NCBI GenBank assembly: GCA_024998565.1
Contig: JACOEM010000011.1
Location: forward strand, 1-64,000
Reading direction: 5' to 3'
Origin: Nitrospira sp.
GTDB lineage: Bacteria > Nitrospirota > Nitrospiria > Nitrospirales > Nitrospiraceae
DNA: 64,000 nt
In this document: one piece after another, positions 1-64,000 of the stretch
Numbering within the stretch: position 1 is the stretch's first letter
Layout of the letters: each line of letters starts with the position of its first letter
Program-made: the position numbers and the translations under genes
Notes under the pieces: model-generated
The model's database searches: none
What the model was told of the DNA's origin: nothing
Seen by the model: only the letters and a program-made list of their open reading frames with translations

Positions 1-741
1 AAGGGTCGCGACCACCGAAGCCGCCGCCAGCTCTCCCCAAGGCATGGTGAATTCTCCCTGGAAGAGCGCGATGCCCACGGGCAATGTCTGTTGCTCCGGT
101 TGAGTGAGAATGAGCAGCGCAAAGAAAAATTCATTCCAGGCATAGATCAGGATCAGAATCGCGGCGGTGAAGATCCCCGGCGTCGCTAGCGGCAACGTGA
201 TCCGGAACAAAGTACCCCAAGGACCACATCCGTCAACGCGTGCGGCATCTTCGAGCTCGGGCGGCAATTCTTTGAAGAAGCTGGCGAGAATCCAGATCGC
301 CAACGGCAGGGTGAGGGCCACATAGGGCAACACGACGCCCCACCGGTGGTTGAGACCGCCGATTGTGTCGAGCAGTCGCCAGACGGGCCCGGCGATGGCC
401 ATTTGGGGAAACATCGACACGCAGAGCAACAGGGCCAGAATCCCTTGTTTCCCGGGGATGGTCAGCCGGGCCAGCGCGTAGGCTGCCGGGATGGCGAGCA
501 AAAGGGCGAGCAGCGTGGTGGACCCGGCCACGACGACGCTATTCAGCACGTAGTCGAAGAGATGATGGTCGAAGATGGCAGCGCGATAGAATCCCAGGTT
601 GCCTGATGGCCACCAGGCGGGAGGCGCAGCTTCGATCTCACCTTGCGACTTGAACGATGTGAGGACAAACCAGAGGAACGGTAGCAGACTCAGTCCCACC
701 GTAGCGATGATGCCCAGCGCGAGGAGGAGACGTCGATTCAT
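1..741 (-). CDS. Sugar ABC transporter permease, MalG type (partial, cut by left edge)
   Basis: Inner-membrane permease of a carbohydrate ABC importer; 247 codons are visible and the C-terminus lies outside the window. The protein starts MNRRLLLALG and has hydrophobic segments at about residues 5-28, 68-90 and 100-120. The EAA loop that contacts the ATPase is clear at about residues 161-190 (core ELEDAARVDGCGPWGTLFRI), as in MalG/UgpE proteins. Its ATG overlaps the stop of the upstream permease by 4 bp (ATGA), so the two are translationally coupled. Substrate is unknown; maltose, trehalose or another oligosaccharide is plausible given GH57 and galT nearby. No ATPase gene is in view. Confidence 0.9.
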   Translation of the reverse strand, partial: MNRRLLLALGIIATVGLSLLPFLWFVLTSFKSQGEIEAAPPAWWPSGNLGFYRAAIFDHHLFDYVLNSVVVAGSTTLLALLLAIPAAYALARLTIPGKQGILALLLCVSMFPQMAIAGPVWRLLDTIGGLNHRWGVVLPYVALTLPLAIWILASFFKELPPELEDAARVDGCGPWGTLFRITLPLATPGIFTAAILILIYAWNEFFFALLILTQPEQQTLPVGIALFQGEFTMPWGELAAASVVATL

Positions 742-1649
742 GGTTGCCTGCGCTCCAGGAGACTCGACCCGATGGCGCGCAGGTACGTCAACGACAGCGC
801 CAGGATCATCAGGAACACGGCCACGGAGACGGCAGAGCCATATCCGATCCGGCCTTCCGTGAACAGGGTTTGGTAACCATAGAACTGGAGCACCTGCGTG
901 GCGTCGCCCGGCCCGCCTTGTGTCATCACGAACACGAGATCGAAGACACGAAACGCATCCATGGTGCGAAACAGTAGCGCGAGCAACAGCGCGGGTTTTA
1001 GCAGCGGAAGGGTGATGTGCCAAAACCGTTGCCAGGCGGTAGCGCCGTCGACACGGGCGGCGTCGTAGAGATCGTCTGGAATCACCTGGAGGCCGGCCAG
1101 GATCAGCAACGCGGCGAAAGAGGATGTCTTCCAGACGTCCGCCAGTACGACGATGCCGAACGCCATGCCCGGATAGGCCAGCCAGGGGATATAGTCGGTG
1201 ACCTGTTCGCCGAACAACAGTAAGTTGGCGAACCCGTATTGGTCATTGAAGATATAGCGCCACAGTTGCGACGCGACGACCGTCGGAATGGCCCAGGGAA
1301 TCAGGATCGCGGCCCGCACGAGACCACGCCCGCGAAACCGCTCATGAATCACCAGCGCAATGATCAGTCCGCAGGCCAACTCGAGTATCGTGGAGAGGCC
1401 CACAAAGGCAAGGGTGACGACTAGTGCCTGTTGCGCCACCGGATCACGAAGCAGCGCCACATAATTGTCCAGCCCGACGAACGGACTGCCGAGCTGCGGC
1501 AGCCCGATGAAAATATTGTGCAGGCTGAGCCAGAGCGAATCCAACACGGGGTACAGTGCGAAGACCATTGTTACGAGCAGCGCCGGTGCCACCATCGTCC
1601 AGGCCGCCAGGCTGTCGCGATTTCGCAGGATTGAGGCGGTGCGGATCAT
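738..1649 (-). CDS. Sugar ABC transporter permease, MalF/UgpA type
   Basis: 303-residue inner-membrane permease, the partner of the MalG-type protein downstream. Six hydrophobic segments are visible and the EAA loop lies at about residues 191-220 (PDDLYDAARVDGATAWQRFW), diagnostic of the binding-protein-dependent transport inner membrane family. The start overlaps the stop of the solute-binding protein gene by 4 bp and the end overlaps the next permease by 4 bp, so the three form one tightly coupled operon read on the minus strand. The short N-terminal part without the MalF periplasmic insertion is more like UgpA, ThuF or SugA than E. coli MalF. The transported sugar cannot be read from the sequence. 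Confidence 0.92.
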   Translation of the reverse strand: MIRTASILRNRDSLAAWTMVAPALLVTMVFALYPVLDSLWLSLHNIFIGLPQLGSPFVGLDNYVALLRDPVAQQALVVTLAFVGLSTILELACGLIIALVIHERFRGRGLVRAAILIPWAIPTVVASQLWRYIFNDQYGFANLLLFGEQVTDYIPWLAYPGMAFGIVVLADVWKTSSFAALLILAGLQVIPDDLYDAARVDGATAWQRFWHITLPLLKPALLLALLFRTMDAFRVFDLVFVMTQGGPGDATQVLQFYGYQTLFTEGRIGYGSAVSVAVFLMILALSLTYLRAIGSSLLERRQP

Positions 1650-3046
1650 GGCGCAGCCCTCGTGAGGGCGAGTAGCCGATCGATGTGAGCGTCGGTCACG
1701 GCCGCTTCCTGAGCAAGGTCGAGGTCGTCGATGGCAAGGGCACGGCTGAAATAACGCTGTAGTAAATGCGAGATCGCGGGGTACAGGGGGGAACGCGGGC
1801 GAGCCGTCGCGGAGCGGAGGACGGTGAAGTGGTTCCGGAGTTGCGGCGCTGCTGTCAGCAGGTCGGGATCGGCAAACAGCGCCTGACGGGAGGGGGCGAT
1901 GCCGGCCTCCTGTGCGAACTTCTTTTGTATGGCCTGGCTGGAAAGAAACCCGATGAGCGCCCAGGCTTCGTTCGGATGCTGTGAGTAGGCGCTGATGCCG
2001 TAGAGCCAGCCGCCGAGTGCCGCGGCCGTGCGTCCCGGAGTGAATCCGGGAAGAGGCATCACGGCGACCTGTCCGGCGATGGTCGATCGAGTCCGGTTGT
2101 TGGCCAGTTCCCAGGCGTAAGGCCAGTTGCGGTGAAAGACTGCATGGCCTTGAAGAAAGACGGAGAGGGATTCCGGTTCTTGATAGGTCAACGCCGCGCG
2201 TGATGCAAGCCGGCCGATCACCCGGTCACGAACGAACTGCACGGCGGCCATCGCTTCAGGTTTAGCCAGAGTGGAATGTGTTCCATCCGACGTCAGCAGG
2301 CTCCCGCCGTGGCCGTCGATGAACTCCAGCAGGTTACAGACGAGGCCTTCGTACTGTTTGAATTGCGCCGTGTACCCGCGCAGGGTCGGGTTCGTCGATC
2401 GTTCCCCGGCGACGATGACGTCCGCCTGTCTGGCAACCTCCTCCCATGTCGCCGGGGGAGCGAAGCCGTACTTGGTCAGCAAGTCCGATCGATAGTAGAG
2501 CAGCCCGGCATCGATGCGACTCGGAACGCCGTAAAAATGGTCGGCATATCGGCCGACTTCAATAGTGGCGGGGAGAAATTCCTTGCGCATGGCCGGAGTA
2601 AATCGCTCGTCGAGCCGACGGGCCCAACCGGCTTCCCCAAACTCCGGCACCCAGATCACATCCATGAAAAAGACGTCGACCGTGGCGTCGCGATTTTTCA
2701 GCTTTTGCGTCAGGAGATCGTGATAGGCGGTCGAGCTGTGCGGGGCCAGTTCGCGCACGACCGAAATATGAGGATGGGTTTTGGTGAACTCGGCGAGGGC
2801 CTCGTCCCACACGCGCGGGTGATCGGGTTTCCAGGAGACGAATCGGAGCGTGATGGAGGCCGTCTGTCCCTTGGGCGGCGTGGCAGGTCCGGCGGCGATC
2901 GAATCGTTGAGTGGTGGACCGAAGAGAATCAACCAGAGAAGGAGTAGCGCCGCACGGCGTTGACGTTGATGACTGGCACGCAACAGATGGCGTGGTACGG
3001 ACTGAAGACATGAGTCTGTGAAAAAGGCGCGCACAATGCGACGCAT
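1646..3046 (-). CDS. Extracellular sugar-binding protein of ABC importer
   Basis: 466-residue periplasmic solute-binding protein of family 1 (MalE/ThuE/LpqY-like). After a basic N-terminus a hydrophobic stretch at about residues 32-43 ends in an Ala-rich cleavage region (SIAAG), so it is exported. Typical family segments follow: FVSWKPDHPRVWDEALAEF near the start of the mature protein, FFMDVIWVPEFGEAGW, and AWALIGFLSSQAIQKKFAQE near the C-terminus. It is the first gene of the importer operon and overlaps the first permease by 4 bp. I see no strong ribosome-binding site before the ATG used here, so the true start may differ by some residues. Ligand specificity is not deducible. Confidence 0.9.
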   Translation of the reverse strand: MRRIVRAFFTDSCLQSVPRHLLRASHQRQRRAALLLLWLILFGPPLNDSIAAGPATPPKGQTASITLRFVSWKPDHPRVWDEALAEFTKTHPHISVVRELAPHSSTAYHDLLTQKLKNRDATVDVFFMDVIWVPEFGEAGWARRLDERFTPAMRKEFLPATIEVGRYADHFYGVPSRIDAGLLYYRSDLLTKYGFAPPATWEEVARQADVIVAGERSTNPTLRGYTAQFKQYEGLVCNLLEFIDGHGGSLLTSDGTHSTLAKPEAMAAVQFVRDRVIGRLASRAALTYQEPESLSVFLQGHAVFHRNWPYAWELANNRTRSTIAGQVAVMPLPGFTPGRTAAALGGWLYGISAYSQHPNEAWALIGFLSSQAIQKKFAQEAGIAPSRQALFADPDLLTAAPQLRNHFTVLRSATARPRSPLYPAISHLLQRYFSRALAIDDLDLAQEAAVTDAHIDRLLALTRAAP

Positions 3047-3517
3047 GACAACTCTAGCTTATACACAGTCCATCCGGTCTGTGCAAAGGTGCAGGGCTTC
3101 AGCTGTAGTGGCGATGCGGCGGCTTAGCTTTCGCGGGACCTGTCCGGAGGCCGCTCAGCGCCCGGGGCCGAACTGCAGACACAGGACAGGTCGGGTCCGG
3201 CCTGGCGTCTTGACTGACTGAAATCTTATCCCTGAGATCACCGGCCGGAACCTGAGCGTCAGGTAGTTGGCCTCCGGCACCTGGTGCACATTCTCTACCC
3301 TTCCTGCAGTCTCAACCCTACACCGGCTGCCGAAGCCGCGGTGGAGATACACATAAATTACTATGAGATAGCACGATTTCTTTACGCACGTCTGTTTGGC
3401 ATGATCACTGCTCTTAATGAGTCCGGCTGGGACGGTGGTTCATGTCACGAGACGCCCGGTGAGCCGCTTTGCGATTGTCGAAAATGGTATTCCCTTAAGT
3501 CGCACGTGGGAGGTCAT
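3047..3517. other. Intergenic region between sugar importer and BACON gene
   Basis: This 471-bp stretch separates divergently transcribed genes and presumably holds both promoters. Short GC-rich inverted segments are visible around 3120-3190 and 3225-3275, but I could not recognise a known riboswitch or operator. Reading frames that cross it (for example one entering the BACON gene from 3284) lack a ribosome-binding site and look non-coding. Confidence 0.5.
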
Positions 3518-4186
3518 ATGAAACGAGGTCTGCGCCAGTGGTGTTCTTTGCCTGTGGGTGTCCTACCTCGAATGCTGGTGACTCTTGCCGTGATGCTGAT
3601 CGGAAGTGGGATGCTGCTTTCCGAAGCCCAGGCCCTACAAGCCAGTCCGACTAGTTTGACCTTTCAGGCCGTACAGGGTGGTCCCAATCCACCCAGTAAG
3701 ACGGTGAAGGTCTATAAAAGCAGTAGTCGAAAGGTCAGTTGGAGCGGGAAGGACAATGCCGGTTGGCTGAGTCTTTCACCTACGTCCGGTACTCTGGGAA
3801 GTTCCACGCTGCTGACGGTGTCCGTCAATATCAGCGGGCTGGCGGCCGGGACCTATTCCGGAACGGTGACGATCACGACCAGCAGGGGAAGCACCGTGGC
3901 GATACCCGTGACGCTCAAGCTCTCAGCTGCGACTTCTTCAACCACCACCGGGACGACGGCCGTTCTGGCGTGGAATGCCAATGCCGAAAGCGACCTAGCC
4001 GGATATAAGGTCTATTCCGGGACGTCTTCCGGCCGGTATGGGGCACCGGTTGACGTGGGGAAGTCCACGTCCTATCAGTTTTCGAACCTGAAACTCGGCA
4101 CCACCTATTACTTTGCCGTGACGGCGTACGATGTGAACGGGAATGAGAGCTTGCGTTCCAGTGAAGTGAGCAAGAGTATTTATTGA
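3518..4186 (+). CDS. Secreted BACON-like / fibronectin type III protein
   Basis: 222-residue exported protein. The ATG at 3518 is chosen because GGGAGG lies just upstream (3508-3513) and because it gives a clean signal peptide (basic MKRGLRQ, hydrophobic residues about 18-34, cleavage near AQA). Residues about 42-133 form a BACON-like beta-sandwich repeat (SPTSLTF near its start, WLSLSPTSGTL, and YSGTVTITTS at its end). Residues about 140-222 form a fibronectin type III domain (LAWNANAESDLAGYKVY, YYFAVTAYDVNGNES). Such pairs usually bind carbohydrate or other surface ligands. No catalytic domain is present. It stands alone, divergent from the sugar importer and convergent with ttuA. Its ligand is unknown. 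Confidence 0.85.
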   Translation: MKRGLRQWCSLPVGVLPRMLVTLAVMLIGSGMLLSEAQALQASPTSLTFQAVQGGPNPPSKTVKVYKSSSRKVSWSGKDNAGWLSLSPTSGTLGSSTLLTVSVNISGLAAGTYSGTVTITTSRGSTVAIPVTLKLSAATSSTTTGTTAVLAWNANAESDLAGYKVYSGTSSGRYGAPVDVGKSTSYQFSNLKLGTTYYFAVTAYDVNGNESLRSSEVSKSIY

Positions 4187-4229
4187 CGGGAGCATCAGCC
4201 GGAGGATGACCCGGCATTTCAGGCCAAGC

Positions 4230-5168
4230 CTAACGCGGCGTTGCGGTCTTGGCCTTTGCCATCATCTTGCAGTAGGTACAGATTTCCGCGGTGGTCGGTT
4301 GGCCGCAAGTCGTGCAGGGATGGAGTGTGCGTTGATCCTTTTCCGCCATGGATTCCGTGGCGGGCCCCGGCTTGGTCTGCTTCTCGAGAAACCCCCAGTA
4401 AAATCGTTGTTTCGTGCCGGGTGATTCCGTCTCCAGCCGGTTGAGGACCTCTTTATAGAGGATCATCTTGGATCCCTTGGCCATCGGACATTCTTCGACG
4501 ATGTAATCGATGCGATTGACGACTGCGTAAGCGGCGATTTCCCGTTCGGAAAGACGGCAAAGCGGTTTGACCTTCTTGGCGAATCCTTCGACCGATGCCG
4601 GCAAGGTGGGGCTTTGCTTGTCCAGATATTCATCCTGCCAGTGCAACACGTTGCCTAAGAGGCGAGCAGCCTCGTCATCCAGATTGTGGCCTGTGGCCAT
4701 CACGTCGTAGTCCTGTTCCACCGCGGCGCGATTGAACTGATACCGCTTGATGGTCCCGCACGTCGAACAGGTCGGGCGATGAAGAATGGTGGCCAATTCA
4801 CGAATGCCGGCGCCGGCTTCCTGCTCGACGACATGCACGATCAGGTTTGCTCCGTGGGCAGCGGCCACGTTGTCCGCGTAGTGCCGCACTTTCCGATGCG
4901 ATTCTTCAGAGTAGCTGCCGATGCCGAGATTCACATATAGCGCATCGGCGCGGTAGCCGAGCTTGAGGAGGATGTGCCACAGCGCAAGACTGTCTTTGCC
5001 GCCGGAGACGGCCACGAGGATGCGATCCTCGGGCGTGAACATCTTGAACGATTTGATCGCGCGCGCGACCTGCTCGTGCACGAAAGTCGTGAAGCAGCCC
5101 TTGCAGAAGGCGGCATTGTGTCGCGGGAGGCTGATGACGGCTTTAGTCTTGCACTTGCCGCAGTTCAT
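4230..5168 (-). CDS. ttuA: TtuA/Ncs6-family tRNA 2-thiolation ATPase
   Basis: 312-residue cytoplasmic PP-loop protein of the TtuA/Ncs6 (TIGR00269-like) group, which thiolates tRNA uridine using an adenylated intermediate. An N-terminal zinc ribbon uses C3/C6 and C22/C25; the ATP-binding SGGKDS loop is at 55-60. CSTC near residue 134 and ECP near 230 match the cysteines that hold the Fe-S cluster in TtuA. A C-terminal zinc ribbon (CTTC...CTYC) completes the family architecture. The upstream gene encodes a small protein ending in Gly-Gly, the expected sulfur carrier TtuB, 43 bp away on the same strand. TtcA is an alternative PP-loop family, but the two terminal zinc ribbons favour TtuA. Confidence 0.88.
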   Translation of the reverse strand: MNCGKCKTKAVISLPRHNAAFCKGCFTTFVHEQVARAIKSFKMFTPEDRILVAVSGGKDSLALWHILLKLGYRADALYVNLGIGSYSEESHRKVRHYADNVAAAHGANLIVHVVEQEAGAGIRELATILHRPTCSTCGTIKRYQFNRAAVEQDYDVMATGHNLDDEAARLLGNVLHWQDEYLDKQSPTLPASVEGFAKKVKPLCRLSEREIAAYAVVNRIDYIVEECPMAKGSKMILYKEVLNRLETESPGTKQRFYWGFLEKQTKPGPATESMAEKDQRTLHPCTTCGQPTTAEICTYCKMMAKAKTATPR

Positions 5169-5211
5169 AACGGTTCCACAATCGTGAAGGGTGAGAGGAG
5201 ATTCGCACCGT

Positions 5212-5406
5212 TCAGCCGCCGGAGATCACCGGACGGATTTCAATCTGGTCGGCGTCGGCAAGCATTTCATCTTCCGTGACGAGTTCATCGCCTCGGATGA
5301 CGAGGTGCGCCTCAATGACCAAGTTGAGTTCGCGCAGCACCTCTTTGGTGCGTTTGGGCCCTTTGATTTCAACTTGGCGTTGCGGGTGGCTGAGGTGAAC
5401 AAGCAT
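5212..5406 (-). CDS. ttuB: Ubiquitin-like sulfur carrier (MoaD/ThiS/TtuB type)
   Basis: 64-residue beta-grasp protein ending ...ISGG, the C-terminal di-glycine that is adenylated and thiocarboxylated in ThiS, MoaD and TtuB. The body (LRELNLVIEAHLVIRGDELV, then a DADQIEIRPV segment) matches the family, whose members are 60-90 residues long. ATG at 5406 gives the usual length; longer starts in the same frame add a basic, Pro-rich tail that looks non-coding. Position directly upstream of ttuA makes tRNA thiolation the likeliest role rather than thiamin or molybdopterin synthesis. No strong ribosome-binding site is seen, so the start is the weak point. Confidence 0.8.
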   Translation of the reverse strand: MLVHLSHPQRQVEIKGPKRTKEVLRELNLVIEAHLVIRGDELVTEDEMLADADQIEIRPVISGG

Positions 5407-5571
5407 GCGCGATGATACGGCTGAGTTGTGCGCGATTGCAATGCGTATGGGCCGCCGAGGTTCCGAAGGAGCTGGCGCGGGAGGGCGAGTCCGGATGAAA
5501 GGAAGGTCGCGCACCGTAGGAGCCACGGTGGTACCAACCTTCCCGCAGGAGCCGTGATGAGCCGCTGTTGG

Positions 5572-5724
5572 CTACTTGATGCCCGCGATGATCTGATAAA
5601 TCAGCAGGCCGACCACGCTGAGGAAGAGGAGGGCGGACCCGATTGCGAGACGCTTATATTTTTGATTCTGGAGATCCAGTTCGCTGAACGTTTCGTCTTT
5701 CCATTCGAGGTGTTGCACTTTCAC
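5572..5724 (-). CDS. Small single-pass membrane protein (50 aa)
   Basis: A 50-residue frame starting GTG and preceded by a good ribosome-binding site (AGGAGGG, 5 nt before the start on the minus strand). It encodes a charged N-terminal half ([20 protein letters not shown]) followed by a hydrophobic helix of about 20 residues ([20 protein letters not shown]) and a short AGIK tail. This is the layout of a small inner-membrane protein with its N-terminus in the cytoplasm. It lies 165 bp upstream of ttuB on the same strand and has its own candidate promoter. I do not recognise a family. Confidence 0.7.
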
Positions 5725-5852
5725 GATACCCTCCTACCTTCTTGGTGGTCGCGGCCTCCCCATCCCGTTACATGTGGATGAATGTCTGAATGTGGTGCGA
5801 GTGGGCGTTCGCCTTCCGGCGTTCCCCAATGTCCTGAACCGATTACGTGGAT

Positions 5853-5882
5853 TTTATACTGTGTCGTACCTGCAGATGGCAA
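5853..5882 (-). promoter_or_regulatory. Candidate sigma-70-type promoter for the 50-aa membrane gene
   Basis: On the minus strand a -35-like TTGCCA (5877-5882) and a -10-like TATAAA (5853-5858) are separated by 18 nt. Transcription would start near 5846, about 120 nt before the GTG at 5724. Seen by eye only. Confidence 0.4.
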
Positions 5883-5973
5883 GAGAAGGTACTGGACAAA
5901 ATTCACGTACCGACGGAGATTTGTCCAAGACCTGTTGTACAGCATCGCTGCTTCAGGGAGGGATGAGCCTATG

Positions 5974-6002
5974 ATCGTGCGGGAATGGTGCGCCCGCACG
6001 AT
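5974..6002 (-). terminator. Hairpin downstream of galT
   Basis: ATCGTGCGGG and CCCGCACGAT form a perfect 10-bp stem with a 9-nt loop, starting 30 bp past the galT stop. There is no T-run after it on the minus strand, so it may be an RNA-stabilising or Rho-assisted structure instead of a classical intrinsic terminator. Confidence 0.45.
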
Positions 6003-6032
6003 GGCCGAGGGGGGGAGGACGTGTCGGCGCCC

Positions 6033-7034
6033 TTAGATCTCGGCGTCTCGCAGCGCCTTCGCCGCTTCTTCCGGAGCAACGGGGTTAATGTAAAACCCGG
6101 TGCCCCATTCAAATCCGGCCACCTGGGTGAGTTTCGGGATGATCTCGATGTGCCAGTGATAGAAGTCTCCGGTTTTTTCGTGCAGCGGCGAGCTGTGTAG
6201 GATGAAGTTGTAGGCCGGTCGAGCCAGCACGGTATCCATGCGCCGTAGCGCTTCGCCCAGGATAGGCGCCAAGAATTCGAACTGAGCACGTTGGCATTCT
6301 TCGAAATATCCGGCGTGACGCTTGGGAAGGATCCACATTTCAAACGGAAAACGGGGCGCGTAGGGGGTCAGGCAGACAAACTCCGGGTTCTCCAGCACCA
6401 CGCGGGTGCCTTCCGACGATTCCTGCCGCAGGATGTCGCAATAGATGCAGCGTTCCTTCTGCTGGAAATGCTGCCGGCATCCGTCGATTTCTTCGAGGAC
6501 GCTGGTGGGTACGACCGGCAAGGCGATGAGCTGAGAGTGGCTATGCTCCAACGTGGCGCCTGCCGTGGCGCCCTGATTTTTAAAGATCAGAATATATCGC
6601 AGCCTCAGATCCTTCTTGAGGTCGAGAATCCGGTCGCGATAGGCCCAGAGCACATCCTCCACCCGGTTTGCCGGCAGGTCGGAGAGGTGTTCCTTGTGAT
6701 TGGGGGTTTCGATGATGACTTCATGGGCGCCGATCCCGTTCATGCGGTCGTAGAGGCCGAGGCCTTCGCGTCCCATGTCGCCTTCGACATGCAGCGCGGG
6801 AAACTTATTGGGGATGACTCGCACGGTCCAATTCGGGCTGTCCGGTTCCGAGGCATGGGGCCGATAGGCGAGGATCTCTTTCGGCGTCAGACGTTCCTGG
6901 CCCGGGCAAAACGGACACATGGACGCAGAGGGAAGCGGCGCCGACGGCATAGACACGTCCTGGGGGCGTCCACCCCGTTCGGTTGAAATGATGACCCAGC
7001 GGCCGACGATCGGGTCTCTTCTCAGTTCAGGCAT
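6033..7034 (-). CDS. galT: Galactose-1-phosphate uridylyltransferase family (GalT)
   Basis: 333-residue cytoplasmic HIT-superfamily nucleotidyltransferase that exchanges UMP between UDP-glucose and galactose-1-phosphate (or a related ADP/UDP-sugar reaction). C40 and C43 (CPFC) begin the zinc site and the active-site histidine motif HSHSQ is at 164-168. The ATG at 7034 (MPELRRDPIVGRW) is chosen over one 7 codons upstream because GAGGAG sits 5 nt before it and because GalT proteins start this way. HSHSQ in place of the E. coli HPHGQ is common in bacterial homologues, some of which act on ADP-glucose, so substrate is not fixed. It follows the GH57 gene on the same strand, pointing to alpha-glucan breakdown or remodelling. 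Confidence 0.9.
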   Translation of the reverse strand: MPELRRDPIVGRWVIISTERGGRPQDVSMPSAPLPSASMCPFCPGQERLTPKEILAYRPHASEPDSPNWTVRVIPNKFPALHVEGDMGREGLGLYDRMNGIGAHEVIIETPNHKEHLSDLPANRVEDVLWAYRDRILDLKKDLRLRYILIFKNQGATAGATLEHSHSQLIALPVVPTSVLEEIDGCRQHFQQKERCIYCDILRQESSEGTRVVLENPEFVCLTPYAPRFPFEMWILPKRHAGYFEECQRAQFEFLAPILGEALRRMDTVLARPAYNFILHSSPLHEKTGDFYHWHIEIIPKLTQVAGFEWGTGFYINPVAPEEAAKALRDAEI

Positions 7035-7066
7035 CTCGACTCCTCTAGTTGTCAATGGTCACTGCG

Positions 7067-7133
7067 CAATGCTCGATGTCCAATGACGGGGCGGATGGTG
7101 ACGACCTCATTGAGCAGGGAGCCTTGAGCATTG
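7067..7133. repeat. CAATG/CATTG short repeats between galT and GH57
   Basis: The gap carries repeated CAATG words (around 7052, 7067 and 7081) and their complements (around 7109 and 7129). CAATGCTC at 7067-7074 and GAGCATTG at 7126-7133 can pair across 51 nt. No function is evident. Confidence 0.4.
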
Positions 7134-7137
7134 TTGT

Positions 7138-9342
7138 TCAGACGCGCCACATCGTGGCTTCAAAGTCGTCTCCCGGCCGGTTGAAGGTGGCCGGGCTGTG
7201 GTGAGGATACCGCGCGATTTCCATCCCATGTTCCGACACCGTCAGGGTCAACCGTAGTTCTGTGTCGATCTCGATGCCCAGTTCTTTGAACGGTATGCCC
7301 AGTTCCAGAATTTTTCGCCGGCAGATCGTGCGGTAGGAGCCCCTGTCGCGATAGAGGCCGGACTCGTCCGCCCGGGAGAGCAGAAAGGTGTCCGCGCCTT
7401 CGGCCGTGAGGGCAAACGACAACTTATATTGCTGGATGCCCGAGCCGATGAATAGGTCTGCGGTGCAGTGCTCCTGGCGCGTTTGAGTTCGTTCATCGAG
7501 ATCCAGCCGGAGGTAGAGATGTTCGCGGTCGAACCCGAAGAAAATGGAGGTGAAGAGTCCTTCGGACTTCCACATGGCTCCCAGCGGGGGCGTCGGATTG
7601 ATAGTGCCGGCCCCGCGCCATTCGAAAAAATTGGAGACCATGCCGTCGAGGGTCGGGGTGATGAGCGCCAGCGGGAGTTGCACCAGGTCCAGGCCTTGCG
7701 GCGTGCGGGCCTCGACCAGGGGCTGATTCAAGATGTCGGGCGGCGTCACCCCGGCATAGGTCCAGACGTTGCGCAGGTGCGTGCGGAACAGGCGGTCGAA
7801 CTCCTGTTTATAGTCGGTATCGAAGTCGTCGCCGTACCACCAGAACCAGTCGCTGCCTTCGGCGGCATAGAGTTCGTCCCAGGCCGCGCGGGCTTTGTCC
7901 GGCGCCAACGAGGGCGTGAGGTCCACGAGACGGGCCCGCGTGTGCTGCAGGAGGTCCCAGCCGCGATTGTCTTCCTGGTGGCCGATCCAGATTTTAAAGT
8001 CCTGGTTGATCCAGGAGCCGGAATGTAACTGCTCGAGGCGTTGAGGGGGTGGAACCGACTCCAACGCGTGGCTCACGGTGTTCAATTGCACGCGAATGCC
8101 ATGGCCGATATGCAGTCCGTCCTGTTCGAAGGCACGAAACAGCAGGGAGAGGAAGCGCTCGCCGCCGTCGTGATAATGCTCCCAGGGATTCTCGCCGTCG
8201 AGAATCACGGCCAGGAGCCCGTTCTCCAGCGGAATGTCGTATGCAAGCCCGCGGATTCGCCGGAGTACATCGTCGGCGGCCGACTCCGGGGTCGTCTTGT
8301 GATAGACGAAACCGAAGGCATCGGAAATATCCCGGTCGCGGAACACCATGGTGAGTGGCTGCTCCGCGGTGCCGACTGCGTAGGGCTGATAGAGATGATA
8401 ATGACGATTCCAGGCCTGGTCGGCCATCTGGAGCGACCGGTAGAGGATACCTTCGTCCGTCGCCAGCCAGCGAATCCCGGCTTTGCTCAGGATGGGCAAC
8501 AACTCAGGACAGACTGATCCTTCGGACGGCCAGAGCCCGGCCGGTGCACGGCCGAACGTGTGCGTATGGTACTCGATCGCCCGTCGCACCTGGGCGTCGG
8601 CGTCGGCCGGAGCATGGAATCGAGCGGGCAGCGGCAGGTCCGGCCTGGCGCGGCGAGTGAATTCCGAGTCGATCACAAGCGGAAGAATCGGGTGGAAAAA
8701 CGGCGTGGTAGTCAACTCGATCTGTCCACGCTCCTGGAGCGCCTTATACATCGGAACAATCTGCCTGATTGCGGTCTGTTGCAGCGCCAGCACTTCCTGC
8801 TTGTCTTCTTCCGTGAAGCCCCGATTCTTCGCGCGCAACTCCGCCAGACGTGGAAAGCGCTGCAGGCTGCCGTAGCCGAACCAGGCGAGATTGTGCCAGA
8901 CCTGAAGGTCCAGAAATTCCTGCGTCGAAAACTGCCTGGCCAGACGATCGAGGTCTTGCCCCTGGACGTCGACACCACGTTTCACCAGCAGTTCCTGATA
9001 ACGGGGGAAGGGGCGCACCATGGTGGCCCAATTGGCGGAAAAGAAATGGCGGATCAGGAAGGCTTTTTCAGTCGGGGTCAGCTCGGCCGCCTGGCGTTGT
9101 GCATATTCCAGAAAGAGATCGCGGACGCGGCCTGTGGAGAACTCCTCCAGTTGCAGCAGCAGCGACGGCGTGAAGTTAAAGGTCGAGCGAGCCTCCGGAA
9201 ATCGCTCCAGCAGGAAGGCCATGTCGAAGTAGGCCTTGGTGGCGTGCAGACGCACCCAGGGCATACTCGCGGACCCCGTGAGCGGGTCCGTGTAATACGG
9301 CTGGTGCATATGCCAGAGGAAACAGAGTTGAATGGTTTTCAT
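7138..9342 (-). CDS. Glycoside hydrolase family 57 (alpha-amylase/pullulanase-like)
   Basis: 734-residue intracellular GH57 enzyme; no signal peptide (starts MKTIQLCFLW). The family's first motif HMHQP is at residues 11-15. A WPSEGSV segment, a following WLATDEG segment and ILDGENPWEHY match the later GH57 motifs holding the catalytic Glu and Asp. The last ~180 residues form a beta-rich region typical of this subgroup of cytoplasmic alpha-glucan hydrolases. Known relatives act on starch, glycogen or maltodextrin, as alpha-amylase, amylopullulanase or glucanotransferase; the exact reaction cannot be assigned. It lies upstream of galT on the same strand, and the pair probably handles stored glycogen. 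Confidence 0.9.
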   Translation of the reverse strand: MKTIQLCFLWHMHQPYYTDPLTGSASMPWVRLHATKAYFDMAFLLERFPEARSTFNFTPSLLLQLEEFSTGRVRDLFLEYAQRQAAELTPTEKAFLIRHFFSANWATMVRPFPRYQELLVKRGVDVQGQDLDRLARQFSTQEFLDLQVWHNLAWFGYGSLQRFPRLAELRAKNRGFTEEDKQEVLALQQTAIRQIVPMYKALQERGQIELTTTPFFHPILPLVIDSEFTRRARPDLPLPARFHAPADADAQVRRAIEYHTHTFGRAPAGLWPSEGSVCPELLPILSKAGIRWLATDEGILYRSLQMADQAWNRHYHLYQPYAVGTAEQPLTMVFRDRDISDAFGFVYHKTTPESAADDVLRRIRGLAYDIPLENGLLAVILDGENPWEHYHDGGERFLSLLFRAFEQDGLHIGHGIRVQLNTVSHALESVPPPQRLEQLHSGSWINQDFKIWIGHQEDNRGWDLLQHTRARLVDLTPSLAPDKARAAWDELYAAEGSDWFWWYGDDFDTDYKQEFDRLFRTHLRNVWTYAGVTPPDILNQPLVEARTPQGLDLVQLPLALITPTLDGMVSNFFEWRGAGTINPTPPLGAMWKSEGLFTSIFFGFDREHLYLRLDLDERTQTRQEHCTADLFIGSGIQQYKLSFALTAEGADTFLLSRADESGLYRDRGSYRTICRRKILELGIPFKELGIEIDTELRLTLTVSEHGMEIARYPHHSPATFNRPGDDFEATMWRV

Positions 9343-9499
9343 CGGGAAGTTTCTTGCAGACTCCGGGGCAGTATGTCATAGGGGTAGGAGTGTTGCAATG
9401 AAAGGGCCGGATTGAGGTGGGCCTGTTTTCTTTCCGCCCGGGTGAGTGCGATCATGCGGTATGGGACCGGCGGTGGTGCGAAACGGGGAGCCAGGCAGA

Positions 9500-9943
9500 A
9501 TGGAATCGAATCAGATGGTTTCGAGCGAGATACGTACAGCGCCGCTGGTATCGTCTTTTTCGATCCTGCGGTATTGGGGACCGGTCTGTTTGTATGCCGG
9601 ACTCATTTTCTTCGGGTCTTCTGTTTCCAATCCACCGGAATCCGTTTCGTCGCTAATGGAAAAGATCTCCGACAAGATCTTGCATCTCTGCGAATACGGA
9701 GTTTTTGGGGCCTTGGCCTATCGGGCCTGTCGGCACGGAGCGGGTGCTTGGGTGGCCCGACATGCCGGCATCGTAGCGGTGGTCGGTTGTGCGCTCTACG
9801 GCCTGAGCGATGAGATCCATCAATTGTTCGTGCCCCTTCGTCAGGGAGATCCGTTGGATCTGGTGGCCGATTCCGTGGGTGCCACGCTCGGGGCCTGGAC
9901 CTGGCGTCTCACAGAGCGGCGCGCTGTTCAGTCATCCCTGTAG
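9500..9943 (+). CDS. VanZ-like membrane protein
   Basis: 147 residues from the ATG at 9500, preceded by a weak purine-rich stretch (GGGGAGCC). Four hydrophobic segments are visible. The VanZ-family core is present: FFGSSVSNPP after the first helix, SDKILHLCEYGVFG, and the conserved SDEIHQLFVPLRQGDPLDLVAD (in two parts: SDEIHQLFVP, RQGDPLDLVAD) before the last helix. VanZ proteins are small membrane proteins of poorly known function, named for a teicoplanin-resistance gene; chromosomal members are not resistance determinants by default. An upstream ATG at 9446 is open but adds a non-hydrophobic stretch. It is convergent with the aldo/keto reductase gene. Confidence 0.85.
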   Translation: MESNQMVSSEIRTAPLVSSFSILRYWGPVCLYAGLIFFGSSVSNPPESVSSLMEKISDKILHLCEYGVFGALAYRACRHGAGAWVARHAGIVAVVGCALYGLSDEIHQLFVPLRQGDPLDLVADSVGATLGAWTWRLTERRAVQSSL

Positions 9944-10068
9944 CCTCGGCGCGTTTCGCCCGATCCTCTCCCATCGATTCTTGCCGCGTTGTTTCTCCGA
10001 TCCTCGCTCCTTTCTCTGCGTGATGACGGTGCAGATGGTCCGCTGAGCCTGCCTTGCGTTTCCAGCTT

Positions 10069-11040
10069 CTACCAGGCGTAGGCCTCGGGGGCGGCGCCGC
10101 CCGGGCCGGGGAAGATTGTGTCCAATGTCTTGAGGTGTTCCGGAGTCAGCGTCAGCTCCAACGCCGCGAGTGCGGATGTCAGCTGTTCCTTGGTGCGAGG
10201 CCCGATGATGGGGGCCGTCACGGCCGGTTGATGAAGCAGCCAGGCGAGGGCGACGGCGGCCGGCGTGGCATTCACGGTCCTGCAGAACTGTTCATAGGCT
10301 TCCAGTTTTGTGCGATGGGTCTCGATATCTTTCCGGACGTCTTCGTCTGCCCGCCGTCCGGTTGTGTGCGTGCTCAGCGCCCCTCCCAGCAGACCTCGCG
10401 CCAGGGGACTCCAGGGAATGATGCCGATCCCATAAGCCTGACAGGCCGGGATGACCTCCAGTTCGACGGTTCGCTCCAGGAGGTTGTAGAGACTTTGTTC
10501 CGAGATGAGCCCGAGAAAGTGGCGTGACTTCGCCATCTCTTGCGCCTGCGCGATGTGCCAGCCGGCGAAATTGCTGCTGCCGACGTACAGCACCTTCCCT
10601 TCGCGGCAGAGTTGTTCCATCGCCTGCCAGATTTCCTCCCAGGGGCATTCACGATCGATGTGATGCATCTGGTAGAGGTCGAGATGGTCTGTCTGTAGAC
10701 GCCGGAGACTCTCTTCGCACGCGCGTTTGATATGCAAGGCAGACAGGCGCGACTGGTTGGGCCAGTCGCCCATGCGGCCATAGACCTTCGTGGCCAGCAC
10801 AATTTTCTCTCGTCGCCCGCCGCCTTGGGCGAGCCAACGGCCGACAATCTGCTCCGTCACCCCTTCGCCGACTTTCCAGCCATAGACGTTGGCGCTGTCG
10901 AAAAAGTTGATGCCCCGTTCGAGTGCCTGGTCCATGATCGCAAAACTGTCGGTTTCGGAGGTCTGCGGGCCGAAGTTCATGGTGCCGAGACAGAGGCGGC
11001 TGACCCGCAGGCCCGAGCGCCCGAGATGAACGTAGTGCAT
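10069..11040 (-). CDS. Aldo/keto reductase
   Basis: 323-residue cytoplasmic NADPH-dependent oxidoreductase of the AKR family. The start at 11040 (MHYVHLGRSG) has AAGGAG 6 nt upstream. The catalytic tetrad is visible as D48 and Y53 (FDSANVYGW), K84 (LATKVYG) and H125/H126 (QMHHID), and the C-terminal cofactor segment appears as IIGPRTKEQL. It most resembles the AKR group of YajO/YghZ or potassium-channel beta-subunit type. Its substrate is unknown and the neighbours do not help: it stands alone between two plus-strand genes. Confidence 0.9.
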   Translation of the reverse strand: MHYVHLGRSGLRVSRLCLGTMNFGPQTSETDSFAIMDQALERGINFFDSANVYGWKVGEGVTEQIVGRWLAQGGGRREKIVLATKVYGRMGDWPNQSRLSALHIKRACEESLRRLQTDHLDLYQMHHIDRECPWEEIWQAMEQLCREGKVLYVGSSNFAGWHIAQAQEMAKSRHFLGLISEQSLYNLLERTVELEVIPACQAYGIGIIPWSPLARGLLGGALSTHTTGRRADEDVRKDIETHRTKLEAYEQFCRTVNATPAAVALAWLLHQPAVTAPIIGPRTKEQLTSALAALELTLTPEHLKTLDTIFPGPGGAAPEAYAW

Positions 11041-11175
11041 GTGCGTCTCCTTGGGGTAGAGCAGATAGGATACCGGCTCGTGGTGAGGGCTGGCAACCAA
11101 TCGGCAGACGAGGGTGTATGCAGCAGGTGACTTTCTGCTGGCAGTTCAGCAAGGTTTGGCTATAATGCCGATCGT

Positions 11176-12276
11176 ATGACAACGACAAATCCAGCCGCTC
11201 CCGCGGCACCGCTTGCCCCGCCGGATCCTGCACGAATTGCCAAGACAGTTGCGACCAAGCTGCCGTTTCGCGACGATGTGACGGGGTTGACCCCGCTCGC
11301 CGGTGACGCATCGAATCGCCGATACTTCCGGATCGCCTTGAAGGGGACGCCCTCGGCATTGATCCTCATGCAGTTGGCCGATCCGGAGGGTTTCAAAAAG
11401 TCTGAAGAAGCCGTCAGCGGCGCGTCCGCTCAGATTGCGGAACTGCCCTTTACCAACGTGCTCACGCATCTGCAGCGCACCGGTGTCACCGTCCCGCAGT
11501 TGCACTATTACGATCGCGAGGCCGGCTTCCTGTACTTGGAGGATTTCGGGGATCTGACGCTGGCCGAAGCCTGCCGCGATGCGGATCGTGCCCGCTTGGT
11601 TTCGCTCTACCGTCAGGCGATCGATCAATTGGTGCGGCTCCAAGTGAAGGGGACGCAACCGCCCGCCCCCGGCTGTATCGCCTTTCACCGGCAATTCGAT
11701 GTGCCGCTGTTGATGTGGGAGTTCGACCACTTCCTCGAATATGGGATTGTCGCGCGGTTAGGGCAGCCTATGAAACCGGCCGACGACAAGGCGGTCCGCG
11801 CCGAGTTTCAACGTATCGCCGAATTGCTGGCCGGGCAGCCGCAGGTCTTCGTCCATCGCGATTACCATTCACGCAATCTCATGGTCGACGGATCGCGCAT
11901 CGGGATCATCGATTTTCAGGATGCCCTCATGGGCCCGGCGACCTACGATCTGGCCTCGTTGCTGAAAGATGCGTACATCGAGCTGGAGGATGCGGTGGTG
12001 GACGGGTTGGTCGATCATTTCCTCAATGGCCTTGTCGCCCACGGGCAAGGGTGGGCGGATCGCGCGGCGTTTCGCCGCCTGTTCGACTTGACCAGTATCC
12101 AACGCAACCTCAAGGCCGCCGGCCGGTTTGTCTACATCGACCGGGTCAAACACAACCCGAAATTTCTCGCCGACATCCCTCGCGTTCTAGGCTACGTGAA
12201 ACGGAATTTGTCCAAATACCCGGAGTTGGCCACATTACGTCAGCACTTGGCGCCCTACGTTCCTGAACTGCAATAA
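11176..12276 (+). CDS. amgK: Amino-sugar anomeric kinase, AmgK-like
   Basis: 366-residue phosphotransferase of the APH fold. The catalytic loop HRDYHSRNLMV (HxDxxxxN) and the metal-binding IDFQDA are clear around residues 232-260, and LTPLAGDASNRRYFRI near residue 42 is the nucleotide-binding start. The gene lies directly upstream of a MurU-type nucleotidyltransferase. In Pseudomonas AmgK and MurU convert recycled N-acetylmuramate to UDP-MurNAc: AmgK makes the 1-phosphate, MurU adds UMP. The pairing is what lifts this call above generic aminoglycoside phosphotransferase-like. It does not resemble a drug-resistance enzyme. Confidence 0.82.
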   Translation: MTTTNPAAPAAPLAPPDPARIAKTVATKLPFRDDVTGLTPLAGDASNRRYFRIALKGTPSALILMQLADPEGFKKSEEAVSGASAQIAELPFTNVLTHLQRTGVTVPQLHYYDREAGFLYLEDFGDLTLAEACRDADRARLVSLYRQAIDQLVRLQVKGTQPPAPGCIAFHRQFDVPLLMWEFDHFLEYGIVARLGQPMKPADDKAVRAEFQRIAELLAGQPQVFVHRDYHSRNLMVDGSRIGIIDFQDALMGPATYDLASLLKDAYIELEDAVVDGLVDHFLNGLVAHGQGWADRAAFRRLFDLTSIQRNLKAAGRFVYIDRVKHNPKFLADIPRVLGYVKRNLSKYPELATLRQHLAPYVPELQ

Positions 12277-12342
12277 GCAGTAAAACGAGAAACGACAAAC
12301 GTGAAACGGGCCGTGAGAGAAGAATTCTGCACGATCATGTCT

Positions 12343-12408
12343 CTTTCACGTTTTACTTTTCACGGTTCACCTTTCACGCTTCATCTTTCACGGTTCACCT
12401 TTCACGTG
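12343..12408 (+). repeat. Imperfect 14-bp tandem repeats based on TTTCACG
   Basis: Between amgK and murU the sequence repeats CTTTCACG followed by a variable TTCAC/TTCAT block about every 14 nt, with four to five units. Two further GTGAAAC words (the complement) lie at 12300 and just beyond. The same heptamer recurs at 13170-13200 and inside a coding region at 27391-27416. The units are too short and too close for CRISPR. Confidence 0.65.
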
Positions 12409-12416
12409 TGCTGCAC

Positions 12417-13190
12417 ATGAACGCCATGATCCTCGCTGCAGGCCTCGGTACTCGCCTGAGGCCCCTCACCGACGTGACGCCGAAACCGCTCCTTCCGGTG
12501 GCCGGCACGCCGATGATCGTCTGGAATCTGCTCCTCCTGAAGCGTCATGGCATTCGCGAGGTGGTGATCAATCTCCATCATTTGGGCGCAATGATTCAGC
12601 AGGCGCTGGGTGACGGCTCGGCGTTCGGGATGCGACTCCTCTATTCGCATGAGCCGGTGATTCTCGGCACCGGCGGCGGGATCAAGCAGGCGGAGCCGCA
12701 CTTTCACGGTGAGCCCGTGTTGATTCTCAACGGCGACACGCTGTTCGAGCTGGATCTCGGCGCATTGATCGCGTTTCATGTGGCGCAGCAGGCTGCGGCG
12801 ACCCTGGTGCTGCGACAGGACCCCGAAGCCGCGCGGTGGGGGTTGGTCGAGGTGACGGACCGGGGTGAAGTGGTGCGGATCACCGGGCGCGGCCGTACGG
12901 AGACGCTACCAACGACCGGTCGCATGTTCGCCGGCATCCATATTCTGCATCCGCGTCTTTTGCGTGAGGTACCGGTGGGGAAAGAATCCTCGATCATCGA
13001 CGCCTATGTGCGCGGCATTCAAGAAGGGGAACGGATCGTCGGGTACGACTTCAGCGGCTATTGGAGCGATGTCGGCACGCCTGAACGGTATGCGCAAGCA
13101 GAACGGGATGCGGCAGCCGGGTTGCTGAATCTCACCTCCAGAACGTCCGATGGTGTGTCTCACGGGACACCCGTGAAGCGTGAAAAATAA
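12417..13190 (+). CDS. murU: N-acetylmuramate-1-phosphate uridylyltransferase, MurU-like
   Basis: 257-residue cytoplasmic nucleotidyltransferase of the GT-A/hexapeptide-free NTP_transferase family. AAGLGTRLRPLTD at the N-terminus binds the nucleotide, LNGDTLF holds the metal-binding Asp, and WSDVGTPERY closes the domain. There is no C-terminal left-handed helix domain, as in MurU and unlike GlmU. Placement after amgK supports the MurNAc recycling role; mannose-1-phosphate or glucose-1-phosphate nucleotidyltransferase would be alternatives by sequence alone. Start taken at ATG 12417; a GTG 9 bp upstream is also possible. Repeat-rich DNA occupies the 140-bp gap before it. Confidence 0.82.
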   Translation: MNAMILAAGLGTRLRPLTDVTPKPLLPVAGTPMIVWNLLLLKRHGIREVVINLHHLGAMIQQALGDGSAFGMRLLYSHEPVILGTGGGIKQAEPHFHGEPVLILNGDTLFELDLGALIAFHVAQQAAATLVLRQDPEAARWGLVEVTDRGEVVRITGRGRTETLPTTGRMFAGIHILHPRLLREVPVGKESSIIDAYVRGIQEGERIVGYDFSGYWSDVGTPERYAQAERDAAAGLLNLTSRTSDGVSHGTPVKREK

Positions 13191-13522
13191 CACGTGAAAC
13201 GTATTTCGTTGGGGGCGAGAGTGTGTGGACCGCGGCGGTAGGAGGAGATCTGTACGGTAGGCTCCAAGTCCCACAGCTATCGTCTCTATTTTCGGACGCG
13301 AGACGAAGGACCGCTTCTTCCGTGTAGCCGGAGGCTCAAAAAGGCCGTTCAGCAAGGCCGCAGCAATGCGAGGAGGCGAGGCGTACCCTTGCGGTACGTT
13401 GAGCTTCGGAGGTTCACGACGCGAAAAATAAAGCGCGTCACGTTTGTGAACGCCGCCGAGACGGTGAGGCGGCAGTGTCTTGCGAGAACGAAGCTGACGG
13501 TCGTGTTGCCCATCCTGCCTGG
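13191..13522. other. Intergenic region with dispersed repeat copy A
   Basis: 332 bp between the converging murU and response regulator genes. The first part has a few GTGAAACG words. Most of the rest (13335-13517) is a long copy of the dispersed inverted-repeat element described separately. No gene is seen. Confidence 0.6.
13335..13517. repeat. Dispersed inverted-repeat element, copy A (long form)
   Basis: About 183 bp. It shares nearly the whole internal 80 bp with copy D at 32817-33007 (only about three differences from GGTTCACGACGCG to TTGCGAGAACG). The core carries two hairpins: GTTCACGACGCG pairing with CGCGTC...GTGAAC, and GCCGCC pairing with GGCGGC. The outer ends (CAAAAAGGCCGTTCAGC and ...CATCCTGCC) are more degraded than in copy D. 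It sits between convergent genes. Confidence 0.75.
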
Positions 13523-14899
<1,377 letters not shown>

Positions 14900-14945
14900 C
14901 GGTATCGCGACTTGCTAGCGGCGATCAGCCATTCGCACTTCGCAG

Positions 14946-16268
14946 TTACCCTTCCATCACATTCATGACCAAACCGGTGAGCGGCTTGGGGAAGAAGTAG
15001 GTCGACTTGTGCGGCATCCGCTCGCCCGCCGAGGCTACGGCCTTCACTTCGGCGACCTTGGTCGGGTTCAGCAGTAAGGCGGCGGTGCCGGTCCCCTGGC
15101 GCACCCAATTCAGCGCCTCGTGATCGTCTTTCGAATACAGCATCGCTTCCTGCTCCTGCTGGGTGGGACAGAGCGTAGTGACCACATGCTGTTGCAACAG
15201 GGACACATCGAGCCGGTCGCGCGGGGAGGCGGAGGCCGACGGGCGTTGGGCTTCTCGCAAGGTCAACAGGTAGTACTGCGGATCGTTCTTCAGCGCCAGC
15301 CCGAACATCGGCACGGACTGCCCGCGGCTGCGCAGGGTTTCGATAAATTGCCCCCGCACCTGGGCCTCATTGCCGGCCTGAAAGGGCAGTGTCGTGACTT
15401 CGAAGACGGGATCGAGCATGCGCAACAAATCTTTCGGGGCCGGGACGCCGGTTGTGAGCACACGGTGCGTCGGCAACACGGTCAGGCCCTTGTCCTCAAG
15501 GCTGGCGAACAGCATGAGGACATTGTCGTAAGGCTGGGGGCCAGACGGGGCATCGGCTTGCTGGCGTCGCGCGCGGCGATAATTGAGCGCCGTTTCATAG
15601 CGATGATGGCCGTCGGCGATGAAGAGCTGTTTCGTGTGCATGATCTCGACGACCTTGGCGAGCACCGCCGGATCAGTCACGCTCCACAGCCGCTGGCGGA
15701 ACCCCACGTCGTCCTGAAAGTCGATGCGTGGTTTGTCGGAGGCGATGGACCGCTCGATCAACGTAAGCACGTCGTTCTGCGGATCCGAATAGAGCGAAAT
15801 GATCGCACTGAAGTTTGCGCGGCAGGCTTCGAGCAAATTGAGCCGGTCGGTCTTGGCTGCGGCGCGTGTATTCTCGTGCGGGTAGATCTTGCCGGACCCG
15901 AACTCTTCCAACTCCACGGTGGAGAGAAAACCTTTGAAGACCTTCGTCGGGGTGCCGGGGGCTGAATAAGGCGGCTGGTATTCGATGGTGTGGTAGTAGA
16001 TGGCCGGCTTGTCGTCCCGACGCAAGGCGCCGGACTTGAGCCACTCCTTAAGGGCGCCCGCGGCGCGGAGGTACTTGTTGTTGCCGGTAGTATCGCCAGG
16101 CTGTTCATAGCCGAGTTCCAGGCGGATGACGTTGTTCGGATGGCGATCATGCAAGGTCTTCTGCAACGATGCGTCGATAATGTCATAGGGAGGTGCCACC
16201 ACCTGGCGGACGTCGCCGACGGTCGCAGGATTGTAAAGTGTACCGTGAAAGGGAATGACGTGTGCCAT
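14946..16268 (-). CDS. DUF1015 family protein
   Basis: 440-residue protein with the DUF1015 signature: an N-terminal VAPPYDIIDASLQ, a central YPHENTRAAAKTDRLNLL, and IADGHHRYETALNYRR with its conserved His pair around residue 220. The ATG at 16268 has AGGAACC upstream. Family members are about 400-450 residues, cytoplasmic and widespread in bacteria; their reaction is not established to my knowledge. No neighbour gives a pathway. The conserved charged residues suggest an enzyme. Confidence 0.85.
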   Translation of the reverse strand: MAHVIPFHGTLYNPATVGDVRQVVAPPYDIIDASLQKTLHDRHPNNVIRLELGYEQPGDTTGNNKYLRAAGALKEWLKSGALRRDDKPAIYYHTIEYQPPYSAPGTPTKVFKGFLSTVELEEFGSGKIYPHENTRAAAKTDRLNLLEACRANFSAIISLYSDPQNDVLTLIERSIASDKPRIDFQDDVGFRQRLWSVTDPAVLAKVVEIMHTKQLFIADGHHRYETALNYRRARRQQADAPSGPQPYDNVLMLFASLEDKGLTVLPTHRVLTTGVPAPKDLLRMLDPVFEVTTLPFQAGNEAQVRGQFIETLRSRGQSVPMFGLALKNDPQYYLLTLREAQRPSASASPRDRLDVSLLQQHVVTTLCPTQQEQEAMLYSKDDHEALNWVRQGTGTAALLLNPTKVAEVKAVASAGERMPHKSTYFFPKPLTGLVMNVMEG

Positions 16269-16397
16269 GCGGGTTCCTATCCTTTTCTCTCGTGGGTGCG
16301 GTGTGGTCCTGTTCGCCCGGCGGTGAGCCGGGTGTGTCGCTGAACGAGTACGCGCTGTCAGCAGAGCGTGGGCGTTGTGAAGCCGGGCGGCGGCAAC

Positions 16398-17402
16398 TCA
16401 GCGGTCGCGAGTCACCATGTAATCGGCGGCGATGGCCAGGGCGCGCTTGGCGGTGTTGTCGTGGAACAGGTCGAGATCGCGTTTGGCTGCGGCGACGAAC
16501 GCGTGTGCCCGCTCCATGGCGTAGGCGATGGACCCATACTCCTGCATCAAGCCGACGATACGGCGGAGTTCCTCGTCCGTGAGGGTGCGAGTCTCCATGC
16601 GATCCTTGATCAGCTGCCGATCCGGCTCTGAGCAGTGCTGCAGGAGGTGCAGCAGCGGCAGGGTCGCTTTGCCTTGCCGCAGGTCCTGCCCGAGTGTTTT
16701 GCCCAGGTGTTCACCGTTGGCGGTATAGTCCAGCGTATCGTCCGCCAGTTGGAATGCAATGCCCAGCCGCTGCCCGAACCGGAACAGCGCTTCTTGTAAC
16801 TCTTCCGTGGCGCCACCGACGATCGCGCCGATTTTACAGGATGCCGCAATCAGTCCGGCGGTCTTATGTTCGATGATGCGGAGATATTCCGACTCCGGCA
16901 TCAGCGGATTGCCGTTGTAATACAGCTGCAGCACCTCGCCTTCGGCCATTTTACGGCAGGCTTCCGAGAGCGCCTCGTTGATGCCTTGATTGCGGAAATC
17001 GACGATCTGACAGATCGCGCGCGAATAGAGATAGTCGCCCACGAGAATACTGATTTGGTTGCCCCAGACTTTGCTCGCGGTCCGGCGGCCCCGGCGCAGG
17101 TCGGCGTCATCGACGACGTCGTCGTGCAGCAGGGTGGCGGTATGGATGAATTCGACCAGGCTCCCGAGGGCTTGATGGTCCTGGCCGGCGTATCCGCAGA
17201 GATGGGCGCTGAGGAGCACGAAGAGGGGACGGACGCGTTTGCCGCCGCTGTTCAGGATATGGGCGGCGACGGTGTTGACGAGGGCGACGCTGGAGTCGAG
17301 ATTTTTCCGGATCTGTTCTTCGACCCCCTCCAGTTCTTCGCGATACACGTCCCACACATCGGCCATGCTGTGGAGCGTGAGGGTGGTCGGTCCGTTCGAC
17401 AT
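16398..17402 (-). CDS. Polyprenyl diphosphate synthase
   Basis: 334-residue trans-prenyltransferase that extends farnesyl or geranyl diphosphate with isopentenyl units to make the side chain of quinones. The first aspartate-rich motif is at 94-99 (DDVVDD) followed by LRRG, the second is FQLADDTLDYT near residue 220, and GGKRVRP near 53-59 binds substrate. Length and motifs fit octaprenyl/heptaprenyl/nonaprenyl synthases (IspB/HepT large subunit); chain length cannot be deduced. It is read away from gltB with a 237-bp divergent spacer. Confidence 0.9.
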   Translation of the reverse strand: MSNGPTTLTLHSMADVWDVYREELEGVEEQIRKNLDSSVALVNTVAAHILNSGGKRVRPLFVLLSAHLCGYAGQDHQALGSLVEFIHTATLLHDDVVDDADLRRGRRTASKVWGNQISILVGDYLYSRAICQIVDFRNQGINEALSEACRKMAEGEVLQLYYNGNPLMPESEYLRIIEHKTAGLIAASCKIGAIVGGATEELQEALFRFGQRLGIAFQLADDTLDYTANGEHLGKTLGQDLRQGKATLPLLHLLQHCSEPDRQLIKDRMETRTLTDEELRRIVGLMQEYGSIAYAMERAHAFVAAAKRDLDLFHDNTAKRALAIAADYMVTRDR

Positions 17403-17639
17403 GGAGCGGATAGTAGGGCAGGAAACTCCACTAAGTCAAGCTCCTGCCGATGCGTTTCTCGCGTCGATCGCGTGGTCGTTCTCTTGACAGTTTCCAGCCC
17501 CATCCAGTAAGGTGACTCCTCGCTGAATTCCCCGAACGAATGGTAGCAGTCACCGTGGTCGTGCGACAGCTTCAACGTCCCCGAGAGGGGAGTCTGTTCT
17601 CCAGGTAATTGCCTTCCAGCTTGACGAGAAAAACGTGTC

Positions 17640-20600
17640 ATGAATGTACCAGGGCTTCCTCCCAAACAAGGGTTATATGATCCTCAGCACGAAAAAGATG
17701 CGTGCGGGGTCGGGTTTGTCGTCGATATCAAGGGCCAGCGCACACATCAGATCGTGCAGCAGGGCCTGCAGGTCTTGGAGAGCCTGACTCATCGAGGGGC
17801 GCAAGGGTGCGATCCCTGCACCGGCGACGGCGCAGGCATTCTCCTTCAAGTGCCGCATGAGTTTTTTAAGCGCGCGGCAAAAGACTGCGGGATCAAGCTG
17901 CCCGGAGCAGGTGAATATGGCGTGGGCATGGTGTTTCTGCCGCCCGATGCCGATGCCCGTGCGCAGTGCGAGACGGTGTTCAACCGCGTCATCAAGGATG
18001 CCAACGCCAAGCTCCTCGGCTGGCGCGACGTGCCGGTCAAGAGCGACGCGATCGGCGAGCTGGCCCGCACGACCGAACCGTTCATGCGGCAGGTGTTCAT
18101 TGCGCGCGGGATTTTCACCGACGACGAATTCGAGCGACGCCTGTATGTGATCCGGAAGTGCGCGGAGCGGGCGGTGCGGGAATCCGCCATCGAAGGGCGT
18201 GAGTACTTCTATATCCCCAGTCTGTCCAGCAGCACCATCGTGTATAAGGGCCTGTTACTGCCGCATCAGATTCCCCAGTACTATCAAGACCTGACCGACA
18301 GCAGCGTGACGAGCGGCCTGGCCCTCGTGCACTCGCGCTTCAGCACGAATACCTTCCCGACCTGGCCGCTGGCCCATCCCTATCGCTACATTTGCCACAA
18401 CGGTGAAATCAACACGTTGAAGGGCAACGTGAATTGGATGCGCGCTCGACAGGGGCGGCTGAACACTGAACTGTTCGGCGAGGACCTGCAGAAACTGTTT
18501 CCCATCGTGTACGAGAACCAGAGCGATTCGGCCTGTTTGGACAACGCGCTCGAATTTCTGGTGCTCGGCGGGCGGTCGCTGCCGCACGCGATGATGATGT
18601 TGATTCCCGAACCCTGGGTCGCCAATCCGCAGATGGACCTGGATCGCCGTGGATTCTACGAGTACCACGCCGCCATGCAGGAACCCTGGGACGGACCGGC
18701 TGCCGTGTGTTTCACCGACGGCAAGCTGATCGGCGCCACGCTGGATCGAAATGGGCTCCGTCCCTGTCGTTATCAGGTGACTACCGACGGTCTGGTGGTG
18801 CTGGCGTCCGAAGCGGGCGTGCTTCCGATGGACCCGCAGCGGATTCGGCAGAAGGGCCGTTTGATGCCGGGACGGATGTTCCTCGTGGACACCGTGCAAG
18901 GCCGCATTATCGACGACGAAGAAGTCAAAGCCGATATCGTGCGTCGCAAGCCCTATCGCTCCTGGGTGGCTCAGTATCGGATTTCGCTCGATGAGTTGCC
19001 GGATCCGATCAACGTGCCGCAGCCGGATCATGCCACGATCCGGCAGCGCCAGCAGGCGTTCGGCTACACCGTCGAAGAACTGAAGATGGTCATCACCCCG
19101 ATGGTGGTGGAGGGGCAGGAGGCGATCTCGTCGATGGGCACGGACACGCCGCTGGCGGTGTTGTCGGATCGGCCGCAACTGCTGTTCAAATACTTCAAGC
19201 AACTCTTTGCGCAGGTCACGAATCCGCCGATCGATCCGATCCGCGAAGAGCTCGTGATGTCGCTCACGACCAGCATCGGGCCCAAGCCTAATCTGATGGA
19301 TGAACATCCGGAATCCTGCCGGCGCATCCGGGTGAAGCAGCCGATCCTGACGAACGCCGATCTGCAGAAGATCCGCGAGATTAACGACCCCAATTTTAAG
19401 AGCAAGACGCTGAAGATGTTGTTCCGCGTCGCCGAAGGCCCGGAAGGGTTAGGCGCGGCGGTTGACGATCTCTGCCGCCAGGCCTCGCAGGCGATTCGCG
19501 AGGGGTACAAATTCCTCATCCTCAGCGATCGCGGGGTCAATGCGGACTACGCGCCGATTCCGAGTCTGCTCGGTGTGGCGGCGGTGCACCATCACCTGGT
19601 GCGGGAATGCACGAGGACCGAAGTGGGCCTGACGGTGGAAACCGGCGAGCCGCGCGATGTCCATCACTTCGCTTGCCTGATCGGTTTCGGAGCCGGGACG
19701 GTGAATCCCTACCTGGTGTTCGAGTCGCTGGTGGACTTGGAGCGTGACGGCTATTTCCCCGAAGGGCTCGACGCGCCGACGGCGGAAGGCAAGTTCATCA
19801 AAGCCATTAACAAAGGCTTGCTCAAGATCTTCTCGAAGATGGGCATCTCCACGGTCCAATCCTATTGTGGCGCGCAGATTTTCGAAGCGATCGGACTCAA
19901 TCACGAATTGATCGACCGCTATTTCACCGGCACGCCGTCGCGGATCGAAGGCATCAGCATCCGGGAGATCGGTGAAGAGACGTTGCGACGGCATCGCGTG
20001 GCCTACGAGCCGGCCCCGATCCGGCAGTTGGATTTCGGCGGCGAGATTCACTATCGCATCCAGGGCGAGCACCATAATTGGAATCCGGACACCATCTATA
20101 AGTTGCAGCATGCGACCAGGAACAACGATCCGAAGACGTTCGCCGAGTTTTCGCAGCTGGTGAACGATGAAAGCAGGCGCCGGTCGAACCTGCGCGGCTT
20201 GCTAGAGTTCAAGTTCCAGCCTGAGGCGATTCCGCTCGATGAGGTGGAGCCGGCGAAGGACATCGTGAAGCGATTCACGACCGGTGCCATGTCGTTCGGG
20301 TCGATCAGCAAAGAAGCCCATGAGACGCTGGCCATCGCGATGAACCGGCTGGGCGCGAAGAGCAACACCGGCGAAGGCGGCGAAGATCCCGAACGGTTCA
20401 CGCCGCTGCCGAACGGCGATTCCAGAAACAGCTACATCAAGCAGGTGGCGTCGGCGCGGTTCGGAGTCACGAGCCACTACCTCGTGAATGCCAAGGAACT
20501 GCAAATCAAGATGGCGCAGGGAGCCAAGCCGGGTGAAGGCGGACAGCTGCCCGGTCATAAGGTCGATGAGAACATCGCGCGTCTGCGGTATTCAACGCCG

Positions 20601-22160
20601 GGCGTGCAGCTCATTTCTCCGCCGCCGCACCATGACATTTACTCCATCGAAGACCTGGCGCAGCTGATCTTCGACTTGAAGAATGCCAACTCCGAGGCCG
20701 CCGTCTCGGTCAAGCTGGTGTCCGAAGTCGGAGTCGGCACAGTAGCCGCCGGCGTAGCGAAGGCCCATGCGGACAAGGTCCTGATCAGCGGCGACTCCGG
20801 CGGAACCGGGGCTTCTCCGCTCTCGTCCATCAAGTATGCTGGGGTACCCTGGGAGCTGGGATTGGCGGAAACGCATCAGACGCTGGTCCTCAACGACCTG
20901 CGCGGCCGGATCCGGGTCGAAACCGACGGCCAGATGAAGACCGGACGCGATGTTGCCATCGCCGCGCTCCTGGGCGCCGAAGAGTATGGGTTTGCGACGG
21001 CCCCGCTCATCATCGAAGGCTGCATCATGATGCGGAAGTGCCACCTCAATACCTGCCCAGTCGGCATTGCGACCCAGGATCCGGTGTTGCGTAAAAAGTT
21101 CACCGGCCAGCCGGAGCATGTCGTTAATTTCTTCTTCTTCATCGCCGAAGAGTTGCGGCAGATCATGGCCAAGCTGGGATTCCGGACCATCAATGAAATG
21201 GTCGGCCGCGTGGACAAACTGAAGATTCACAAGGCCGTCGAACATTGGAAGGCCAAGGGCTTGGATCTGACGCCGCTGCTCAAGATGCCGGAAGTCGGTC
21301 CAGAGGTGTCTCGCTATTGCGTACAGAAGCAGGATCACGGCATTGCGGACATTTTGGATCGGAAGCTTATCGAGCAGTGCCGACCGGCGATCGATCGCGG
21401 CGAAAAGGTCATGCTCGAACTGCCGATCAGGAATTTGAATCGCACGGTCGGGACGATGCTCTCCAGTCAGATCGCAAAGAAATACGGGTTGGAAGGGTTG
21501 CCTGCCGACACGATCACGATCAAGTTTAATGGATCAGCCGGCCAATCGTTCGGAGCGTTTCTCTCGCGCGGCATCACGCTGGTGCTGGAAGGTGAGTCGA
21601 ACGATTACATCGGCAAGGGCCTCTCGGGTGGCAAGATTATCGTCTTCCCGCCGAAGAACGCGATTTACACGCCGGAAGAAACGATACTCGTCGGCAATAC
21701 CTCGCTGTACGGTGGAACGCAGGGCGAAGCCTATTTCTACGGCATGGCCGGGGAACGGTTCGCGGTCCGAAACAGCGGCGTGCGGGCCGTCGTCGAAGGC
21801 ACCGGCGACCATGGCTGCGAATACATGACCGGCGGAGTGGTGGCGGTATTGGGCCGCACGGGCAGGAATTTCGCCGCGGGTATGTCCGGCGGCGTGGCGT
21901 TTGTGCTGAACGAACTGGATAAATTCCAGTCGCGCTGCAACCTGGGCATGGTGGAGTTGGAGCAGGTCACGAGCGACGACGATAAGAAGTTGCTGCACGA
22001 CATGATCACCTCCCACTTCATGTATACCGGCAGCCGGAATGCTAAGCGTATCCTGGATGGTTGGGATGCGATTCTGCCGAAGTTCGTGAAGGTGATGCCG
22101 ATCGACTACAAACGTGTGCTGGCCGAACGGAAAGCGGCGGCGGCTAAAGTAGCCAAGTAA
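17640..22160 (+). CDS. gltB: Glutamate synthase, large (alpha) subunit
   Basis: 1506-residue GOGAT large subunit: transfers the amide of glutamine to 2-oxoglutarate to give two glutamates. The glutaminase domain begins at C22 (DACGVGF), which becomes the catalytic N-terminal Cys after removal of a 21-residue propeptide. The FMN-binding synthase domain occupies about residues 840-1210, with the Fe-S cysteines in [15 protein letters not shown] near 1128. The C-terminal GXGXG beta-helix follows (GMSGGVAFV near 1415). Full length is normal for bacterial GltB. gltD follows after 23 bp, so they form one operon for ammonium assimilation with glutamine synthetase. Confidence 0.97.
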
Positions 22161-22183
22161 TACAAGCGAGAGACGAATACGCG

Positions 22184-23617
22184 ATGGGTGATCCAAAAGG
22201 CTTTCTAAAATACGCGCGTGAGGGACCGAAGCGGAAACCGGTCGAGTTGCGTGTGCTCGATTGGAAGGAAATGTACGAGCCGATCGCCGAGGACAAGCTC
22301 AAGGTCCAGGGCGCCCGTTGCATGGATTGCGGTGTGCCGTTTTGTCAGGGCAATACCGGTTGTCCGGTCGTGAACCTGATCCCTGAGTGGAACGATCTCG
22401 TCTACCGCGGGCGCTGGAAAGATGCGCTCAAAGCCCTGCACACCACGAATAACTTTCCTGAGTTCACCGGTCGGCTCTGCCCCGCACCCTGCGAAGGGGC
22501 CTGCGTATTGGGGATCAACAGCGATCCCGTGTCGATCCGTGTGCTCGAATGGAACATCATCGACCGTGGCTTCAACGAAGGCCTGGTCGAACCGGCCATG
22601 CCGGTCAGAAAAACGGGCAAGACCATCGCGATCATCGGATCGGGACCCGCCGGTCTGGCGGCTGCGCAGCAACTGGCGCGGGCGGGACACACGGTGACGG
22701 TGTTCGAGAAATCCGATCGCATCGGCGGGTTGCTGCGCTACGGGATTCCCGATTTCAAAATGGAAAAGTGGGTGATCGACCGGCGGCTCGAGCAGATGAA
22801 GGCCGAAGGGGTGGAGTTCAAGACCGGCGTCACCGTGGGGAAAGATATCACCGGTGAGCAGTTGCGCCAGCAGTTCGATGCCGTCGGGTTGACCATGGGT
22901 GCCGAGATGGCGCGTGACCTGCCGGTCCCCGGTCGGGAACTCAAGGGCATCCATTTCGCCATGGAGTATCTGACCCAACAAAATAAGCGAACGGCGGGCA
23001 TTTCCGTCTCCGAGGAACCGATCACCGCCAAAGGCAAACGGGTCATTATCATCGGTGGTGGCGATACCGGGTCCGATTGTCTGGGAACCGCGCATCGCCA
23101 GGGTTGCAGCGAAGCGCACCAGTTTGAAGTGTTACCGGAGCCGCCCCCGTCGCGGTCGAGTTCCACCCCCTGGCCGCTCTGGCCCATGCAACTTCGCACG
23201 TCGCATGCGCACGAAGAAGGTTGCGACCGCCAGTGGAGCGTCTCCACGACCAAGTTTACCGGCCACAACGGCCACGTTACCAAGCTGCATGCCAATCGGG
23301 TCAAGTTCGAAGGCGGCAAGTTCGTCCCGATGCCGAATACCGACTTTGAATTGGATGCGGACCTCGTGTTGCTCGCCATGGGCTTCACGGGCCCGGTCAG
23401 AAACGGTTTCCTCGACAGCCTCGGCGTCACCTACGATGCGCGCGGTTGCGTCACCGTGGACGACAACTTCATGACCAACCTCGACGGCGTCTTTGCCGGC
23501 GGCGACACCAAGCGCGGCGCCTCCCTCATCGTCTGGGCCATCGCCGAAGGGCGCAAGATGGCAGCAGGCGTCGATAAGTATCTGCAAGCCAACAAGTCAG
23601 CAAGAACTGGCCGCTGA
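22184..23617 (+). CDS. gltD: Glutamate synthase, small (beta) subunit
   Basis: 477-residue NADPH-oxidising subunit. N-terminal Fe-S segment with CMDCGVPFCQ...GCPV near 46-65 and LCPAPCEGACVLG near 98; FAD-binding GSGPAGLAAAQQL near 150; NADPH-binding GGGDTGSDCLGT near 290; C-terminal FAGGDTKRGASLIVWAIAEG. It passes electrons to GltB. The stop codon lies inside the left arm of dispersed repeat copy B, and a decayed copy of the last ~90 bp of this gene is found about 380 bp downstream (23998-24090). Confidence 0.97.
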   Translation: MGDPKGFLKYAREGPKRKPVELRVLDWKEMYEPIAEDKLKVQGARCMDCGVPFCQGNTGCPVVNLIPEWNDLVYRGRWKDALKALHTTNNFPEFTGRLCPAPCEGACVLGINSDPVSIRVLEWNIIDRGFNEGLVEPAMPVRKTGKTIAIIGSGPAGLAAAQQLARAGHTVTVFEKSDRIGGLLRYGIPDFKMEKWVIDRRLEQMKAEGVEFKTGVTVGKDITGEQLRQQFDAVGLTMGAEMARDLPVPGRELKGIHFAMEYLTQQNKRTAGISVSEEPITAKGKRVIIIGGGDTGSDCLGTAHRQGCSEAHQFEVLPEPPPSRSSSTPWPLWPMQLRTSHAHEEGCDRQWSVSTTKFTGHNGHVTKLHANRVKFEGGKFVPMPNTDFELDADLVLLAMGFTGPVRNGFLDSLGVTYDARGCVTVDDNFMTNLDGVFAGGDTKRGASLIVWAIAEGRKMAAGVDKYLQANKSARTGR

Positions 23618-23726
23618 AAAAACCTCCCAGCGTCGTTCTCGCTTCGCTCAAACCCTCAACGTACCGAAACGGTACGCCTCGGATTCTCGCTCGCTGCGGC
23701 CTCGCTGGATAGGCTCTTTGAGCGGC
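23609..23726. repeat. Dispersed inverted-repeat element, copy B
   Basis: 118-bp element with terminal inverted repeats GGCCGCTGAAAAAACCT (left) and AGGCTCTTTGAGCGGCC (right). Inside are the family's common words (AGCG-CGTTCTCGCTTCG and TCGCTCGCTGCGGCCT) and a central CGTACCGAAACGGTACG palindrome. The left arm contains the gltD stop (TGA at 23615-23617). Folding gives a long hairpin with A-run before and T-run after the stem. Confidence 0.75.
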
Positions 23727-23816
23727 CTGGGCTGCCTAGGCATACTTCGCCGGTACCCTCGCCAGAGCCCTCGTCTAACCTATATTTCAAATTGACGCTT
23801 AGCAAAGCCGCTCGAC

Positions 23817-24006
23817 ATGAACAGCCAGTCGTCCGATCGGACTAATACGACCAAATCCTGCTCGTGGCGACACTTTCTGCTACGTCGGTTCAACGGCTTG
23901 CATGGCTGGAAGAGGCGCTTCATCGGGCGTACGCAAGTGGTGCGTTGAGTACTAGATCACCGATTGCCAAAAGTGATTGGGCTGCGGTATACCCGCTATC
24001 CCTCTG
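23817..24006 (+). pseudogene. Broken small gene (frameshift)
   Basis: An ATG at 23817 opens MNSQSSDRTNTTKS; a shift of reading frame near 23860 is needed to continue into SATSVQRLAWLEEALHRAYASGAL, which has the look of a short bacterial family with an AxxxQRLxWLEEAL-xxAYxxGAL segment. In the starting frame the protein ends after 43 codons with a basic tail. I infer a decayed gene of about 60 codons. The family has no function I can name. The homology is from memory of pattern only. Confidence 0.4.
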
Positions 24007-24090
24007 ATTGTCAGGGCCGTTGCGAAGGGCGCAGGATGGCGGCAGGCGTGGAGAGGTATTTGCGAGCGAACAAGTCCGCGAAAGCAGGCC
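23998..24090 (+). pseudogene. Decayed duplicate of the gltD 3' end
   Basis: This segment aligns with 23519-23611 of gltD (for example GGCGTGGAGAGGTATTTGCG against GGCGTCGATAAGTATCTGCA) at roughly 75% identity by eye, with a one-base deletion relative to the real gene that breaks the frame. It continues into CTCCCAGC, the same repeat sequence that follows the real gltD, so gene end and repeat were copied together. Confidence 0.7.
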
Positions 24091-24179
24091 TACGTGAAAT
24101 CCTCCCAGCTTTGCAGCCTAGCTGAGGTCTGGTCTATGCGTTTCCCTTCAGGTAGACCCGCCGATCTCAACAACGTAGA

Positions 24180-25049
24180 ATGCCCACGTCTCTTACGACC
24201 ATTTCTCAGTTGTCAGGTTCCCGAATGGCTGAAACCACATTGCCGCCCTCTTCAGCCAAAAATAATGTTGTCGCACCCTTAGTCCAATCGGATATATCTG
24301 TGCCAGCATCTACGGAATCCGTCGGTGCAATCGTGGAGGTTCCACCATTCCATGAGTTTGCCGACATCATTAAACCGTTCACTCCTGACGCGCTAGCCAA
24401 TGGATTCTCCACGCTCGTTGGTGCACTTATTGGTGCCATGCTTGCATACATGTTGCAACGGCGGTTTCAGCGCTCCTTGGAGCATAAGAATGCGCTTACA
24501 GCAGGTCACAGGCTAATGTTTGCATTGCTTCAGCAAATCAATACTATCGTTCTCATTCAGCGTGATTATGTGGAAACTGAGCTGAACAATCCTGGACGAT
24601 TTCTTTCAATTCCGGCAACGCCTCAATTTGATACCACAAAGAATGTTCTAGATCTCCCCGAGTTGGCTTTTCTTCTGCAAAAGCAGGATGGGCGAGTCTT
24701 ACTCTATGAGTTTTATATCGCACAGCAAAACTATATTGAGGCGCTGAACCAGTGGAATCTTCGTTCTGCCTTGCACCTTGAAAAAGTACAACCGGCTCTA
24801 GCCTCTGCTGGTATCTCGAGTGGGGCAACAATAACTAGGGAACAGTTGATGACAACATTGGGAGATCACTTGTTTGGCCATATTTTGAATTCGACCGACA
24901 ACTGCATTGAGTCGCTACGTCGTGCGTTTGACCTGCTCTCAAAAGTTAAGGTCCGAGTTCGGACATACTTGGTTCGCCGATTCAAGACCGATGATTTTGC
25001 CGATTTTGACTATCCTGATACTTATGGATTAACAGATAGACGCGGGTGA
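24180..25049 (+). CDS. Hypothetical membrane-anchored protein, accessory
   Basis: 289 residues (an ATG at 24225 is an alternative start). A single hydrophobic segment, about residues 76-92 (STLVGALIGAMLAYMLQ), is followed directly by basic RRFQR, then a long helical region without further membrane spans (HRLMFALLQQINTIVLIQRDYVE begins it). This suggests a cytoplasmic helical domain anchored by one helix, a layout common in uncharacterised accessory and defence-associated proteins. By eye its base composition is lower in GC than gltBD, and codons such as ATA, TTA and CTA are frequent, which points to transfer. It precedes vapBC. I do not recognise a family. Confidence 0.65.
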   Translation: MPTSLTTISQLSGSRMAETTLPPSSAKNNVVAPLVQSDISVPASTESVGAIVEVPPFHEFADIIKPFTPDALANGFSTLVGALIGAMLAYMLQRRFQRSLEHKNALTAGHRLMFALLQQINTIVLIQRDYVETELNNPGRFLSIPATPQFDTTKNVLDLPELAFLLQKQDGRVLLYEFYIAQQNYIEALNQWNLRSALHLEKVQPALASAGISSGATITREQLMTTLGDHLFGHILNSTDNCIESLRRAFDLLSKVKVRVRTYLVRRFKTDDFADFDYPDTYGLTDRRG

Positions 25050-25133
25050 AGGCCGCTGTTCTCCGAGGTCTGATTTTTTTATTCGAAGCGACTTCCTGCG
25101 TCCAGTCCCCATCAACACCGACTTCCTCTCTGC

Positions 25134-25179
25134 TTGCTTCTCTTGAAATGTGTGTGTATTATTTTGAAAATTGTACACA
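25134..25179 (+). promoter_or_regulatory. vapBC promoter with palindromic operator
   Basis: An imperfect 29-bp palindrome at 25151-25179 (TGTGTGTATTA...TTGTACACA) lies 17 bp before the vapB start. It overlaps a -10-like TATTAT (25157-25162) with a -35-like TTGCTT 17 nt upstream (25134-25139). This is the arrangement of a VapBC autorepression operator. A GGAGG ribosome-binding site follows at about 25187. Confidence 0.55.
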
Positions 25180-25196
25180 TCTTCCGCGGAGGTTCT

Positions 25197-25406
25197 ATGC
25201 GCACCAACATCGTGATCGACAATGGCTTGATGCAGCGCGCAATGAAGGCGACCGGGCTCTCCACTAAGAAAGCCGTGGTGGAGGAGGGCCTTCGGTTGTT
25301 GATAAAGGTGAAGGGCCAGGAAGGTATTCGCCGTTTACGTGGAAAAGTTGAGTGGGAAGGAAATCTCGGTGCGATGCGGGAAGGTCGGATTAAGGCTGCT
25401 TCATGA
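25197..25406 (+). CDS. vapB: Antitoxin, VapB family
   Basis: 69-residue antitoxin. The N-terminal MRTNIVIDNGLMQRAM and the following TGLSTKKAVVEEGLRLLI match the VapB group with a ribbon-helix-helix-like DNA-binding start (DUF2191 type); the C-terminal basic part (RGKVEWEGNLGAMREGR) would wrap the toxin. ATG 25197 is chosen because GGAGG lies just upstream and the family begins with MRTN. Its stop overlaps the toxin start by 4 bp, giving coupled translation. Expected to bind and inhibit VapC and repress its own promoter at the palindrome upstream. Confidence 0.88.
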   Translation: MRTNIVIDNGLMQRAMKATGLSTKKAVVEEGLRLLIKVKGQEGIRRLRGKVEWEGNLGAMREGRIKAAS

Positions 25407-25798
25407 TAATTGTCGATACGACGGTATGGGTCGATTACCTGCGAGGAACACGCACTTCCCATGCTGACTGGCTGGACTCTCAGCTGGCGAGCGAACGCCT
25501 TGGTCTGACCGATTTGATCCTATGCGAAGTATTGCAAGGTATCACCAATACCAAGCAGTTTGAGGCGGTGCAGGAGGAGTTGCTGAAGTTAGCCGTTTTC
25601 GAGACAGGGACGGTCGCAATCGCTGTCGAGGCGGCGCTGAACTACCGGCGGCTCCGTGCTGCCGGGCGAACAGTTCGGAAGACAATCGATTCCCTCATTG
25701 CGACATTTTGCCTGATGGAGGGGTACAGCCTGCTCCACAATGATCGTGATTATGATCCGTTCGAAGATGTGCTCGGATTGAAAGTCATTCATCCCTAA
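25403..25798 (+). CDS. vapC: Toxin, VapC family PIN-domain ribonuclease
   Basis: 131-residue PIN-domain RNase. Acidic active-site residues are visible: D5 in MIIVDTTVWVDYL, E near 41 (LILCEVLQG), D near 96 (TIDSLIATFC) and the DRDYDPF segment near 113-119. VapC toxins cleave tRNA or rRNA and stop growth until neutralised by VapB. It overlaps vapB by 4 bp. All catalytic positions appear intact, so the toxin is probably functional. Confidence 0.92.
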   Translation: MIIVDTTVWVDYLRGTRTSHADWLDSQLASERLGLTDLILCEVLQGITNTKQFEAVQEELLKLAVFETGTVAIAVEAALNYRRLRAAGRTVRKTIDSLIATFCLMEGYSLLHNDRDYDPFEDVLGLKVIHP

Positions 25799-25814
25799 GA
25801 AGGACAATTCTCTT

Positions 25815-26252
25815 ATGTCTGATCAACAGTATCCCCGCAGTCCAAAAGTCCTCCTCGGTGGCATTGCCCATCTGGGGCGGTTTATCGACAAGGTTCGCTT
25901 GCGGCATGCAGGCAAGATTCAGGACTACAATTACATCACGGTCGGGTTCGATAAGTATCTGATCGATTTTCTGCAGATCGATCCGAAGGCTTTCGAGCAG
26001 CAGGTGCTGGCCGGTGAGAGTGATGAGAAGTTGTTGGGTTGGGTGAGGGCCAACGGCCGCAAGCATTCCGACGAAGAAATTGTGCAATGGTCGAAGGGGC
26101 TTCTGGCCGGGGGCCCGAAGGATGACGCGGCGAAGCAGCGGTATCAGGGGCGTCTGCAGGACATCGCCACGAAGCGTGGTGTGCCGGTGGCGGCGCTGCC
26201 TTCCGCAACCACCTGGGTCGATGCGATCGAGCTGGACGAAGGACGGATGTAA
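25815..26252 (+). CDS. DUF5069 family protein
   Basis: 145-residue cytoplasmic protein. The N-terminal YPRSPKVLLGGIAHLGRFID then KVRLRHAGKI, and the central YNYITVGFDKYLIDFL, match the DUF5069 family as I recall it. Function is unknown. It starts 16 bp after vapC but its composition is like the core genome, so it is not clearly part of the toxin-antitoxin unit. It is convergent with the secreted repeat protein that follows. Confidence 0.75.
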   Translation: MSDQQYPRSPKVLLGGIAHLGRFIDKVRLRHAGKIQDYNYITVGFDKYLIDFLQIDPKAFEQQVLAGESDEKLLGWVRANGRKHSDEEIVQWSKGLLAGGPKDDAAKQRYQGRLQDIATKRGVPVAALPSATTWVDAIELDEGRM

Positions 26253-26280
26253 GATTGCGGCCGGGGTGTGCGGCGAGTCG

Positions 26281-26922
26281 CTATCGCACCTCGGTCCATC
26301 CGGTGGATTGCGACTTGAAGATGACGGTGCGGGATGAGGTCCGGACGACCATGCCGTTCTGACTGCCGTCGACCGACAGGACGCGTTCTTCCGGCGTCCA
26401 GGCGATATTGAAGAAGCCGCCGGTGTAGGTCGAAAATCCCAGCGCGCGTTCGTTGGTGATGGCGACGGCCACGTGCCCGTGCCCTCGTAGCTGGACGACC
26501 TTCTCGTTTGGCCCCAGCGACAGCGTCGTCCAGTGCCCCCGCGTTTCTTGAAATCCATACACCTGTTGATTGCTGTGCGCGAGAATCAGAAACGGCAGTA
26601 GTTGATGCCGCCCGATCCGCTCTTCGACTCCGAGCGACACCTCCCTCCACTGCCGAAGGCCGGCAGAAAATCCTAACAATCTGGTCGAGGTCTGGACGAA
26701 GCCGGTATGGCCCTTCGCACTGGATGTAATGACGGACTCGCCAGGTTCAAGCGATTCTTCGACGCCGCCACCCGCGGCCGACCAGGCAATGACCTTATCG
26801 GCGGTAGGCGTGACGGTCACTTGCCCACCTCCGCCCCGGCTCTGCGAGAGAGTAGGCATCAGCAGCAAGCCGGCGATGGAGACCATGATCATGGCCGGTA
26901 TGAGAGCGATCAATCGACGCAT
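26281..26922 (-). CDS. Secreted protein with propeller-like internal repeats
   Basis: 213 residues from the ATG at 26922, which has GGGAG 8 nt upstream. A signal peptide (MRRLIALIPAMIMVSIAGLL) is followed by a soluble domain with repeating blocks spaced about 40-45 residues: LLGFSAGLRQWREVSLG, VYGFQETRGHWTTLSLG, ALGFSTYTGGFFNIAWT and VIFKSQSTGWTEVR. Each block is a hydrophobic strand, a turn and an aromatic strand, as in beta-propeller blades, but four blades are too few for a normal closed propeller. I know no family. It probably sits in the periplasm. Confidence 0.6.
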   Translation of the reverse strand: MRRLIALIPAMIMVSIAGLLLMPTLSQSRGGGGQVTVTPTADKVIAWSAAGGGVEESLEPGESVITSSAKGHTGFVQTSTRLLGFSAGLRQWREVSLGVEERIGRHQLLPFLILAHSNQQVYGFQETRGHWTTLSLGPNEKVVQLRGHGHVAVAITNERALGFSTYTGGFFNIAWTPEERVLSVDGSQNGMVVRTSSRTVIFKSQSTGWTEVR

Positions 26923-27066
26923 GGATGTTCTCCCTGCGTCCCAACCTACCACAGCATTCCCCGCAAGCGAAGGTTGAAGTGTTCAGTCCTGTCGCGTTGT
27001 GTCAGATCTATACAGTGATGGTAGGTTGCTTCATGGTGCGGTCATGGTAGAAATGGTCGTCCCTAT

Positions 27067-27135
27067 CGGCAGAAAAGAGGCGATCAAGTCGGCAGAAAAG
27101 AGGCGATCAAGTCGGCAGAAAAGAGGCGATCAAGT
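27067..27135 (+). repeat. Three tandem 23-bp repeats at the start of a membrane protein gene
   Basis: The 23-bp unit CGGCAGAAAAGAGGCGATCA-AGT occurs three times without a gap or mismatch (27067-27089, 27090-27112, 27113-27135). Each unit carries an AAGAGG that could serve as a ribosome-binding site; the third is followed directly by the GTG proposed as start of the next gene. Confidence 0.9.
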
Positions 27136-28339
27136 GAGATCCCGGTGGGTCATACTCTCATGGTCCCTGGCGCTTGGCGCTGGACTGCCGCTACTCGGTG
27201 TCTGGTGGGCTGGTAGGCCCGTCGCGTCTTATCTCGAATTTCCACCGACGACGCAGTTTGTTGCCCACGAGCCCTTTTCCTGGCCGATCTTCACGGTGCT
27301 GGCAGCAGTGATCATCGGGATACTTGCCCCGTTTTGGTCGTACGTTTTGCGGACGCAGCGACCTGGCTTGCCGGCAACGGCCGATCCGAGTCACGTTTCA
27401 CGTGTTACGTTTCACGAGCGCCGCGCGTCCCTGGGCCGCTTTCCCTGGTGGGGCTGGCTCGCGTTGTTCTGGACTCTGGGCATCTGGTGCCTGGCCTGGA
27501 CCCGATTCGAGTGGATGCACTCACTTCAGCCCCACACCTTCGCCCCGCTCTGGTTGGGCTACATCGTGCTGGTGAATGCGCTGACGTATCGTCGCACCGG
27601 CCGTTGCATGCTGCTGCATCGTCCGCGCTATTTCCTGTCGCTCTTTCCGCTCAGCGCCGCCTTCTGGTGGTTCTTCGAATATCTGAATCGCTTCGTTCAG
27701 AACTGGCACTACGTCGGTGGAGGAGAGTTGACCGAATGGGAGTATCTGGTGCGCGCGACGCTGCCCTTCTCGACGGTGCTGCCTGCGGTGCTTGGTACGG
27801 CAGAATGCTTGACCGCTTCACCTCGATGCTCTGCGGCGCTGGATCGGTTTGTGACGCTCGAATTCAAGAATCGTATGAGCTGGGGATGGGGGCTCTTGAT
27901 CGGTTCGGCCGTCGGCCTCTTTGGTATCGGTCTATGGCCGGACTATCTCTTCTCGCTGGTGTGGGTGGCGCCGCTGTTGCTGATCACGTCGCTGCAATTG
28001 ATTCGTGATGAGCCGACGATATTCAGCGAGACCGCGCATGGCGATTGGCAGACGCTCTGGGTGGCGGCGCCTGCGGCGCTGATCTGCGGCTGGTTCTGGG
28101 AGATGTGGAACTTTTATAGCCTAGCCCGATGGGAATATGCGGTGCCGTTCGTACACCGGTTCAAACTGTTCGAGATGCCGCTGCTCGGGTATGCCGGCTA
28201 CCTTCCGTTCGGGCTGGAATGTCTGGCTGTGGCGGACTTGTGCTTGTCGAGAAAGTTTTCGGGAGGCGTGGCTTATTACCGTGTGGTTGAAGGGGGCACC
28301 GATTTTGCGCAGCGAAAGCCGACGGTGGCGGAGCGCTGA
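27134..28339 (+). CDS. Polytopic membrane protein of unknown function
   Basis: 401 residues from a GTG at 27134, which overlaps the last 23-bp repeat and has AAGAGG about 9 nt upstream; an upstream ATG (26999) is open but reads through the repeats. About eight to ten hydrophobic segments are spread through the protein, with aromatic-rich loops (WWFFEYLNRFVQNWHYVG; GWFWEMWNFYSLARWEYAVP). The aromatic repeat pattern suggests two homologous halves. In the first third the DNA contains a TTTCACG-type repeat (27391-27416) translated in frame as SHVSRVTFHE. The 3' end overlaps the opposite-strand SUMF1-like gene by 64 bp. I do not recognise the family. Confidence 0.7.
   Translation: MRSRWVILSWSLALGAGLPLLGVWWAGRPVASYLEFPPTTQFVAHEPFSWPIFTVLAAVIIGILAPFWSYVLRTQRPGLPATADPSHVSRVTFHERRASLGRFPWWGWLALFWTLGIWCLAWTRFEWMHSLQPHTFAPLWLGYIVLVNALTYRRTGRCMLLHRPRYFLSLFPLSAAFWWFFEYLNRFVQNWHYVGGGELTEWEYLVRATLPFSTVLPAVLGTAECLTASPRCSAALDRFVTLEFKNRMSWGWGLLIGSAVGLFGIGLWPDYLFSLVWVAPLLLITSLQLIRDEPTIFSETAHGDWQTLWVAAPAALICGWFWEMWNFYSLARWEYAVPFVHRFKLFEMPLLGYAGYLPFGLECLAVADLCLSRKFSGGVAYYRVVEGGTDFAQRKPTVAER
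27391..27416 (+). repeat. TTTCACG-type repeat inside a coding region
   Basis: Twenty-six bases made of CACGTTTCACGTGTTACGTT-like words, the same heptamer family as the array at 12343-12408. It is read in frame within the membrane protein gene between two hydrophobic segments, where an insertion would be tolerated. Confidence 0.6.
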
Positions 28340-29220
28340 TCGGCCGGCGCGCCGCTGCGGGTGGCGGTCCTGAGCATGATCGGACGACTTTTCCAGGACC
28401 CGCCGCGCAGGCTCTTGTAGCGGCCGCTGGTCGGTCCGGGCGGATTTCGTTCCGGCATGTAGGCGTAATAATCGAAGCCGAACCAGTCGTTGACCCATTC
28501 GGCGACATTCCCCGCCATGTGGTGAACGCCATAGTAACTTTTCCCCGCCTCGCCGCTGCTCACGGGCGCCAGGATCGGGATCTCATGCACGTGATGTTGC
28601 CCGAACATGGCCAGTGTGCTGTCGGGGAGGGTGTCTCCCCAGGGGAAGCGATTTCCGTCCGGCCCGCGCGCGGCTTTCTCCCATTCCGCTTCGGTCGGCA
28701 GGCGTTTGCCCAATGAGCGGCAGAGGCTATCGGCTTCTTTCCAGGTCACGTAGAGCGCCGGCCACTGGGCCAGCGTCTCATCGGTGACGGAGTGCACTGT
28801 GATCACGTGCCAGATGAGATGTTGGAGATCTTTCGACGGGTGGAGCTTGTGGGCGAATAGATACGATAAGTATTCCCCGAGACTGATTTCGTCGCGGTCG
28901 ATTTCGTAGGCGTCCATCCAGACGCGGTGTTGCGGGAGTTCCGTATCGTCGAACTGTGTGCCCATCCCATAGGGATCGTCATCCACGCGGACGCTGCCCA
29001 GCAGAAACGGTCCTTCGGGAATGAGAATCGTCGGCGAACCGGCCGTGAGTTTGGCGATGGACGTCAGGTGTTTGGCCAGTTCGGCGGAGGGCGGCGGACT
29101 GGGGGCACGATTGGCAGCCGGGAAACTCGGGGTGGACCAGGCTGAGGCAAGGAGCAGGATGGCAAGGCCTACGCAGCGTGGAATGGAGGCCATTCCCGAT
29201 AGGGCGAAACGGGCAGACAT
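28276..29220 (-). CDS. SUMF1/formylglycine-generating-enzyme-like protein without FGE cysteines
   Basis: 314 residues, exported (hydrophobic 17-28, cleavage near SFPA). The SUMF1 fold is clear: IPEGPFLLGSVRVDDDPYGM, YEIDRDEISLGEYLSYL, LGKRLPTEAEWEKAARGPDG, HHMAGNVAEWVNDWFGFDYY, SLRGGSWKSRP and VGFRCAKS at the end. True formylglycine-generating enzymes have a copper-binding cysteine in the R(Y/C)RCAAR region; here it reads IMLRTATRSG with no cysteine, so it is unlikely to activate sulfatases. It may act in electron-transfer or cell-envelope maturation, as some relatives do. It starts on the stop of the coiled-coil lipoprotein gene (TAATG), and its 3' end overlaps a plus-strand gene by 64 bp. 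Confidence 0.88.
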   Translation of the reverse strand: MSARFALSGMASIPRCVGLAILLLASAWSTPSFPAANRAPSPPPSAELAKHLTSIAKLTAGSPTILIPEGPFLLGSVRVDDDPYGMGTQFDDTELPQHRVWMDAYEIDRDEISLGEYLSYLFAHKLHPSKDLQHLIWHVITVHSVTDETLAQWPALYVTWKEADSLCRSLGKRLPTEAEWEKAARGPDGNRFPWGDTLPDSTLAMFGQHHVHEIPILAPVSSGEAGKSYYGVHHMAGNVAEWVNDWFGFDYYAYMPERNPPGPTSGRYKSLRGGSWKSRPIMLRTATRSGAPADQRSATVGFRCAKSVPPSTTR

Positions 29221-29975
29221 TACAATTTACTCGGCGAGGCGACGGCTTTTCCGATTTCGGCAATGAGCCGGCGTTCGATCTCTGCGGTTTCCTCCGCATC
29301 CACCGCCAGGATGCGACCGCCCTGCGCCAGGCGCTCAAAGTCGGCTTTCACGCTCAGGCGGGTGACGTTGGACGGCATGGCTTGGAGCGACACCACATAC
29401 TGATTGCGCGAGCCTGAGGTTTCCAGCGAGGTCGGGGTGGTGACCTTGCGTTCGGTGACGTAGATCGTTTTCTGGTCGGTCTTGACGCTGACTTTCACGC
29501 GATAGCCGTTACGCGCCAAGGCCTCCTCGGCGGCTTTTCCGACTGCGGAGAGCGGGCGCGGGATGTCCTCGATTTGCGCCCCCTTCTCTTCGACGCGGAT
29601 ATTGTCCGTGGCCTGGGCCGCCTTTGCGGCCGTTCGCTGAATTTCTCCCGACAGTTTTTTCGACTCGGCCAGTTGGGAGTCGAGTTTCGTCCCGAGCGCC
29701 TTAGCTTCCGCCTGCAGTGCCTTCGCTTCGGCTTGAGCATGCTCCGCCTGCTTCTTGGCGTCCCGCAATTCCTGGTTCAGCAGATCGATCTGCTGCTGCA
29801 TGACCTTGTTGCCGTCCTGCAGTGAATTCAAGACCGATTCCTGCTTTGCCAGTTGCTTGCGAAGGTTTTCGTTTTCCTGGCGAAAGGGCGACTCATCGGG
29901 TGCGCATCCGACACACCACGATAGTACTGCGAGGCCGAAGAGAGGTGCGAGCGATCGCTGGGGAGGCTTGATCAT
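29220..29975 (-). CDS. Coiled-coil envelope protein
   Basis: 251 residues. An N-terminal hydrophobic segment ends at C24 (SWCVGC), a possible but imperfect lipobox. Residues about 31-125 are a long coiled coil (ENLRKQLAKQESVLNSLQDG; AEHAQAEAKALQAEAKALGT), followed by a small alpha/beta domain (GYRVKVSVKTDQKTIYVTER; NQYVVSLQAMPSNVTRLSVK) that resembles lipoproteins with a DUF4410- or BamC-like fold. Coupled to the SUMF1-like gene by a 1-bp stop/start overlap, so they are probably made together. Function unknown. Confidence 0.75.
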   Translation of the reverse strand: MIKPPQRSLAPLFGLAVLSWCVGCAPDESPFRQENENLRKQLAKQESVLNSLQDGNKVMQQQIDLLNQELRDAKKQAEHAQAEAKALQAEAKALGTKLDSQLAESKKLSGEIQRTAAKAAQATDNIRVEEKGAQIEDIPRPLSAVGKAAEEALARNGYRVKVSVKTDQKTIYVTERKVTTPTSLETSGSRNQYVVSLQAMPSNVTRLSVKADFERLAQGGRILAVDAEETAEIERRLIAEIGKAVASPSKL

Positions 29976-30085
29976 AGTTTGGGTAAGACCCTCAGACCAA
30001 TACCAGAGTTTGGCCCCCCTTGTCCATCTTCATTCATGTTCCCGCCGGTTTGACCCGTCACGAAACAAGCGGCTATTCTGTGGTC

Positions 30086-30757
30086 ATGGCGTTCTGGTGC
30101 AAGGTGATTGTAGTGGTCGGTCTGGCGCTGCTGCGGCCTGAGGCGGCGATCGTTTTTTCCGCCGCCGCACCGGAGGCGGAGCAGCCGCAGCCTGTACCGG
30201 CTGAGGAGTATCCGTTCTATGACCTTGCCGTCGAGGAGAAGTTCCTGACCTCTCGCACCAGGCTGGTCATTATCGAACGGATGACGGCGATCCGCCTGCA
30301 TCCGGAGGAGCCGCAGTTGCCGACGGCGGCCTGGTTTGCCGAGCAGGAATTTTTTGACGGTCGTCTGCCCAAGGATCTCATTCGGGATTTCGTGGCCAAG
30401 GCACAGCGACCCGCTCGATTGGATGCCCGCTTTGCCTTCGGTGTGCGTTACCGGTTCGTTTCCGGCGAGGGCGTACCGGACACGGAAGCTGCGGTGCCGG
30501 TTCTTCCCGTTGCCTGGCGGGTTGAGGGGGAGGGTGACGGGGATGCGCTCGAAATCCTCGACCGGCTGGCCTTCTCTCGTGTGGGACTGACGTTGCGGGG
30601 CGACCAGGCCCTGCTCTATGTCGCGAATCAGCGGCCTAATGCGACCGGTGCCGGATTCCTGTTCTGGTTCGTGCGCCGACAGGGGCGTTGGGAGATTTAC
30701 GATACCGAAGTGCTGTGGGTTGCGCAGCCGGACCAGAATCCTTCCGGCCGCCGATAG
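30086..30757 (+). CDS. Secreted protein of unknown function
   Basis: 223 residues from the ATG at 30086 (an ATG at 30020 is also open). MAFWCKVIVVVGLALLRPEA looks like a signal peptide with cleavage after SAA. The mature part is acidic and contains WFAEQEFFDGRLPKDLIRDF and FRYRF-like beta-strand segments, ending in WEIYDTEVLWVAQP. No family recognised. A continuous minus-strand frame covers this gene and its neighbour but is taken as non-coding. Confidence 0.65.
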   Translation: MAFWCKVIVVVGLALLRPEAAIVFSAAAPEAEQPQPVPAEEYPFYDLAVEEKFLTSRTRLVIIERMTAIRLHPEEPQLPTAAWFAEQEFFDGRLPKDLIRDFVAKAQRPARLDARFAFGVRYRFVSGEGVPDTEAAVPVLPVAWRVEGEGDGDALEILDRLAFSRVGLTLRGDQALLYVANQRPNATGAGFLFWFVRRQGRWEIYDTEVLWVAQPDQNPSGRR

Positions 30758-30805
30758 CAGGAGCTGGTGGGTCGTGGTGCTCGTGTGGTTCATTGAGGAG
30801 TGTGC

Positions 30806-31435
30806 ATGATTCGCAAGACCTTTTCCGTTCCACCGCTCGGTTGTAACTGCTCGATCATCGGAGATCCGATCACCAAACAAGCGATTGTGGTCGATCCGGG
30901 CGGGGCGCCGGAGCGCATTCTGCAGGAAGTCCGCGCGATGGGATTGACGGTGGTGAGCATTGTGCACACGCATGCGCATTTTGATCACTTTCTCGCATCT
31001 GGGGCGATGAAGCAGGCAACCGGCGCCGCGCTCTGCCTGCATCCCGATGATCTTCCTCTCTGGGACATCCTGGAGATGCAGTGCCGCATGTTCGGGGTGC
31101 CTTATGTCCCGGCGCCACCGCCGGATTATTGGTTGAAGGATGAAGAGCGGTTGGCGGTCGGCGAGTTGGAAGGGATCGCGTTGCACACGCCCGGGCATAC
31201 GCCCGGGTCCATGTGTTTTCACTTTCCTGCTGCGAAGGTGGTGCTGGCCGGGGACACCTTGTTTCGCGGATCCATCGGCCGCACCGATCTCTGGGGCGGA
31301 GATTTCAATGCCATCGAACAGTCGATCCGGGAACGATTGTACACACTCGACGAACAGACCGCCGTGGTGACCGGGCACGGGCCCGAGACGGAAATTGGTA
31401 GGGAGCGAGAGACCAATTCCTTTGTGCGAGCCTAG
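30806..31435 (+). CDS. MBL-fold metallo-hydrolase, glyoxalase II-like
   Basis: 209 residues from ATG 30806, with GAGGAG 6 nt upstream. The metal-binding signature HTHAHFDH lies near residue 54-61, further ligands appear in LHTPGHTPGSMCF and LAGDTLFRGSIGRTDL, and VVTGHGPETEIG near the end gives the last His. It matches the small YcbL-type group of hydroxyacylglutathione-hydrolase-like proteins (about 210 residues), which lack the C-terminal glutathione-binding domain of true glyoxalase II. Substrate unknown; a thioester hydrolase role is likely. The TAG stop (31433-31435) is shared with the end of repeat copy C. Confidence 0.9.
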   Translation: MIRKTFSVPPLGCNCSIIGDPITKQAIVVDPGGAPERILQEVRAMGLTVVSIVHTHAHFDHFLASGAMKQATGAALCLHPDDLPLWDILEMQCRMFGVPYVPAPPPDYWLKDEERLAVGELEGIALHTPGHTPGSMCFHFPAAKVVLAGDTLFRGSIGRTDLWGGDFNAIEQSIRERLYTLDEQTAVVTGHGPETEIGRERETNSFVRA

Positions 31436-31560
31436 CAGGACGCGGAAAAAGTCCACCAGCGGCGTTCTCGCTTCGTTCAGAGGCTCACCGTACGGCGCAG
31501 AGTACGATTCACCTCTTCGCTCGCTGCGGCCTTGCTGGACGGCCTTTTTGCGCATCCTGC
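31433..31560. repeat. Dispersed inverted-repeat element, copy C (short form)
   Basis: 128 bp including the flanking TA of CTAGCAGG. Left end GCAGGACGCGGAAAAAGTCC and right end ...GGCCTTTTTGCGCATCCTGC are inverted repeats of about 17 bp with few mismatches. Compared with copy D it lacks the internal two-hairpin block of about 75 bp. The left end contains the MBL gene's TAG stop. Confidence 0.8.
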
Positions 31561-31685
31561 TGGCGATTCTGACGCTGCCATGGCATGCGAGCTGTCCGGG
31601 ATGTATTAGGCAAGAATTGACTTTTCCACAGTGTGGTAGCAGCGGGGGCTCATAGCAGCTCCCATGTGAACCACAGGAGGGAACC

Positions 31686-32201
31686 ATGAGCGCGATAACA
31701 CGGTGCTGGTTGGTGTTTCCACTCCTCTCACTGGTGCTGGCGCTGCCCGTTTCCGATCCCAAAGCCGGTGCCGGCGAGGCCGGCGGTTCTCCCACTGTGA
31801 CCATCAGCGATGTGCGTGTCCGGCTCTCCGACCATGGCCCCGTGGTCCTGCTTTCGGCGGACGGAAAGAGTATCCCCATCTTTGTCGATCACACGGTGGC
31901 CGCCTCCATTCAAGCGGCGTTGACCGGTGAGAAATTGCCCCGCCCGCTTTCCCACGACCTGATGCATACCATTCTCGAGTCGCTCGGCGGTCGTGTGGTC
32001 CGGACCGTGATTACGCTCAAGGCAGGAACGTATTACGGAAGTTTAACCGTGGCGTTTCAGGGACAGGAAAAGGTCTTCGACAGCCGGTCCTCAGACTCCA
32101 TTGCTTTGGCGATTCACTTTCAGGCGCCCATTCTCGTGGGACGAGACATGTTGGATGCGGTCGGCACGTCGATAGGGGAGCCCAAGCCGGAAGCCTTGTA
32201 G
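31686..32201 (+). CDS. Exported DUF151 (bifunctional nuclease-like) protein
   Basis: 171 residues with an AGGAGGG ribosome-binding site. A signal peptide (about residues 1-28, cleavage near AGAGEA) precedes a DUF151/BFN domain: VRLSDHGPVVLLSADGKSIP, IFVDHTVAASIQAAL, RPLSHDLMHTILESLGGRVV and SDSIALAIHF near the end. Cytoplasmic members of this family have been called bifunctional nucleases in plants; the exported form here suggests another role. It stands alone between repeat copy C and a PilZ gene. Confidence 0.85.
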   Translation: MSAITRCWLVFPLLSLVLALPVSDPKAGAGEAGGSPTVTISDVRVRLSDHGPVVLLSADGKSIPIFVDHTVAASIQAALTGEKLPRPLSHDLMHTILESLGGRVVRTVITLKAGTYYGSLTVAFQGQEKVFDSRSSDSIALAIHFQAPILVGRDMLDAVGTSIGEPKPEAL

Positions 32202-32364
32202 TGTCGCGAACCCTGCCTGTCCGCTTTGCATCGTTCCCCCTGCGCTTCGCAGGACCCTTTCTGCCAAGAATCAGGCAGTGCTGGTGTTTTAGCGGGTTCT
32301 GGCCTATCGTGACGGGTGATGCGACGCAGCCCGTTGCTCAACGGGCACGGAGGCCGAATTCACG

Positions 32365-32688
32365 ATGAAGAATCAACGCAAGCATGAACGTGTTCACGTT
32401 CAGTTTCGCAGTCATTTTTCGATGAAGGGGAAGATGCTGGCCGGGGACGGGGATCTGACCGATCTGTCTCCAGGCGGCTGTCGAATTCTCAGCCCGGTGC
32501 AGGTGCTGGTCGGCGCCGAGGTGGAGCTGTGCATTTTCCCGGGGGACAGCGCCAACCCCATTCTCATCGATGGAGCCACCGTGCGCTGGTGTCGGCCGAA
32601 CGAATTCGGTCTCTCGTTTACGAAGATCCGAGTGCCTGTGCAGCGCCAACTGACCGATGTCTGGCGCAAACTCGCCAAACCAGCCTAG
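32365..32688 (+). CDS. PilZ-domain cyclic-di-GMP receptor
   Basis: 107-residue single-domain PilZ protein. The c-di-GMP-binding pieces are visible: a basic RKHERVHVQFRSHF near residue 4 (the RxxxR site, here K/R-rich) and DLSPGGCRI near residue 30 (DxSxxG). GATVRWCRPNEFGLSF completes the beta-barrel. It would respond to c-di-GMP and control surface, motility or export functions, but no partner gene is next to it. GGAGG lies 11 nt before the ATG. Confidence 0.9.
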   Translation: MKNQRKHERVHVQFRSHFSMKGKMLAGDGDLTDLSPGGCRILSPVQVLVGAEVELCIFPGDSANPILIDGATVRWCRPNEFGLSFTKIRVPVQRQLTDVWRKLAKPA

Positions 32689-33006
32689 TCCCGTTGTACT
32701 CTAAGAACCAGTCCCGCAGCTGTTGCGTCGGCGCAACTAGCAGGCTGCGGAACAACTCATTTTTTTGCATAATACGTCGCGATCAACTCACGTGCCGTGT
32801 CGGCGGTAGAATCACCGCAGGATGCGCAAAAAGGCCGTCCAGCAAGGCCGCAGCGAGCGAAGAGGCGAATCGTACTCGTGCTGTACGGTGAGCTTCTGAG
32901 GTTCACGACGCGCTGAATAAAGCGCGTCACGTTTGTGAACGCCGCCGAGACGGTGAGGCGGCAGTGTCTTGCGAGAACGCCGCTGGCGGACTTTTTCCGC
33001 ATCCTG
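32689..33006. other. Intergenic region with repeat copy D
   Basis: 318 bp between the convergent PilZ and trpS genes. The first half has a degraded half-copy of the dispersed element at about 32738-32760 (CTAGCAGGCTGCGGAACAAC); the second half is the complete long copy D. No gene is seen. Confidence 0.6.
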
Positions 33007-33007
33007 C
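32817..33007. repeat. Dispersed inverted-repeat element, copy D (long form, best preserved)
   Basis: 191 bp bounded by GCAGGATGCGCAAAAAG and its near-perfect inverse CTTTTTCCGCATCCTGC (16 of 17 match). Inside, reading left to right: arm, CGTAC...GTACGG centre, a first hairpin (GTTCAC+GACGCGCT pairing with AGCGCGTC and GTGAAC), a second (GCCGCC / GGCGGC), then the other arm. The last base is part of the trpS stop codon (minus strand TAG at 33009-33007). Confidence 0.85.
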
Positions 33008-33996
33008 TAGATCTTCATGGCGTCGCGCACTTCGGCCATGGTCTGCGATGAGACGGCCGTGGCGCGGCGGCGCCCGTCTTCGGCGATCTCGTCCAGGCGC
33101 GACGGATGCTGGGTGAGGGTGGCGCGGGCGTCCCACATCGGCGCCAGGCGCTCCACCACGCGATCGGCCACCAGCTTTTTGCAATCGATGCAACCGATCG
33201 CCGCCTTGCGACAGTCTTGATTGATCTGCTCGATCACCGGGAGCGGGGAGAAAATCTTGTGAAAATCGTAGACGGGGCAGATATCCGGGTTGCCGGGGTC
33301 GTGGCGTCGCACCCGCGCCGGATCGGTGATCATAGTCTTGATCTTTTGCCGGACGACGGGCTCCTGATCGGAGAGGTTGATGGCGTTGCCGTAGCTCTTG
33401 CTCATCTTGCGCCCGTCTGTGCCCAGGACCTTCGCAAACTTGGTGAGGTGCTCCTGCGGGTCGGGAAACACCGGGCGATAGAGACTGTTGAAACGGCGTG
33501 CGAGTTCGCGCGTGAGTTCGAGGTGCGGTAACTGGTCTTTGCCCACCGGCACGAAATCGGGTTTGTAGAGCAGGATATCCGCGGCCTGCAGAACCGGGTA
33601 GCCCAGAAATCCGTAGGTGCTCAGGTCGCGCTCCTTGATCTCTTCCTGTTTCTCCTTGTAGGTCGGGTTCCGTTCCAGCCAGGAGACCGGAATGATCATG
33701 GAAAACAACAGATGGAGAATGGCATGGTCCGGCACCTGGGACTGGACGAAAACGGTGGCGCGCTTCGGGTCGATCCCGGCTGCCAGCCAATCGATCAGCA
33801 GTTCCCGCACATATTCTTTGATGCGGCTGGTGTCGGCGTAGTTGGAGGATAAGGCATGCCAGTCCGCCACGAAGAAGAAGCACTCGTACTGCTCCTGCAG
33901 CGCGTTCCAGTTCTCCAACGCGCCCAACCAATTGCCAAGATGGAGCAGGCCGCTCGGCTGCATCCCGCTGAGTACCCGCTTCTGACCCGTCGTCAT
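33007..33996 (-). CDS. trpS: Tryptophan--tRNA ligase
   Basis: 329-residue class I aminoacyl-tRNA synthetase that charges tRNA-Trp. The HIGH-like motif is GLLHLGNW near residue 16-23 and the KMSKS motif appears intact as GRKMSKSYGN near 194-203. Length is normal for bacterial TrpS. The stop codon overlaps the end of repeat copy D, and copy E lies just upstream of the start (34018-34110), so the gene is framed by repeat elements on both sides. Confidence 0.97.
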   Translation of the reverse strand: MTTGQKRVLSGMQPSGLLHLGNWLGALENWNALQEQYECFFFVADWHALSSNYADTSRIKEYVRELLIDWLAAGIDPKRATVFVQSQVPDHAILHLLFSMIIPVSWLERNPTYKEKQEEIKERDLSTYGFLGYPVLQAADILLYKPDFVPVGKDQLPHLELTRELARRFNSLYRPVFPDPQEHLTKFAKVLGTDGRKMSKSYGNAINLSDQEPVVRQKIKTMITDPARVRRHDPGNPDICPVYDFHKIFSPLPVIEQINQDCRKAAIGCIDCKKLVADRVVERLAPMWDARATLTQHPSRLDEIAEDGRRRATAVSSQTMAEVRDAMKI

Positions 33997-34017
33997 ACCA
34001 TCACTCCTGTGTTCTCG

Positions 34018-34110
34018 CAGAATGCTGAAAACGCCCGCCGGCCTCGTTCTTGCCCTGTCTCGGCTCTTCGCTCGCGGCGGCCTTGCCGGACGGTCCTTAT
34101 GAGCATTCTG
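34018..34110. repeat. Dispersed inverted-repeat element, copy E (minimal form)
   Basis: 93 bp with ends CAGAATGCTGAAAA and TTATGAGCATTCTG, inverted repeats with different tips from copies C and D but the same interior order (CCCGCCGGC, CTCGTTCTTGCC, CTCTTCGCTCGCGGCGGCCT, TTGCCGGACGG). It lies 21 bp upstream of the trpS start. Confidence 0.65.
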
Positions 34111-34175
34111 AGTCGCTGATCGATCTCGCCGGAAATTTCAACGGTTCGATTTTCTTACCACCGGCGCCGCATCCG

Positions 34176-36170
34176 TCAGTCCAGCGGGACGAACTTTCCC
34201 TGCTTGACTTGAATCAGAAAGACCCGGCGATTGAGTGTGCCGTCGGGATTGAACCCGCTGGGGCCGCTCAGAGTCGGCAGGTCATGTTGCATCATCAAAA
34301 AGTCGCGTACGGCCTCTCCGGAGGTCGCACCTCGCCGGATGGCTTCCACGGCCAATCGCGCGGCGTCATAGCCCTGAGCGGCGAAGAGCGAGGGCGTGGC
34401 TTGAAATCGCTTGCGATACCGTTCCACAAATTCCTGTACCACCGGACTGCTGCTCTCGGCGAAAAATCCGTCGGCAAAGACGCCTCCCTCGACGGTTCGA
34501 TCGGCGACCCGCGCGAAATCAGGAGTGTTCCATCCGTTGGCCCCAAGCAACGGAACCGCGATGTCAAAAAACGCCAATTGGGCTGCCAGCAGCCCTACAT
34601 CCAGCGAACGTCCCGGGATGAAGACCGCGTCGAACCCCGGTGAGTAGAGCAGGCGCTTGCCTTTCTTGCCTCCCTGTCTGATCCCGGTTTTGGCCGGATC
34701 GTTGTCGACTTGCACTTCCACGCCGTATTTCTTCAGATCCTCGGCTTTGAGCTTGCCGATCACGGCGCGAAAGTCGCTGTCGCCTTCCTTGTAGGGCTCG
34801 CTCACGATCAGTTCTCCGTCCTGTTGCCGGATTTCTTGCGCGAACAAGCGGGCCAGGTCGCGGCCGTAGGCGGTATCGGGATAGAGAATGGCGACGCGTT
34901 TGAACTGTTGCTCCTTGACCGCGTAGTCCGCCACACGTTTGGCCTGATGTCCGTACGTGAGTGCCGTGCTGAAGACGTAGTTGCCGAACCGTCGCAGGTT
35001 CGGGGCGGTGGCGCTGGGCGTGATCAGCGGAATACGTGTCCGTTCGGCCATTTCAGCCATCACGGGCAGGTTCTTGGACAGGAGCGGGCCGATCACGGCG
35101 AGCGGACGATCGTCGGACAATACGCCGGAGAGTTCATCCAGAAAGGCCGTCCGGTCGGATTCCGTATCCTTCACGATCAGGCCGATGGACGGACTTTCAC
35201 CGCCGTCCTTCGGTCGTTCCAGCGCGAGTTGAATCCCGTTCAAGACTTCGGTGCCGAACGGTGCCAGTTTTCCGGACATGGGAAAAATGGCGGCAATGGA
35301 GTAGGGATGTGATTTGAACTTTGTCCGCACCACCGCCTGGAGGTCGGCCGCTTTTGCGGCATAGGGATGGTTGGGGAAGCGGCTCAGGAAGAGGCGCAAA
35401 TCCCGTTCGACCAGATGATCTTCTCCGGCGGCGGTATGGAGCTCGATGAGCTTGATGGATGCCAGATCTCCCGGAAATGATTTCGGGTAGGCCTCTCGGA
35501 CGCGCACGAGCGCCGGGGCGTCGAGTTGCTCATTGACGAGTTGCCGGATCTGGCCTTCGGTGTCGTGAGCCTGGTCGCCGGCATCCAGCGGAATCTCATC
35601 CAGCCAGGCTTGAATGGCTCGGAGGTAATCTTTCTTCTGTGCCTGGAAGTCGCCGGTGAGCCGCAGCGCATCGCGCTTGATGGCGGGATCGGCGGAGAGG
35701 CTGCGTACCTCGGAGAGCAGCGGGAGCGCCAGGTCGAGATTGCCCGCGCGCGCGTGAGTTTTAGCGAGCAGCAGTTTGGCTCGATCGGCCAGGTCCGAGC
35801 TGGGAAATTCGCCGAGCAGCTGGTTGACGTAGCGGACGGTTTCCGCATGTTCCTTCATGCCGAACATGGCGGCAGCCATCAACAAATAGGCGTCGTCGAG
35901 GAGGTCCGGCACAGGGCCGCTTTCGATGAAGCGTCGCAGCATGACCGCTGCGGCTTCCGGTTGTTCCGAGTCGATCAGACGTTTGGCCTGGTCGAGGGCG
36001 GACTGGCCGGCGGCAGTTGGTGGTTTCGATTGTTCTGTGCGGGGCGGTGCTGGATTCTTTTTGGCCGGGGCTGCCTCACCGAGCGTGACGAGGCCCGCGA
36101 GGAACGCCACCGCGAGGGCGACGCTGCACGCGCGGAGATGCGGGGCGCGGGGTACTGATCGAGGAACCAT
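34176..36170 (-). CDS. TPR plus periplasmic-binding (LpoA / Leu-Ile-Val-like) protein
   Basis: 664 residues from ATG 36170 (AGGAGTCA immediately upstream). Signal peptide (hydrophobic 18-30, cleavage near GEAAPA), then a tetratricopeptide-like helical region at about 55-280 (LADRAKLLLAKTHARAGNLD), then a type 1 periplasmic-binding domain from about 285 on (YSIAAIFPMSGKLAPFGTEV; VIGPLLSKNLPVMAEMAERT; FKRVAILYPDTAYGRDLARL). This arrangement matches LpoA-type penicillin-binding-protein activators more than amino-acid importers, and there are no transporter genes beside it. Likely periplasmic, possibly helping peptidoglycan synthesis. A longer frame upstream is open but lacks a start signal. Confidence 0.85.
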   Translation of the reverse strand: MVPRSVPRAPHLRACSVALAVAFLAGLVTLGEAAPAKKNPAPPRTEQSKPPTAAGQSALDQAKRLIDSEQPEAAAVMLRRFIESGPVPDLLDDAYLLMAAAMFGMKEHAETVRYVNQLLGEFPSSDLADRAKLLLAKTHARAGNLDLALPLLSEVRSLSADPAIKRDALRLTGDFQAQKKDYLRAIQAWLDEIPLDAGDQAHDTEGQIRQLVNEQLDAPALVRVREAYPKSFPGDLASIKLIELHTAAGEDHLVERDLRLFLSRFPNHPYAAKAADLQAVVRTKFKSHPYSIAAIFPMSGKLAPFGTEVLNGIQLALERPKDGGESPSIGLIVKDTESDRTAFLDELSGVLSDDRPLAVIGPLLSKNLPVMAEMAERTRIPLITPSATAPNLRRFGNYVFSTALTYGHQAKRVADYAVKEQQFKRVAILYPDTAYGRDLARLFAQEIRQQDGELIVSEPYKEGDSDFRAVIGKLKAEDLKKYGVEVQVDNDPAKTGIRQGGKKGKRLLYSPGFDAVFIPGRSLDVGLLAAQLAFFDIAVPLLGANGWNTPDFARVADRTVEGGVFADGFFAESSSPVVQEFVERYRKRFQATPSLFAAQGYDAARLAVEAIRRGATSGEAVRDFLMMQHDLPTLSGPSGFNPDGTLNRRVFLIQVKQGKFVPLD

Positions 36171-36333
36171 TGACTCCTGTGCATGGCGAACGCTCTCGCC
36201 GCAAGTGAGGCTACTATAGGAAACAGGTGCGGGGGTGTCAAGGTAACTTGAGGACGATGCGTTGTGTTCGGAGAAAGGCTTGGCTATAGTCGGCGCAGCC
36301 TGTTCCTCGTCGCATCCAGCGAGGGTATTTGCC

Positions 36334-37284
36334 ATGAGCCGTGAGTCGGAAGACCTGTCTGCGCCGGTCCCGGAGCGACTCCCGTTGGGGCCGTTCATCG
36401 AGCGCTACTGGGATCATGTGCGGATCGCGCGGGGCTTGTCGCGCAATACGTTGCTGGCATATCAGCGGGACGTCGCGAGCTTTCAACACTACCTTCGCGA
36501 TCAGCAGGTCTCTGATGTGCGCGCGATGTCGCCTCCGCTGCTGGCCGGATTTCTCGATCATCTGCATCAGTCGGGCCTTGCGTCGTCGTCCCGTGCGCGC
36601 GCGCTTGCCGCAGTCAGAAGTCTCTTCCGCTTTCTGAAGCAGGAGGGGATGATTGCCGCCAACCCGACCGTGAGTGTGCGCAGCGCCTCGCGCGCCCGAC
36701 GGTTACCGAAAACGCTCAGTCCCGAGGAGGTGACGCGTCTTCTCGATGTGCCGCCCCGTCCGTTGCCGGAAGATCAGCGTGATCGCGCGATGGTGGAGGT
36801 GCTTTATGCCGCCGGAGTACGTGTGTCGGAATTGATTTCGCTGCGGGTGGACCAGTGCAATCTGGATGTCGGCTATATCGGCATTACCGGCAAGGGCGAT
36901 AAGCAACGTATCGTGCCGATTGGGCGGCCGGCGATTGAGGCCTTACAGGGTTATCTGCTCGCTGCGCGACCGGCGTTGCTGAAACAGCGGTCGTCACGAT
37001 TTGTGTTCGTGAGCCGTCGCGGCACGCCGCTCACGAGGCAGGCGTTCTGGAAATTGCTCCGCGCGCGTGCGCATCGGGCCGGCATCAAGAGGATTCCTTC
37101 ACCGCATATGCTGCGACATTCCTTCGCCACGCACTTGTTGCAACGGGGCGCTGACTTGCGATCCGTGCAGGCGATGTTGGGTCATGCCGACATCGCGACG
37201 ACGCAAATTTATACGCATGTGGACTCGTCACAGTTGAAAAAAGTCCACACTGCGTGTTTCCCGCGCAACAGATCGCGCCGGTGA
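36334..37284 (+). CDS. xerD: Tyrosine recombinase, XerC/XerD family
   Basis: 316-residue site-specific recombinase that resolves chromosome dimers at dif with a partner. N-terminal SAM-like domain (RYWDHVRIARGLSRNTLLAY); catalytic domain with Arg in VLYAAGVRVSELISLR, HxxR in PHMLRHSFATHLLQRG, and the H...Y end GHADIATTQIYTHV. Start at ATG 36334 follows GAGGG and gives normal length. The N-terminal pattern leans to XerD, but XerC cannot be excluded. After the nucleophile the tail (KKVHTACFPRNRSRR) is slightly longer than usual. Divergent from the LpoA-like gene. Confidence 0.9.
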   Translation: MSRESEDLSAPVPERLPLGPFIERYWDHVRIARGLSRNTLLAYQRDVASFQHYLRDQQVSDVRAMSPPLLAGFLDHLHQSGLASSSRARALAAVRSLFRFLKQEGMIAANPTVSVRSASRARRLPKTLSPEEVTRLLDVPPRPLPEDQRDRAMVEVLYAAGVRVSELISLRVDQCNLDVGYIGITGKGDKQRIVPIGRPAIEALQGYLLAARPALLKQRSSRFVFVSRRGTPLTRQAFWKLLRARAHRAGIKRIPSPHMLRHSFATHLLQRGADLRSVQAMLGHADIATTQIYTHVDSSQLKKVHTACFPRNRSRR

Positions 37285-37375
37285 GTGTCGGCTTTCGCGG
37301 CGTGCGTGATTGGGAATCTCGCGAGAGAAATTTTGGCATTGCGAGAATCCTGCAAGAATAATGCAGCATTCCTGG

Positions 37376-37404
37376 TTGACACTGCTTTGTGGAGTTGATA
37401 GCAT
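37376..37404 (+). promoter_or_regulatory. Promoter of tRNA-Val
   Basis: TTGACA (37376-37381) and TAGCAT (37399-37404) are 17 nt apart, ending 30 bp before the tRNA. A consensus -35 with a weaker -10. Confidence 0.65.
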
Positions 37405-37434
37405 CCCGAAAATCTGCCGAGAGCGAGAAAAATC

Positions 37435-37510
37435 GGGCGGATAGCTCAATTGGGAGAGCGCTGCCCTTACAAGGCAGAGGTCACAGGTTCGATCCCTGTT
37501 CCGCCTACCA
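37435..37510 (+). tRNA. tRNA-Val (anticodon TAC)
   Basis: 76 nt folding as a complete cloverleaf: acceptor arms GGGCGGA / TCCGCCT, anticodon stem CTGCC / GGCAG with loop CTTACAA (anticodon TAC), T-arm with GGTTCGATCCC, and an encoded CCA end. A consensus promoter precedes it. Confidence 0.96.
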
Positions 37511-37644
37511 ATGAAGAAATACAGGGAATTGCGCGTAAGGCATTGCCTTATCCATTAGTAGTGATGTACAAGAGTACACTCTACCGTATTTAGACTGTTT
37601 GATTCTGAAGATCTGAACTCTTCTTCCGCCATCTTGGGTTGCGT

Positions 37645-37722
37645 GGGGCCGTCGTTCAGCCTGGTTAGGACGCCAGATTGTCAATCTGGAAGTCGCGGGT
37701 TCAAATCCCGTCGGCCCCGCCA
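37645..37722 (+). tRNA. tRNA-Asp (anticodon GTC)
   Basis: 78 nt: acceptor arms GGGGCCG / CGGCCCC, anticodon stem CCAGA / TCTGG with loop TTGTCAA (anticodon GTC), T-arm GCGGGTTCAAATCCCGT, discriminator G and encoded CCA. It follows tRNA-Val by 134 bp and may share its transcript. Confidence 0.95.
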
Positions 37723-37794
37723 TTCCCCCAGCTTTTGGTACAATCCATGCTACCGTTTTCATGCGACGCCATGTGAAGGGAAAGGTCTAGGCTC

Positions 37795-38517
37795 ATGTTC
37801 CAATCAGGCGTAATGGGGTTGGTGGGCTCGCTGGGGGCGGTCTCGAAAATCGTTCTCCTGCTGCTCTTTGTCGCGTCGATTCTTTCCTGGGGCGTGATTT
37901 TCTACAAATGGCGGACTTTTAAAGCGGCGGATCGCGAGGATCAGCGGTTTTTCAGCGCGTTCACGAAGATCCGCGACCTCGATGAATTGTATCGCCAATC
38001 GAAGCGAGCCGACGGCAGCCCGAGCGCGCGTGTGTTTCAGGGCATTATGGATCGCGTGCTGACGGTGTCCGGAGATGGCACAGTGAGTGCGTCTCAATCG
38101 GCCGGTGCCTCGAAGGAGCCGGTGGCTGCGATCGATCATCAGTACATGGACAAGACCGTGGCCTATCTGGTGCAGAACCAGGTCTCGCATTTGGAATCGT
38201 ATCTGCCCGTGCTGGCCACGACGGGGAACATTACCCCCTTCATCGGATTGTTGGGGACGGTCTTAGGCATCATCGACTCGTTTCGTGAGATCGGGACTCA
38301 GGGGACTGCGAGCATCGCGGCTGTAGCGCCCGGCGTGTCCGAAGCGTTGGTGGCGACGGCGGCGGGATTGTTTACCGCTATTCCTGCCGTGATCTTCTAC
38401 AACTATTATCTGACCCGCATTCGCAAGACCGTCTTCCGGATCGAATCGTTCACGGTGGAGGCCATGCGTTCATTGCAGACTCGGATGAAGCAGGCCGCGG
38501 TTGGGGGGCAGTTGTGA
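37795..38517 (+). CDS. tolQ: Tol-Pal system proton channel subunit TolQ
   Basis: 240-residue inner-membrane protein of the MotA/TolQ/ExbB family. One N-terminal membrane helix (about 17-34) and two close to the C-terminus (about 135-165 and 178-200), with the conserved ATTGNITPFIGLLGTVLGII and VAPGVSEALVATAAGLFTAIP. With TolR it forms the proton-driven motor that energises TolA. It begins the Tol-Pal operon, with tolR overlapping its end by 4 bp; ExbB is the alternative name by sequence, but tolB and pal downstream settle it. Confidence 0.94.
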   Translation: MFQSGVMGLVGSLGAVSKIVLLLLFVASILSWGVIFYKWRTFKAADREDQRFFSAFTKIRDLDELYRQSKRADGSPSARVFQGIMDRVLTVSGDGTVSASQSAGASKEPVAAIDHQYMDKTVAYLVQNQVSHLESYLPVLATTGNITPFIGLLGTVLGIIDSFREIGTQGTASIAAVAPGVSEALVATAAGLFTAIPAVIFYNYYLTRIRKTVFRIESFTVEAMRSLQTRMKQAAVGGQL

Positions 38518-38966
38518 CGTCGGAGACCAGGCACCGGCGGTTCATGGCGGAGATCAACGTGATCCCGTTGGTGGACGTGGTGTTGGTGCTGCTCGTGATT
38601 TTCATGGTCACCGCCCCGATGTTGTATCGCGGGATGGATATCAACCTTCCCAAGTCCGCCAGCAATACGATTAAGCCTGAAGCCAGAGCGGTTTTGTCCA
38701 TTGAGCGCGATCAGCGTTTGTATTTGGATAAGGATGCGGTGAGTGTCGTGCAACTCGAGCGGAAACTGCGGGCCTTGAAAGATCAAAGCCCCGATGTTTC
38801 GCTCTATCTCCGCGCCGATCGGGACGTGCCGTACGGCATCGTGGTGCAGGTAATGGACAGTGTGAAGAAAGCCGGGATAGAGAAGCTTGGTATGGTGACG
38901 GAGCCTACAGGTGCCGAACGCGTGAGTGAGTCGGTCGCGACCCCCGCGCAGCCACGCAAAAGATAG
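38514..38966 (+). CDS. tolR: Tol-Pal system protein TolR
   Basis: 150 residues, starting at a GTG that overlaps tolQ's stop (GTGA). Single membrane helix with the conserved Asp (INVIPLVDVVLVLLVIFMVT), then a periplasmic domain (ERDQRLYLDKDAVS; LYLRADRDVPYGIVVQVMDS). ExbD/TolR family; assigned TolR from the operon. The short basic tail (PRKR) is of unknown use. Confidence 0.93.
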   Translation: MTSETRHRRFMAEINVIPLVDVVLVLLVIFMVTAPMLYRGMDINLPKSASNTIKPEARAVLSIERDQRLYLDKDAVSVVQLERKLRALKDQSPDVSLYLRADRDVPYGIVVQVMDSVKKAGIEKLGMVTEPTGAERVSESVATPAQPRKR

Positions 38967-39007
38967 CGGCGCCGCGACTCGCGCGCCACACGGTCGTATC
39001 GCAAGTC

Positions 39008-40243
39008 ATGACGTTCCAAGCCCTGCCAAGACATACCGCGCTCTTTCTGATCGGGGAGATGGGGGAAGCCGGAAGCGGCCGTCTTCGCAAGACGGTTGTG
39101 GTGTCCCTAGTACTCCACCTGTGCCTCCTGTCCGTAATTATGGGTGCCAAGTTCTTTAAGAAAACAGAACGTCCCTTGTCGGCGGTGGAAGTCTCGTTGG
39201 TCACCTTGCCGCCCGTGGAAGCGAAGCCCGAACCAAAAGTTGAAAAAGTCGAGAAGGCGGTTCCGCATTCCACTCCCAAACCGGTTCAGTCTGCTCCGAT
39301 TCCCGTGCCTCCTAGGCCGGTGCAGACCCCAACACCGCCTCCGATTCCGCCTCCGGTCCAGGCCGCCCCGGTAGCCAAGCCCGCGCCGCCAGCTCCGGCA
39401 CCGGCTCCTGCGCCTCGGTTGCAGGCTCCTGTGCTGGCGGCGCCACAGCCGGTTCCGCAGGCTGCGAAGTCGCCTTCTTCCGCCCCTGTGACCAATCGGG
39501 CGGATGTGCTTCGGGATGTGATGAAAGATATCGAGTTGCCGCCGAACGCGCCGCAGTACGGCGATCTGGCCCCGATGAAACCGGCAGAGGTGAAAAAGTC
39601 TGCTCAGCCGAAAGTGGGTGGACCTGAGCGATCTGACCTGGATGCGATGCTGAAGAAATTGAACGTGCCTGAGATGGCCGCCGCCCAGACCGCGCCTCCG
39701 CAGGAGCCTCCCAAGCCAGCTGTGCCTCCCACGAAGCGCGCTTCTCTCTCTGAGGAGATGAATAACGACCTCGATCGCGAACTGCAGGATTTGAAGAAAC
39801 TGCCATCCCTTCCGCCGGTCAAAGCGACTGAGCCGGTGCGGGAGGTGAAGCCGATGTTCCGTGAACCGCAGCCGGTCGCCAGTGCTCCGCCAGTGACCGC
39901 GAGTGTCCCCCGCAGCAAGCCTGAAACTCGGTTGCGCGTGGCAGGGATGCCGGGATCGAATCAATACCTGGCCCGTGTGCAGGCACGAATCAGCGGTTTC
40001 TGGACGGCGCCGCCGGTCGATCTTTCAGGAAAGGCTCTGACCGTCACCATACGGTTCCGTTTGGAGCGCGATGGCCGGGTGGGGTCGGTCATCATCGAAC
40101 AGTCGTCCGGCAACGATTATTATGATATGGCTGCGCAACGGGCCGTGCAGAGCGCGATTCCGTTGCCGCCCTTTCCGCCGGATCTGACGGATTCCTACTT
40201 TGATGCCCACTTTACTTTTGCCGTAGGCGAGGCTGCAGGATGA
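39008..40243 (+). CDS. tolA: TolA/TonB-like energy transducer
   Basis: 411 residues. N-terminal membrane anchor (about 29-46; VVVSLVLHLCLLSVIMGAKF), then a long Pro/Ala/Lys-rich segment (about 55-280) able to span the periplasm, and a C-terminal TonB/TolA globular domain (SGFWTAPPVDLSGKALTVTI; GRVGSVIIEQSSGNDYYDMA; AAQRAVQSAIPLPPFPPDL). By position between tolR and tolB it plays the TolA role, though the C-terminus is TonB-C-like. A second ATG at 39059 is possible as start. It links the TolQR motor to Pal and TolB in the outer membrane. Confidence 0.88.
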   Translation: MTFQALPRHTALFLIGEMGEAGSGRLRKTVVVSLVLHLCLLSVIMGAKFFKKTERPLSAVEVSLVTLPPVEAKPEPKVEKVEKAVPHSTPKPVQSAPIPVPPRPVQTPTPPPIPPPVQAAPVAKPAPPAPAPAPAPRLQAPVLAAPQPVPQAAKSPSSAPVTNRADVLRDVMKDIELPPNAPQYGDLAPMKPAEVKKSAQPKVGGPERSDLDAMLKKLNVPEMAAAQTAPPQEPPKPAVPPTKRASLSEEMNNDLDRELQDLKKLPSLPPVKATEPVREVKPMFREPQPVASAPPVTASVPRSKPETRLRVAGMPGSNQYLARVQARISGFWTAPPVDLSGKALTVTIRFRLERDGRVGSVIIEQSSGNDYYDMAAQRAVQSAIPLPPFPPDLTDSYFDAHFTFAVGEAAG

Positions 40244-41571
40244 ATCGTGTGATCATTGGTCTTATGATTGCCCTCTGTGTCGTGGTGGGAGCCGGTCTCT
40301 TCGGGATTCTGGATTCCCGCGCGACCGATGTGTTTCTGGAGGCGACCCGGCCGGACTTTCAAAAGATTCCCATTGGAGTATTCGGTTTTCAGAACGGCGG
40401 CGGTCCTGAATGGCTCGGGGGCCGGATCGAGGAAGTGCTGAAGGCGGACCTTCAGCGGTCTCTGGTCTTTTCGTTGGTGGATCTACCTGCCATCGGAGTG
40501 AAGGCTCGCGAAGTGTCGACCACCGACAAGGCGATCTTTAAGCAGGCGGCAGAGAACGGCGTCTCTGTGCTGGTCTGGGGGAAGTCGGGCCAGAAGAACG
40601 GCAGCAAAGAGAGTGAGCTGCTGATGGACGGCTTCGTCTACGACAGCGGCAGCGATGAAGTCGTCGGTGGAAAACGTTATGTGGGCTCGACCTCGGTCGT
40701 GCGGCTGATGGCGCACCGGTTTGCCGATGAATTGGTGTTTCGGTATACCGGCGAGCCGGGCATCGCCAGGACCAAAATTGTGTATGTCGCGGAGCATGGG
40801 AATGCCCGTGAGTTGTTCGTGATGGACTACGACGGATATGAGCCTAAGCAGATTACGGCGGATGGTTTTCTGAATCTGATGCCGCGCTGGTCGCCGGATC
40901 GACGGTTCATTGTGTTCACAGCCTATCGGAGCCGGAATACCCAGGACATCGATATCCTGGAACTGGCGACCGGCAAACGGTGGACGCTGGTCTCAATGGC
41001 GGGTCTGAACATTACGCCTGCCTTGTCACCCGACGGGAATTTTCTGGCGTTTGCCAGCAGTCAGGACGGCAATTCCGAAATTTATAAACTTGATACGCGT
41101 ACCAAGACCCCGCAGCGGCTGACAGTGAATCAAGGGGGCGATCTCTCGCCGACCTGGTCGCCCACCGGCCGCGAGATTGCGTTTACCTCGGACCGCGGAG
41201 GCGCTCCTCAGGTCTTCATCATGAGCGCAGATGGGTCCAACGTTCGTCGCCTGACCTATGAAGGCGACTACAATGCCGCTCCGGCCTGGTCGCCGCGCGG
41301 CAACTGGATTGCGTATGTCTGCCGGACCGCCCAGCGGTTGTATAAGATCTGTACCGTGTCCCCGGACGGACAGAAGCGGGTTCAGGTCACGACGGGGCCC
41401 GGGATCGATGACTCGCCGTCCTGGTCTCCCGACGGCCGGCATATCACGTTCAGTTCGACCGTCGACGGCAAAAGCCACATCTATATGGTGGATACGGACG
41501 GGAAAGGGTTGGAACGCATCACATTCGGTGGTACGCACAATAGTTCGCCGTCCTGGTCCCCGGCGCTGTAA
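40240..41571 (+). CDS. tolB: Tol-Pal system periplasmic protein TolB
   Basis: 443 residues, overlapping tolA by 4 bp. Signal sequence (ALCVVVGAGLFGILD), N-terminal alpha/beta domain (IPIGVFGFQNGGG, about 43-165), then a six-bladed beta-propeller made of repeats with the pattern PxWSPDGRxIxFTS (RWSPDRRFIVFTA, TWSPTGREIAFTS, AWSPRGNWIAYVC, SWSPDGRHITFSS). Contacts Pal and TolA in the periplasm. Confidence 0.95.
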   Translation: MNRVIIGLMIALCVVVGAGLFGILDSRATDVFLEATRPDFQKIPIGVFGFQNGGGPEWLGGRIEEVLKADLQRSLVFSLVDLPAIGVKAREVSTTDKAIFKQAAENGVSVLVWGKSGQKNGSKESELLMDGFVYDSGSDEVVGGKRYVGSTSVVRLMAHRFADELVFRYTGEPGIARTKIVYVAEHGNARELFVMDYDGYEPKQITADGFLNLMPRWSPDRRFIVFTAYRSRNTQDIDILELATGKRWTLVSMAGLNITPALSPDGNFLAFASSQDGNSEIYKLDTRTKTPQRLTVNQGGDLSPTWSPTGREIAFTSDRGGAPQVFIMSADGSNVRRLTYEGDYNAAPAWSPRGNWIAYVCRTAQRLYKICTVSPDGQKRVQVTTGPGIDDSPSWSPDGRHITFSSTVDGKSHIYMVDTDGKGLERITFGGTHNSSPSWSPAL

Positions 41572-41638
41572 GTACGATCATTTAGGCCATGCAGAGTTTG
41601 TATAGATTAACCATTCACCAGTCATGAGGAGTCACGAT

Positions 41639-42382
41639 ATGAGGATACCGGTAGCGACAATGGGCCTGACACTGACAGTCGGGATGCTGTTGGTCATGCA
41701 GGGTGGGTGCTCGAAGAAGTCTATTCAGTCGGGTGGTGACGCGCAGTCAACGGAGCGTGGTATGGCCAAGTCGGGCGGGCCTGCTCCGGCTCCACTCGCG
41801 TCAACCGGGGGGATGGATGCTCCCAGTGCGACATTCCCGGACTTGTCTCTCTCCAGCAAGCCGGATGATTTGGAGACCGGCGGATTGCGTGGGTTCGATT
41901 CGGTGTCGGGAGGAAAAGCCCCGTCCGAAGAACGCCTGGGTGGCGGGGGCACGATGTTGGCCAAGGTCGAGCCGTCGGAGAGCACCGCTCGTCAGATCGA
42001 GGACATTCGCCGCGAACAAGCCAAGGAACAGGCGGCATCCGCGGAAGCCGGATTGCGCGACGTGTTCTTTGGTTATGACAGCTGGACCATCACCGAAGAG
42101 GGGCGGCAATCCTTGACGCAGGATGCGCAGTGGATCAAAGCGAATGCGGGTGCACTCGTGAAGATCGAAGGTCATTGCGACGAGCGCGGCACGCTGGCCT
42201 ACAATCTGGTGTTGGGCGAAAAGCGCGCCAAAGCCGTGCGGAACTATCTGGTCGAGCTCGGTGTGGGTGCCAACCGGTTGGCGGTGGTGTCCTACGGCAA
42301 GGAACGACCATTCTGCAACGAGCGGAGCGAAAGCTGCTATCAGCAGAACCGCCGCGGCCACGTGGTCGTCCGGTCGAAATAA
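41639..42382 (+). CDS. pal: Peptidoglycan-associated lipoprotein Pal
   Basis: 247 residues from ATG 41639 (GAGGAG upstream). Lipobox ends at C24 (MQGGCSKK). A disordered Ser/Gly/Pro-rich linker (about 30-130) is followed by a C-terminal OmpA domain (FFGYDSWTITEEGRQSL; KIEGHCDERGTLAYNLVLGE; RAKAVRNYLVELGV) that binds diaminopimelate. The linker is longer than in E. coli Pal (173 residues in all). Anchors the outer membrane to the cell wall. Confidence 0.94.
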   Translation: MRIPVATMGLTLTVGMLLVMQGGCSKKSIQSGGDAQSTERGMAKSGGPAPAPLASTGGMDAPSATFPDLSLSSKPDDLETGGLRGFDSVSGGKAPSEERLGGGGTMLAKVEPSESTARQIEDIRREQAKEQAASAEAGLRDVFFGYDSWTITEEGRQSLTQDAQWIKANAGALVKIEGHCDERGTLAYNLVLGEKRAKAVRNYLVELGVGANRLAVVSYGKERPFCNERSESCYQQNRRGHVVVRSK

Positions 42383-42446
42383 CTGTTCCGATCAGGGATG
42401 ATGTGACATGATTCTCCGGAGCAACGCCGGGTAAGGGAGACCTGTC

Positions 42447-44123
42447 ATGGACAGTGGATGGCCATATCGAAGTGAAATGGTAACGCACTCCTCACGCGGG
42501 CGCCTCGGAGCGGTCGGCAGCCATACTGCGCCGGCCCGACTCGGTGTGCTTGTGCTGGTTGCGTCTGGGTTGGCCTTGTTGTCGGGATGTGTGGCACAGC
42601 AGGCCGACCTGAAGCAGACGGAGCGTGAACTCCAGCGCCGAATCAAGCAACAGACGGAGGAGCAGGCTCAGACCAGGGCCCGGCAAAACCAGGAAATCGT
42701 ATCCTTGCGCGAGCAGGACATCCCTTCCTTGCGCGGCGATGTCGATAAGGCCATACACCGAACCCAGAGCCTGGAAGCGCGGCAGGATGATTTGCTGGCT
42801 AAGCTGGCCTCCCAGGATTCGAAGGTCAACCAACGACTTGGCGAAAGCGAGAAACGCTCCGCTGAAGAAAGCAAGCGACTGGGTTGGGTCGAGAAGCAGC
42901 TGGTCGATCAGGATGCTTTGCTCAAAGGGGAGCGGGACCGGAACCGGGCGGAATTTGCAGCGGTGACGGCTCGGTTAGATCAAGTCACCGCTCACATGGA
43001 CGCCATTCAGAAGAATGTTCTGGATGCCATGCAGAAGACCACGACGGTGCTTGCGCAAAAAGTCGATTCCCGTCTGGATGATCAGCAGAAGGTCTTGCAC
43101 GGTCTCGAAACGCGGTCGCAAAACGTGGCGCAGCTCGATTCGCAGAACAAGGTGTTGGCGGACCAGGTCTCCAAGCTCAACCAGGCATTAGTGGACTTCA
43201 AGCAGGCATTGGGTAACTTAGGAGAACGTGTCGTTCAGCAGGACCAGGCCGTCAAGCATCTGGCTGCGTCGCTGGAGCAGGACACTGTGGCGTTGAATAA
43301 GCGGACGGATGCATTGGCGGGGAAAATCGAGGCGGACAACAAGGTGACGGCGGAACACTTGAACGAAGTGAACCGGAGCGTGGCCTCGGTGGCGAAGGCG
43401 TTGGAAAATGCCGGCGGTAAATTCGTGTCCCGCGAAGATGACCATGAGCGCCGTATCGATGAGACGACGCGCGAACTGGGTCATGTGCAGGCGCAAATCC
43501 AGACCCTGGACAAGAACCTGGAGAATCAACACGCGTTCTTGAAGCAGGTCGAGCAGCATCTGTCGGCTTTGCGCGTCAGCGCGTCGCAGCGGGCCGAGCA
43601 GGCGCCGGCCGTCGCGGAAGTGGCGCCGCTTGCACAGTCGCAGGCCATGCCGCCGCCGGAAGCCGTCTCGCCGCCAACGTCGTCTCCTGTCCCGTCAAGC
43701 GGGTCGATGTCTCGCTCGGAAAATCGTAGCGCGGCCCTGATGGCGGATCGTGAGTCGTATGAGCGGACGTTGACCCGGTTTAAAGACGGCGATTTGGACG
43801 GGGCGCGCCAGGGTTTCGCGGAATTTCTCCTGCAACATCCTCACTCGGACCTGGCTCCCAATGCGCGGTTCTGGCTGGGCGAGTCCTATTACGGGAAGAA
43901 AGATTTCTCGCGCGCCATCGATGCGTATGATCAAGTGCAGTTGAACCATCCCGCCAGCGAAAAAGTGCCGGCTGCCCTCTTGAAGAAGGGCTATGCCTAT
44001 CTGGCGCTCAAAGATCGAAAGAAAGCCGCCTCGGCGCTCAAGCAGGTCATCGACCTGTATCCGAAATCTCCGGAAGCCAATAAGGCGATGGACAAACTGA
44101 ATCAACTAAAGGAGTTGCACTAA
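42447..44123 (+). CDS. CpoB/YbgF-like lipoprotein with long coiled coil (first copy)
   Basis: 558 residues, AGGGAG ahead of the ATG. N-terminal extension of about 30 residues, then a lipobox ending at C48 (LALLSGCVAQ). Residues about 55-380 are a long coiled coil, many times longer than in typical CpoB; then a Pro/Ser-rich linker; then three TPR-like repeats at about 435-555 (LAPNARFWLGESYYGKKDFS; PAALLKKGYAYLALKDRKKA). CpoB coordinates outer-membrane constriction with peptidoglycan synthesis in the Tol-Pal system. Directly followed by a shorter paralogue. Confidence 0.86.
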   Translation: MDSGWPYRSEMVTHSSRGRLGAVGSHTAPARLGVLVLVASGLALLSGCVAQQADLKQTERELQRRIKQQTEEQAQTRARQNQEIVSLREQDIPSLRGDVDKAIHRTQSLEARQDDLLAKLASQDSKVNQRLGESEKRSAEESKRLGWVEKQLVDQDALLKGERDRNRAEFAAVTARLDQVTAHMDAIQKNVLDAMQKTTTVLAQKVDSRLDDQQKVLHGLETRSQNVAQLDSQNKVLADQVSKLNQALVDFKQALGNLGERVVQQDQAVKHLAASLEQDTVALNKRTDALAGKIEADNKVTAEHLNEVNRSVASVAKALENAGGKFVSREDDHERRIDETTRELGHVQAQIQTLDKNLENQHAFLKQVEQHLSALRVSASQRAEQAPAVAEVAPLAQSQAMPPPEAVSPPTSSPVPSSGSMSRSENRSAALMADRESYERTLTRFKDGDLDGARQGFAEFLLQHPHSDLAPNARFWLGESYYGKKDFSRAIDAYDQVQLNHPASEKVPAALLKKGYAYLALKDRKKAASALKQVIDLYPKSPEANKAMDKLNQLKELH

Positions 44124-44125
44124 CG

Positions 44126-44905
44126 ATGAAGCTCCGATTCGTGGAGGCATTGCAGGTGGGGGCGGGCCTGACCTGCGGACTGGTGTTGGCAGGGTGTGCG
44201 AAACACGCCGATTTCCTGGAGATCCGTGATCAGGTCTCGATCATCGCCCGGACCCAGGATCAGGAACAGAAGCGGTTTGAGGCGATGCAGCGCCGACTGG
44301 AGTCGCTCGAACGCGTTCGGGAGCCGGAAGGCGGGAAGCTGCGGCTCGACGATGCGTTGACCCGACTTCAGAAGCTTGAGGGCCGTCTGGCTAAGATTGA
44401 GGAAACCCAACTGGCCCAAGCGGCCTCCATTCGGTCGGATCTCGCGCTCGCCGAAGTCAGTCGTCAGGCGCGTGTCTCGAAGCCGTCGGGGCCCATTGAG
44501 CCGGCGACCATCATGCCCGGCGTGCCGTCGATTACGCCGACCTCGGCCTTCAATCTCGCCTATAACGACTATCTCAACGGCAAGTTCGATCTTGCCGTGG
44601 GCGGATTTCAGCGGTTCATCAAGGATTTTCCCTCGACCTCGCTGACCCCGAACGCGCATTATTGGCTCGGTGAATCGTACTACGGCCAGAAGGATTATAT
44701 TCGGGCGATGCAGTCGTTCGAACACGTCGTGAACGAGTATGCGGGCAATGAGAAGGTTCCGGCCGCGCTCTTCAAGTTGGGCTTGTCGGCCGCCGAAACC
44801 GGCGATACCGCAAAATCGCGCAAATATCTGAAGCGGGTCATCGAGGAATATTCGACGTCGGATGAAGCCAAGCTCGCGAAGACGAAGATGGCCGAAATTC
44901 GATGA
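44126..44905 (+). CDS. cpoB: CpoB/YbgF-like lipoprotein (second copy)
   Basis: 259 residues, standard CpoB size. Lipobox ends at C24 (LVLAGCAK). Short coiled coil at about 30-110, then TPR repeats matching the first copy: LTPNAHYWLGESYYGQKDYI, VPAALFKLGLSAAETGDTAK. Begins 2 bp after the previous stop, with AAGGAG inside the end of that gene. The pair looks like a tandem duplication in which the first copy gained a long coiled coil. Confidence 0.88.
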   Translation: MKLRFVEALQVGAGLTCGLVLAGCAKHADFLEIRDQVSIIARTQDQEQKRFEAMQRRLESLERVREPEGGKLRLDDALTRLQKLEGRLAKIEETQLAQAASIRSDLALAEVSRQARVSKPSGPIEPATIMPGVPSITPTSAFNLAYNDYLNGKFDLAVGGFQRFIKDFPSTSLTPNAHYWLGESYYGQKDYIRAMQSFEHVVNEYAGNEKVPAALFKLGLSAAETGDTAKSRKYLKRVIEEYSTSDEAKLAKTKMAEIR

Positions 44906-44977
44906 CCTTGGGCCTGCTGCACGGTCCTCTCTCCATCCGCTCATCCTCGGTTCGAATCTCAGGGAGCGTTTCTTCCC

Positions 44978-46777
44978 ATGGACATAGCGAGTAGTGTGGG
45001 AAAGATTCAGGTTCTGCCAAGCGATGTCATCGGCCGCATTGCGGCAGGGGAGGTGGTCGAGCGTCCGGCTGCGGTCGTCAAAGAGCTGGTCGAAAACAGT
45101 CTGGATGCCGGCAGCAGCACGATCACCGTCGAGGTCAAGGACGGGGGCCTCGGACTGATCCGTGTCACTGACGACGGCGAGGGGATGTCCCGCCGCGATG
45201 CCTCTCTCGCGTTTGAGCGTCACGCCACCAGTAAATTGCAATCGGATCAGCAGCTCGGCGCCATTCGCACCATGGGCTTTCGCGGCGAGGCCTTGCCCAG
45301 CATCGCAGCCGTATCGAAAGTCAGGCTCACGACGTTGTCCCGCCAGGAGCAGGTGGGCACGCAGCTCTGGCTCACGGCGGGGACCATCACGCGAGTCGAG
45401 GATGCCGCGGCAATTCCTGGGACATCCATCGAGGTCTCGGAGCTCTTCTACAATACGCCCGCCCGCAGGAAGTTTCTCAAATCGACCACGACAGAGTTTT
45501 CCCATATCAGCCATGTGGTGCAGCAGGCCGCGTTAGCGTCGCCGCAGGTACACGTGCGGTTGATTCATAACGGCTATGAGGTCTTCGCGCTGCCGGCCGT
45601 GTCTTCGCCCCGCGATCGTGTGCTGCAGGTGTATCGCGCTGCATTCGGTGATCGGGCGCTGGCCGTCGATGTTCAGCAGAACGGCCTGTCCCTGAAGGGC
45701 TTCATCATCGATCCGGTGCGGGCGCGCGCCGGGCGCACGCCGCAGGAACTCTTCGTCAATCGCCGGCCCATCAAAAACAGCACCGTGCAACATGCGGTCG
45801 TGGATGGCTACAGTGCGTTTCTCGCAAAGGGGCATGCTCCGCTGTTCGTGCTGTTTCTTGATGTCGAGCCCCAGCGGGTCGATGTCAACGTGCATCCGAC
45901 CAAACGAGAGGTCCGGTTCGCCGATAATGAACAGATTCATCAGTTGGTTCGTTCTGCCGTGCGCCAGACACTTGGCCGCGCTCAGATTGAATCGTCGATG
46001 GCGGGGGCCGCTCACGCCTACCCGGATGGGAACGGAGTATCGAATGCCATGCCTCCCGTCGTGGGAACCGGTGTCGAGCCGGTAGCCCGGTCGTATTCAT
46101 CATTCGCACGCGTGAATGTGCCTCTTCCGCCGACACCCTCAGCTGAGAGCCAAACCTCATTTGTCGAGGAGGGCGGCACTCCCTATCAAGCGGGCGAGGC
46201 CGTGGATATTGTTCCACTCGGCCAGATGCACCGCACGTATGTGATTGCGCAGGTGGGCGATGAACTCCGGGTGATCGATCAACATACGGCCCACGAGCGG
46301 GTCTTATTTGAGCGACTGTTGCGAGCCTGGCATGGCAAGAGCTTGCCGTCCCAGCCGCTGCTGTTGCCGGAACCGTTGGAGTTGCCCGTTCAACAGGCTC
46401 TCATCCTTCAGCGGCATCTGGCGGAACTGGAACGACTCGGGCTGCTCATCGAACCATTCGGGCCCTCCTCCTTCTTAATCCGCAGTCTGCCGGTGATGTT
46501 GGGCCATCCTGACCTGGCCGCGCTGGTTCAAGATCTGATTGACGATCTTGAGCAGTGGGATTCGATTTCCTCGCTGGAAACGAAGGTGAAGCCCATTCTT
46601 GCATCACTGGCTTGCCACGGGGCTGTTCGGGCGGGCCGGGCGATGGCGCTTCCCGAGATCAGGCAACTGGCGCAGGATTGGGTGGCCGAGGGGTCGATCA
46701 TGACCTGTCCGCACGGCCGCCGTGTGGCCTTCCGTCTCTCGGGCGATGAACTGGCTCGCTTGTTCGATCGCGCATAG
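44978..46777 (+). CDS. mutL: DNA mismatch repair protein MutL
   Basis: 599 residues. N-terminal GHKL ATPase: ELVENSLDAG near residue 38, DDGEGM and GFRGEAL near 95; linker of about 50 residues near 350-400; C-terminal dimerisation domain. DQHTAHERVLFE (near 433) and CPHGRRVAF (near the end) match the metal-dependent endonuclease motifs DQHA(X)2E(X)4E and CPHGRP with small changes, so it probably nicks DNA itself, as expected where no MutH exists. Start of the mutL-miaA pair, as in E. coli. Confidence 0.95.
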   Translation: MDIASSVGKIQVLPSDVIGRIAAGEVVERPAAVVKELVENSLDAGSSTITVEVKDGGLGLIRVTDDGEGMSRRDASLAFERHATSKLQSDQQLGAIRTMGFRGEALPSIAAVSKVRLTTLSRQEQVGTQLWLTAGTITRVEDAAAIPGTSIEVSELFYNTPARRKFLKSTTTEFSHISHVVQQAALASPQVHVRLIHNGYEVFALPAVSSPRDRVLQVYRAAFGDRALAVDVQQNGLSLKGFIIDPVRARAGRTPQELFVNRRPIKNSTVQHAVVDGYSAFLAKGHAPLFVLFLDVEPQRVDVNVHPTKREVRFADNEQIHQLVRSAVRQTLGRAQIESSMAGAAHAYPDGNGVSNAMPPVVGTGVEPVARSYSSFARVNVPLPPTPSAESQTSFVEEGGTPYQAGEAVDIVPLGQMHRTYVIAQVGDELRVIDQHTAHERVLFERLLRAWHGKSLPSQPLLLPEPLELPVQQALILQRHLAELERLGLLIEPFGPSSFLIRSLPVMLGHPDLAALVQDLIDDLEQWDSISSLETKVKPILASLACHGAVRAGRAMALPEIRQLAQDWVAEGSIMTCPHGRRVAFRLSGDELARLFDRA

Positions 46778-46794
46778 GAAAAGGGAGTCCGGGG

Positions 46795-47826
46795 ATGGTG
46801 CGACTGTCGGAATCACAGCGAGCGTCGCGGCCCCTGGTGCTGCTGGTCGGTCCGACTGCGGTGGGAAAGAGCGAAATCGGCCTTCGGTTGGCGCATGCGC
46901 TGGATACGGAGTTGCTGACGGCGGATTCGCGCCAGGTCTATCGCGGGATGGACATTGCGACCGACAAGCCGCCGCCGGAGCAGCGGCAGGGCGTGCCGCA
47001 CCGCCTTATCGATCTGGTCGATCCCGACGAGCCGTTTAACGCCGGACAGTATCGCCGGCTGGCAATGCAGGAGATTGATCGACTGTATGGCGCCGGCCGG
47101 TTGCCGTTGATCGTTGGCGGCACAGGACTGTACGTGCGGACGCTGATTCATGGATTGTGTGAGGCTCCGCGCGCAGATCAGGCCTATCGAGAATCGTTGG
47201 TGCAGGAGGCCCGCACGCAGGGCGGTTATTTCCTGCACCGTGAATTGACCCGTGTCGATCCCGAATCGGCCGCGCGGCTCCATCCTCACGACGAAGTCAA
47301 AATCGTGCGGGCGCTCGAAGTGCATCATCTGTCGGGCCAGCGTCTGTCGGATGTGCAGCGGCAACATCGTTTTTCCGAGCAAGAGTTTTCGGTGTTGCTC
47401 ATCGGGCTGAATCGGGATCGTGCGCAGCTGTATCGCCGAATCGACGCGCGAGTCGAGTCGATGTTTGCGCGAGGCGTGGTGGAGGAAACCGAACGGCTGC
47501 TGGCCGACGGGTATGGGCGGGAGTTGGGTGCGATGAAGGGGCTGGGGTATCAGCAGGTTGCCGGCTATCTGGCCGGGGAATACGACCGGGCTGAGGCGCT
47601 CCGCCTGTTGAAACGCGATACCAGACATTTCGCCAAGCGTCAGTTGACATGGTTCCGGAAGGAACCCGGATTACGCTGGTGTGAGCTCACTGAGCAGGAT
47701 CGTTCTGGGGATGTGGCCGGGCGTCTGCTGGAGATGGTTCATTCATTCGTACAGGATCTAGCACCTCGACGGCCGGAGGGACTGCCGTACCCGTCGCTTA
47801 CCATGGAACAGGAATCGACCGCATGA
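46795..47826 (+). CDS. miaA: tRNA dimethylallyltransferase MiaA
   Basis: 343 residues. P-loop LVGPTAVGKSEIGLRLA near residue 16, DSRQVYRGMDIATDKP for substrate tRNA, PLIVGGTGLYVRTLIHG, and the C-terminal RDTRHFAKRQLTWFRKE. Adds an isopentenyl group to A37 of tRNAs that read UNN codons. The gene starts 18 bp after mutL and its end overlaps mtnP by 4 bp. Confidence 0.95.
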   Translation: MVRLSESQRASRPLVLLVGPTAVGKSEIGLRLAHALDTELLTADSRQVYRGMDIATDKPPPEQRQGVPHRLIDLVDPDEPFNAGQYRRLAMQEIDRLYGAGRLPLIVGGTGLYVRTLIHGLCEAPRADQAYRESLVQEARTQGGYFLHRELTRVDPESAARLHPHDEVKIVRALEVHHLSGQRLSDVQRQHRFSEQEFSVLLIGLNRDRAQLYRRIDARVESMFARGVVEETERLLADGYGRELGAMKGLGYQQVAGYLAGEYDRAEALRLLKRDTRHFAKRQLTWFRKEPGLRWCELTEQDRSGDVAGRLLEMVHSFVQDLAPRRPEGLPYPSLTMEQESTA

Positions 47827-48722
47827 CTGAATCAAAGAAGGCCGGGCAGGCCGCAATCGGGATTATCGGCGGCAGTGGGTTGTACGACATTGAAGGATTG
47901 GAGCGGGTTCGGGAGGTGCGCGTTCGAACGCCATTCGGCGCGCCGTCCGATGCCATTCGGGTCGGCGTATTGGGTGGCATCCGGGTGGCGTTTCTCTCAC
48001 GCCATGGGCGGGGGCACCGGCTTAGTCCCAGCAGCATCAACTATCGCGCCAATATCTATGCGTTGAAATCGCTCGGGGTGACGCAGGTGATTTCGGTCAG
48101 CGCCGTCGGCAGCATGAAAGAATCCATCCGTCCCGGCGACGTCGTGCTGCCGGATCAGTTCATTGATCTGACGAAGCGCAGAGTCTCGACGTTTTTCGAT
48201 GAGGGCATTGTGGCGCATGTCGGATTCGGGGAGCCGGTCTGTTCGTCGGTGGCGGATGTGTTGGAGCAGGCAGGGCGATCCGTGGGGGCGCGACTTCAAC
48301 GCGGTGGAACCTACGTATGTATGGAAGGCCCTCAGTTTTCTACCAAGGCGGAGTCCCGGTTGTATCGCCAGTGGGGGGTGGATGTCATCGGGATGACCAA
48401 TATGCCGGAAGCCAAACTTGCCCGTGAAGCGGAGCTTTGTTACGCGACCGTTGCGCTGGCGACGGACTACGACTGCTGGCATGACACCGAAGAGGCGGTT
48501 ACCGTCGAAGCTATTCTGGCCACGCTGCATAAGAATGTTGCGCTGGCGAAACAATTATTGAAGGCGGCAGTGCCCAAACTGGCGCCGGACCGGGCTTGCG
48601 CCTGTCATCAGGCGCTTCAGACCGCCATTGTCACTGCGCCGGATGGCATCTCCGCCACGGCGAAGCGACGGCTCAACTTATTGATTGCTCCCTCTGTGCG
48701 GACGCGGAAAGGAAAACGGTGA
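47823..48722 (+). CDS. mtnP: S-methyl-5'-thioadenosine phosphorylase
   Basis: 299-residue cytoplasmic nucleoside phosphorylase. IGIIGGSGLYDIEGLE near residue 12, HGRGHRLSPSSINYRANIYA, VSAVGSMKESIRPGDVVLPD and MEGPQFSTKAESRLY then GMTNMPEAKLAREAELCYAT match the MTAP group. It splits methylthioadenosine into adenine and methylthioribose-1-phosphate for methionine and purine salvage. Methylthioinosine phosphorylase is an alternative in the same family. No other mtn genes are in the window. Confidence 0.92.
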   Translation: MTESKKAGQAAIGIIGGSGLYDIEGLERVREVRVRTPFGAPSDAIRVGVLGGIRVAFLSRHGRGHRLSPSSINYRANIYALKSLGVTQVISVSAVGSMKESIRPGDVVLPDQFIDLTKRRVSTFFDEGIVAHVGFGEPVCSSVADVLEQAGRSVGARLQRGGTYVCMEGPQFSTKAESRLYRQWGVDVIGMTNMPEAKLAREAELCYATVALATDYDCWHDTEEAVTVEAILATLHKNVALAKQLLKAAVPKLAPDRACACHQALQTAIVTAPDGISATAKRRLNLLIAPSVRTRKGKR

Positions 48723-48725
48723 GGC

Positions 48726-49643
48726 ATGGGTAAATTATTAGTCGTGGGATCGGTGGCGCTGGATACCGTCAAAACGCCGTTCGGTGAGGTCACCGAAGTA
48801 CTCGGGGGATCGGCGACGTATTTTTCGACGGCCGCGAGTTACTTCACCTCAGTCGATTTGATCGCGGTTGTCGGGGAGGATTTCCCGGAGCAACACGTGG
48901 CGTTTCTCAAAAGCCGAAAGATCGATTTAACCGGCCTGGAACGGCGGCCGGGTGCCACGTTCCGCTGGAAGGGGGCCTATTCGCACCAACTGAACGAAGC
49001 GCAGACGCTCGATACCCGCTTGAATGTGTTCGAGACGTTTCGCCCCAAGATTCCCGCGCAGTACAGTTCGCCCGATGTGCTCTTTCTGGGCAACATCGAT
49101 CCGAATTTGCAGCTGGATGTCTTGCAGCAGGTGAAACGTCCTGCGCTGGTCGCCTGCGACACGATGAACTTCTGGATCAACGGCAAGCGTGACGCACTCT
49201 GGAACGTGCTGCAGCACATCGACATTCTCATCATCAACGACGGCGAGGCTCGGGCCCTGGGAGAGGATACGAATCTCGTCAAGGTCGCCAAGAAGATTCT
49301 CGCCCGGGGCCCCAAGCACCTGATCGTCAAGCGCGGTGAATATGGCGTCCTGATGTTTAACGACAAGCAAGTCTTCGGGGCTCCGGCCTTCCCGCTGGAC
49401 GACGTGAGAGATCCGACCGGTGCGGGCGATACGTTCGCCGGAGGATTTCTCGGTTACCTGGCCGCGACAGGAAACCGGTCTCCCGAGGCGATGCGGCAAG
49501 CCATCATTTTCGGCAGCGTCATGGCCTCGTTTACAGTAGAAGCCTTTAGCCTTGACCGATTGAGGATCCTGGATTACAAAGAGATTGAGGCGCGTTTCAA
49601 AGAATTCAAGCGTCTCACTCACTTTGAGGACATTGAGGCATGA
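48726..49643 (+). CDS. PfkB-family carbohydrate/nucleoside kinase
   Basis: 305 residues, AAAGG ahead of the ATG. VGSVALDTVKTPFG and LGGSATYFSTAASYF near residue 30 form the sugar-binding site; DVRDPTGAGDTFAGGFLGYL near 222 contains the catalytic Asp and the anion hole. PfkB members include ribokinase, adenosine kinase and fructokinase; the substrate is not fixed. Position after mtnP makes adenosine or a nucleoside sugar plausible. Confidence 0.9.
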   Translation: MGKLLVVGSVALDTVKTPFGEVTEVLGGSATYFSTAASYFTSVDLIAVVGEDFPEQHVAFLKSRKIDLTGLERRPGATFRWKGAYSHQLNEAQTLDTRLNVFETFRPKIPAQYSSPDVLFLGNIDPNLQLDVLQQVKRPALVACDTMNFWINGKRDALWNVLQHIDILIINDGEARALGEDTNLVKVAKKILARGPKHLIVKRGEYGVLMFNDKQVFGAPAFPLDDVRDPTGAGDTFAGGFLGYLAATGNRSPEAMRQAIIFGSVMASFTVEAFSLDRLRILDYKEIEARFKEFKRLTHFEDIEA

Positions 49644-50341
49644 CGACAACTCGCCGAGAGCAGGCTCGCGCCGCGCACACCGCTTCTGTTGGCGCGGGGG
49701 CACGCTGGGTGGTATTGCTCCTGGGCTTGTGTGTGTTGAGCGGGTGCGCCAACGAAGAGAACCTGCGCAAGTCGAAAGGGTTCTATCAGGAAGGGGTCGC
49801 CCGGCTGAGTTCCGACCAACAGCAGGCCTATGTGTCCTTTCAGAAGGCGGTGAAGCTCAATCCCGACAATAAGGAAGCGCACTACGGCTTGGGACATATC
49901 TATTCGTCGCAGGGTCGATTCAAGCTCGCCGAGGAATCGTTCCGTGAGGCGATTCGTATCGACGGGGACTATGCCGAGGCAAACACCTACCTCGGGCAGG
50001 TGCTCGCCAATCAGGATCGATGGAAAGAAGCCATCGCGGCGTATCGACAGGCGCTCAGCAATCCGCTCTATCCGACACCGGATCTGGCCCGCTTCCACCT
50101 GGGAAAAGCCTTGATGCACGAAGGCGATCTACAGGGAGCGATGGAGGTGTTGGAGGACGCGACGACCGTCACGCCGCCGAACGTCCCTCCCGCCATGCTT
50201 CAATTGGAGTTGGCGCGCGTGTATCACAAACTCGGATTCGATGTGCGGGCGCGTGAGGCTCTCGCAAAGGTCTCAAACTTGGACAAGGGCGGAGAACAGG
50301 CAGCCGCGGCGCAGGAACTGCTCGGTCAGCTCAAACCATAG
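49640..50341 (+). CDS. TPR-repeat lipoprotein
   Basis: 233 residues, overlapping the kinase gene by 4 bp. Lipobox ends near C35 (CVLSGCANEEN). Tetratricopeptide repeats follow (AYVSFQKAVKLNPDNKEAHY; GHIYSSQGRFKLAEESFREA; TYLGQVLANQDRWKEAIAAY), in the style of PilF/PilW-type outer-membrane lipoproteins or NlpI. It probably scaffolds an envelope complex; with rodZ directly downstream, cell-wall synthesis or pilus biogenesis is likely. Confidence 0.85.
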   Translation: MTTTRREQARAAHTASVGAGARWVVLLLGLCVLSGCANEENLRKSKGFYQEGVARLSSDQQQAYVSFQKAVKLNPDNKEAHYGLGHIYSSQGRFKLAEESFREAIRIDGDYAEANTYLGQVLANQDRWKEAIAAYRQALSNPLYPTPDLARFHLGKALMHEGDLQGAMEVLEDATTVTPPNVPPAMLQLELARVYHKLGFDVRAREALAKVSNLDKGGEQAAAAQELLGQLKP

Positions 50342-50350
50342 GCGGATATC

Positions 50351-51304
50351 ATGGAATCAGTGGGTGAATTTTTTCGGCAGGTGCGTGAGACGAAAGGCCT
50401 GACGGTCGATGAGGTGGCCTCGAAGACCAGGATTCGCACGGATTTCGTGAAAGCGCTCGAAGAAGGAAATTTCGCCAAGTTGCCCGACCAAGTCTTCGCG
50501 CGCGGCTTTGTGCGCTCCTATGCGCGATCGTTGGGGCTCGACGAAGAAGATGCCATCCATCGGTTTGTGCAGTCCGCCGGTGCATTCTATGAAAAGCAGG
50601 GCGAGCGGGAGCGGTTGAGGCAGCGGCAGGTCGAAGAGGAACGGCGCCGGAAAGCCAATCGCAAAGCGGTGGGCATTGCGATCGCTGTCGCCATTGCAAC
50701 GCTGGTGTTTCTGCTGAGCCGGGAACAGTCTTCGACATTGGTGCGGCGTTCCGGATCGGACCAGCCGCCGACGAGTAAGAAGAGCGCGCCTTTTGCTAAG
50801 GATACCCGCGAGGCGCCGCGTCAGGGTTTGGAGCTTCCGCCTCCCATCGTGCCGCCGGCGGTGAAACCCGCTGAACCCGTGGCCGTTCCCTCAAAACCCG
50901 CGCAGGAAAAGGTGGCTGCCGCTGTGCCGCCTCCTCCCGCTCCTCCGGTCAAGCCGGCGCCGGTTCAGCCTGAGCAGGTGGCCGCGCAACCCTCCTTCTC
51001 CGGATCCGACGGTCCCCTGGCAGGGCTGTCTGTTGATGGACCCGCCGGGCCCGATGGTCCGCTCGTGCTGGATCTTGATGCCACTGAGTTGAGTTGGGTG
51101 GTCGTGCAGGTCGATTCCGGTAGTCCTCAGGAGGCATTGCTCCGTCCTGGTCAAAAGGCTCAATGGAAGGCGCAAGACCAGTTTACGGTGACGCTCGGCA
51201 ATGCCGGCGGCGTCCGCGCGGAGCTCAACGGTAAGCCGCAAAAGCCATTTGGCCCGAGCGGGAAGGTTGTGCGCGACGTCGTCCTCAAACGTTCAGGTTT
51301 GTGA
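50351..51304 (+). CDS. rodZ: RodZ-like helix-turn-helix membrane protein
   Basis: 317 residues. N-terminal cytoplasmic HTH_25 domain (FRQVRETKGLTVDEVASKTR; DQVFARGFVRSYARSLGLDE), basic linker, one membrane helix at about 106-123, a long Pro-rich periplasmic linker (about 165-215), and a C-terminal DUF4115 beta domain (ELSWVVVQVDSGSPQEALLR). RodZ links MreB to cell-shape control. No mreB is in the window. This is the last gene of the long tol-to-rodZ run. Confidence 0.88.
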   Translation: MESVGEFFRQVRETKGLTVDEVASKTRIRTDFVKALEEGNFAKLPDQVFARGFVRSYARSLGLDEEDAIHRFVQSAGAFYEKQGERERLRQRQVEEERRRKANRKAVGIAIAVAIATLVFLLSREQSSTLVRRSGSDQPPTSKKSAPFAKDTREAPRQGLELPPPIVPPAVKPAEPVAVPSKPAQEKVAAAVPPPPAPPVKPAPVQPEQVAAQPSFSGSDGPLAGLSVDGPAGPDGPLVLDLDATELSWVVVQVDSGSPQEALLRPGQKAQWKAQDQFTVTLGNAGGVRAELNGKPQKPFGPSGKVVRDVVLKRSGL

Positions 51305-51542
51305 TCGGGTCGTGTTCTGGTGCCTGCGGCCGGCTTGAGCGTTCCTGTGCACTCCCCTGCGGTTCCTTCTCCACACAGCAGTGTTGCCGGTCGACTCCTC
51401 CGGTTCCCTTCGCGCATACGAATGGGGCGCGCAGGGATCTCTGGGGCGCAAAGGTGTCACGGTTGGATGGTGGCACGTACGAGCCCCTGTCCTGAGAGTT
51501 CAGAATAGCCACAATTTCAGCCTCTTTCCCCACTTCTCATCC

Positions 51543-51557
51543 TGGCACGCCCCTTGA
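51543..51557 (+). promoter_or_regulatory. Candidate sigma-54 promoter upstream of cytochrome c gene
   Basis: CTGGCACGCCCCTTGAG resembles the sigma-54 consensus YTGGCACGNNNNTTGCW: GG at -24 (51544-51545), then 10 nt, then GA where the consensus has GC at -12. One position off consensus. Confidence 0.4.
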
Positions 51558-51610
51558 GTTCCACGTAGGTCGGCATAGGCGAAGAGCGGGCAAGGAGGTT
51601 TCCAGTTCCC

Positions 51611-51640
51611 TTGACAAGACAGAAAACGCGTTGCTATAGT
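51611..51640 (+). promoter_or_regulatory. Sigma-70 promoter of cytochrome c gene
   Basis: Consensus -35 TTGACA (51611-51616) and near-consensus -10 TATAGT (51635-51640), spacing 18 nt. Transcript start near 51647; the leader of about 90 nt ends in an AAAGGAGGAG ribosome-binding site. Confidence 0.75.
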
Positions 51641-51739
51641 TCGCCTGTTTTGTCGTCCTTGTCATAGGCTTTTTTCATGCTGCCCAGGATAAGCGGGTCG
51701 TTGTTCACGCGGTGGGTTCAACACAAAGGAGGAGTTCTG

Positions 51740-52192
51740 ATGGGGTATTTTTCTAAGTTAGTTGGAGTCTGTGCGGCCGTCACCTTGTTGTCTGTGGCGG
51801 TGGTGGGAGCCGAGGAAAAGGATCCGTTGAAGCCCCGTGTTGCGCCGGATCAAATGGCGGATGCGAAGGCGATGAAGAACCCGGTTGCCTCAACCCCGGA
51901 AAGCATTGCCAAGGGCAAGGCACTGTATGAGGGCAAAGGCACCTGCTTCAATTGCCATGGGAAAGAAGGAAAGGGCGACGGCCCTGCCGGCGCGATCCTC
52001 AACCCGAGCCCGCGTAACTTCACCAACTGCAAGTTCCACAAGAAGCGGAAAGACGGCGAGCTGTTCTGGGTGATCAAGAATGGCAGCGCAGGCACCGGTA
52101 TGGTGTCCTTGATCCCTGCGGCCATCAATGAAGAAGAAGCGTGGATGATCATCAACTACGAGCGCAGCTTCTGCAAGGGTGGAGAAGAGTAG
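51740..52192 (+). CDS. Small periplasmic cytochrome c
   Basis: 150 residues from ATG 51740 behind AAAGGAGGAG. Signal peptide (about 1-24; VVGAEE) then a single class I cytochrome c domain: haem-binding CFNCH (C69, C72, H73) and a methionine-containing C-terminal part (GTGMVSLIPAAINEEEAW) that may supply the other axial ligand. It has the strong promoter and intrinsic terminator of a highly expressed single gene, as expected for an electron carrier in a respiratory organism. Confidence 0.9.
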   Translation: MGYFSKLVGVCAAVTLLSVAVVGAEEKDPLKPRVAPDQMADAKAMKNPVASTPESIAKGKALYEGKGTCFNCHGKEGKGDGPAGAILNPSPRNFTNCKFHKKRKDGELFWVIKNGSAGTGMVSLIPAAINEEEAWMIINYERSFCKGGEE

Positions 52193-52220
52193 TTTCGAGT
52201 TTCGGCCGATCGGCTGAACA

Positions 52221-52262
52221 AAAGGGGGCGTCGAGGGTATCCTCGACGCCCCCTTTGCTTTT
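52221..52262 (+). terminator. Intrinsic terminator after cytochrome c gene
   Basis: Perfect 16-bp stem (AAAGGGGGCGTCGAGG / CCTCGACGCCCCCTTT) with a GTAT loop, followed by GCTTTT. On the opposite strand the A-run also becomes a T-run, so it may serve the convergent gene too. Confidence 0.9.
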
Positions 52263-52391
52263 ATGCGGCATGTGTTGGCATCCAGATCCGGGAGGGGAAC
52301 GTACGCGGGACGGATGGTGTCCGTCCCGCCGGGGTTGCGGCTGTACGTGTTGTAATTCGGGCGACGCCGTCGTCAGAAACCGGATGGTTGT

Positions 52392-54263
52392 TCAGGGTTT
52401 GTCGGTCGCGGGTATCGTCGGTGGTCGTGTAAGTACCACGTCCATTCCCTTGCCGGGGGCTCGTAGTGCAGGGAACACTTGCGGTTGTTGTTCCTGCTTG
52501 AAGGTATTGCGAGCTGCCGCCGGGACCTTTCGGTTGACGTAATCCGTGACCTCGCCGATCGTCACCTCCCCGTTCCGGTTGAGATCCGCTTCGCCGCGAA
52601 GGCCTCGCAAGAGGTAATAGGTGAACAAACCATGGCGCAAGGTGTCGGACTCCAGGCTCTTTCCGAATCCCGTGGCGCCGGTCAGGTGCATCACCTTGCC
52701 GCTCGTGCCCATCCATTTTGGTGCCGCGACCTTTGCTCGTCCCTCACCGCCGCTTCTGAGAACGGTCCCGTCGAATATGAACAGGACTTGCTTCGCCTTC
52801 AATCGTTCCAGTGCCGCCTCCAGATCTTTCAGCGGATACAGACGGGAGGTTGATCCCAGGGAGCCGTCGTAGGGAATCAGAAAGGTGTCACCGGTCGGCG
52901 AGACGACGGCCTGCCCGGCGAAGTACACCGTGACGAGGGAGTCCTGTGTGAGTTTTGACGGAAGCCAATCGAGCAACGCTTCCTCGATATCCGGGCGTAA
53001 GGCACTCCAGTCTTGCAATAACCGCACATTATTCTTGGGCAACCCGCCCAGCGCCTGTACATAGGTTGCGACCATTTCGGCATCCAGGGCGGCGTATTTG
53101 CGTGCGCCGATCTGCGACTCGCGATAGCTGCTGATGCCGACCGACAACAGATAGTCGCCGGATCGCTGTCCCGCCGTCGTCGGAGCGGGAACTTGATCTA
53201 CATCGTCGGTCGTGATGCCGTTCGGCCGTACCGAGGCGAGCAGTGTCTGAGGTGCGGGAACCGGTTGTCCGGTTCCGCTTACCAGGGAGACCTGAAATTC
53301 CGCCTGCTGCGGGCTCAGCGATTGCGGCAGGGTGGCGATGAACTCGAGGGACTTGGAGCCGCCTGTCTCGATGGTGCCCGTGGATAATTTCGTCGCCGGG
53401 AATTGTGCGATCAACGCCGATGGGCCGGCGAGCTGAACGGTCATGGGCTGTACCGCCTGGGAGCCGGTGTTGACGATGTCGATTCGTACGCGGATCCGTT
53501 CGCCGCCTTCGAGAAGTAAGTTGCTGTTTTCATCGAGAAGCGTGGCTTTAAATGACAGGGAGGATGCCATCGTGGTGGTTGCGTTGGCAGGGACGACACC
53601 AGCCGGTTTCTGGGCCGCATCGGTAGGCACGACGGAAGCGGGTGGGGCCGAAGCCGATGCCGTATGCGTGGGGTCAAGCAATACACGTGCTTCCTGCATG
53701 AACTGCGTGGCCAGCACGGTGGACGCGTCCTGAAGCAGGGGATCAACGATGTAGTCACAGCGTTGCTGGGTGAGCTCGAGCTGCAGCCGCTCCTTGCGTG
53801 TGGATTGCAAGGGCCGCTCGGCTATCGGCGCGCCGGCTGCATCGAAGAACTCTGCGAGAGCGTCCAGGCTGAGTTCGGCGGGGGCACGGTCATACAACGC
53901 ATCGGGTTGAATCTTGAATCGAGGGTCCAGCATGCGTATCCGTACCGTCACGTCAGGCTTTCCCGCGCCGTCATGACTGCCGGGCAGCACCACGGTGCGA
54001 AACGTCTGATGGGCGGCTTGTATCAGCATGTCTTCTACGGTCGGGCCGATGGAGAACGGGTGGAGTCGGCCGCAGCCGTCGATATATTCGGTCTTGGCGG
54101 AGGACAGCGACGGATCAACGTCCATGTGAACCGTGAGGGGGACCGGCGGGCCGAGATCCGGCAGCGTCTGCCGGGAAAAGCGGGATTTGATACTTTCGCA
54201 GCCTGCGGAAGCCAGCACAGGGATTAAGAGCATTCCAAGAATGAGTGCGCGGTGCGTCTTCAA
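52392..54263 (-). CDS. Lipoprotein with caspase-like (C14) domain lacking the catalytic His and Cys
   Basis: 623 residues from a TTG start at 54263, chosen because GAGGAGG lies 8 nt upstream and the protein then begins with a signal peptide and lipobox (LASAGC, Cys 22). Middle region about 230-350 is an immunoglobulin-like beta domain (VRIDIVNTGSQAVQPMTVQL). The last 250 residues form a caspase-like fold: DYLLSVGISSYRESQIG at 370, VTVYFAGQAV (450-452 GQA where caspases have GHG), VLFIFDGTVLRSGG (498-500 DGT where caspases have DAC), HGLFTYYLLRGLRG, and an EF-hand-like DLNRNGEVTIGE (560-571). Both catalytic residues are replaced, so it is a pseudocaspase. Exported and membrane-anchored, divergent from the carbamoyltransferase gene. 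Function unknown. Confidence 0.85.
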   Translation of the reverse strand: MKTHRALILGMLLIPVLASAGCESIKSRFSRQTLPDLGPPVPLTVHMDVDPSLSSAKTEYIDGCGRLHPFSIGPTVEDMLIQAAHQTFRTVVLPGSHDGAGKPDVTVRIRMLDPRFKIQPDALYDRAPAELSLDALAEFFDAAGAPIAERPLQSTRKERLQLELTQQRCDYIVDPLLQDASTVLATQFMQEARVLLDPTHTASASAPPASVVPTDAAQKPAGVVPANATTTMASSLSFKATLLDENSNLLLEGGERIRVRIDIVNTGSQAVQPMTVQLAGPSALIAQFPATKLSTGTIETGGSKSLEFIATLPQSLSPQQAEFQVSLVSGTGQPVPAPQTLLASVRPNGITTDDVDQVPAPTTAGQRSGDYLLSVGISSYRESQIGARKYAALDAEMVATYVQALGGLPKNNVRLLQDWSALRPDIEEALLDWLPSKLTQDSLVTVYFAGQAVVSPTGDTFLIPYDGSLGSTSRLYPLKDLEAALERLKAKQVLFIFDGTVLRSGGEGRAKVAAPKWMGTSGKVMHLTGATGFGKSLESDTLRHGLFTYYLLRGLRGEADLNRNGEVTIGEVTDYVNRKVPAAARNTFKQEQQPQVFPALRAPGKGMDVVLTRPPTIPATDKP

Positions 54264-54422
54264 GCCGAGGCCTCCTCTACGCCGGATTTTGAAGCAGGAA
54301 CGGTACAGGAAAGGAGGGGGCATTGCAACCGAATGCCGGTGCGGCTTGCGACGCGTACAGGCCTCGTTTATTCTACCGCCGCTTGTGTGTCGGATCATGA
54401 CCGGAAGGGACGCGGATTCATC

Positions 54423-56156
54423 GTGTTGGTGTTGGGCCTTTCCAATATGAGAGATGCGGCGGCGGCGCTCGTTTCTGACGGTCGCATTGTGGCGGCGGCG
54501 GAAGAGGAGCGTTTCGTTCGCCGGAAGCACGTGACGGCGATGCCGGTGCAGGCGATGCGGTATTGCCTGCATGAGGCTGGAGTCGCACTTCGCGATGTCG
54601 AAGCCATTGCCGTTCCTTGGAAATATTGGCAGGTCGGGCGGCGCGCGGGGCTCGCCCTGACGGCGATGATACGGTCCCCGCAACTGTTTCGAGTGAAAGG
54701 GACTCGCTCATTGGAGCGAGTCAGCCGGGAGTGGCTGGAACTGTTCCGATTGCGAGAGGAACTGACGAGGCGCGTGGATGCGGGCGCTATCCAACCGGTC
54801 TTTCTCGATCACCATGTGTGCCATGCCGCCAGTTCGTTCCTGGTGTCGCCCTTTGAGCGGTCGGCGATTCTCGTGGTGGATGGCGCGTCTGAAGCCGATA
54901 CCACCCTGATGGCGACAGGTGAGGGGAGTCGGATCACCGTGCTGGATCGCACCCCGCTTCCCCATTCGCTCGGGCAGTTCTATGCGGCGATGACGGCCTT
55001 TCTCGGGTTTCGCCCCGACCAAGACGAATACATTGTGATGGGCCTGGCGTCCTCCGGGGAGCCGACGTTTGCTCCCGCCTTGCGTCAGAACATTGTGCGA
55101 CTACTGTCCCGAGGTCGATTTGAAGTGAATGTCCGACTGCTTGATTTTCATCTCGCCAGGGCCGGCTTCTTTGTGGAGGGATTCGTTCGCCTGTTCGGCG
55201 CGCCGCGGCGTTCGACGGATGAAATCACCCAACGGCACCGCGATCTGGCTGCCAGTGCCCAGGTGGTTCTGGAGGAAACGTTGTTGCATCTCGGCCGCCA
55301 CTTGCGCGCTCTCACACGGGCTGAGTCGCTTTGTCTGGCAGGCGGGGTTGCCTATAACTGTGTGGCCAATGGGCGGCTGCGCGCCGAACTTGGGTTTAAG
55401 GAGGTCTATGTGCCGCCGGCCGCAGGCGATTCGGGTGCGGCGCTGGGGGCGGCCTTGTGGTGGACGGCGAGGCGTGAAGGAGAAGCGGGAAGGTGTCGCT
55501 TGCCCGATGCGTATCTGGGGCCGCAATTCGATGAAGCTGCTTGTCGGGCAGCGCTGTCGCAAGCAGGCCTGGTGGCCGAGTCCCTGACGGATGCTCAGCT
55601 CTACGAGCGGGTTGCCGCCGAGCTGACACGGGGGCGTCTCGTTTTCTGGTATCAAGGCCGGATGGAGTGGGGGCCCCGCGCGCTGGGGAATCGCAGCCTC
55701 CTGGCAGATCCGCGGCGGGAAGACATGCGGGAATTGATCAACAGCAAAGTAAAATGCCGGGAGGCGTTTCGACCCTTCGCCCCCTCGGTGCTGGCTGATC
55801 GGGCGCAGGAATTTTTTGAGCTGCCGGCTCCGTCGCCCTACATGCAGTTCACCGTGCGGGTGAGGGCCTCGGCGAAAGGACTCCTTCCGGCCGTCACGCA
55901 TGTCGACGGAACGGCCCGGGTTCAGACGGTGACGCGTGAAGCCAATCAGCGGTTTTATGATCTCCTGGCAACGTTCGGGCGACTCACGGGTGTCCCGGTG
56001 TTGCTGAATACCTCGTTCAATGTGCAGGAGCCGATCGTCTGTACGCCCGACGATGCGGTGGGCTGCTTCCAGCGGACTCAGGTGGAGTGGTTGGTCCTCG
56101 GCAATCTGCTGGTGGGCAGGTCATCTCCACCCGCCATCCCGAATCATGCCTGCTGA
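54423..56156 (+). CDS. Carbamoyltransferase, NodU/CmcH family
   Basis: 577 residues from a GTG at 54423 (GLSNMRDAAAALV begins the family's opening strand). Two domains: N-terminal Kae1-like (HHVCHAASSFLVSPFERSAI with its conserved His residues; GGVAYNCVANGRLRAELG; AGDSGAALGAALWW) and a C-terminal half with MEWGPRALGNRSLLADPRRE and LLNTSFNVQEPIVCTPDD. Enzymes of this type carbamoylate sugars or antibiotics using carbamoyl phosphate and ATP. Followed by a GT-C protein overlapping its end by 11 bp; together they suggest modification of a surface glycan. Confidence 0.87.
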   Translation: MLVLGLSNMRDAAAALVSDGRIVAAAEEERFVRRKHVTAMPVQAMRYCLHEAGVALRDVEAIAVPWKYWQVGRRAGLALTAMIRSPQLFRVKGTRSLERVSREWLELFRLREELTRRVDAGAIQPVFLDHHVCHAASSFLVSPFERSAILVVDGASEADTTLMATGEGSRITVLDRTPLPHSLGQFYAAMTAFLGFRPDQDEYIVMGLASSGEPTFAPALRQNIVRLLSRGRFEVNVRLLDFHLARAGFFVEGFVRLFGAPRRSTDEITQRHRDLAASAQVVLEETLLHLGRHLRALTRAESLCLAGGVAYNCVANGRLRAELGFKEVYVPPAAGDSGAALGAALWWTARREGEAGRCRLPDAYLGPQFDEAACRAALSQAGLVAESLTDAQLYERVAAELTRGRLVFWYQGRMEWGPRALGNRSLLADPRREDMRELINSKVKCREAFRPFAPSVLADRAQEFFELPAPSPYMQFTVRVRASAKGLLPAVTHVDGTARVQTVTREANQRFYDLLATFGRLTGVPVLLNTSFNVQEPIVCTPDDAVGCFQRTQVEWLVLGNLLVGRSSPPAIPNHAC

Positions 56157-57687
56157 ACCGGTTCGTTTTTCAGATCCTTCCCCTCATCGCCTGATGGTTC
56201 TTGTGCTCGATTGTCTTCTGGCCGGCTTCATTCTGAACCTCACGCTGCAGCCGCTGGTGGAACCGGATCTGGGATGGCATCTGCGCGCCGGGCTGGATTT
56301 GATCGCCCAGGGTTGGCGGTTGCCGGAGACCGATCCCTACTCCCACACCATGCCGGATTGGCATTGGGTCGAGCATGCCTGGTTGACCGATGGCCTGCTG
56401 GGGGTGATCTACCGTGTGATGGACCCGTTGAGTGGTCTGGCTCTGATCCTGTTCTTTAGTGGCGTGACGGCGCTCGCCTGGTGGGTGGCAGCATCGCAGG
56501 CCAGAGTGCATCGGACGTATCGCTTGGTGGCCATGGTGGCGAGCCTTTGGGTGGCATTACCCTTTCTGGGCGCACGCACGCAACTGGTCAGTCTGCTCGG
56601 CGTTGCGATTCTGTTGTGGGGATGGCGTCACGTTCAGGATGGACGGCGGGCATGGGTCTGGGGACTGTCCCCGTTGTTCCTGCTTTGGGCGAACCTGCAT
56701 GGCGGGTTTACGGCGGGACTGTTTCTGTCCGGTGTGTTGTTGTGTCTCTCGTTCATGTTGAAGCTAGGCGCCGCATGGCCGGCGGTCGCGGCCTCGCTCG
56801 ATGAGCCGGTGCTCAATTGGGACGATCTTCGCCGCTGTGCGATCGCGCTGGGCATTGCGGTGGCGGTCACCTTCCTGAATCCCTATGGATGGCGTCTCTA
56901 CCAGGAGATTTATGAGTCCCTGACCGATCGGTTCATGATCGAGACGTTACGGGAATGGCAACCGGTGTCCTTCCAGGGGTGGGCTGGAAAGGCCTACGGG
57001 ATGTATCTGACCGGGCTGGCGTGCTTGATGGCCGGATGGTATCGCCGAGTAGAACCGGTTCGATGGGCCGTGCTGCTGCTCATGTTGGGGTTGTCGCTGC
57101 GGCATTGGCGGAACGTCACCCTGTTCCTGATCGTGAGCCTCCCGCTGGTGGCGGAGTTGCTCGCACTTGCGGTGGCCTCGTGCGTTCGGTGGGTGCCGAT
57201 TCTGAAGACGCAGGCTGCGACGGCTCTACTCCTGTTGACCATGGGGACGGCCGGTGCCCTCTATGCGTTGGGAAGCGAACATCTGGAGCATGTCTGGGTA
57301 TCGGGGAAGTCGCCCGACGTGTATCTGGAACAGACGGAATATCCGATTGAAGCGGTGCGATGGATCCGGAGCCATCGGCAGGAAGCGGGAACCAGGCTTT
57401 ATAACGATTACGGGTACGGCGGGTTTCTGCTCTGGCAACTTCCCGGCGAGAAAATATTCATTGATGGTCGTATGCCGGCCTGGCGGATCGGCGACCGGCG
57501 CATTCTTCAGGATTATGCGGACCTGAATCGCGAGGACGCACCGCGTTTGGCGGTGTTGGATCGGTATGCAGTCGATTGGGGGCTGATTCAGCGGGGCAGC
57601 GCGCTCGCGCTGTCCTTGGAGGCGCATCATGCCTGGAGGACGATCTATACTGATGCCAAGGTGGTGATCGTGAGACGGAGGGGATGA
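56146..57687 (+). CDS. Polytopic GT-C-like membrane protein
   Basis: 513 residues from ATG 56146, overlapping the carbamoyltransferase gene by 11 bp. About 10-12 membrane helices. The first loop carries LVEPDLGWHLRAGLDLIAQG and PETDPYSHTMPDWHWVEHAW, the acidic His-rich first loop typical of GT-C glycosyltransferases (compare DPDLWWHLR in uncharacterised relatives). The C-terminal 100 residues are soluble (ARLYNDYGYGGFLLWQLPGE). Likely transfers a sugar from a polyprenyl-phosphate donor to a surface molecule. The convergent GT2 gene could supply that donor. Confidence 0.75.
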   Translation: MPAEPVRFSDPSPHRLMVLVLDCLLAGFILNLTLQPLVEPDLGWHLRAGLDLIAQGWRLPETDPYSHTMPDWHWVEHAWLTDGLLGVIYRVMDPLSGLALILFFSGVTALAWWVAASQARVHRTYRLVAMVASLWVALPFLGARTQLVSLLGVAILLWGWRHVQDGRRAWVWGLSPLFLLWANLHGGFTAGLFLSGVLLCLSFMLKLGAAWPAVAASLDEPVLNWDDLRRCAIALGIAVAVTFLNPYGWRLYQEIYESLTDRFMIETLREWQPVSFQGWAGKAYGMYLTGLACLMAGWYRRVEPVRWAVLLLMLGLSLRHWRNVTLFLIVSLPLVAELLALAVASCVRWVPILKTQAATALLLLTMGTAGALYALGSEHLEHVWVSGKSPDVYLEQTEYPIEAVRWIRSHRQEAGTRLYNDYGYGGFLLWQLPGEKIFIDGRMPAWRIGDRRILQDYADLNREDAPRLAVLDRYAVDWGLIQRGSALALSLEAHHAWRTIYTDAKVVIVRRRG

Positions 57688-57704
57688 TCGGGTGGACGGG
57701 GCTG

Positions 57705-58520
57705 CTAAAAATGGGTGGGTTCGACGGAAGCTAAGGCCGGTTCGACGGCGCTTGGTGCGGGACGGAGACGGGGCTCGTAGAGCCCTTGCTCTTCACGTTT
57801 CCGGATGGCCAGGAGTTCTTGCAGCATGACCAACCCGTCGCGCCAAGGGCGGACTTTCGAGCCCGGCTGGTCGATCCAATTGATGGGGACTTCCGCAAGC
57901 CGGTAACCGCGCTGCCGCGCGACGTACAGCAGCTCCAGGTCGAACGCATAGCCGTCGACACAGGCGACCGAAAACAGGTCCTGCGCGATCGATCGACGAA
58001 ACAGCTTGAATCCGCATTGAGTGTCGGTGATATCGCGAAGACCCAGGTGCTGCACGATGTTGTTGAAGACGGTTCCCAACAGGCTTCGATGCCACCGTGC
58101 CCGGACGGTGAAGGCTGGATCTTGGGACGCCAACGCCCGTGATCCGATGGCGAGATCCGCTCCTGCCAGAAGCGCCGATTCCAGCCGTGCTAGTTCTTCG
58201 ATCGGTGTGGCCCCATCCGCGTCCGCAAACAATTGATACGTGCCCCGCGCGGCCTGCATGCCACGGCGGACGGCCGCGCCCTTGCCCATATTGCTGGTCA
58301 ATCGAATGAGTCGCAGGTGCGGGCAGCGATGGGCCACCGACTCGACGGCCTGCGCGGTTTGGTCGTGGCTGCCGTCATCGACGACGAGGACTTCATAGGT
58401 CCGGCCGCGCTGATCTAGGTAGGCAATGACTCGTTCCAGGCAGAATGGAAGACGGCGCGCCTCGTTATAGGCCGGGATGATGATCGAAAGAGAAGGCGTC
58501 TGAGTCGAGCACGGTGTCAC
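57705..58520 (-). CDS. Glycosyltransferase family 2, dolichyl-phosphate mannosyltransferase-like
   Basis: 271 residues. SLSIIIPAYNEARRLPFCLE at the N-terminus, VLVVDDGSHDQT with the nucleotide-sugar DDG, and LFADADGATPIEELARLESA with the metal-binding DAD; INWIDQPGSKVRPWRD near the C-terminus. This is the DPM1-like group that loads a sugar on a polyprenyl phosphate. Convergent with the GT-C gene (17 bp apart). Confidence 0.88.
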   Translation of the reverse strand: MTPCSTQTPSLSIIIPAYNEARRLPFCLERVIAYLDQRGRTYEVLVVDDGSHDQTAQAVESVAHRCPHLRLIRLTSNMGKGAAVRRGMQAARGTYQLFADADGATPIEELARLESALLAGADLAIGSRALASQDPAFTVRARWHRSLLGTVFNNIVQHLGLRDITDTQCGFKLFRRSIAQDLFSVACVDGYAFDLELLYVARQRGYRLAEVPINWIDQPGSKVRPWRDGLVMLQELLAIRKREEQGLYEPRLRPAPSAVEPALASVEPTHF

Positions 58521-58713
58521 GTTGGGACAGCCTCGTGTCGGAGTATGACGGGACCGATCCGTCTGTTGAAGGCGAATGGTGGCCCACGGTATCTGACCGA
58601 GGGGCGAAATGCAAGCCGTGGGTGCCGGGTCTTGACAGAGCCATCGACCGGGGGTGATCGTAATCTCACAGACTGTAGGTGCCCAGGCGTCGCTCTCTGG
58701 CCAGGAGGTTGCG

Positions 58714-59487
58714 ATGAGGCGGACACAGTACAGGTTTATGTGGGTGGTCGGAGCGCTGTTGCTTGCCGGTTGCGCCGTGGCGACTCCACCCAGCCGGTTA
58801 AGTCAGTATGTCGCCCCTGTCGTGGCGGACGAATCAGCAAGCCCCGGGCTTCCGGTGCAGCGCCCGCTTCGAACCGCGCTGGTCGTGCTGGCCGATCGGT
58901 CGGCTCAGGAGGCTGCCCCGGGTTTGCCTGAAGAAGCTCAGGCAAGGCTGGCTGAGGCGCTCAGGGGGCAGGTCAATCGGGGCTTCCCCATCGCCATTGA
59001 ACGGGTGGTGAATCTCGGTGAGATTCCGGTCGGAGCGCCTCCTCCGAATTGGATCGACCTTGCCGGGCAGCAGGGTGTGGATTTTGTCCTGGTCGTGATC
59101 CTTTCGAGTACGGAGCAGGAGTATCCGGTATCGCTGTTCCTCGGCTGGACGACCCACCTGCAGCCCGGATTCCGTCGCGACAATTGGTCCCTCGCGGAGG
59201 CCGCCTTCCTCGATGGACGAACAGGTCGGCAGCTTTTCCGTGCGGAGGGGCGAGCCATGGCGACGTTGGACCGCCCCACGGCGCCTGGGATTTCGCAGTG
59301 GTATCCGGTGATTTATCTGCGACCGCAGAATCCGGAGCGACGCATCTGGCCGCCATCCTATGAAGGCGCCCCTGTGACGCTCCGTGTGGTGTCGATGGAG
59401 CAGGCGGCGACGCGATTGGCCGGGAATCTGCAGCGAGCCTGGGTCGAACAGCGGGAGCTGGAGTTGGCCGCGCTGCCAGGACCATGA
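58714..59487 (+). CDS. Lipoprotein of unknown function
   Basis: 257 residues from ATG 58714 (AGGAGG upstream). Lipobox LLLAGC (Cys near 20). The mature protein has regular alpha/beta alternation (RTALVVLADRSAQEAAPGLP; GVDFVLVVILSSTEQEYPVS; SLAEAAFLDGRTGRQLFRAE) recalling CsgG- or GNA1162-type lipoproteins, but I see no clear family motif. It precedes the htrA gene by 129 bp, with a separate promoter for the latter. Confidence 0.65.
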   Translation: MRRTQYRFMWVVGALLLAGCAVATPPSRLSQYVAPVVADESASPGLPVQRPLRTALVVLADRSAQEAAPGLPEEAQARLAEALRGQVNRGFPIAIERVVNLGEIPVGAPPPNWIDLAGQQGVDFVLVVILSSTEQEYPVSLFLGWTTHLQPGFRRDNWSLAEAAFLDGRTGRQLFRAEGRAMATLDRPTAPGISQWYPVIYLRPQNPERRIWPPSYEGAPVTLRVVSMEQAATRLAGNLQRAWVEQRELELAALPGP

Positions 59488-59526
59488 CTCCTGTCCACCG
59501 GAGCAACGGGCCCTGCTTTTTCCTCT

Positions 59527-59556
59527 TTGAAGGCGATTCTGTGATTAGTGTAGAAT
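59527..59556 (+). promoter_or_regulatory. Candidate promoter of htrA
   Basis: TTGAAG (59527-59532) and TAGAAT (59551-59556) with 18-nt spacing, about 60 bp before the start at 59617. Confidence 0.5.
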
Positions 59557-59616
59557 GATTCATTCACGATGGCGCGGAGGATGGTCCCTCATTTTCAGGC
59601 TTCCAGAGGAGTACAC

Positions 59617-61152
59617 ATGACGTATCGACATCGGCGCAGGAACGTGCTGTCCGTGCTGGCAGGGATCCCTATGATTGCTGCCACGCTTTTAGTCGGCGGA
59701 ATGCAGCCCGGGTCTCAGGCTCAGGCGGCGGGTGTCCCCCCGGCGTTTGCGCAGGGATTCTCAGAAATCGTCAAGGCGGTCACGCCTGCGGTCGTCAACA
59801 TTGCCGTCACCGGTGGAGGGGAAGGCCGTCGTGAAGGCCGTCGTCAGCTTCCTCCAGGCGGACCATTCGGTGGCCCGCCTCCTGGACCCGGTGATGAGCC
59901 GCCCGGCATGGAACCGCCAGGTGGTCCCGGTGGACCTCCCGGCCCTCCGGGTGGTGGCCCTCATCGCCCCGAGCAGAGTGCCGGATCCGGTGTGATTCTC
60001 GATCCGAACGGATATATCGTCACGAATAACCACGTGGTCGAAGGCGCGACCCAAATCACCGTGACTCTGTCGGACCGTCGTGAATTTCCAGCCAAGATCA
60101 TCGGAACCGATCCGAAGACGGATTTGGCCATCATCAAGATTGAAGCCAAAGATCTCGCGTCCATGAAGTGGGCCGATTATGATGAACTGCAGGTCGGAGA
60201 CGTGGTGCTTGCAGTGGGCAGTCCGTTCGGCCTGAGTTCAACCGTGACCCTGGGCATTATCAGCGCGCTGGGACGCGGGAACGTGGGCATTGCCGATTAC
60301 GAAGACTTTATTCAGACCGATGCGGCGATCAACCCCGGTAATTCCGGCGGCGCCTTGGTCAATATGCAGGGCAAGTTGATCGGCATTAACACGGCGATCT
60401 TCTCCCGCACCGGAGGATCCGAGGGCATCGGCTTTGCCATTCCGAGCAGCATCGCAACCGATATCGTTGAGAGTTTGACGAAGACCGGGAAGGTGGTGCG
60501 TGGTTGGATGGGCGTGGCGATTCAGGAAATTACCCCGGCGCTGGCAAAATCCTTCAAGTTGCCGGAGCAGCGCAAAGGCGTGCTCATCAGCGACGTGAAC
60601 GAGAACGGGCCCTCTCATTCGGCCGGCATGCGGCGCGGCGATGTGGTCATTGCATTCAATGGTAAAGAGGTACAGAGCGTCAGCCAATTGCGGAACCTGG
60701 TGGCACGCATGGGCGTCGGGAAAGACGCCGACATCAAGATTTTGCGCGAAGGCAAAGAGCAGATCTTGAAGGTCAAGGTGGCTGAGCGGCCGTCGGATGA
60801 AGTGCTTGCCAAGAGGGAGCCGGGTCCTGCGGCCCCTCAGACCGAGACCGTGAAGCCGCCGGACAATGTCCTGGCGTCCTTGCGCGTCCAGATGCTTGAT
60901 GCCGCGATGCAGAGCCAGTTGAATATTCCTGCAAAAACGAGCGGCGTGGTGGTCAGTTCGGTTGAGGCCGGCAGCGCTGCCGAATCCGCAGGGCTACAGC
61001 GTGGCGATGTCATCCAAGAGGTCAACCACGAAGTGGTCAAGAGCCTTGAGGACTACCAAAAGGCGTCTGCGAAGGTGAAGAAGGACGAAATGGTTGTGCT
61101 CTTGCTGAGTCGGCAGGGAAACAACCTGTTCGTCGCCGTCAACCCGAAATAG
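59617..61152 (+). CDS. degP: Periplasmic serine protease DegP/HtrA family
   Basis: 511 residues from ATG 59617 (GAGGAG upstream). Signal peptide (about 8-38, AQA). Between the N-terminus and the protease domain lies a Gly/Pro-rich, collagen-like segment of about 55 residues (66-120), unusual for the family. Trypsin-like domain with H139 (NNHVVEG), D169 (KTDLAI) and S243 (GNSGGAL); two PDZ domains follow (GVLISDVNENGPSHSAGMRR and GVVVSSVEAGSAAESAGLQR). It degrades or refolds misfolded envelope proteins. Confidence 0.93.
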   Translation: MTYRHRRRNVLSVLAGIPMIAATLLVGGMQPGSQAQAAGVPPAFAQGFSEIVKAVTPAVVNIAVTGGGEGRREGRRQLPPGGPFGGPPPGPGDEPPGMEPPGGPGGPPGPPGGGPHRPEQSAGSGVILDPNGYIVTNNHVVEGATQITVTLSDRREFPAKIIGTDPKTDLAIIKIEAKDLASMKWADYDELQVGDVVLAVGSPFGLSSTVTLGIISALGRGNVGIADYEDFIQTDAAINPGNSGGALVNMQGKLIGINTAIFSRTGGSEGIGFAIPSSIATDIVESLTKTGKVVRGWMGVAIQEITPALAKSFKLPEQRKGVLISDVNENGPSHSAGMRRGDVVIAFNGKEVQSVSQLRNLVARMGVGKDADIKILREGKEQILKVKVAERPSDEVLAKREPGPAAPQTETVKPPDNVLASLRVQMLDAAMQSQLNIPAKTSGVVVSSVEAGSAAESAGLQRGDVIQEVNHEVVKSLEDYQKASAKVKKDEMVVLLLSRQGNNLFVAVNPK

Positions 61153-61172
61153 ACAGCAACCAGCAGACAGCG

Positions 61173-61207
61173 TTCAGCTATCAGGCCGATTCCGGCTGAT
61201 GGCTGAA
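61173..61207 (+). repeat. Hairpin between degP and tatC
   Basis: TTCAGC-ATCAG-CCG pairs with CGG-CTGAT-GCTGAA (14 pairs, two single-base bulges, ATTC-type loop), starting about 20 bp after the degP stop. No T-run follows, so it may be a REP-like element or mRNA-stabilising structure. Confidence 0.5.
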
Positions 61208-61232
61208 AGCCTCCTGCTGAAAGCGATTGTGA

Positions 61233-62177
61233 ATGGCTGACGGGTTCAAGTTTCAAGAGTGGCTGCAAGATACGGTCTTTAAGCCGCTTGAAGATAAAAA
61301 AATGCCGGTCATGGAGCACCTGGTGGAGCTCCAAGTCCGGCTGACCCGTGCGGTCATCGTGACGGCGATTATCTTTGTCGGCACGTTTTTTTATGCCGAT
61401 ACGTTAGTGAAGTGGATCCGGGTACCGCTCCAGAACATGTTCGTGCCCGGATCCCTTTCCTGGATTCCCACCGATCTTCCCACCGTCCCCTTCGTCTTCC
61501 TCGCGCCGGCAGAAGCGCTGTGGCAGAACGTGAAGGTAGCCGGCCTCTTTGCCCTGGTGTTAGGGACTCCGTATATTCTCATTGAGTTCTGGCATTTTGT
61601 GGTGCCGGGTCTGCACGCGCAGGAGCGGCGATTCGTCGGTCCGTTTGTGATCCTGAGTACGCTGGCGTTCTACCTGGGCCTGTTGTTCTCGTTTTTCTTC
61701 GTGCTCCCCTTTGCTCTGAACTTTTTGATTTCGTATGGCGTGAATGCGGGCTTTATTCCGCAACTGTCGATTGCGCAATATGTCGGATTCGCGCTGTGGT
61801 TCCTGCTGGTCTTCGGTCTCATTTTTGAAGTGCCGTTGGTGATTACCCTGCTGGCCAAACTTGGCTGGGTGGACGCCCCACTGCTGAAACGATATCGCAA
61901 GTGGGCCTTCCTCGCGGCGTTTATCTTCGCCGCCATTCTGACGCCGACGCCGGACCCCTTCAATCAGTGTCTGATGGCGCTGCCGATGTACATTTTTTAT
62001 GAGGTCGGGATCGTGAGTGCCGGAATCTTCAACAAGAAGAAGGCGGGCGCTCCCGAAGAGGCGCTTGTGCCGGCGGTTGCCACGGCGGGCCCCGGTCTCG
62101 GGAAGCCGGGACCGTCCATGCCGTCCGGCGGCGGGGATAGTGAATATGTCGGTGTGCCGACTGGTCGTCGAGGGTAA
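61233..62177 (+). CDS. tatC: Sec-independent protein translocase TatC
   Basis: 314 residues. The TatC core is clear: MEHLVELQVRLTRAVIV near residue 27, FVFLAPAEALWQNVKVA, YILIEFWHFVVPGLHAQERR (with the twin-arginine-binding region), VFGLIFEVPLVITLLAKLGW, and TPTPDPFNQCLMALPMYIFY. Six membrane helices. A C-terminal extension of about 40 mostly Gly/Pro residues is unusual and probably cytoplasmic. tatA/tatB genes are not adjacent. It exports folded proteins such as cofactor-bearing enzymes. Confidence 0.94.
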   Translation: MADGFKFQEWLQDTVFKPLEDKKMPVMEHLVELQVRLTRAVIVTAIIFVGTFFYADTLVKWIRVPLQNMFVPGSLSWIPTDLPTVPFVFLAPAEALWQNVKVAGLFALVLGTPYILIEFWHFVVPGLHAQERRFVGPFVILSTLAFYLGLLFSFFFVLPFALNFLISYGVNAGFIPQLSIAQYVGFALWFLLVFGLIFEVPLVITLLAKLGWVDAPLLKRYRKWAFLAAFIFAAILTPTPDPFNQCLMALPMYIFYEVGIVSAGIFNKKKAGAPEEALVPAVATAGPGLGKPGPSMPSGGGDSEYVGVPTGRRG

Positions 62178-62257
62178 CGCAGGGCAGGAATCAGCAACGT
62201 GACGAACGCACATGTTTGTCCCACGCATCATGATATACGCTTTATGAGGAGTCTAGG

Positions 62258-63214
62258 ATGCCACGTGAGTTAAACGTCATTTCACAGCCCGGTTCCAGCA
62301 GCGGCGGAGATGCCTGCACCTATATGTGGGCCTGCGCCATTTGCGACGAGAATGAAACCTGTCAGAAAGACAAGGAAGGCCACAGCCGGTGGCTCGTCGC
62401 CAAACGCATGGAACGGATCGAATATAAGGTCCTGGTCATGAGCAACAAGGGTGGAGTGGGGAAAAGTACCTGCACCACCAACCTGGCGGTCAGCCTCGCG
62501 CTCAAAGGCTGGCATGTCGGGATTTGCGACATGGATATCCATGGTCCCAACATTCCCAAGATGGTCGGGGCGGAAGGGCAGAAGCTGAAAATCAGCACGT
62601 CCGGGGGAATCATTCCGTTTCAAGCCTACAACATGAAGATTGCGTCGATGTCGTTCCTGTTGCAGAACTCCGATGATCCGATCATCTGGCGCGACGCGTA
62701 TAAGTATGAGTTCATCAATCAGTTGCTGGGGGGGGTGGAATGGCAGGATCTCAATTTCCTGTTGATCGATCTACCCCCAGGCACCGGCAATGAGTCGGTG
62801 ACGACCATCGATCTCTTAGGCGGAGTCAGCGGAGCGGTCATCATTACGACGCCGCAAGAAGTCGCACTGCTCGATTCCCGCAAGTCCGTGACCTTCTGTA
62901 AAGACAGCGAAGTGCCGATTATTGGCATCGTCGAGAACATGAGCGGGCTGGAATGCCCTCATTGCCACAAGGAAGTGAATGTGTTCCGCAAGGGCGGGGG
63001 CGAAGCGTCGGCTTCGGATATGGGCGTCCCGTTCCTGGGCCGGATTCCGCTCGATCCCGATGTCGTGACACAAAGTGATGCCGGTGAGCCATTCGCGCTC
63101 TTTAATTCCGATTCGGCGACCGCGCAGGCCTATCACGACATCGCAAATCAGGTCGAAGCGTTCTGTAAGAAGAGCGGATCGCTGGTCAAGCTGGCGCCGC
63201 GTCAACAGCATTGA
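62258..63214 (+). CDS. mrp: Mrp/NBP35-family Fe-S cluster carrier ATPase
   Basis: 318 residues. Deviant Walker A VMSNKGGVGKSTCTTNLAVS near 60-79, then DMDIHGPNIPKMVG, and the CPHC cluster-binding motif (LECPHCHKEVN near 230). An N-terminal extension has four cysteines (C20, C26, C29, C35: CTYMWACAICDENETC), as in NBP35-type carriers, which hold a second cluster there. GAGGAG precedes the ATG. Delivers Fe-S clusters to apoproteins; fits a chromosome rich in respiratory metalloenzymes. Confidence 0.9.
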   Translation: MPRELNVISQPGSSSGGDACTYMWACAICDENETCQKDKEGHSRWLVAKRMERIEYKVLVMSNKGGVGKSTCTTNLAVSLALKGWHVGICDMDIHGPNIPKMVGAEGQKLKISTSGGIIPFQAYNMKIASMSFLLQNSDDPIIWRDAYKYEFINQLLGGVEWQDLNFLLIDLPPGTGNESVTTIDLLGGVSGAVIITTPQEVALLDSRKSVTFCKDSEVPIIGIVENMSGLECPHCHKEVNVFRKGGGEASASDMGVPFLGRIPLDPDVVTQSDAGEPFALFNSDSATAQAYHDIANQVEAFCKKSGSLVKLAPRQQH

Positions 63215-63228
63215 TGGGACGGTGACGC

Positions 63229-64000
63229 GTGAAAGCTCCTGATGCGACAACCGGATTGACTCCGCTCCACGAAGCTCAGCGCATTGTGCTGGACGCCGCG
63301 ACTCCGCTGGGGCTTGAAAAGATCTCGATTCTGGATACCCTGGGGCGCGTGCTCGGCGAAGATATCATCGCTGAGCGCCATAATCCGCCGTGGGACAATT
63401 CCGCGATGGACGGATTCGCGGTGCGGGCGGAGGACATTCAGCAGGAGCACCCGATCTCCAAGCCGGTCACGTTGACGGTGATCGAGGATGTGCCGGCCGG
63501 AAAGATGCCCACCAAATCCGTGGGGCGGGGCCAAGCCATCCGGATCATGACCGGCGCGCCGATTCCGAAGGGCGCGGATACCGTACTCAAGGTCGAGGAC
63601 ACGGAACATACGCCCGATTCGGTGCGCGTCTTCAAGCCGGAACCCCGTGGCTCAAATATCAGGCCGCAGGGTGAGGATGTGAAAAAGGGCGATTGCATCA
63701 TTCCAAAAGGAACGACAATCCGTTCCGGCGAAGCGGGGATGCTGGCCATTCTGGCCAAATCGTTCGTGCTGGTCTATCAGCGTCCGCGTGTCGCGATTTT
63801 ATCGACCGGCGATGAGTTGGCCGACCTCGATGAACGATTCAGCGAAGAGAAGATCATCAACTCGAACAGCTATGGGATTGCCGCTGCGGTGCAGGAAGCC
63901 GGTGGCGTGCCGATCCTGCTGGGGATTGCGCGGGACACGCCGGCTGCGTTGAAGGAAAAGATTTCGCACGGATTGAATGCCGATATTCTGGTGCTCTCAG
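63229..64000 (+). CDS. moeA: Molybdopterin molybdenumtransferase (MoeA), partial
   Basis: 257 codons visible, cut by the right edge. GTG start at 63229. NPPWDNSAMDGFAVRAED near residue 45-63 and GQAIRIMTGAPIPKGADTVL near 97 are the MoeA signature; TGDELADLDERF follows near residue 190. MoeA inserts molybdenum into molybdopterin adenylate. It follows mrp by 14 bp, a sensible pairing for cofactor biogenesis. Confidence 0.9.
   Translation, partial: MKAPDATTGLTPLHEAQRIVLDAATPLGLEKISILDTLGRVLGEDIIAERHNPPWDNSAMDGFAVRAEDIQQEHPISKPVTLTVIEDVPAGKMPTKSVGRGQAIRIMTGAPIPKGADTVLKVEDTEHTPDSVRVFKPEPRGSNIRPQGEDVKKGDCIIPKGTTIRSGEAGMLAILAKSFVLVYQRPRVAILSTGDELADLDERFSEEKIINSNSYGIAAAVQEAGGVPILLGIARDTPAALKEKISHGLNADILVLS

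Follow-up and report, generated by a model that had tools for sequence, protein, structure and literature searches.

The plus-strand gene at 30806-31435 is followed directly by an inverted repeat of which the initial annotation had described five dispersed copies (A to E, 90-190 bp) in the window, i.e. the whole stretch of 64,000 nucleotides analysed here. The locus thereby raises the question of what kind of element these copies represent and why it should be situated at a stop codon.

Anatomy of the elements

All five sequences were present at the positions described and matched a covariance model of the family; the places and the family membership were thus confirmed, whereas the lengths of D and E and the number of copies had been set too low. 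The features of the window are as follows (gene calls derive from a simple codon-usage caller and are not curated annotation):

13329-13524, plus strand: element B, hairpin part; contains module S (13409-13482), its tips pair poorly and a left arm was not recognised
23600-23731, minus strand: element C, hairpin part, with tips GGCCGCT/AGCGGCC and an RNA fold z of -6.4
30806-31435, plus strand: gene with its stop codon at the insertion point of D; metallo-beta-lactamase-fold protein (Pfam PF00753)
31432-31435, no strand: first copy of the target duplication of D, CTAG
31436-31635, minus strand: element D, full length; right tip 31436-31445, hairpin to 31560, left arm and left tip to 31635
31636-31639, no strand: second copy of the target duplication of D, GTAG (one change)
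32737-32740, no strand: first copy of the target duplication of E, CTAG
32741-33006, plus strand: element E, full length (266 bp); left tip CAGGCTGCGGAA at 32741, left arm, hairpin 32817-33006 containing module S
32898-32971, plus strand: module S (74 bp) inside E; 17 matches in the genome, about half of them within hairpins
33007-33010, no strand: second copy of the target duplication of E, CTAG
33007-33996, minus strand: gene with its natural stop at the insertion point of E; class I tRNA synthetase, W/Y type (Pfam PF00579)
34011-34112, minus strand: element A, hairpin part with a deletion of the inner stem; its tips are CAGAATGCT/AGCATTCTG

Based on copies aligned together with their flanks, the palindrome recognised initially is part of the element only: D and E consist of a left tip, a left arm of approximately 75 bp, a middle tip, a conserved hairpin of approximately 130 bp and a right tip, amounting to approximately 200 bp (266 bp in E). 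The proposed extent of 90-190 bp did not hold for these two copies, as their left arm and second terminal repeat had been missed; the hairpin of D corresponds to the covariance-model match at 31429-31561. The common internal order that had been noted required amendment as well, since B and E carry the additional 74-bp module and A is devoid of the inner stem, and the pairing of the tips claimed for each copy applied to D, E, C and A, whereas those of B (CGGAGGCTC versus GCCCATCCTG) pair poorly.

Generally, a full copy in the orientation of the model begins with CTAG followed by the left tip CAGGCTGCGGAAAAA and a variable left arm of approximately 60-75 bp; the middle tip CGCAGGATGCGCAAAAAG, the conserved core and the right tip CTTTTTCCGCATCCTG, itself followed by CTAG, complete it. 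The middle tip pairs with the right tip and forms the base of the hairpin, while left and right tips constitute the terminal inverted repeat, which is located inside a 4-bp target duplication (CTAG/TTAG/CTAA) and is near-perfect (CTAG followed by CAGGxTGynGAAAAA; CTAGCAGGCTGCGGAAAAA ... TTTTTCCGCATCCTGCTAG). The elements are short and contain no protein-coding gene (200-266 bp in D and E; core of approximately 130 bp in all families), and terminal inverted repeats are present in the copies of the window genome; left arms and target duplications are established for Nitrospira copies, not for those of other families.

Several elements contain further inserted sequences. The 74-bp module (window positions 13409-13482 and 32898-32971; loci L023 and L026) comprises two hairpins, occupies the same place in several elements and is also encountered alone elsewhere; possibly, it is an independent small mobile element. 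At loci L008 and L017, a further hairpin (CCACGGGACAAGAGCCTGTCTTGGCAAGCTCGGGGTGGGCGGGTATGA) is inserted in the GTAC...GTAC loop, and in several elements the inner part has given way to another repeat (GTGAAACGTGAATCGTGAAGCGTATCTCG ... ACGAGAGACGAACGACGCTTCACG), as in copies of genome G010 (L321, L325 and L333, for example) and in those at C9:54240 and C5:88358 of the window genome (G000).

Copy number and distribution

The window genome (4.13 Mb, 19 contigs) yielded 62 matches to E as nucleotide query and 22 exact matches to the tip pattern GCAGGATGCGSAAAAAG (reversed-pattern control: 0). A covariance model built from 56 copies gave 94 matches at E values up to 0.001, corresponding to about 88 distinct places after removal of opposite-strand duplicates; the genome-wide search proposed in the initial annotation thus raised the count far above five, and the abundance of the family in this genome is far beyond chance. 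With this model, 63 of 148 Nitrospirota genomes were found to contain the hairpin. All listed genomes of the window's family are among these, and copy numbers reach 87 in other families. An exact 30-mer of the core matched 110 stretches in the collection of named genomes, all of them labelled Nitrospira, Nitrospiraceae or Nitrospirae save one uncultured Nitrosospira record; the phages, plasmids and viral contigs searched contained no match to the element.

The initial remark that no named family of this structure was known was borne out: among the Rfam covariance models no family matched (tRNAs and chance matches only), and the literature searched held no description of the family. In consequence, the family appears to be unnamed, its kind (a MITE with structured core) being known already.

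Two peculiarities of the distribution were observed. Genome G004 of the same genus contains two copies only, compared with at least 20 in the other same-genus genomes scored, and this near-absence represents a natural comparison case. Furthermore, clusters of copies in the same orientation are located behind successive genes (468-473 kb of C2, 277-287 kb of C3 and 70-77 kb of C10 in the window genome), some of them as tandem pairs.

Target duplications, empty sites and partner insertion sequences

Identical 4-mers were present at both ends of 38 of the 78 full-length Nitrospira copies with both ends located, compared with a mean of 23.8 and a maximum of 34 in 2000 shuffles; the duplications include TTAG/TTAG five times and CTAA/CTAA three times, with the consensus YTAR. 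Empty sites, sought at orthologous gene ends in same-genus genomes, likewise document target site duplication: relative G010 reads GCCTAG followed by CCGCGGGG in place of D, and the site at C4:166703, where the element of the window genome is flanked by two ATTAG copies, reads CATTAG followed by CGGCACCACC in G001, G003 and G008 with small differences. Further empty sites were found for C3:48511 and C6:194356. In view of the duplications, recent insertions are argued to result from ordinary staggered joining.

The gene beside E has the same end codon in 12 other same-genus genomes, several of which lack any element at this position, while others carry an element of a different subfamily further downstream. 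Gene truncation by insertion was considered as the source of the stop-codon position and rejected for E, D and several other copies, because in genomes that lack the element the gene stops at an identical codon.

An insertion sequence at C9:22885-24276 of the window genome has CTAGCAGGCTGTTGACAAA at both ends and encodes a 392-aa transposase that matches Pfam DUF772 and DDE_Tnp_1. Judged from its profile scores, the protein is a probable relative of IS1182 and IS5 transposases, albeit under the curated IS1182 cut-off (NF033551: 226.5 bits, cut-off 270; IS5_4: 127.2, cut-off 140). In other Nitrospira genomes (L187, L188, L208), insertion sequences are flanked by CTAGCAGGCTGCGGAAAAAC or a one-base variant of it, and their transposases are more distant relatives of the 392-aa protein; CTAGCAGGCTGCGGAAAAAC matches the left end of a window-type MITE copy at 21 of 22 positions. 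Partner elements with the same terminal repeats therefore exist, but MITE and insertion sequences have only about the terminal 20 bp in common, and the core was not found at the insertion-sequence loci save for one weak partial match. Since insertion sequences with such tips exist, the differences between tips most probably represent variants of transposon terminal repeats, each kind of tip being the likely terminal repeat of a different transposase. The same core was also observed within elements that end in another terminal repeat, CTAGGAGCCTGTCCGACATGGCC (G000:C10:70258, L243; G000:C6:228340, L267), and an end similar to CTAGGAGCCTGTCCGACATGGCC lies near a transposase match in L209.

Each insertion leaves the target sequence at both element ends. 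Copies also occur as same-orientation tandem pairs and as chimeras (C4:26666 in G008, C5:206400 in G011), single sites carry different elements, and the mobility of the family is well supported.

Position relative to stop codons

The TAG stop of the gene at 30806-31435 (31433-31435) lies within the first duplication copy of D, and that of the minus-strand gene at 33007-33996 (33007-33009) within the second one of E; the TAA of the minus-strand gene at 13523-14899 is situated at the right end of B, and the TGA of the gene at 22184-23617 is formed within the right tip of C. Among the 87 copies of the window genome read, a stop codon (mostly TAG, in some cases TAA or TGA) was located within 2 nt of the right tip in 40, with one exact offset in 32. 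The mapping against stop codons suggested earlier thus revealed that about half of the copies start directly after the stop of a gene, mostly with the right end first. The same offset (plus or minus 2) recurs in other families: of 31 loci, 15 have a long open frame that terminates there, versus 1 on the side of the middle tip. Gaps between divergent genes hold 5 of 84 copies, compared with about 19% of the intergenic bases.

Within the window, stop codons account for 8 of 39 noncoding YTAR sites; targeting combined with the loss of in-gene insertions consequently explains part of the stop-codon abutment, not all of it. Over all sets, the abutting end is the right one in 64 and the left one in 18 cases, a preference that chance insertion does not explain. 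An exact orientation rule was rejected, as the strong right-end bias of the window genome was not seen in the fully delimited young copies (14:13). Where the window genome has an older copy, 45 of 54 orthologous gene ends (five genomes) likewise bear an element; for younger copies the proportion is 22 of 56.

Pairing and conserved shape

In copies from other families, a set of constant motifs (TCAAAAA, GCAAGGC, GCGTAC...GTACGTTGAG, ACGCCGC, TTTTTCA) is surrounded by tips and stems that are entirely different, albeit almost always paired. Between the tip helix and the A/T tract, 51 of 56 and 26 of 31 sequences retain a C·C mismatch. Covariation is massive in the tips and the inner stem but does not extend to the conserved internal loops or to this mismatch: changes on both sides occurred in 22 of 39 pairs among the 56 copies and in 31 of 39 within the window genome alone, where the covariation score amounted to 0.412 (shuffles: 0.152; slid partners: at most 0.067). 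Covariation of the tips over many copies and genomes, for which a test had been proposed, is thereby established. This phylum-wide position at stop codons together with the conservation of shape is unusual.

The initial annotation had deduced selection or a mechanism preserving the pairing; the data support this for the family as a whole (0.412 versus 0.152 in shuffles), not as selection on each copy after its insertion. When copies of the window genome were compared with their orthologues (limited to those with at least 80% agreement in the unpaired columns), single changes broke 125 pairs and kept 60, close to a neutral expectation of about 2.3:1 that is our own rough estimate, and 40 double changes were kept. 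Selection on pairing at each locus, as expected from the covariation, was therefore rejected, and pairing in individual recent copies is not visibly defended. Wholesale stem changes were present between close relatives at the same site. With recent pair loss being near neutral, the covariation would mostly originate from subfamily differences and same-site replacement rather than from repair in place.

Folding is more stable for the model strand than for the complementary one in 60 of 69, 49 of 56 and 27 of 31 copies, which share the core by descent and are thus not independent; in these same copies the more stable strand runs antisense to the gene it abuts. G.T exceeded A.C outside the tips (119:52, 78:19, 52:16), mostly in few columns, and this excess was absent in the tips. 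The conserved loops and the folding advantage of one strand suggest recognition of the element in single-stranded form, be it by a transposase, another protein or RNA polymerase.

Proposed mechanism and alternative explanations

With a probability of roughly three in four, the element is a non-autonomous transposon (MITE) that is moved in trans by IS1182/IS5-like DDE transposases and kept at gene 3' ends as a possible two-way terminator. As far as the terminal sequences indicate, a transposase of this type would mobilise the MITE in trans and insert it at YTAR with a 4-bp duplication. Insertions at YTAR sites within genes would be purged by selection, while a TAG or TAA stop would offer a YTAR-type site at which the gene may remain whole, since the target duplication would restore the stop. 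Re-insertion at the target sites left behind and recombination between conserved cores might then result in turnover. The GC-rich hairpin with its A- and T-tracts may terminate transcription in both directions and thereby insulate the genes on either side, and such activity would favour retention of copies with the hairpin directly after the stop; such retention would reconcile the 64:18 with the 14:13 ratio. Hairpin and A/T tracts do sit at stops; a simple terminator scan of 23300-34400 flagged none of the elements there. Both the role as terminator and the proposed basis of the structural constraint are putative.

The turnover at gene ends could alternatively reflect a structure-dependent replacement, in which a transposase recognises hairpins of any sequence and swaps in the incoming element. 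According to published reports, the IS1182-family element IS1272 inserts at stem-loops, terminators among them, and deletes them; it replaces terminator hairpins without target duplication and at times in both orientations per site (PMC5678879, PMC4923244). Different hairpins, often with wholly different stems, at the same stop of orthologous genes, the occupation of 45 of 54 ends in the older set and the opposite orientations at C3:48511 are in agreement with such a process; recent insertions of the Nitrospira element, however, have target duplications and hairpin-free empty sites, and deletion of a target hairpin was not found for them, so that this explanation is rather doubtful. Still less probable is a family of structured RNAs or 3'-UTR terminators under selection at each locus with merely incidental mobility: the internal loops conserved over the phylum, the retained C·C mismatch, the strong covariation and the position at stop codons would be expected of it, but pairs of close orthologues break near the rough neutral estimate, the copies are clearly mobile and the strand with the more stable fold runs antisense to the adjoining gene.

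Recognition of a single-stranded DNA hairpin by a HUH/Y1 (REP-RAYT-like) or integron-like enzyme would accord with the better folding of one strand, with some G.T excess outside the tips and with the fixed orientation behind stops in other families. Against it stand the target duplications and the terminal repeats common with DDE insertion sequences, the confinement of the G.T/A.C asymmetry to few columns outside the tips and the fact that the gene ends examined belong to ordinary chromosomal genes and not to cassettes, which renders this possibility highly improbable. For the same-orientation clusters, an integron cassette array was rejected because their genes look like ordinary metabolism genes; attC-type ends (RYYYAAC/GTTRRRY) in a cassette array were not found, and the tips vary freely. 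As a tentative and rather unlikely extension of the MITE interpretation, shape-recognised mobile hairpins might spread themselves as terminators throughout the phylum, colonising stops, replacing one another and renewing many Nitrospirota gene 3' ends.

Nitrospira comprises key nitrite and ammonia oxidisers, and about 90 copies of the element are present in the window genome. The family ties gene 3' ends to a mobile element and constitutes a testable case of transposons supplying terminators, for which the many natural insertions and empty sites serve as data; the covariance model allows the annotation of copies that would perhaps be missed or taken for ordinary terminators.

Comparison with known systems

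ERIC and similar repeats are intergenic imperfect palindromes of about 130 bp with variants that contain insertions of approximately 70 bp. By description only, the Nitrospira element resembles them in palindrome size, intergenic site and insertion variants, while host phylum and partner transposase are different. The REP/REPIN sequences associated with RAYT are likewise palindromes near gene 3' ends; the Nitrospira element differs from these by its much longer hairpin, its terminal repeats and its target duplications. Compared with IS1272, the related transposase type, the use of gene 3' ends or hairpins as sites and the different insertions per site in both orientations are common features, and by analogy the same-site turnover would resemble IS1272 replacement; IS1272, in contrast, deletes the target stem-loop and leaves no target duplication, whereas the Nitrospira element has target duplications. 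MITEs derived from the IS1182/IS5 group share the short, non-coding and dispersed nature, the terminal inverted repeats, the YTAR duplication and the existence of partners with the same ends; the Nitrospira element is distinguished from them by a conserved hairpin of approximately 130 bp that is absent from its partners, by subfamily-specific tips and by its phylum-wide range.
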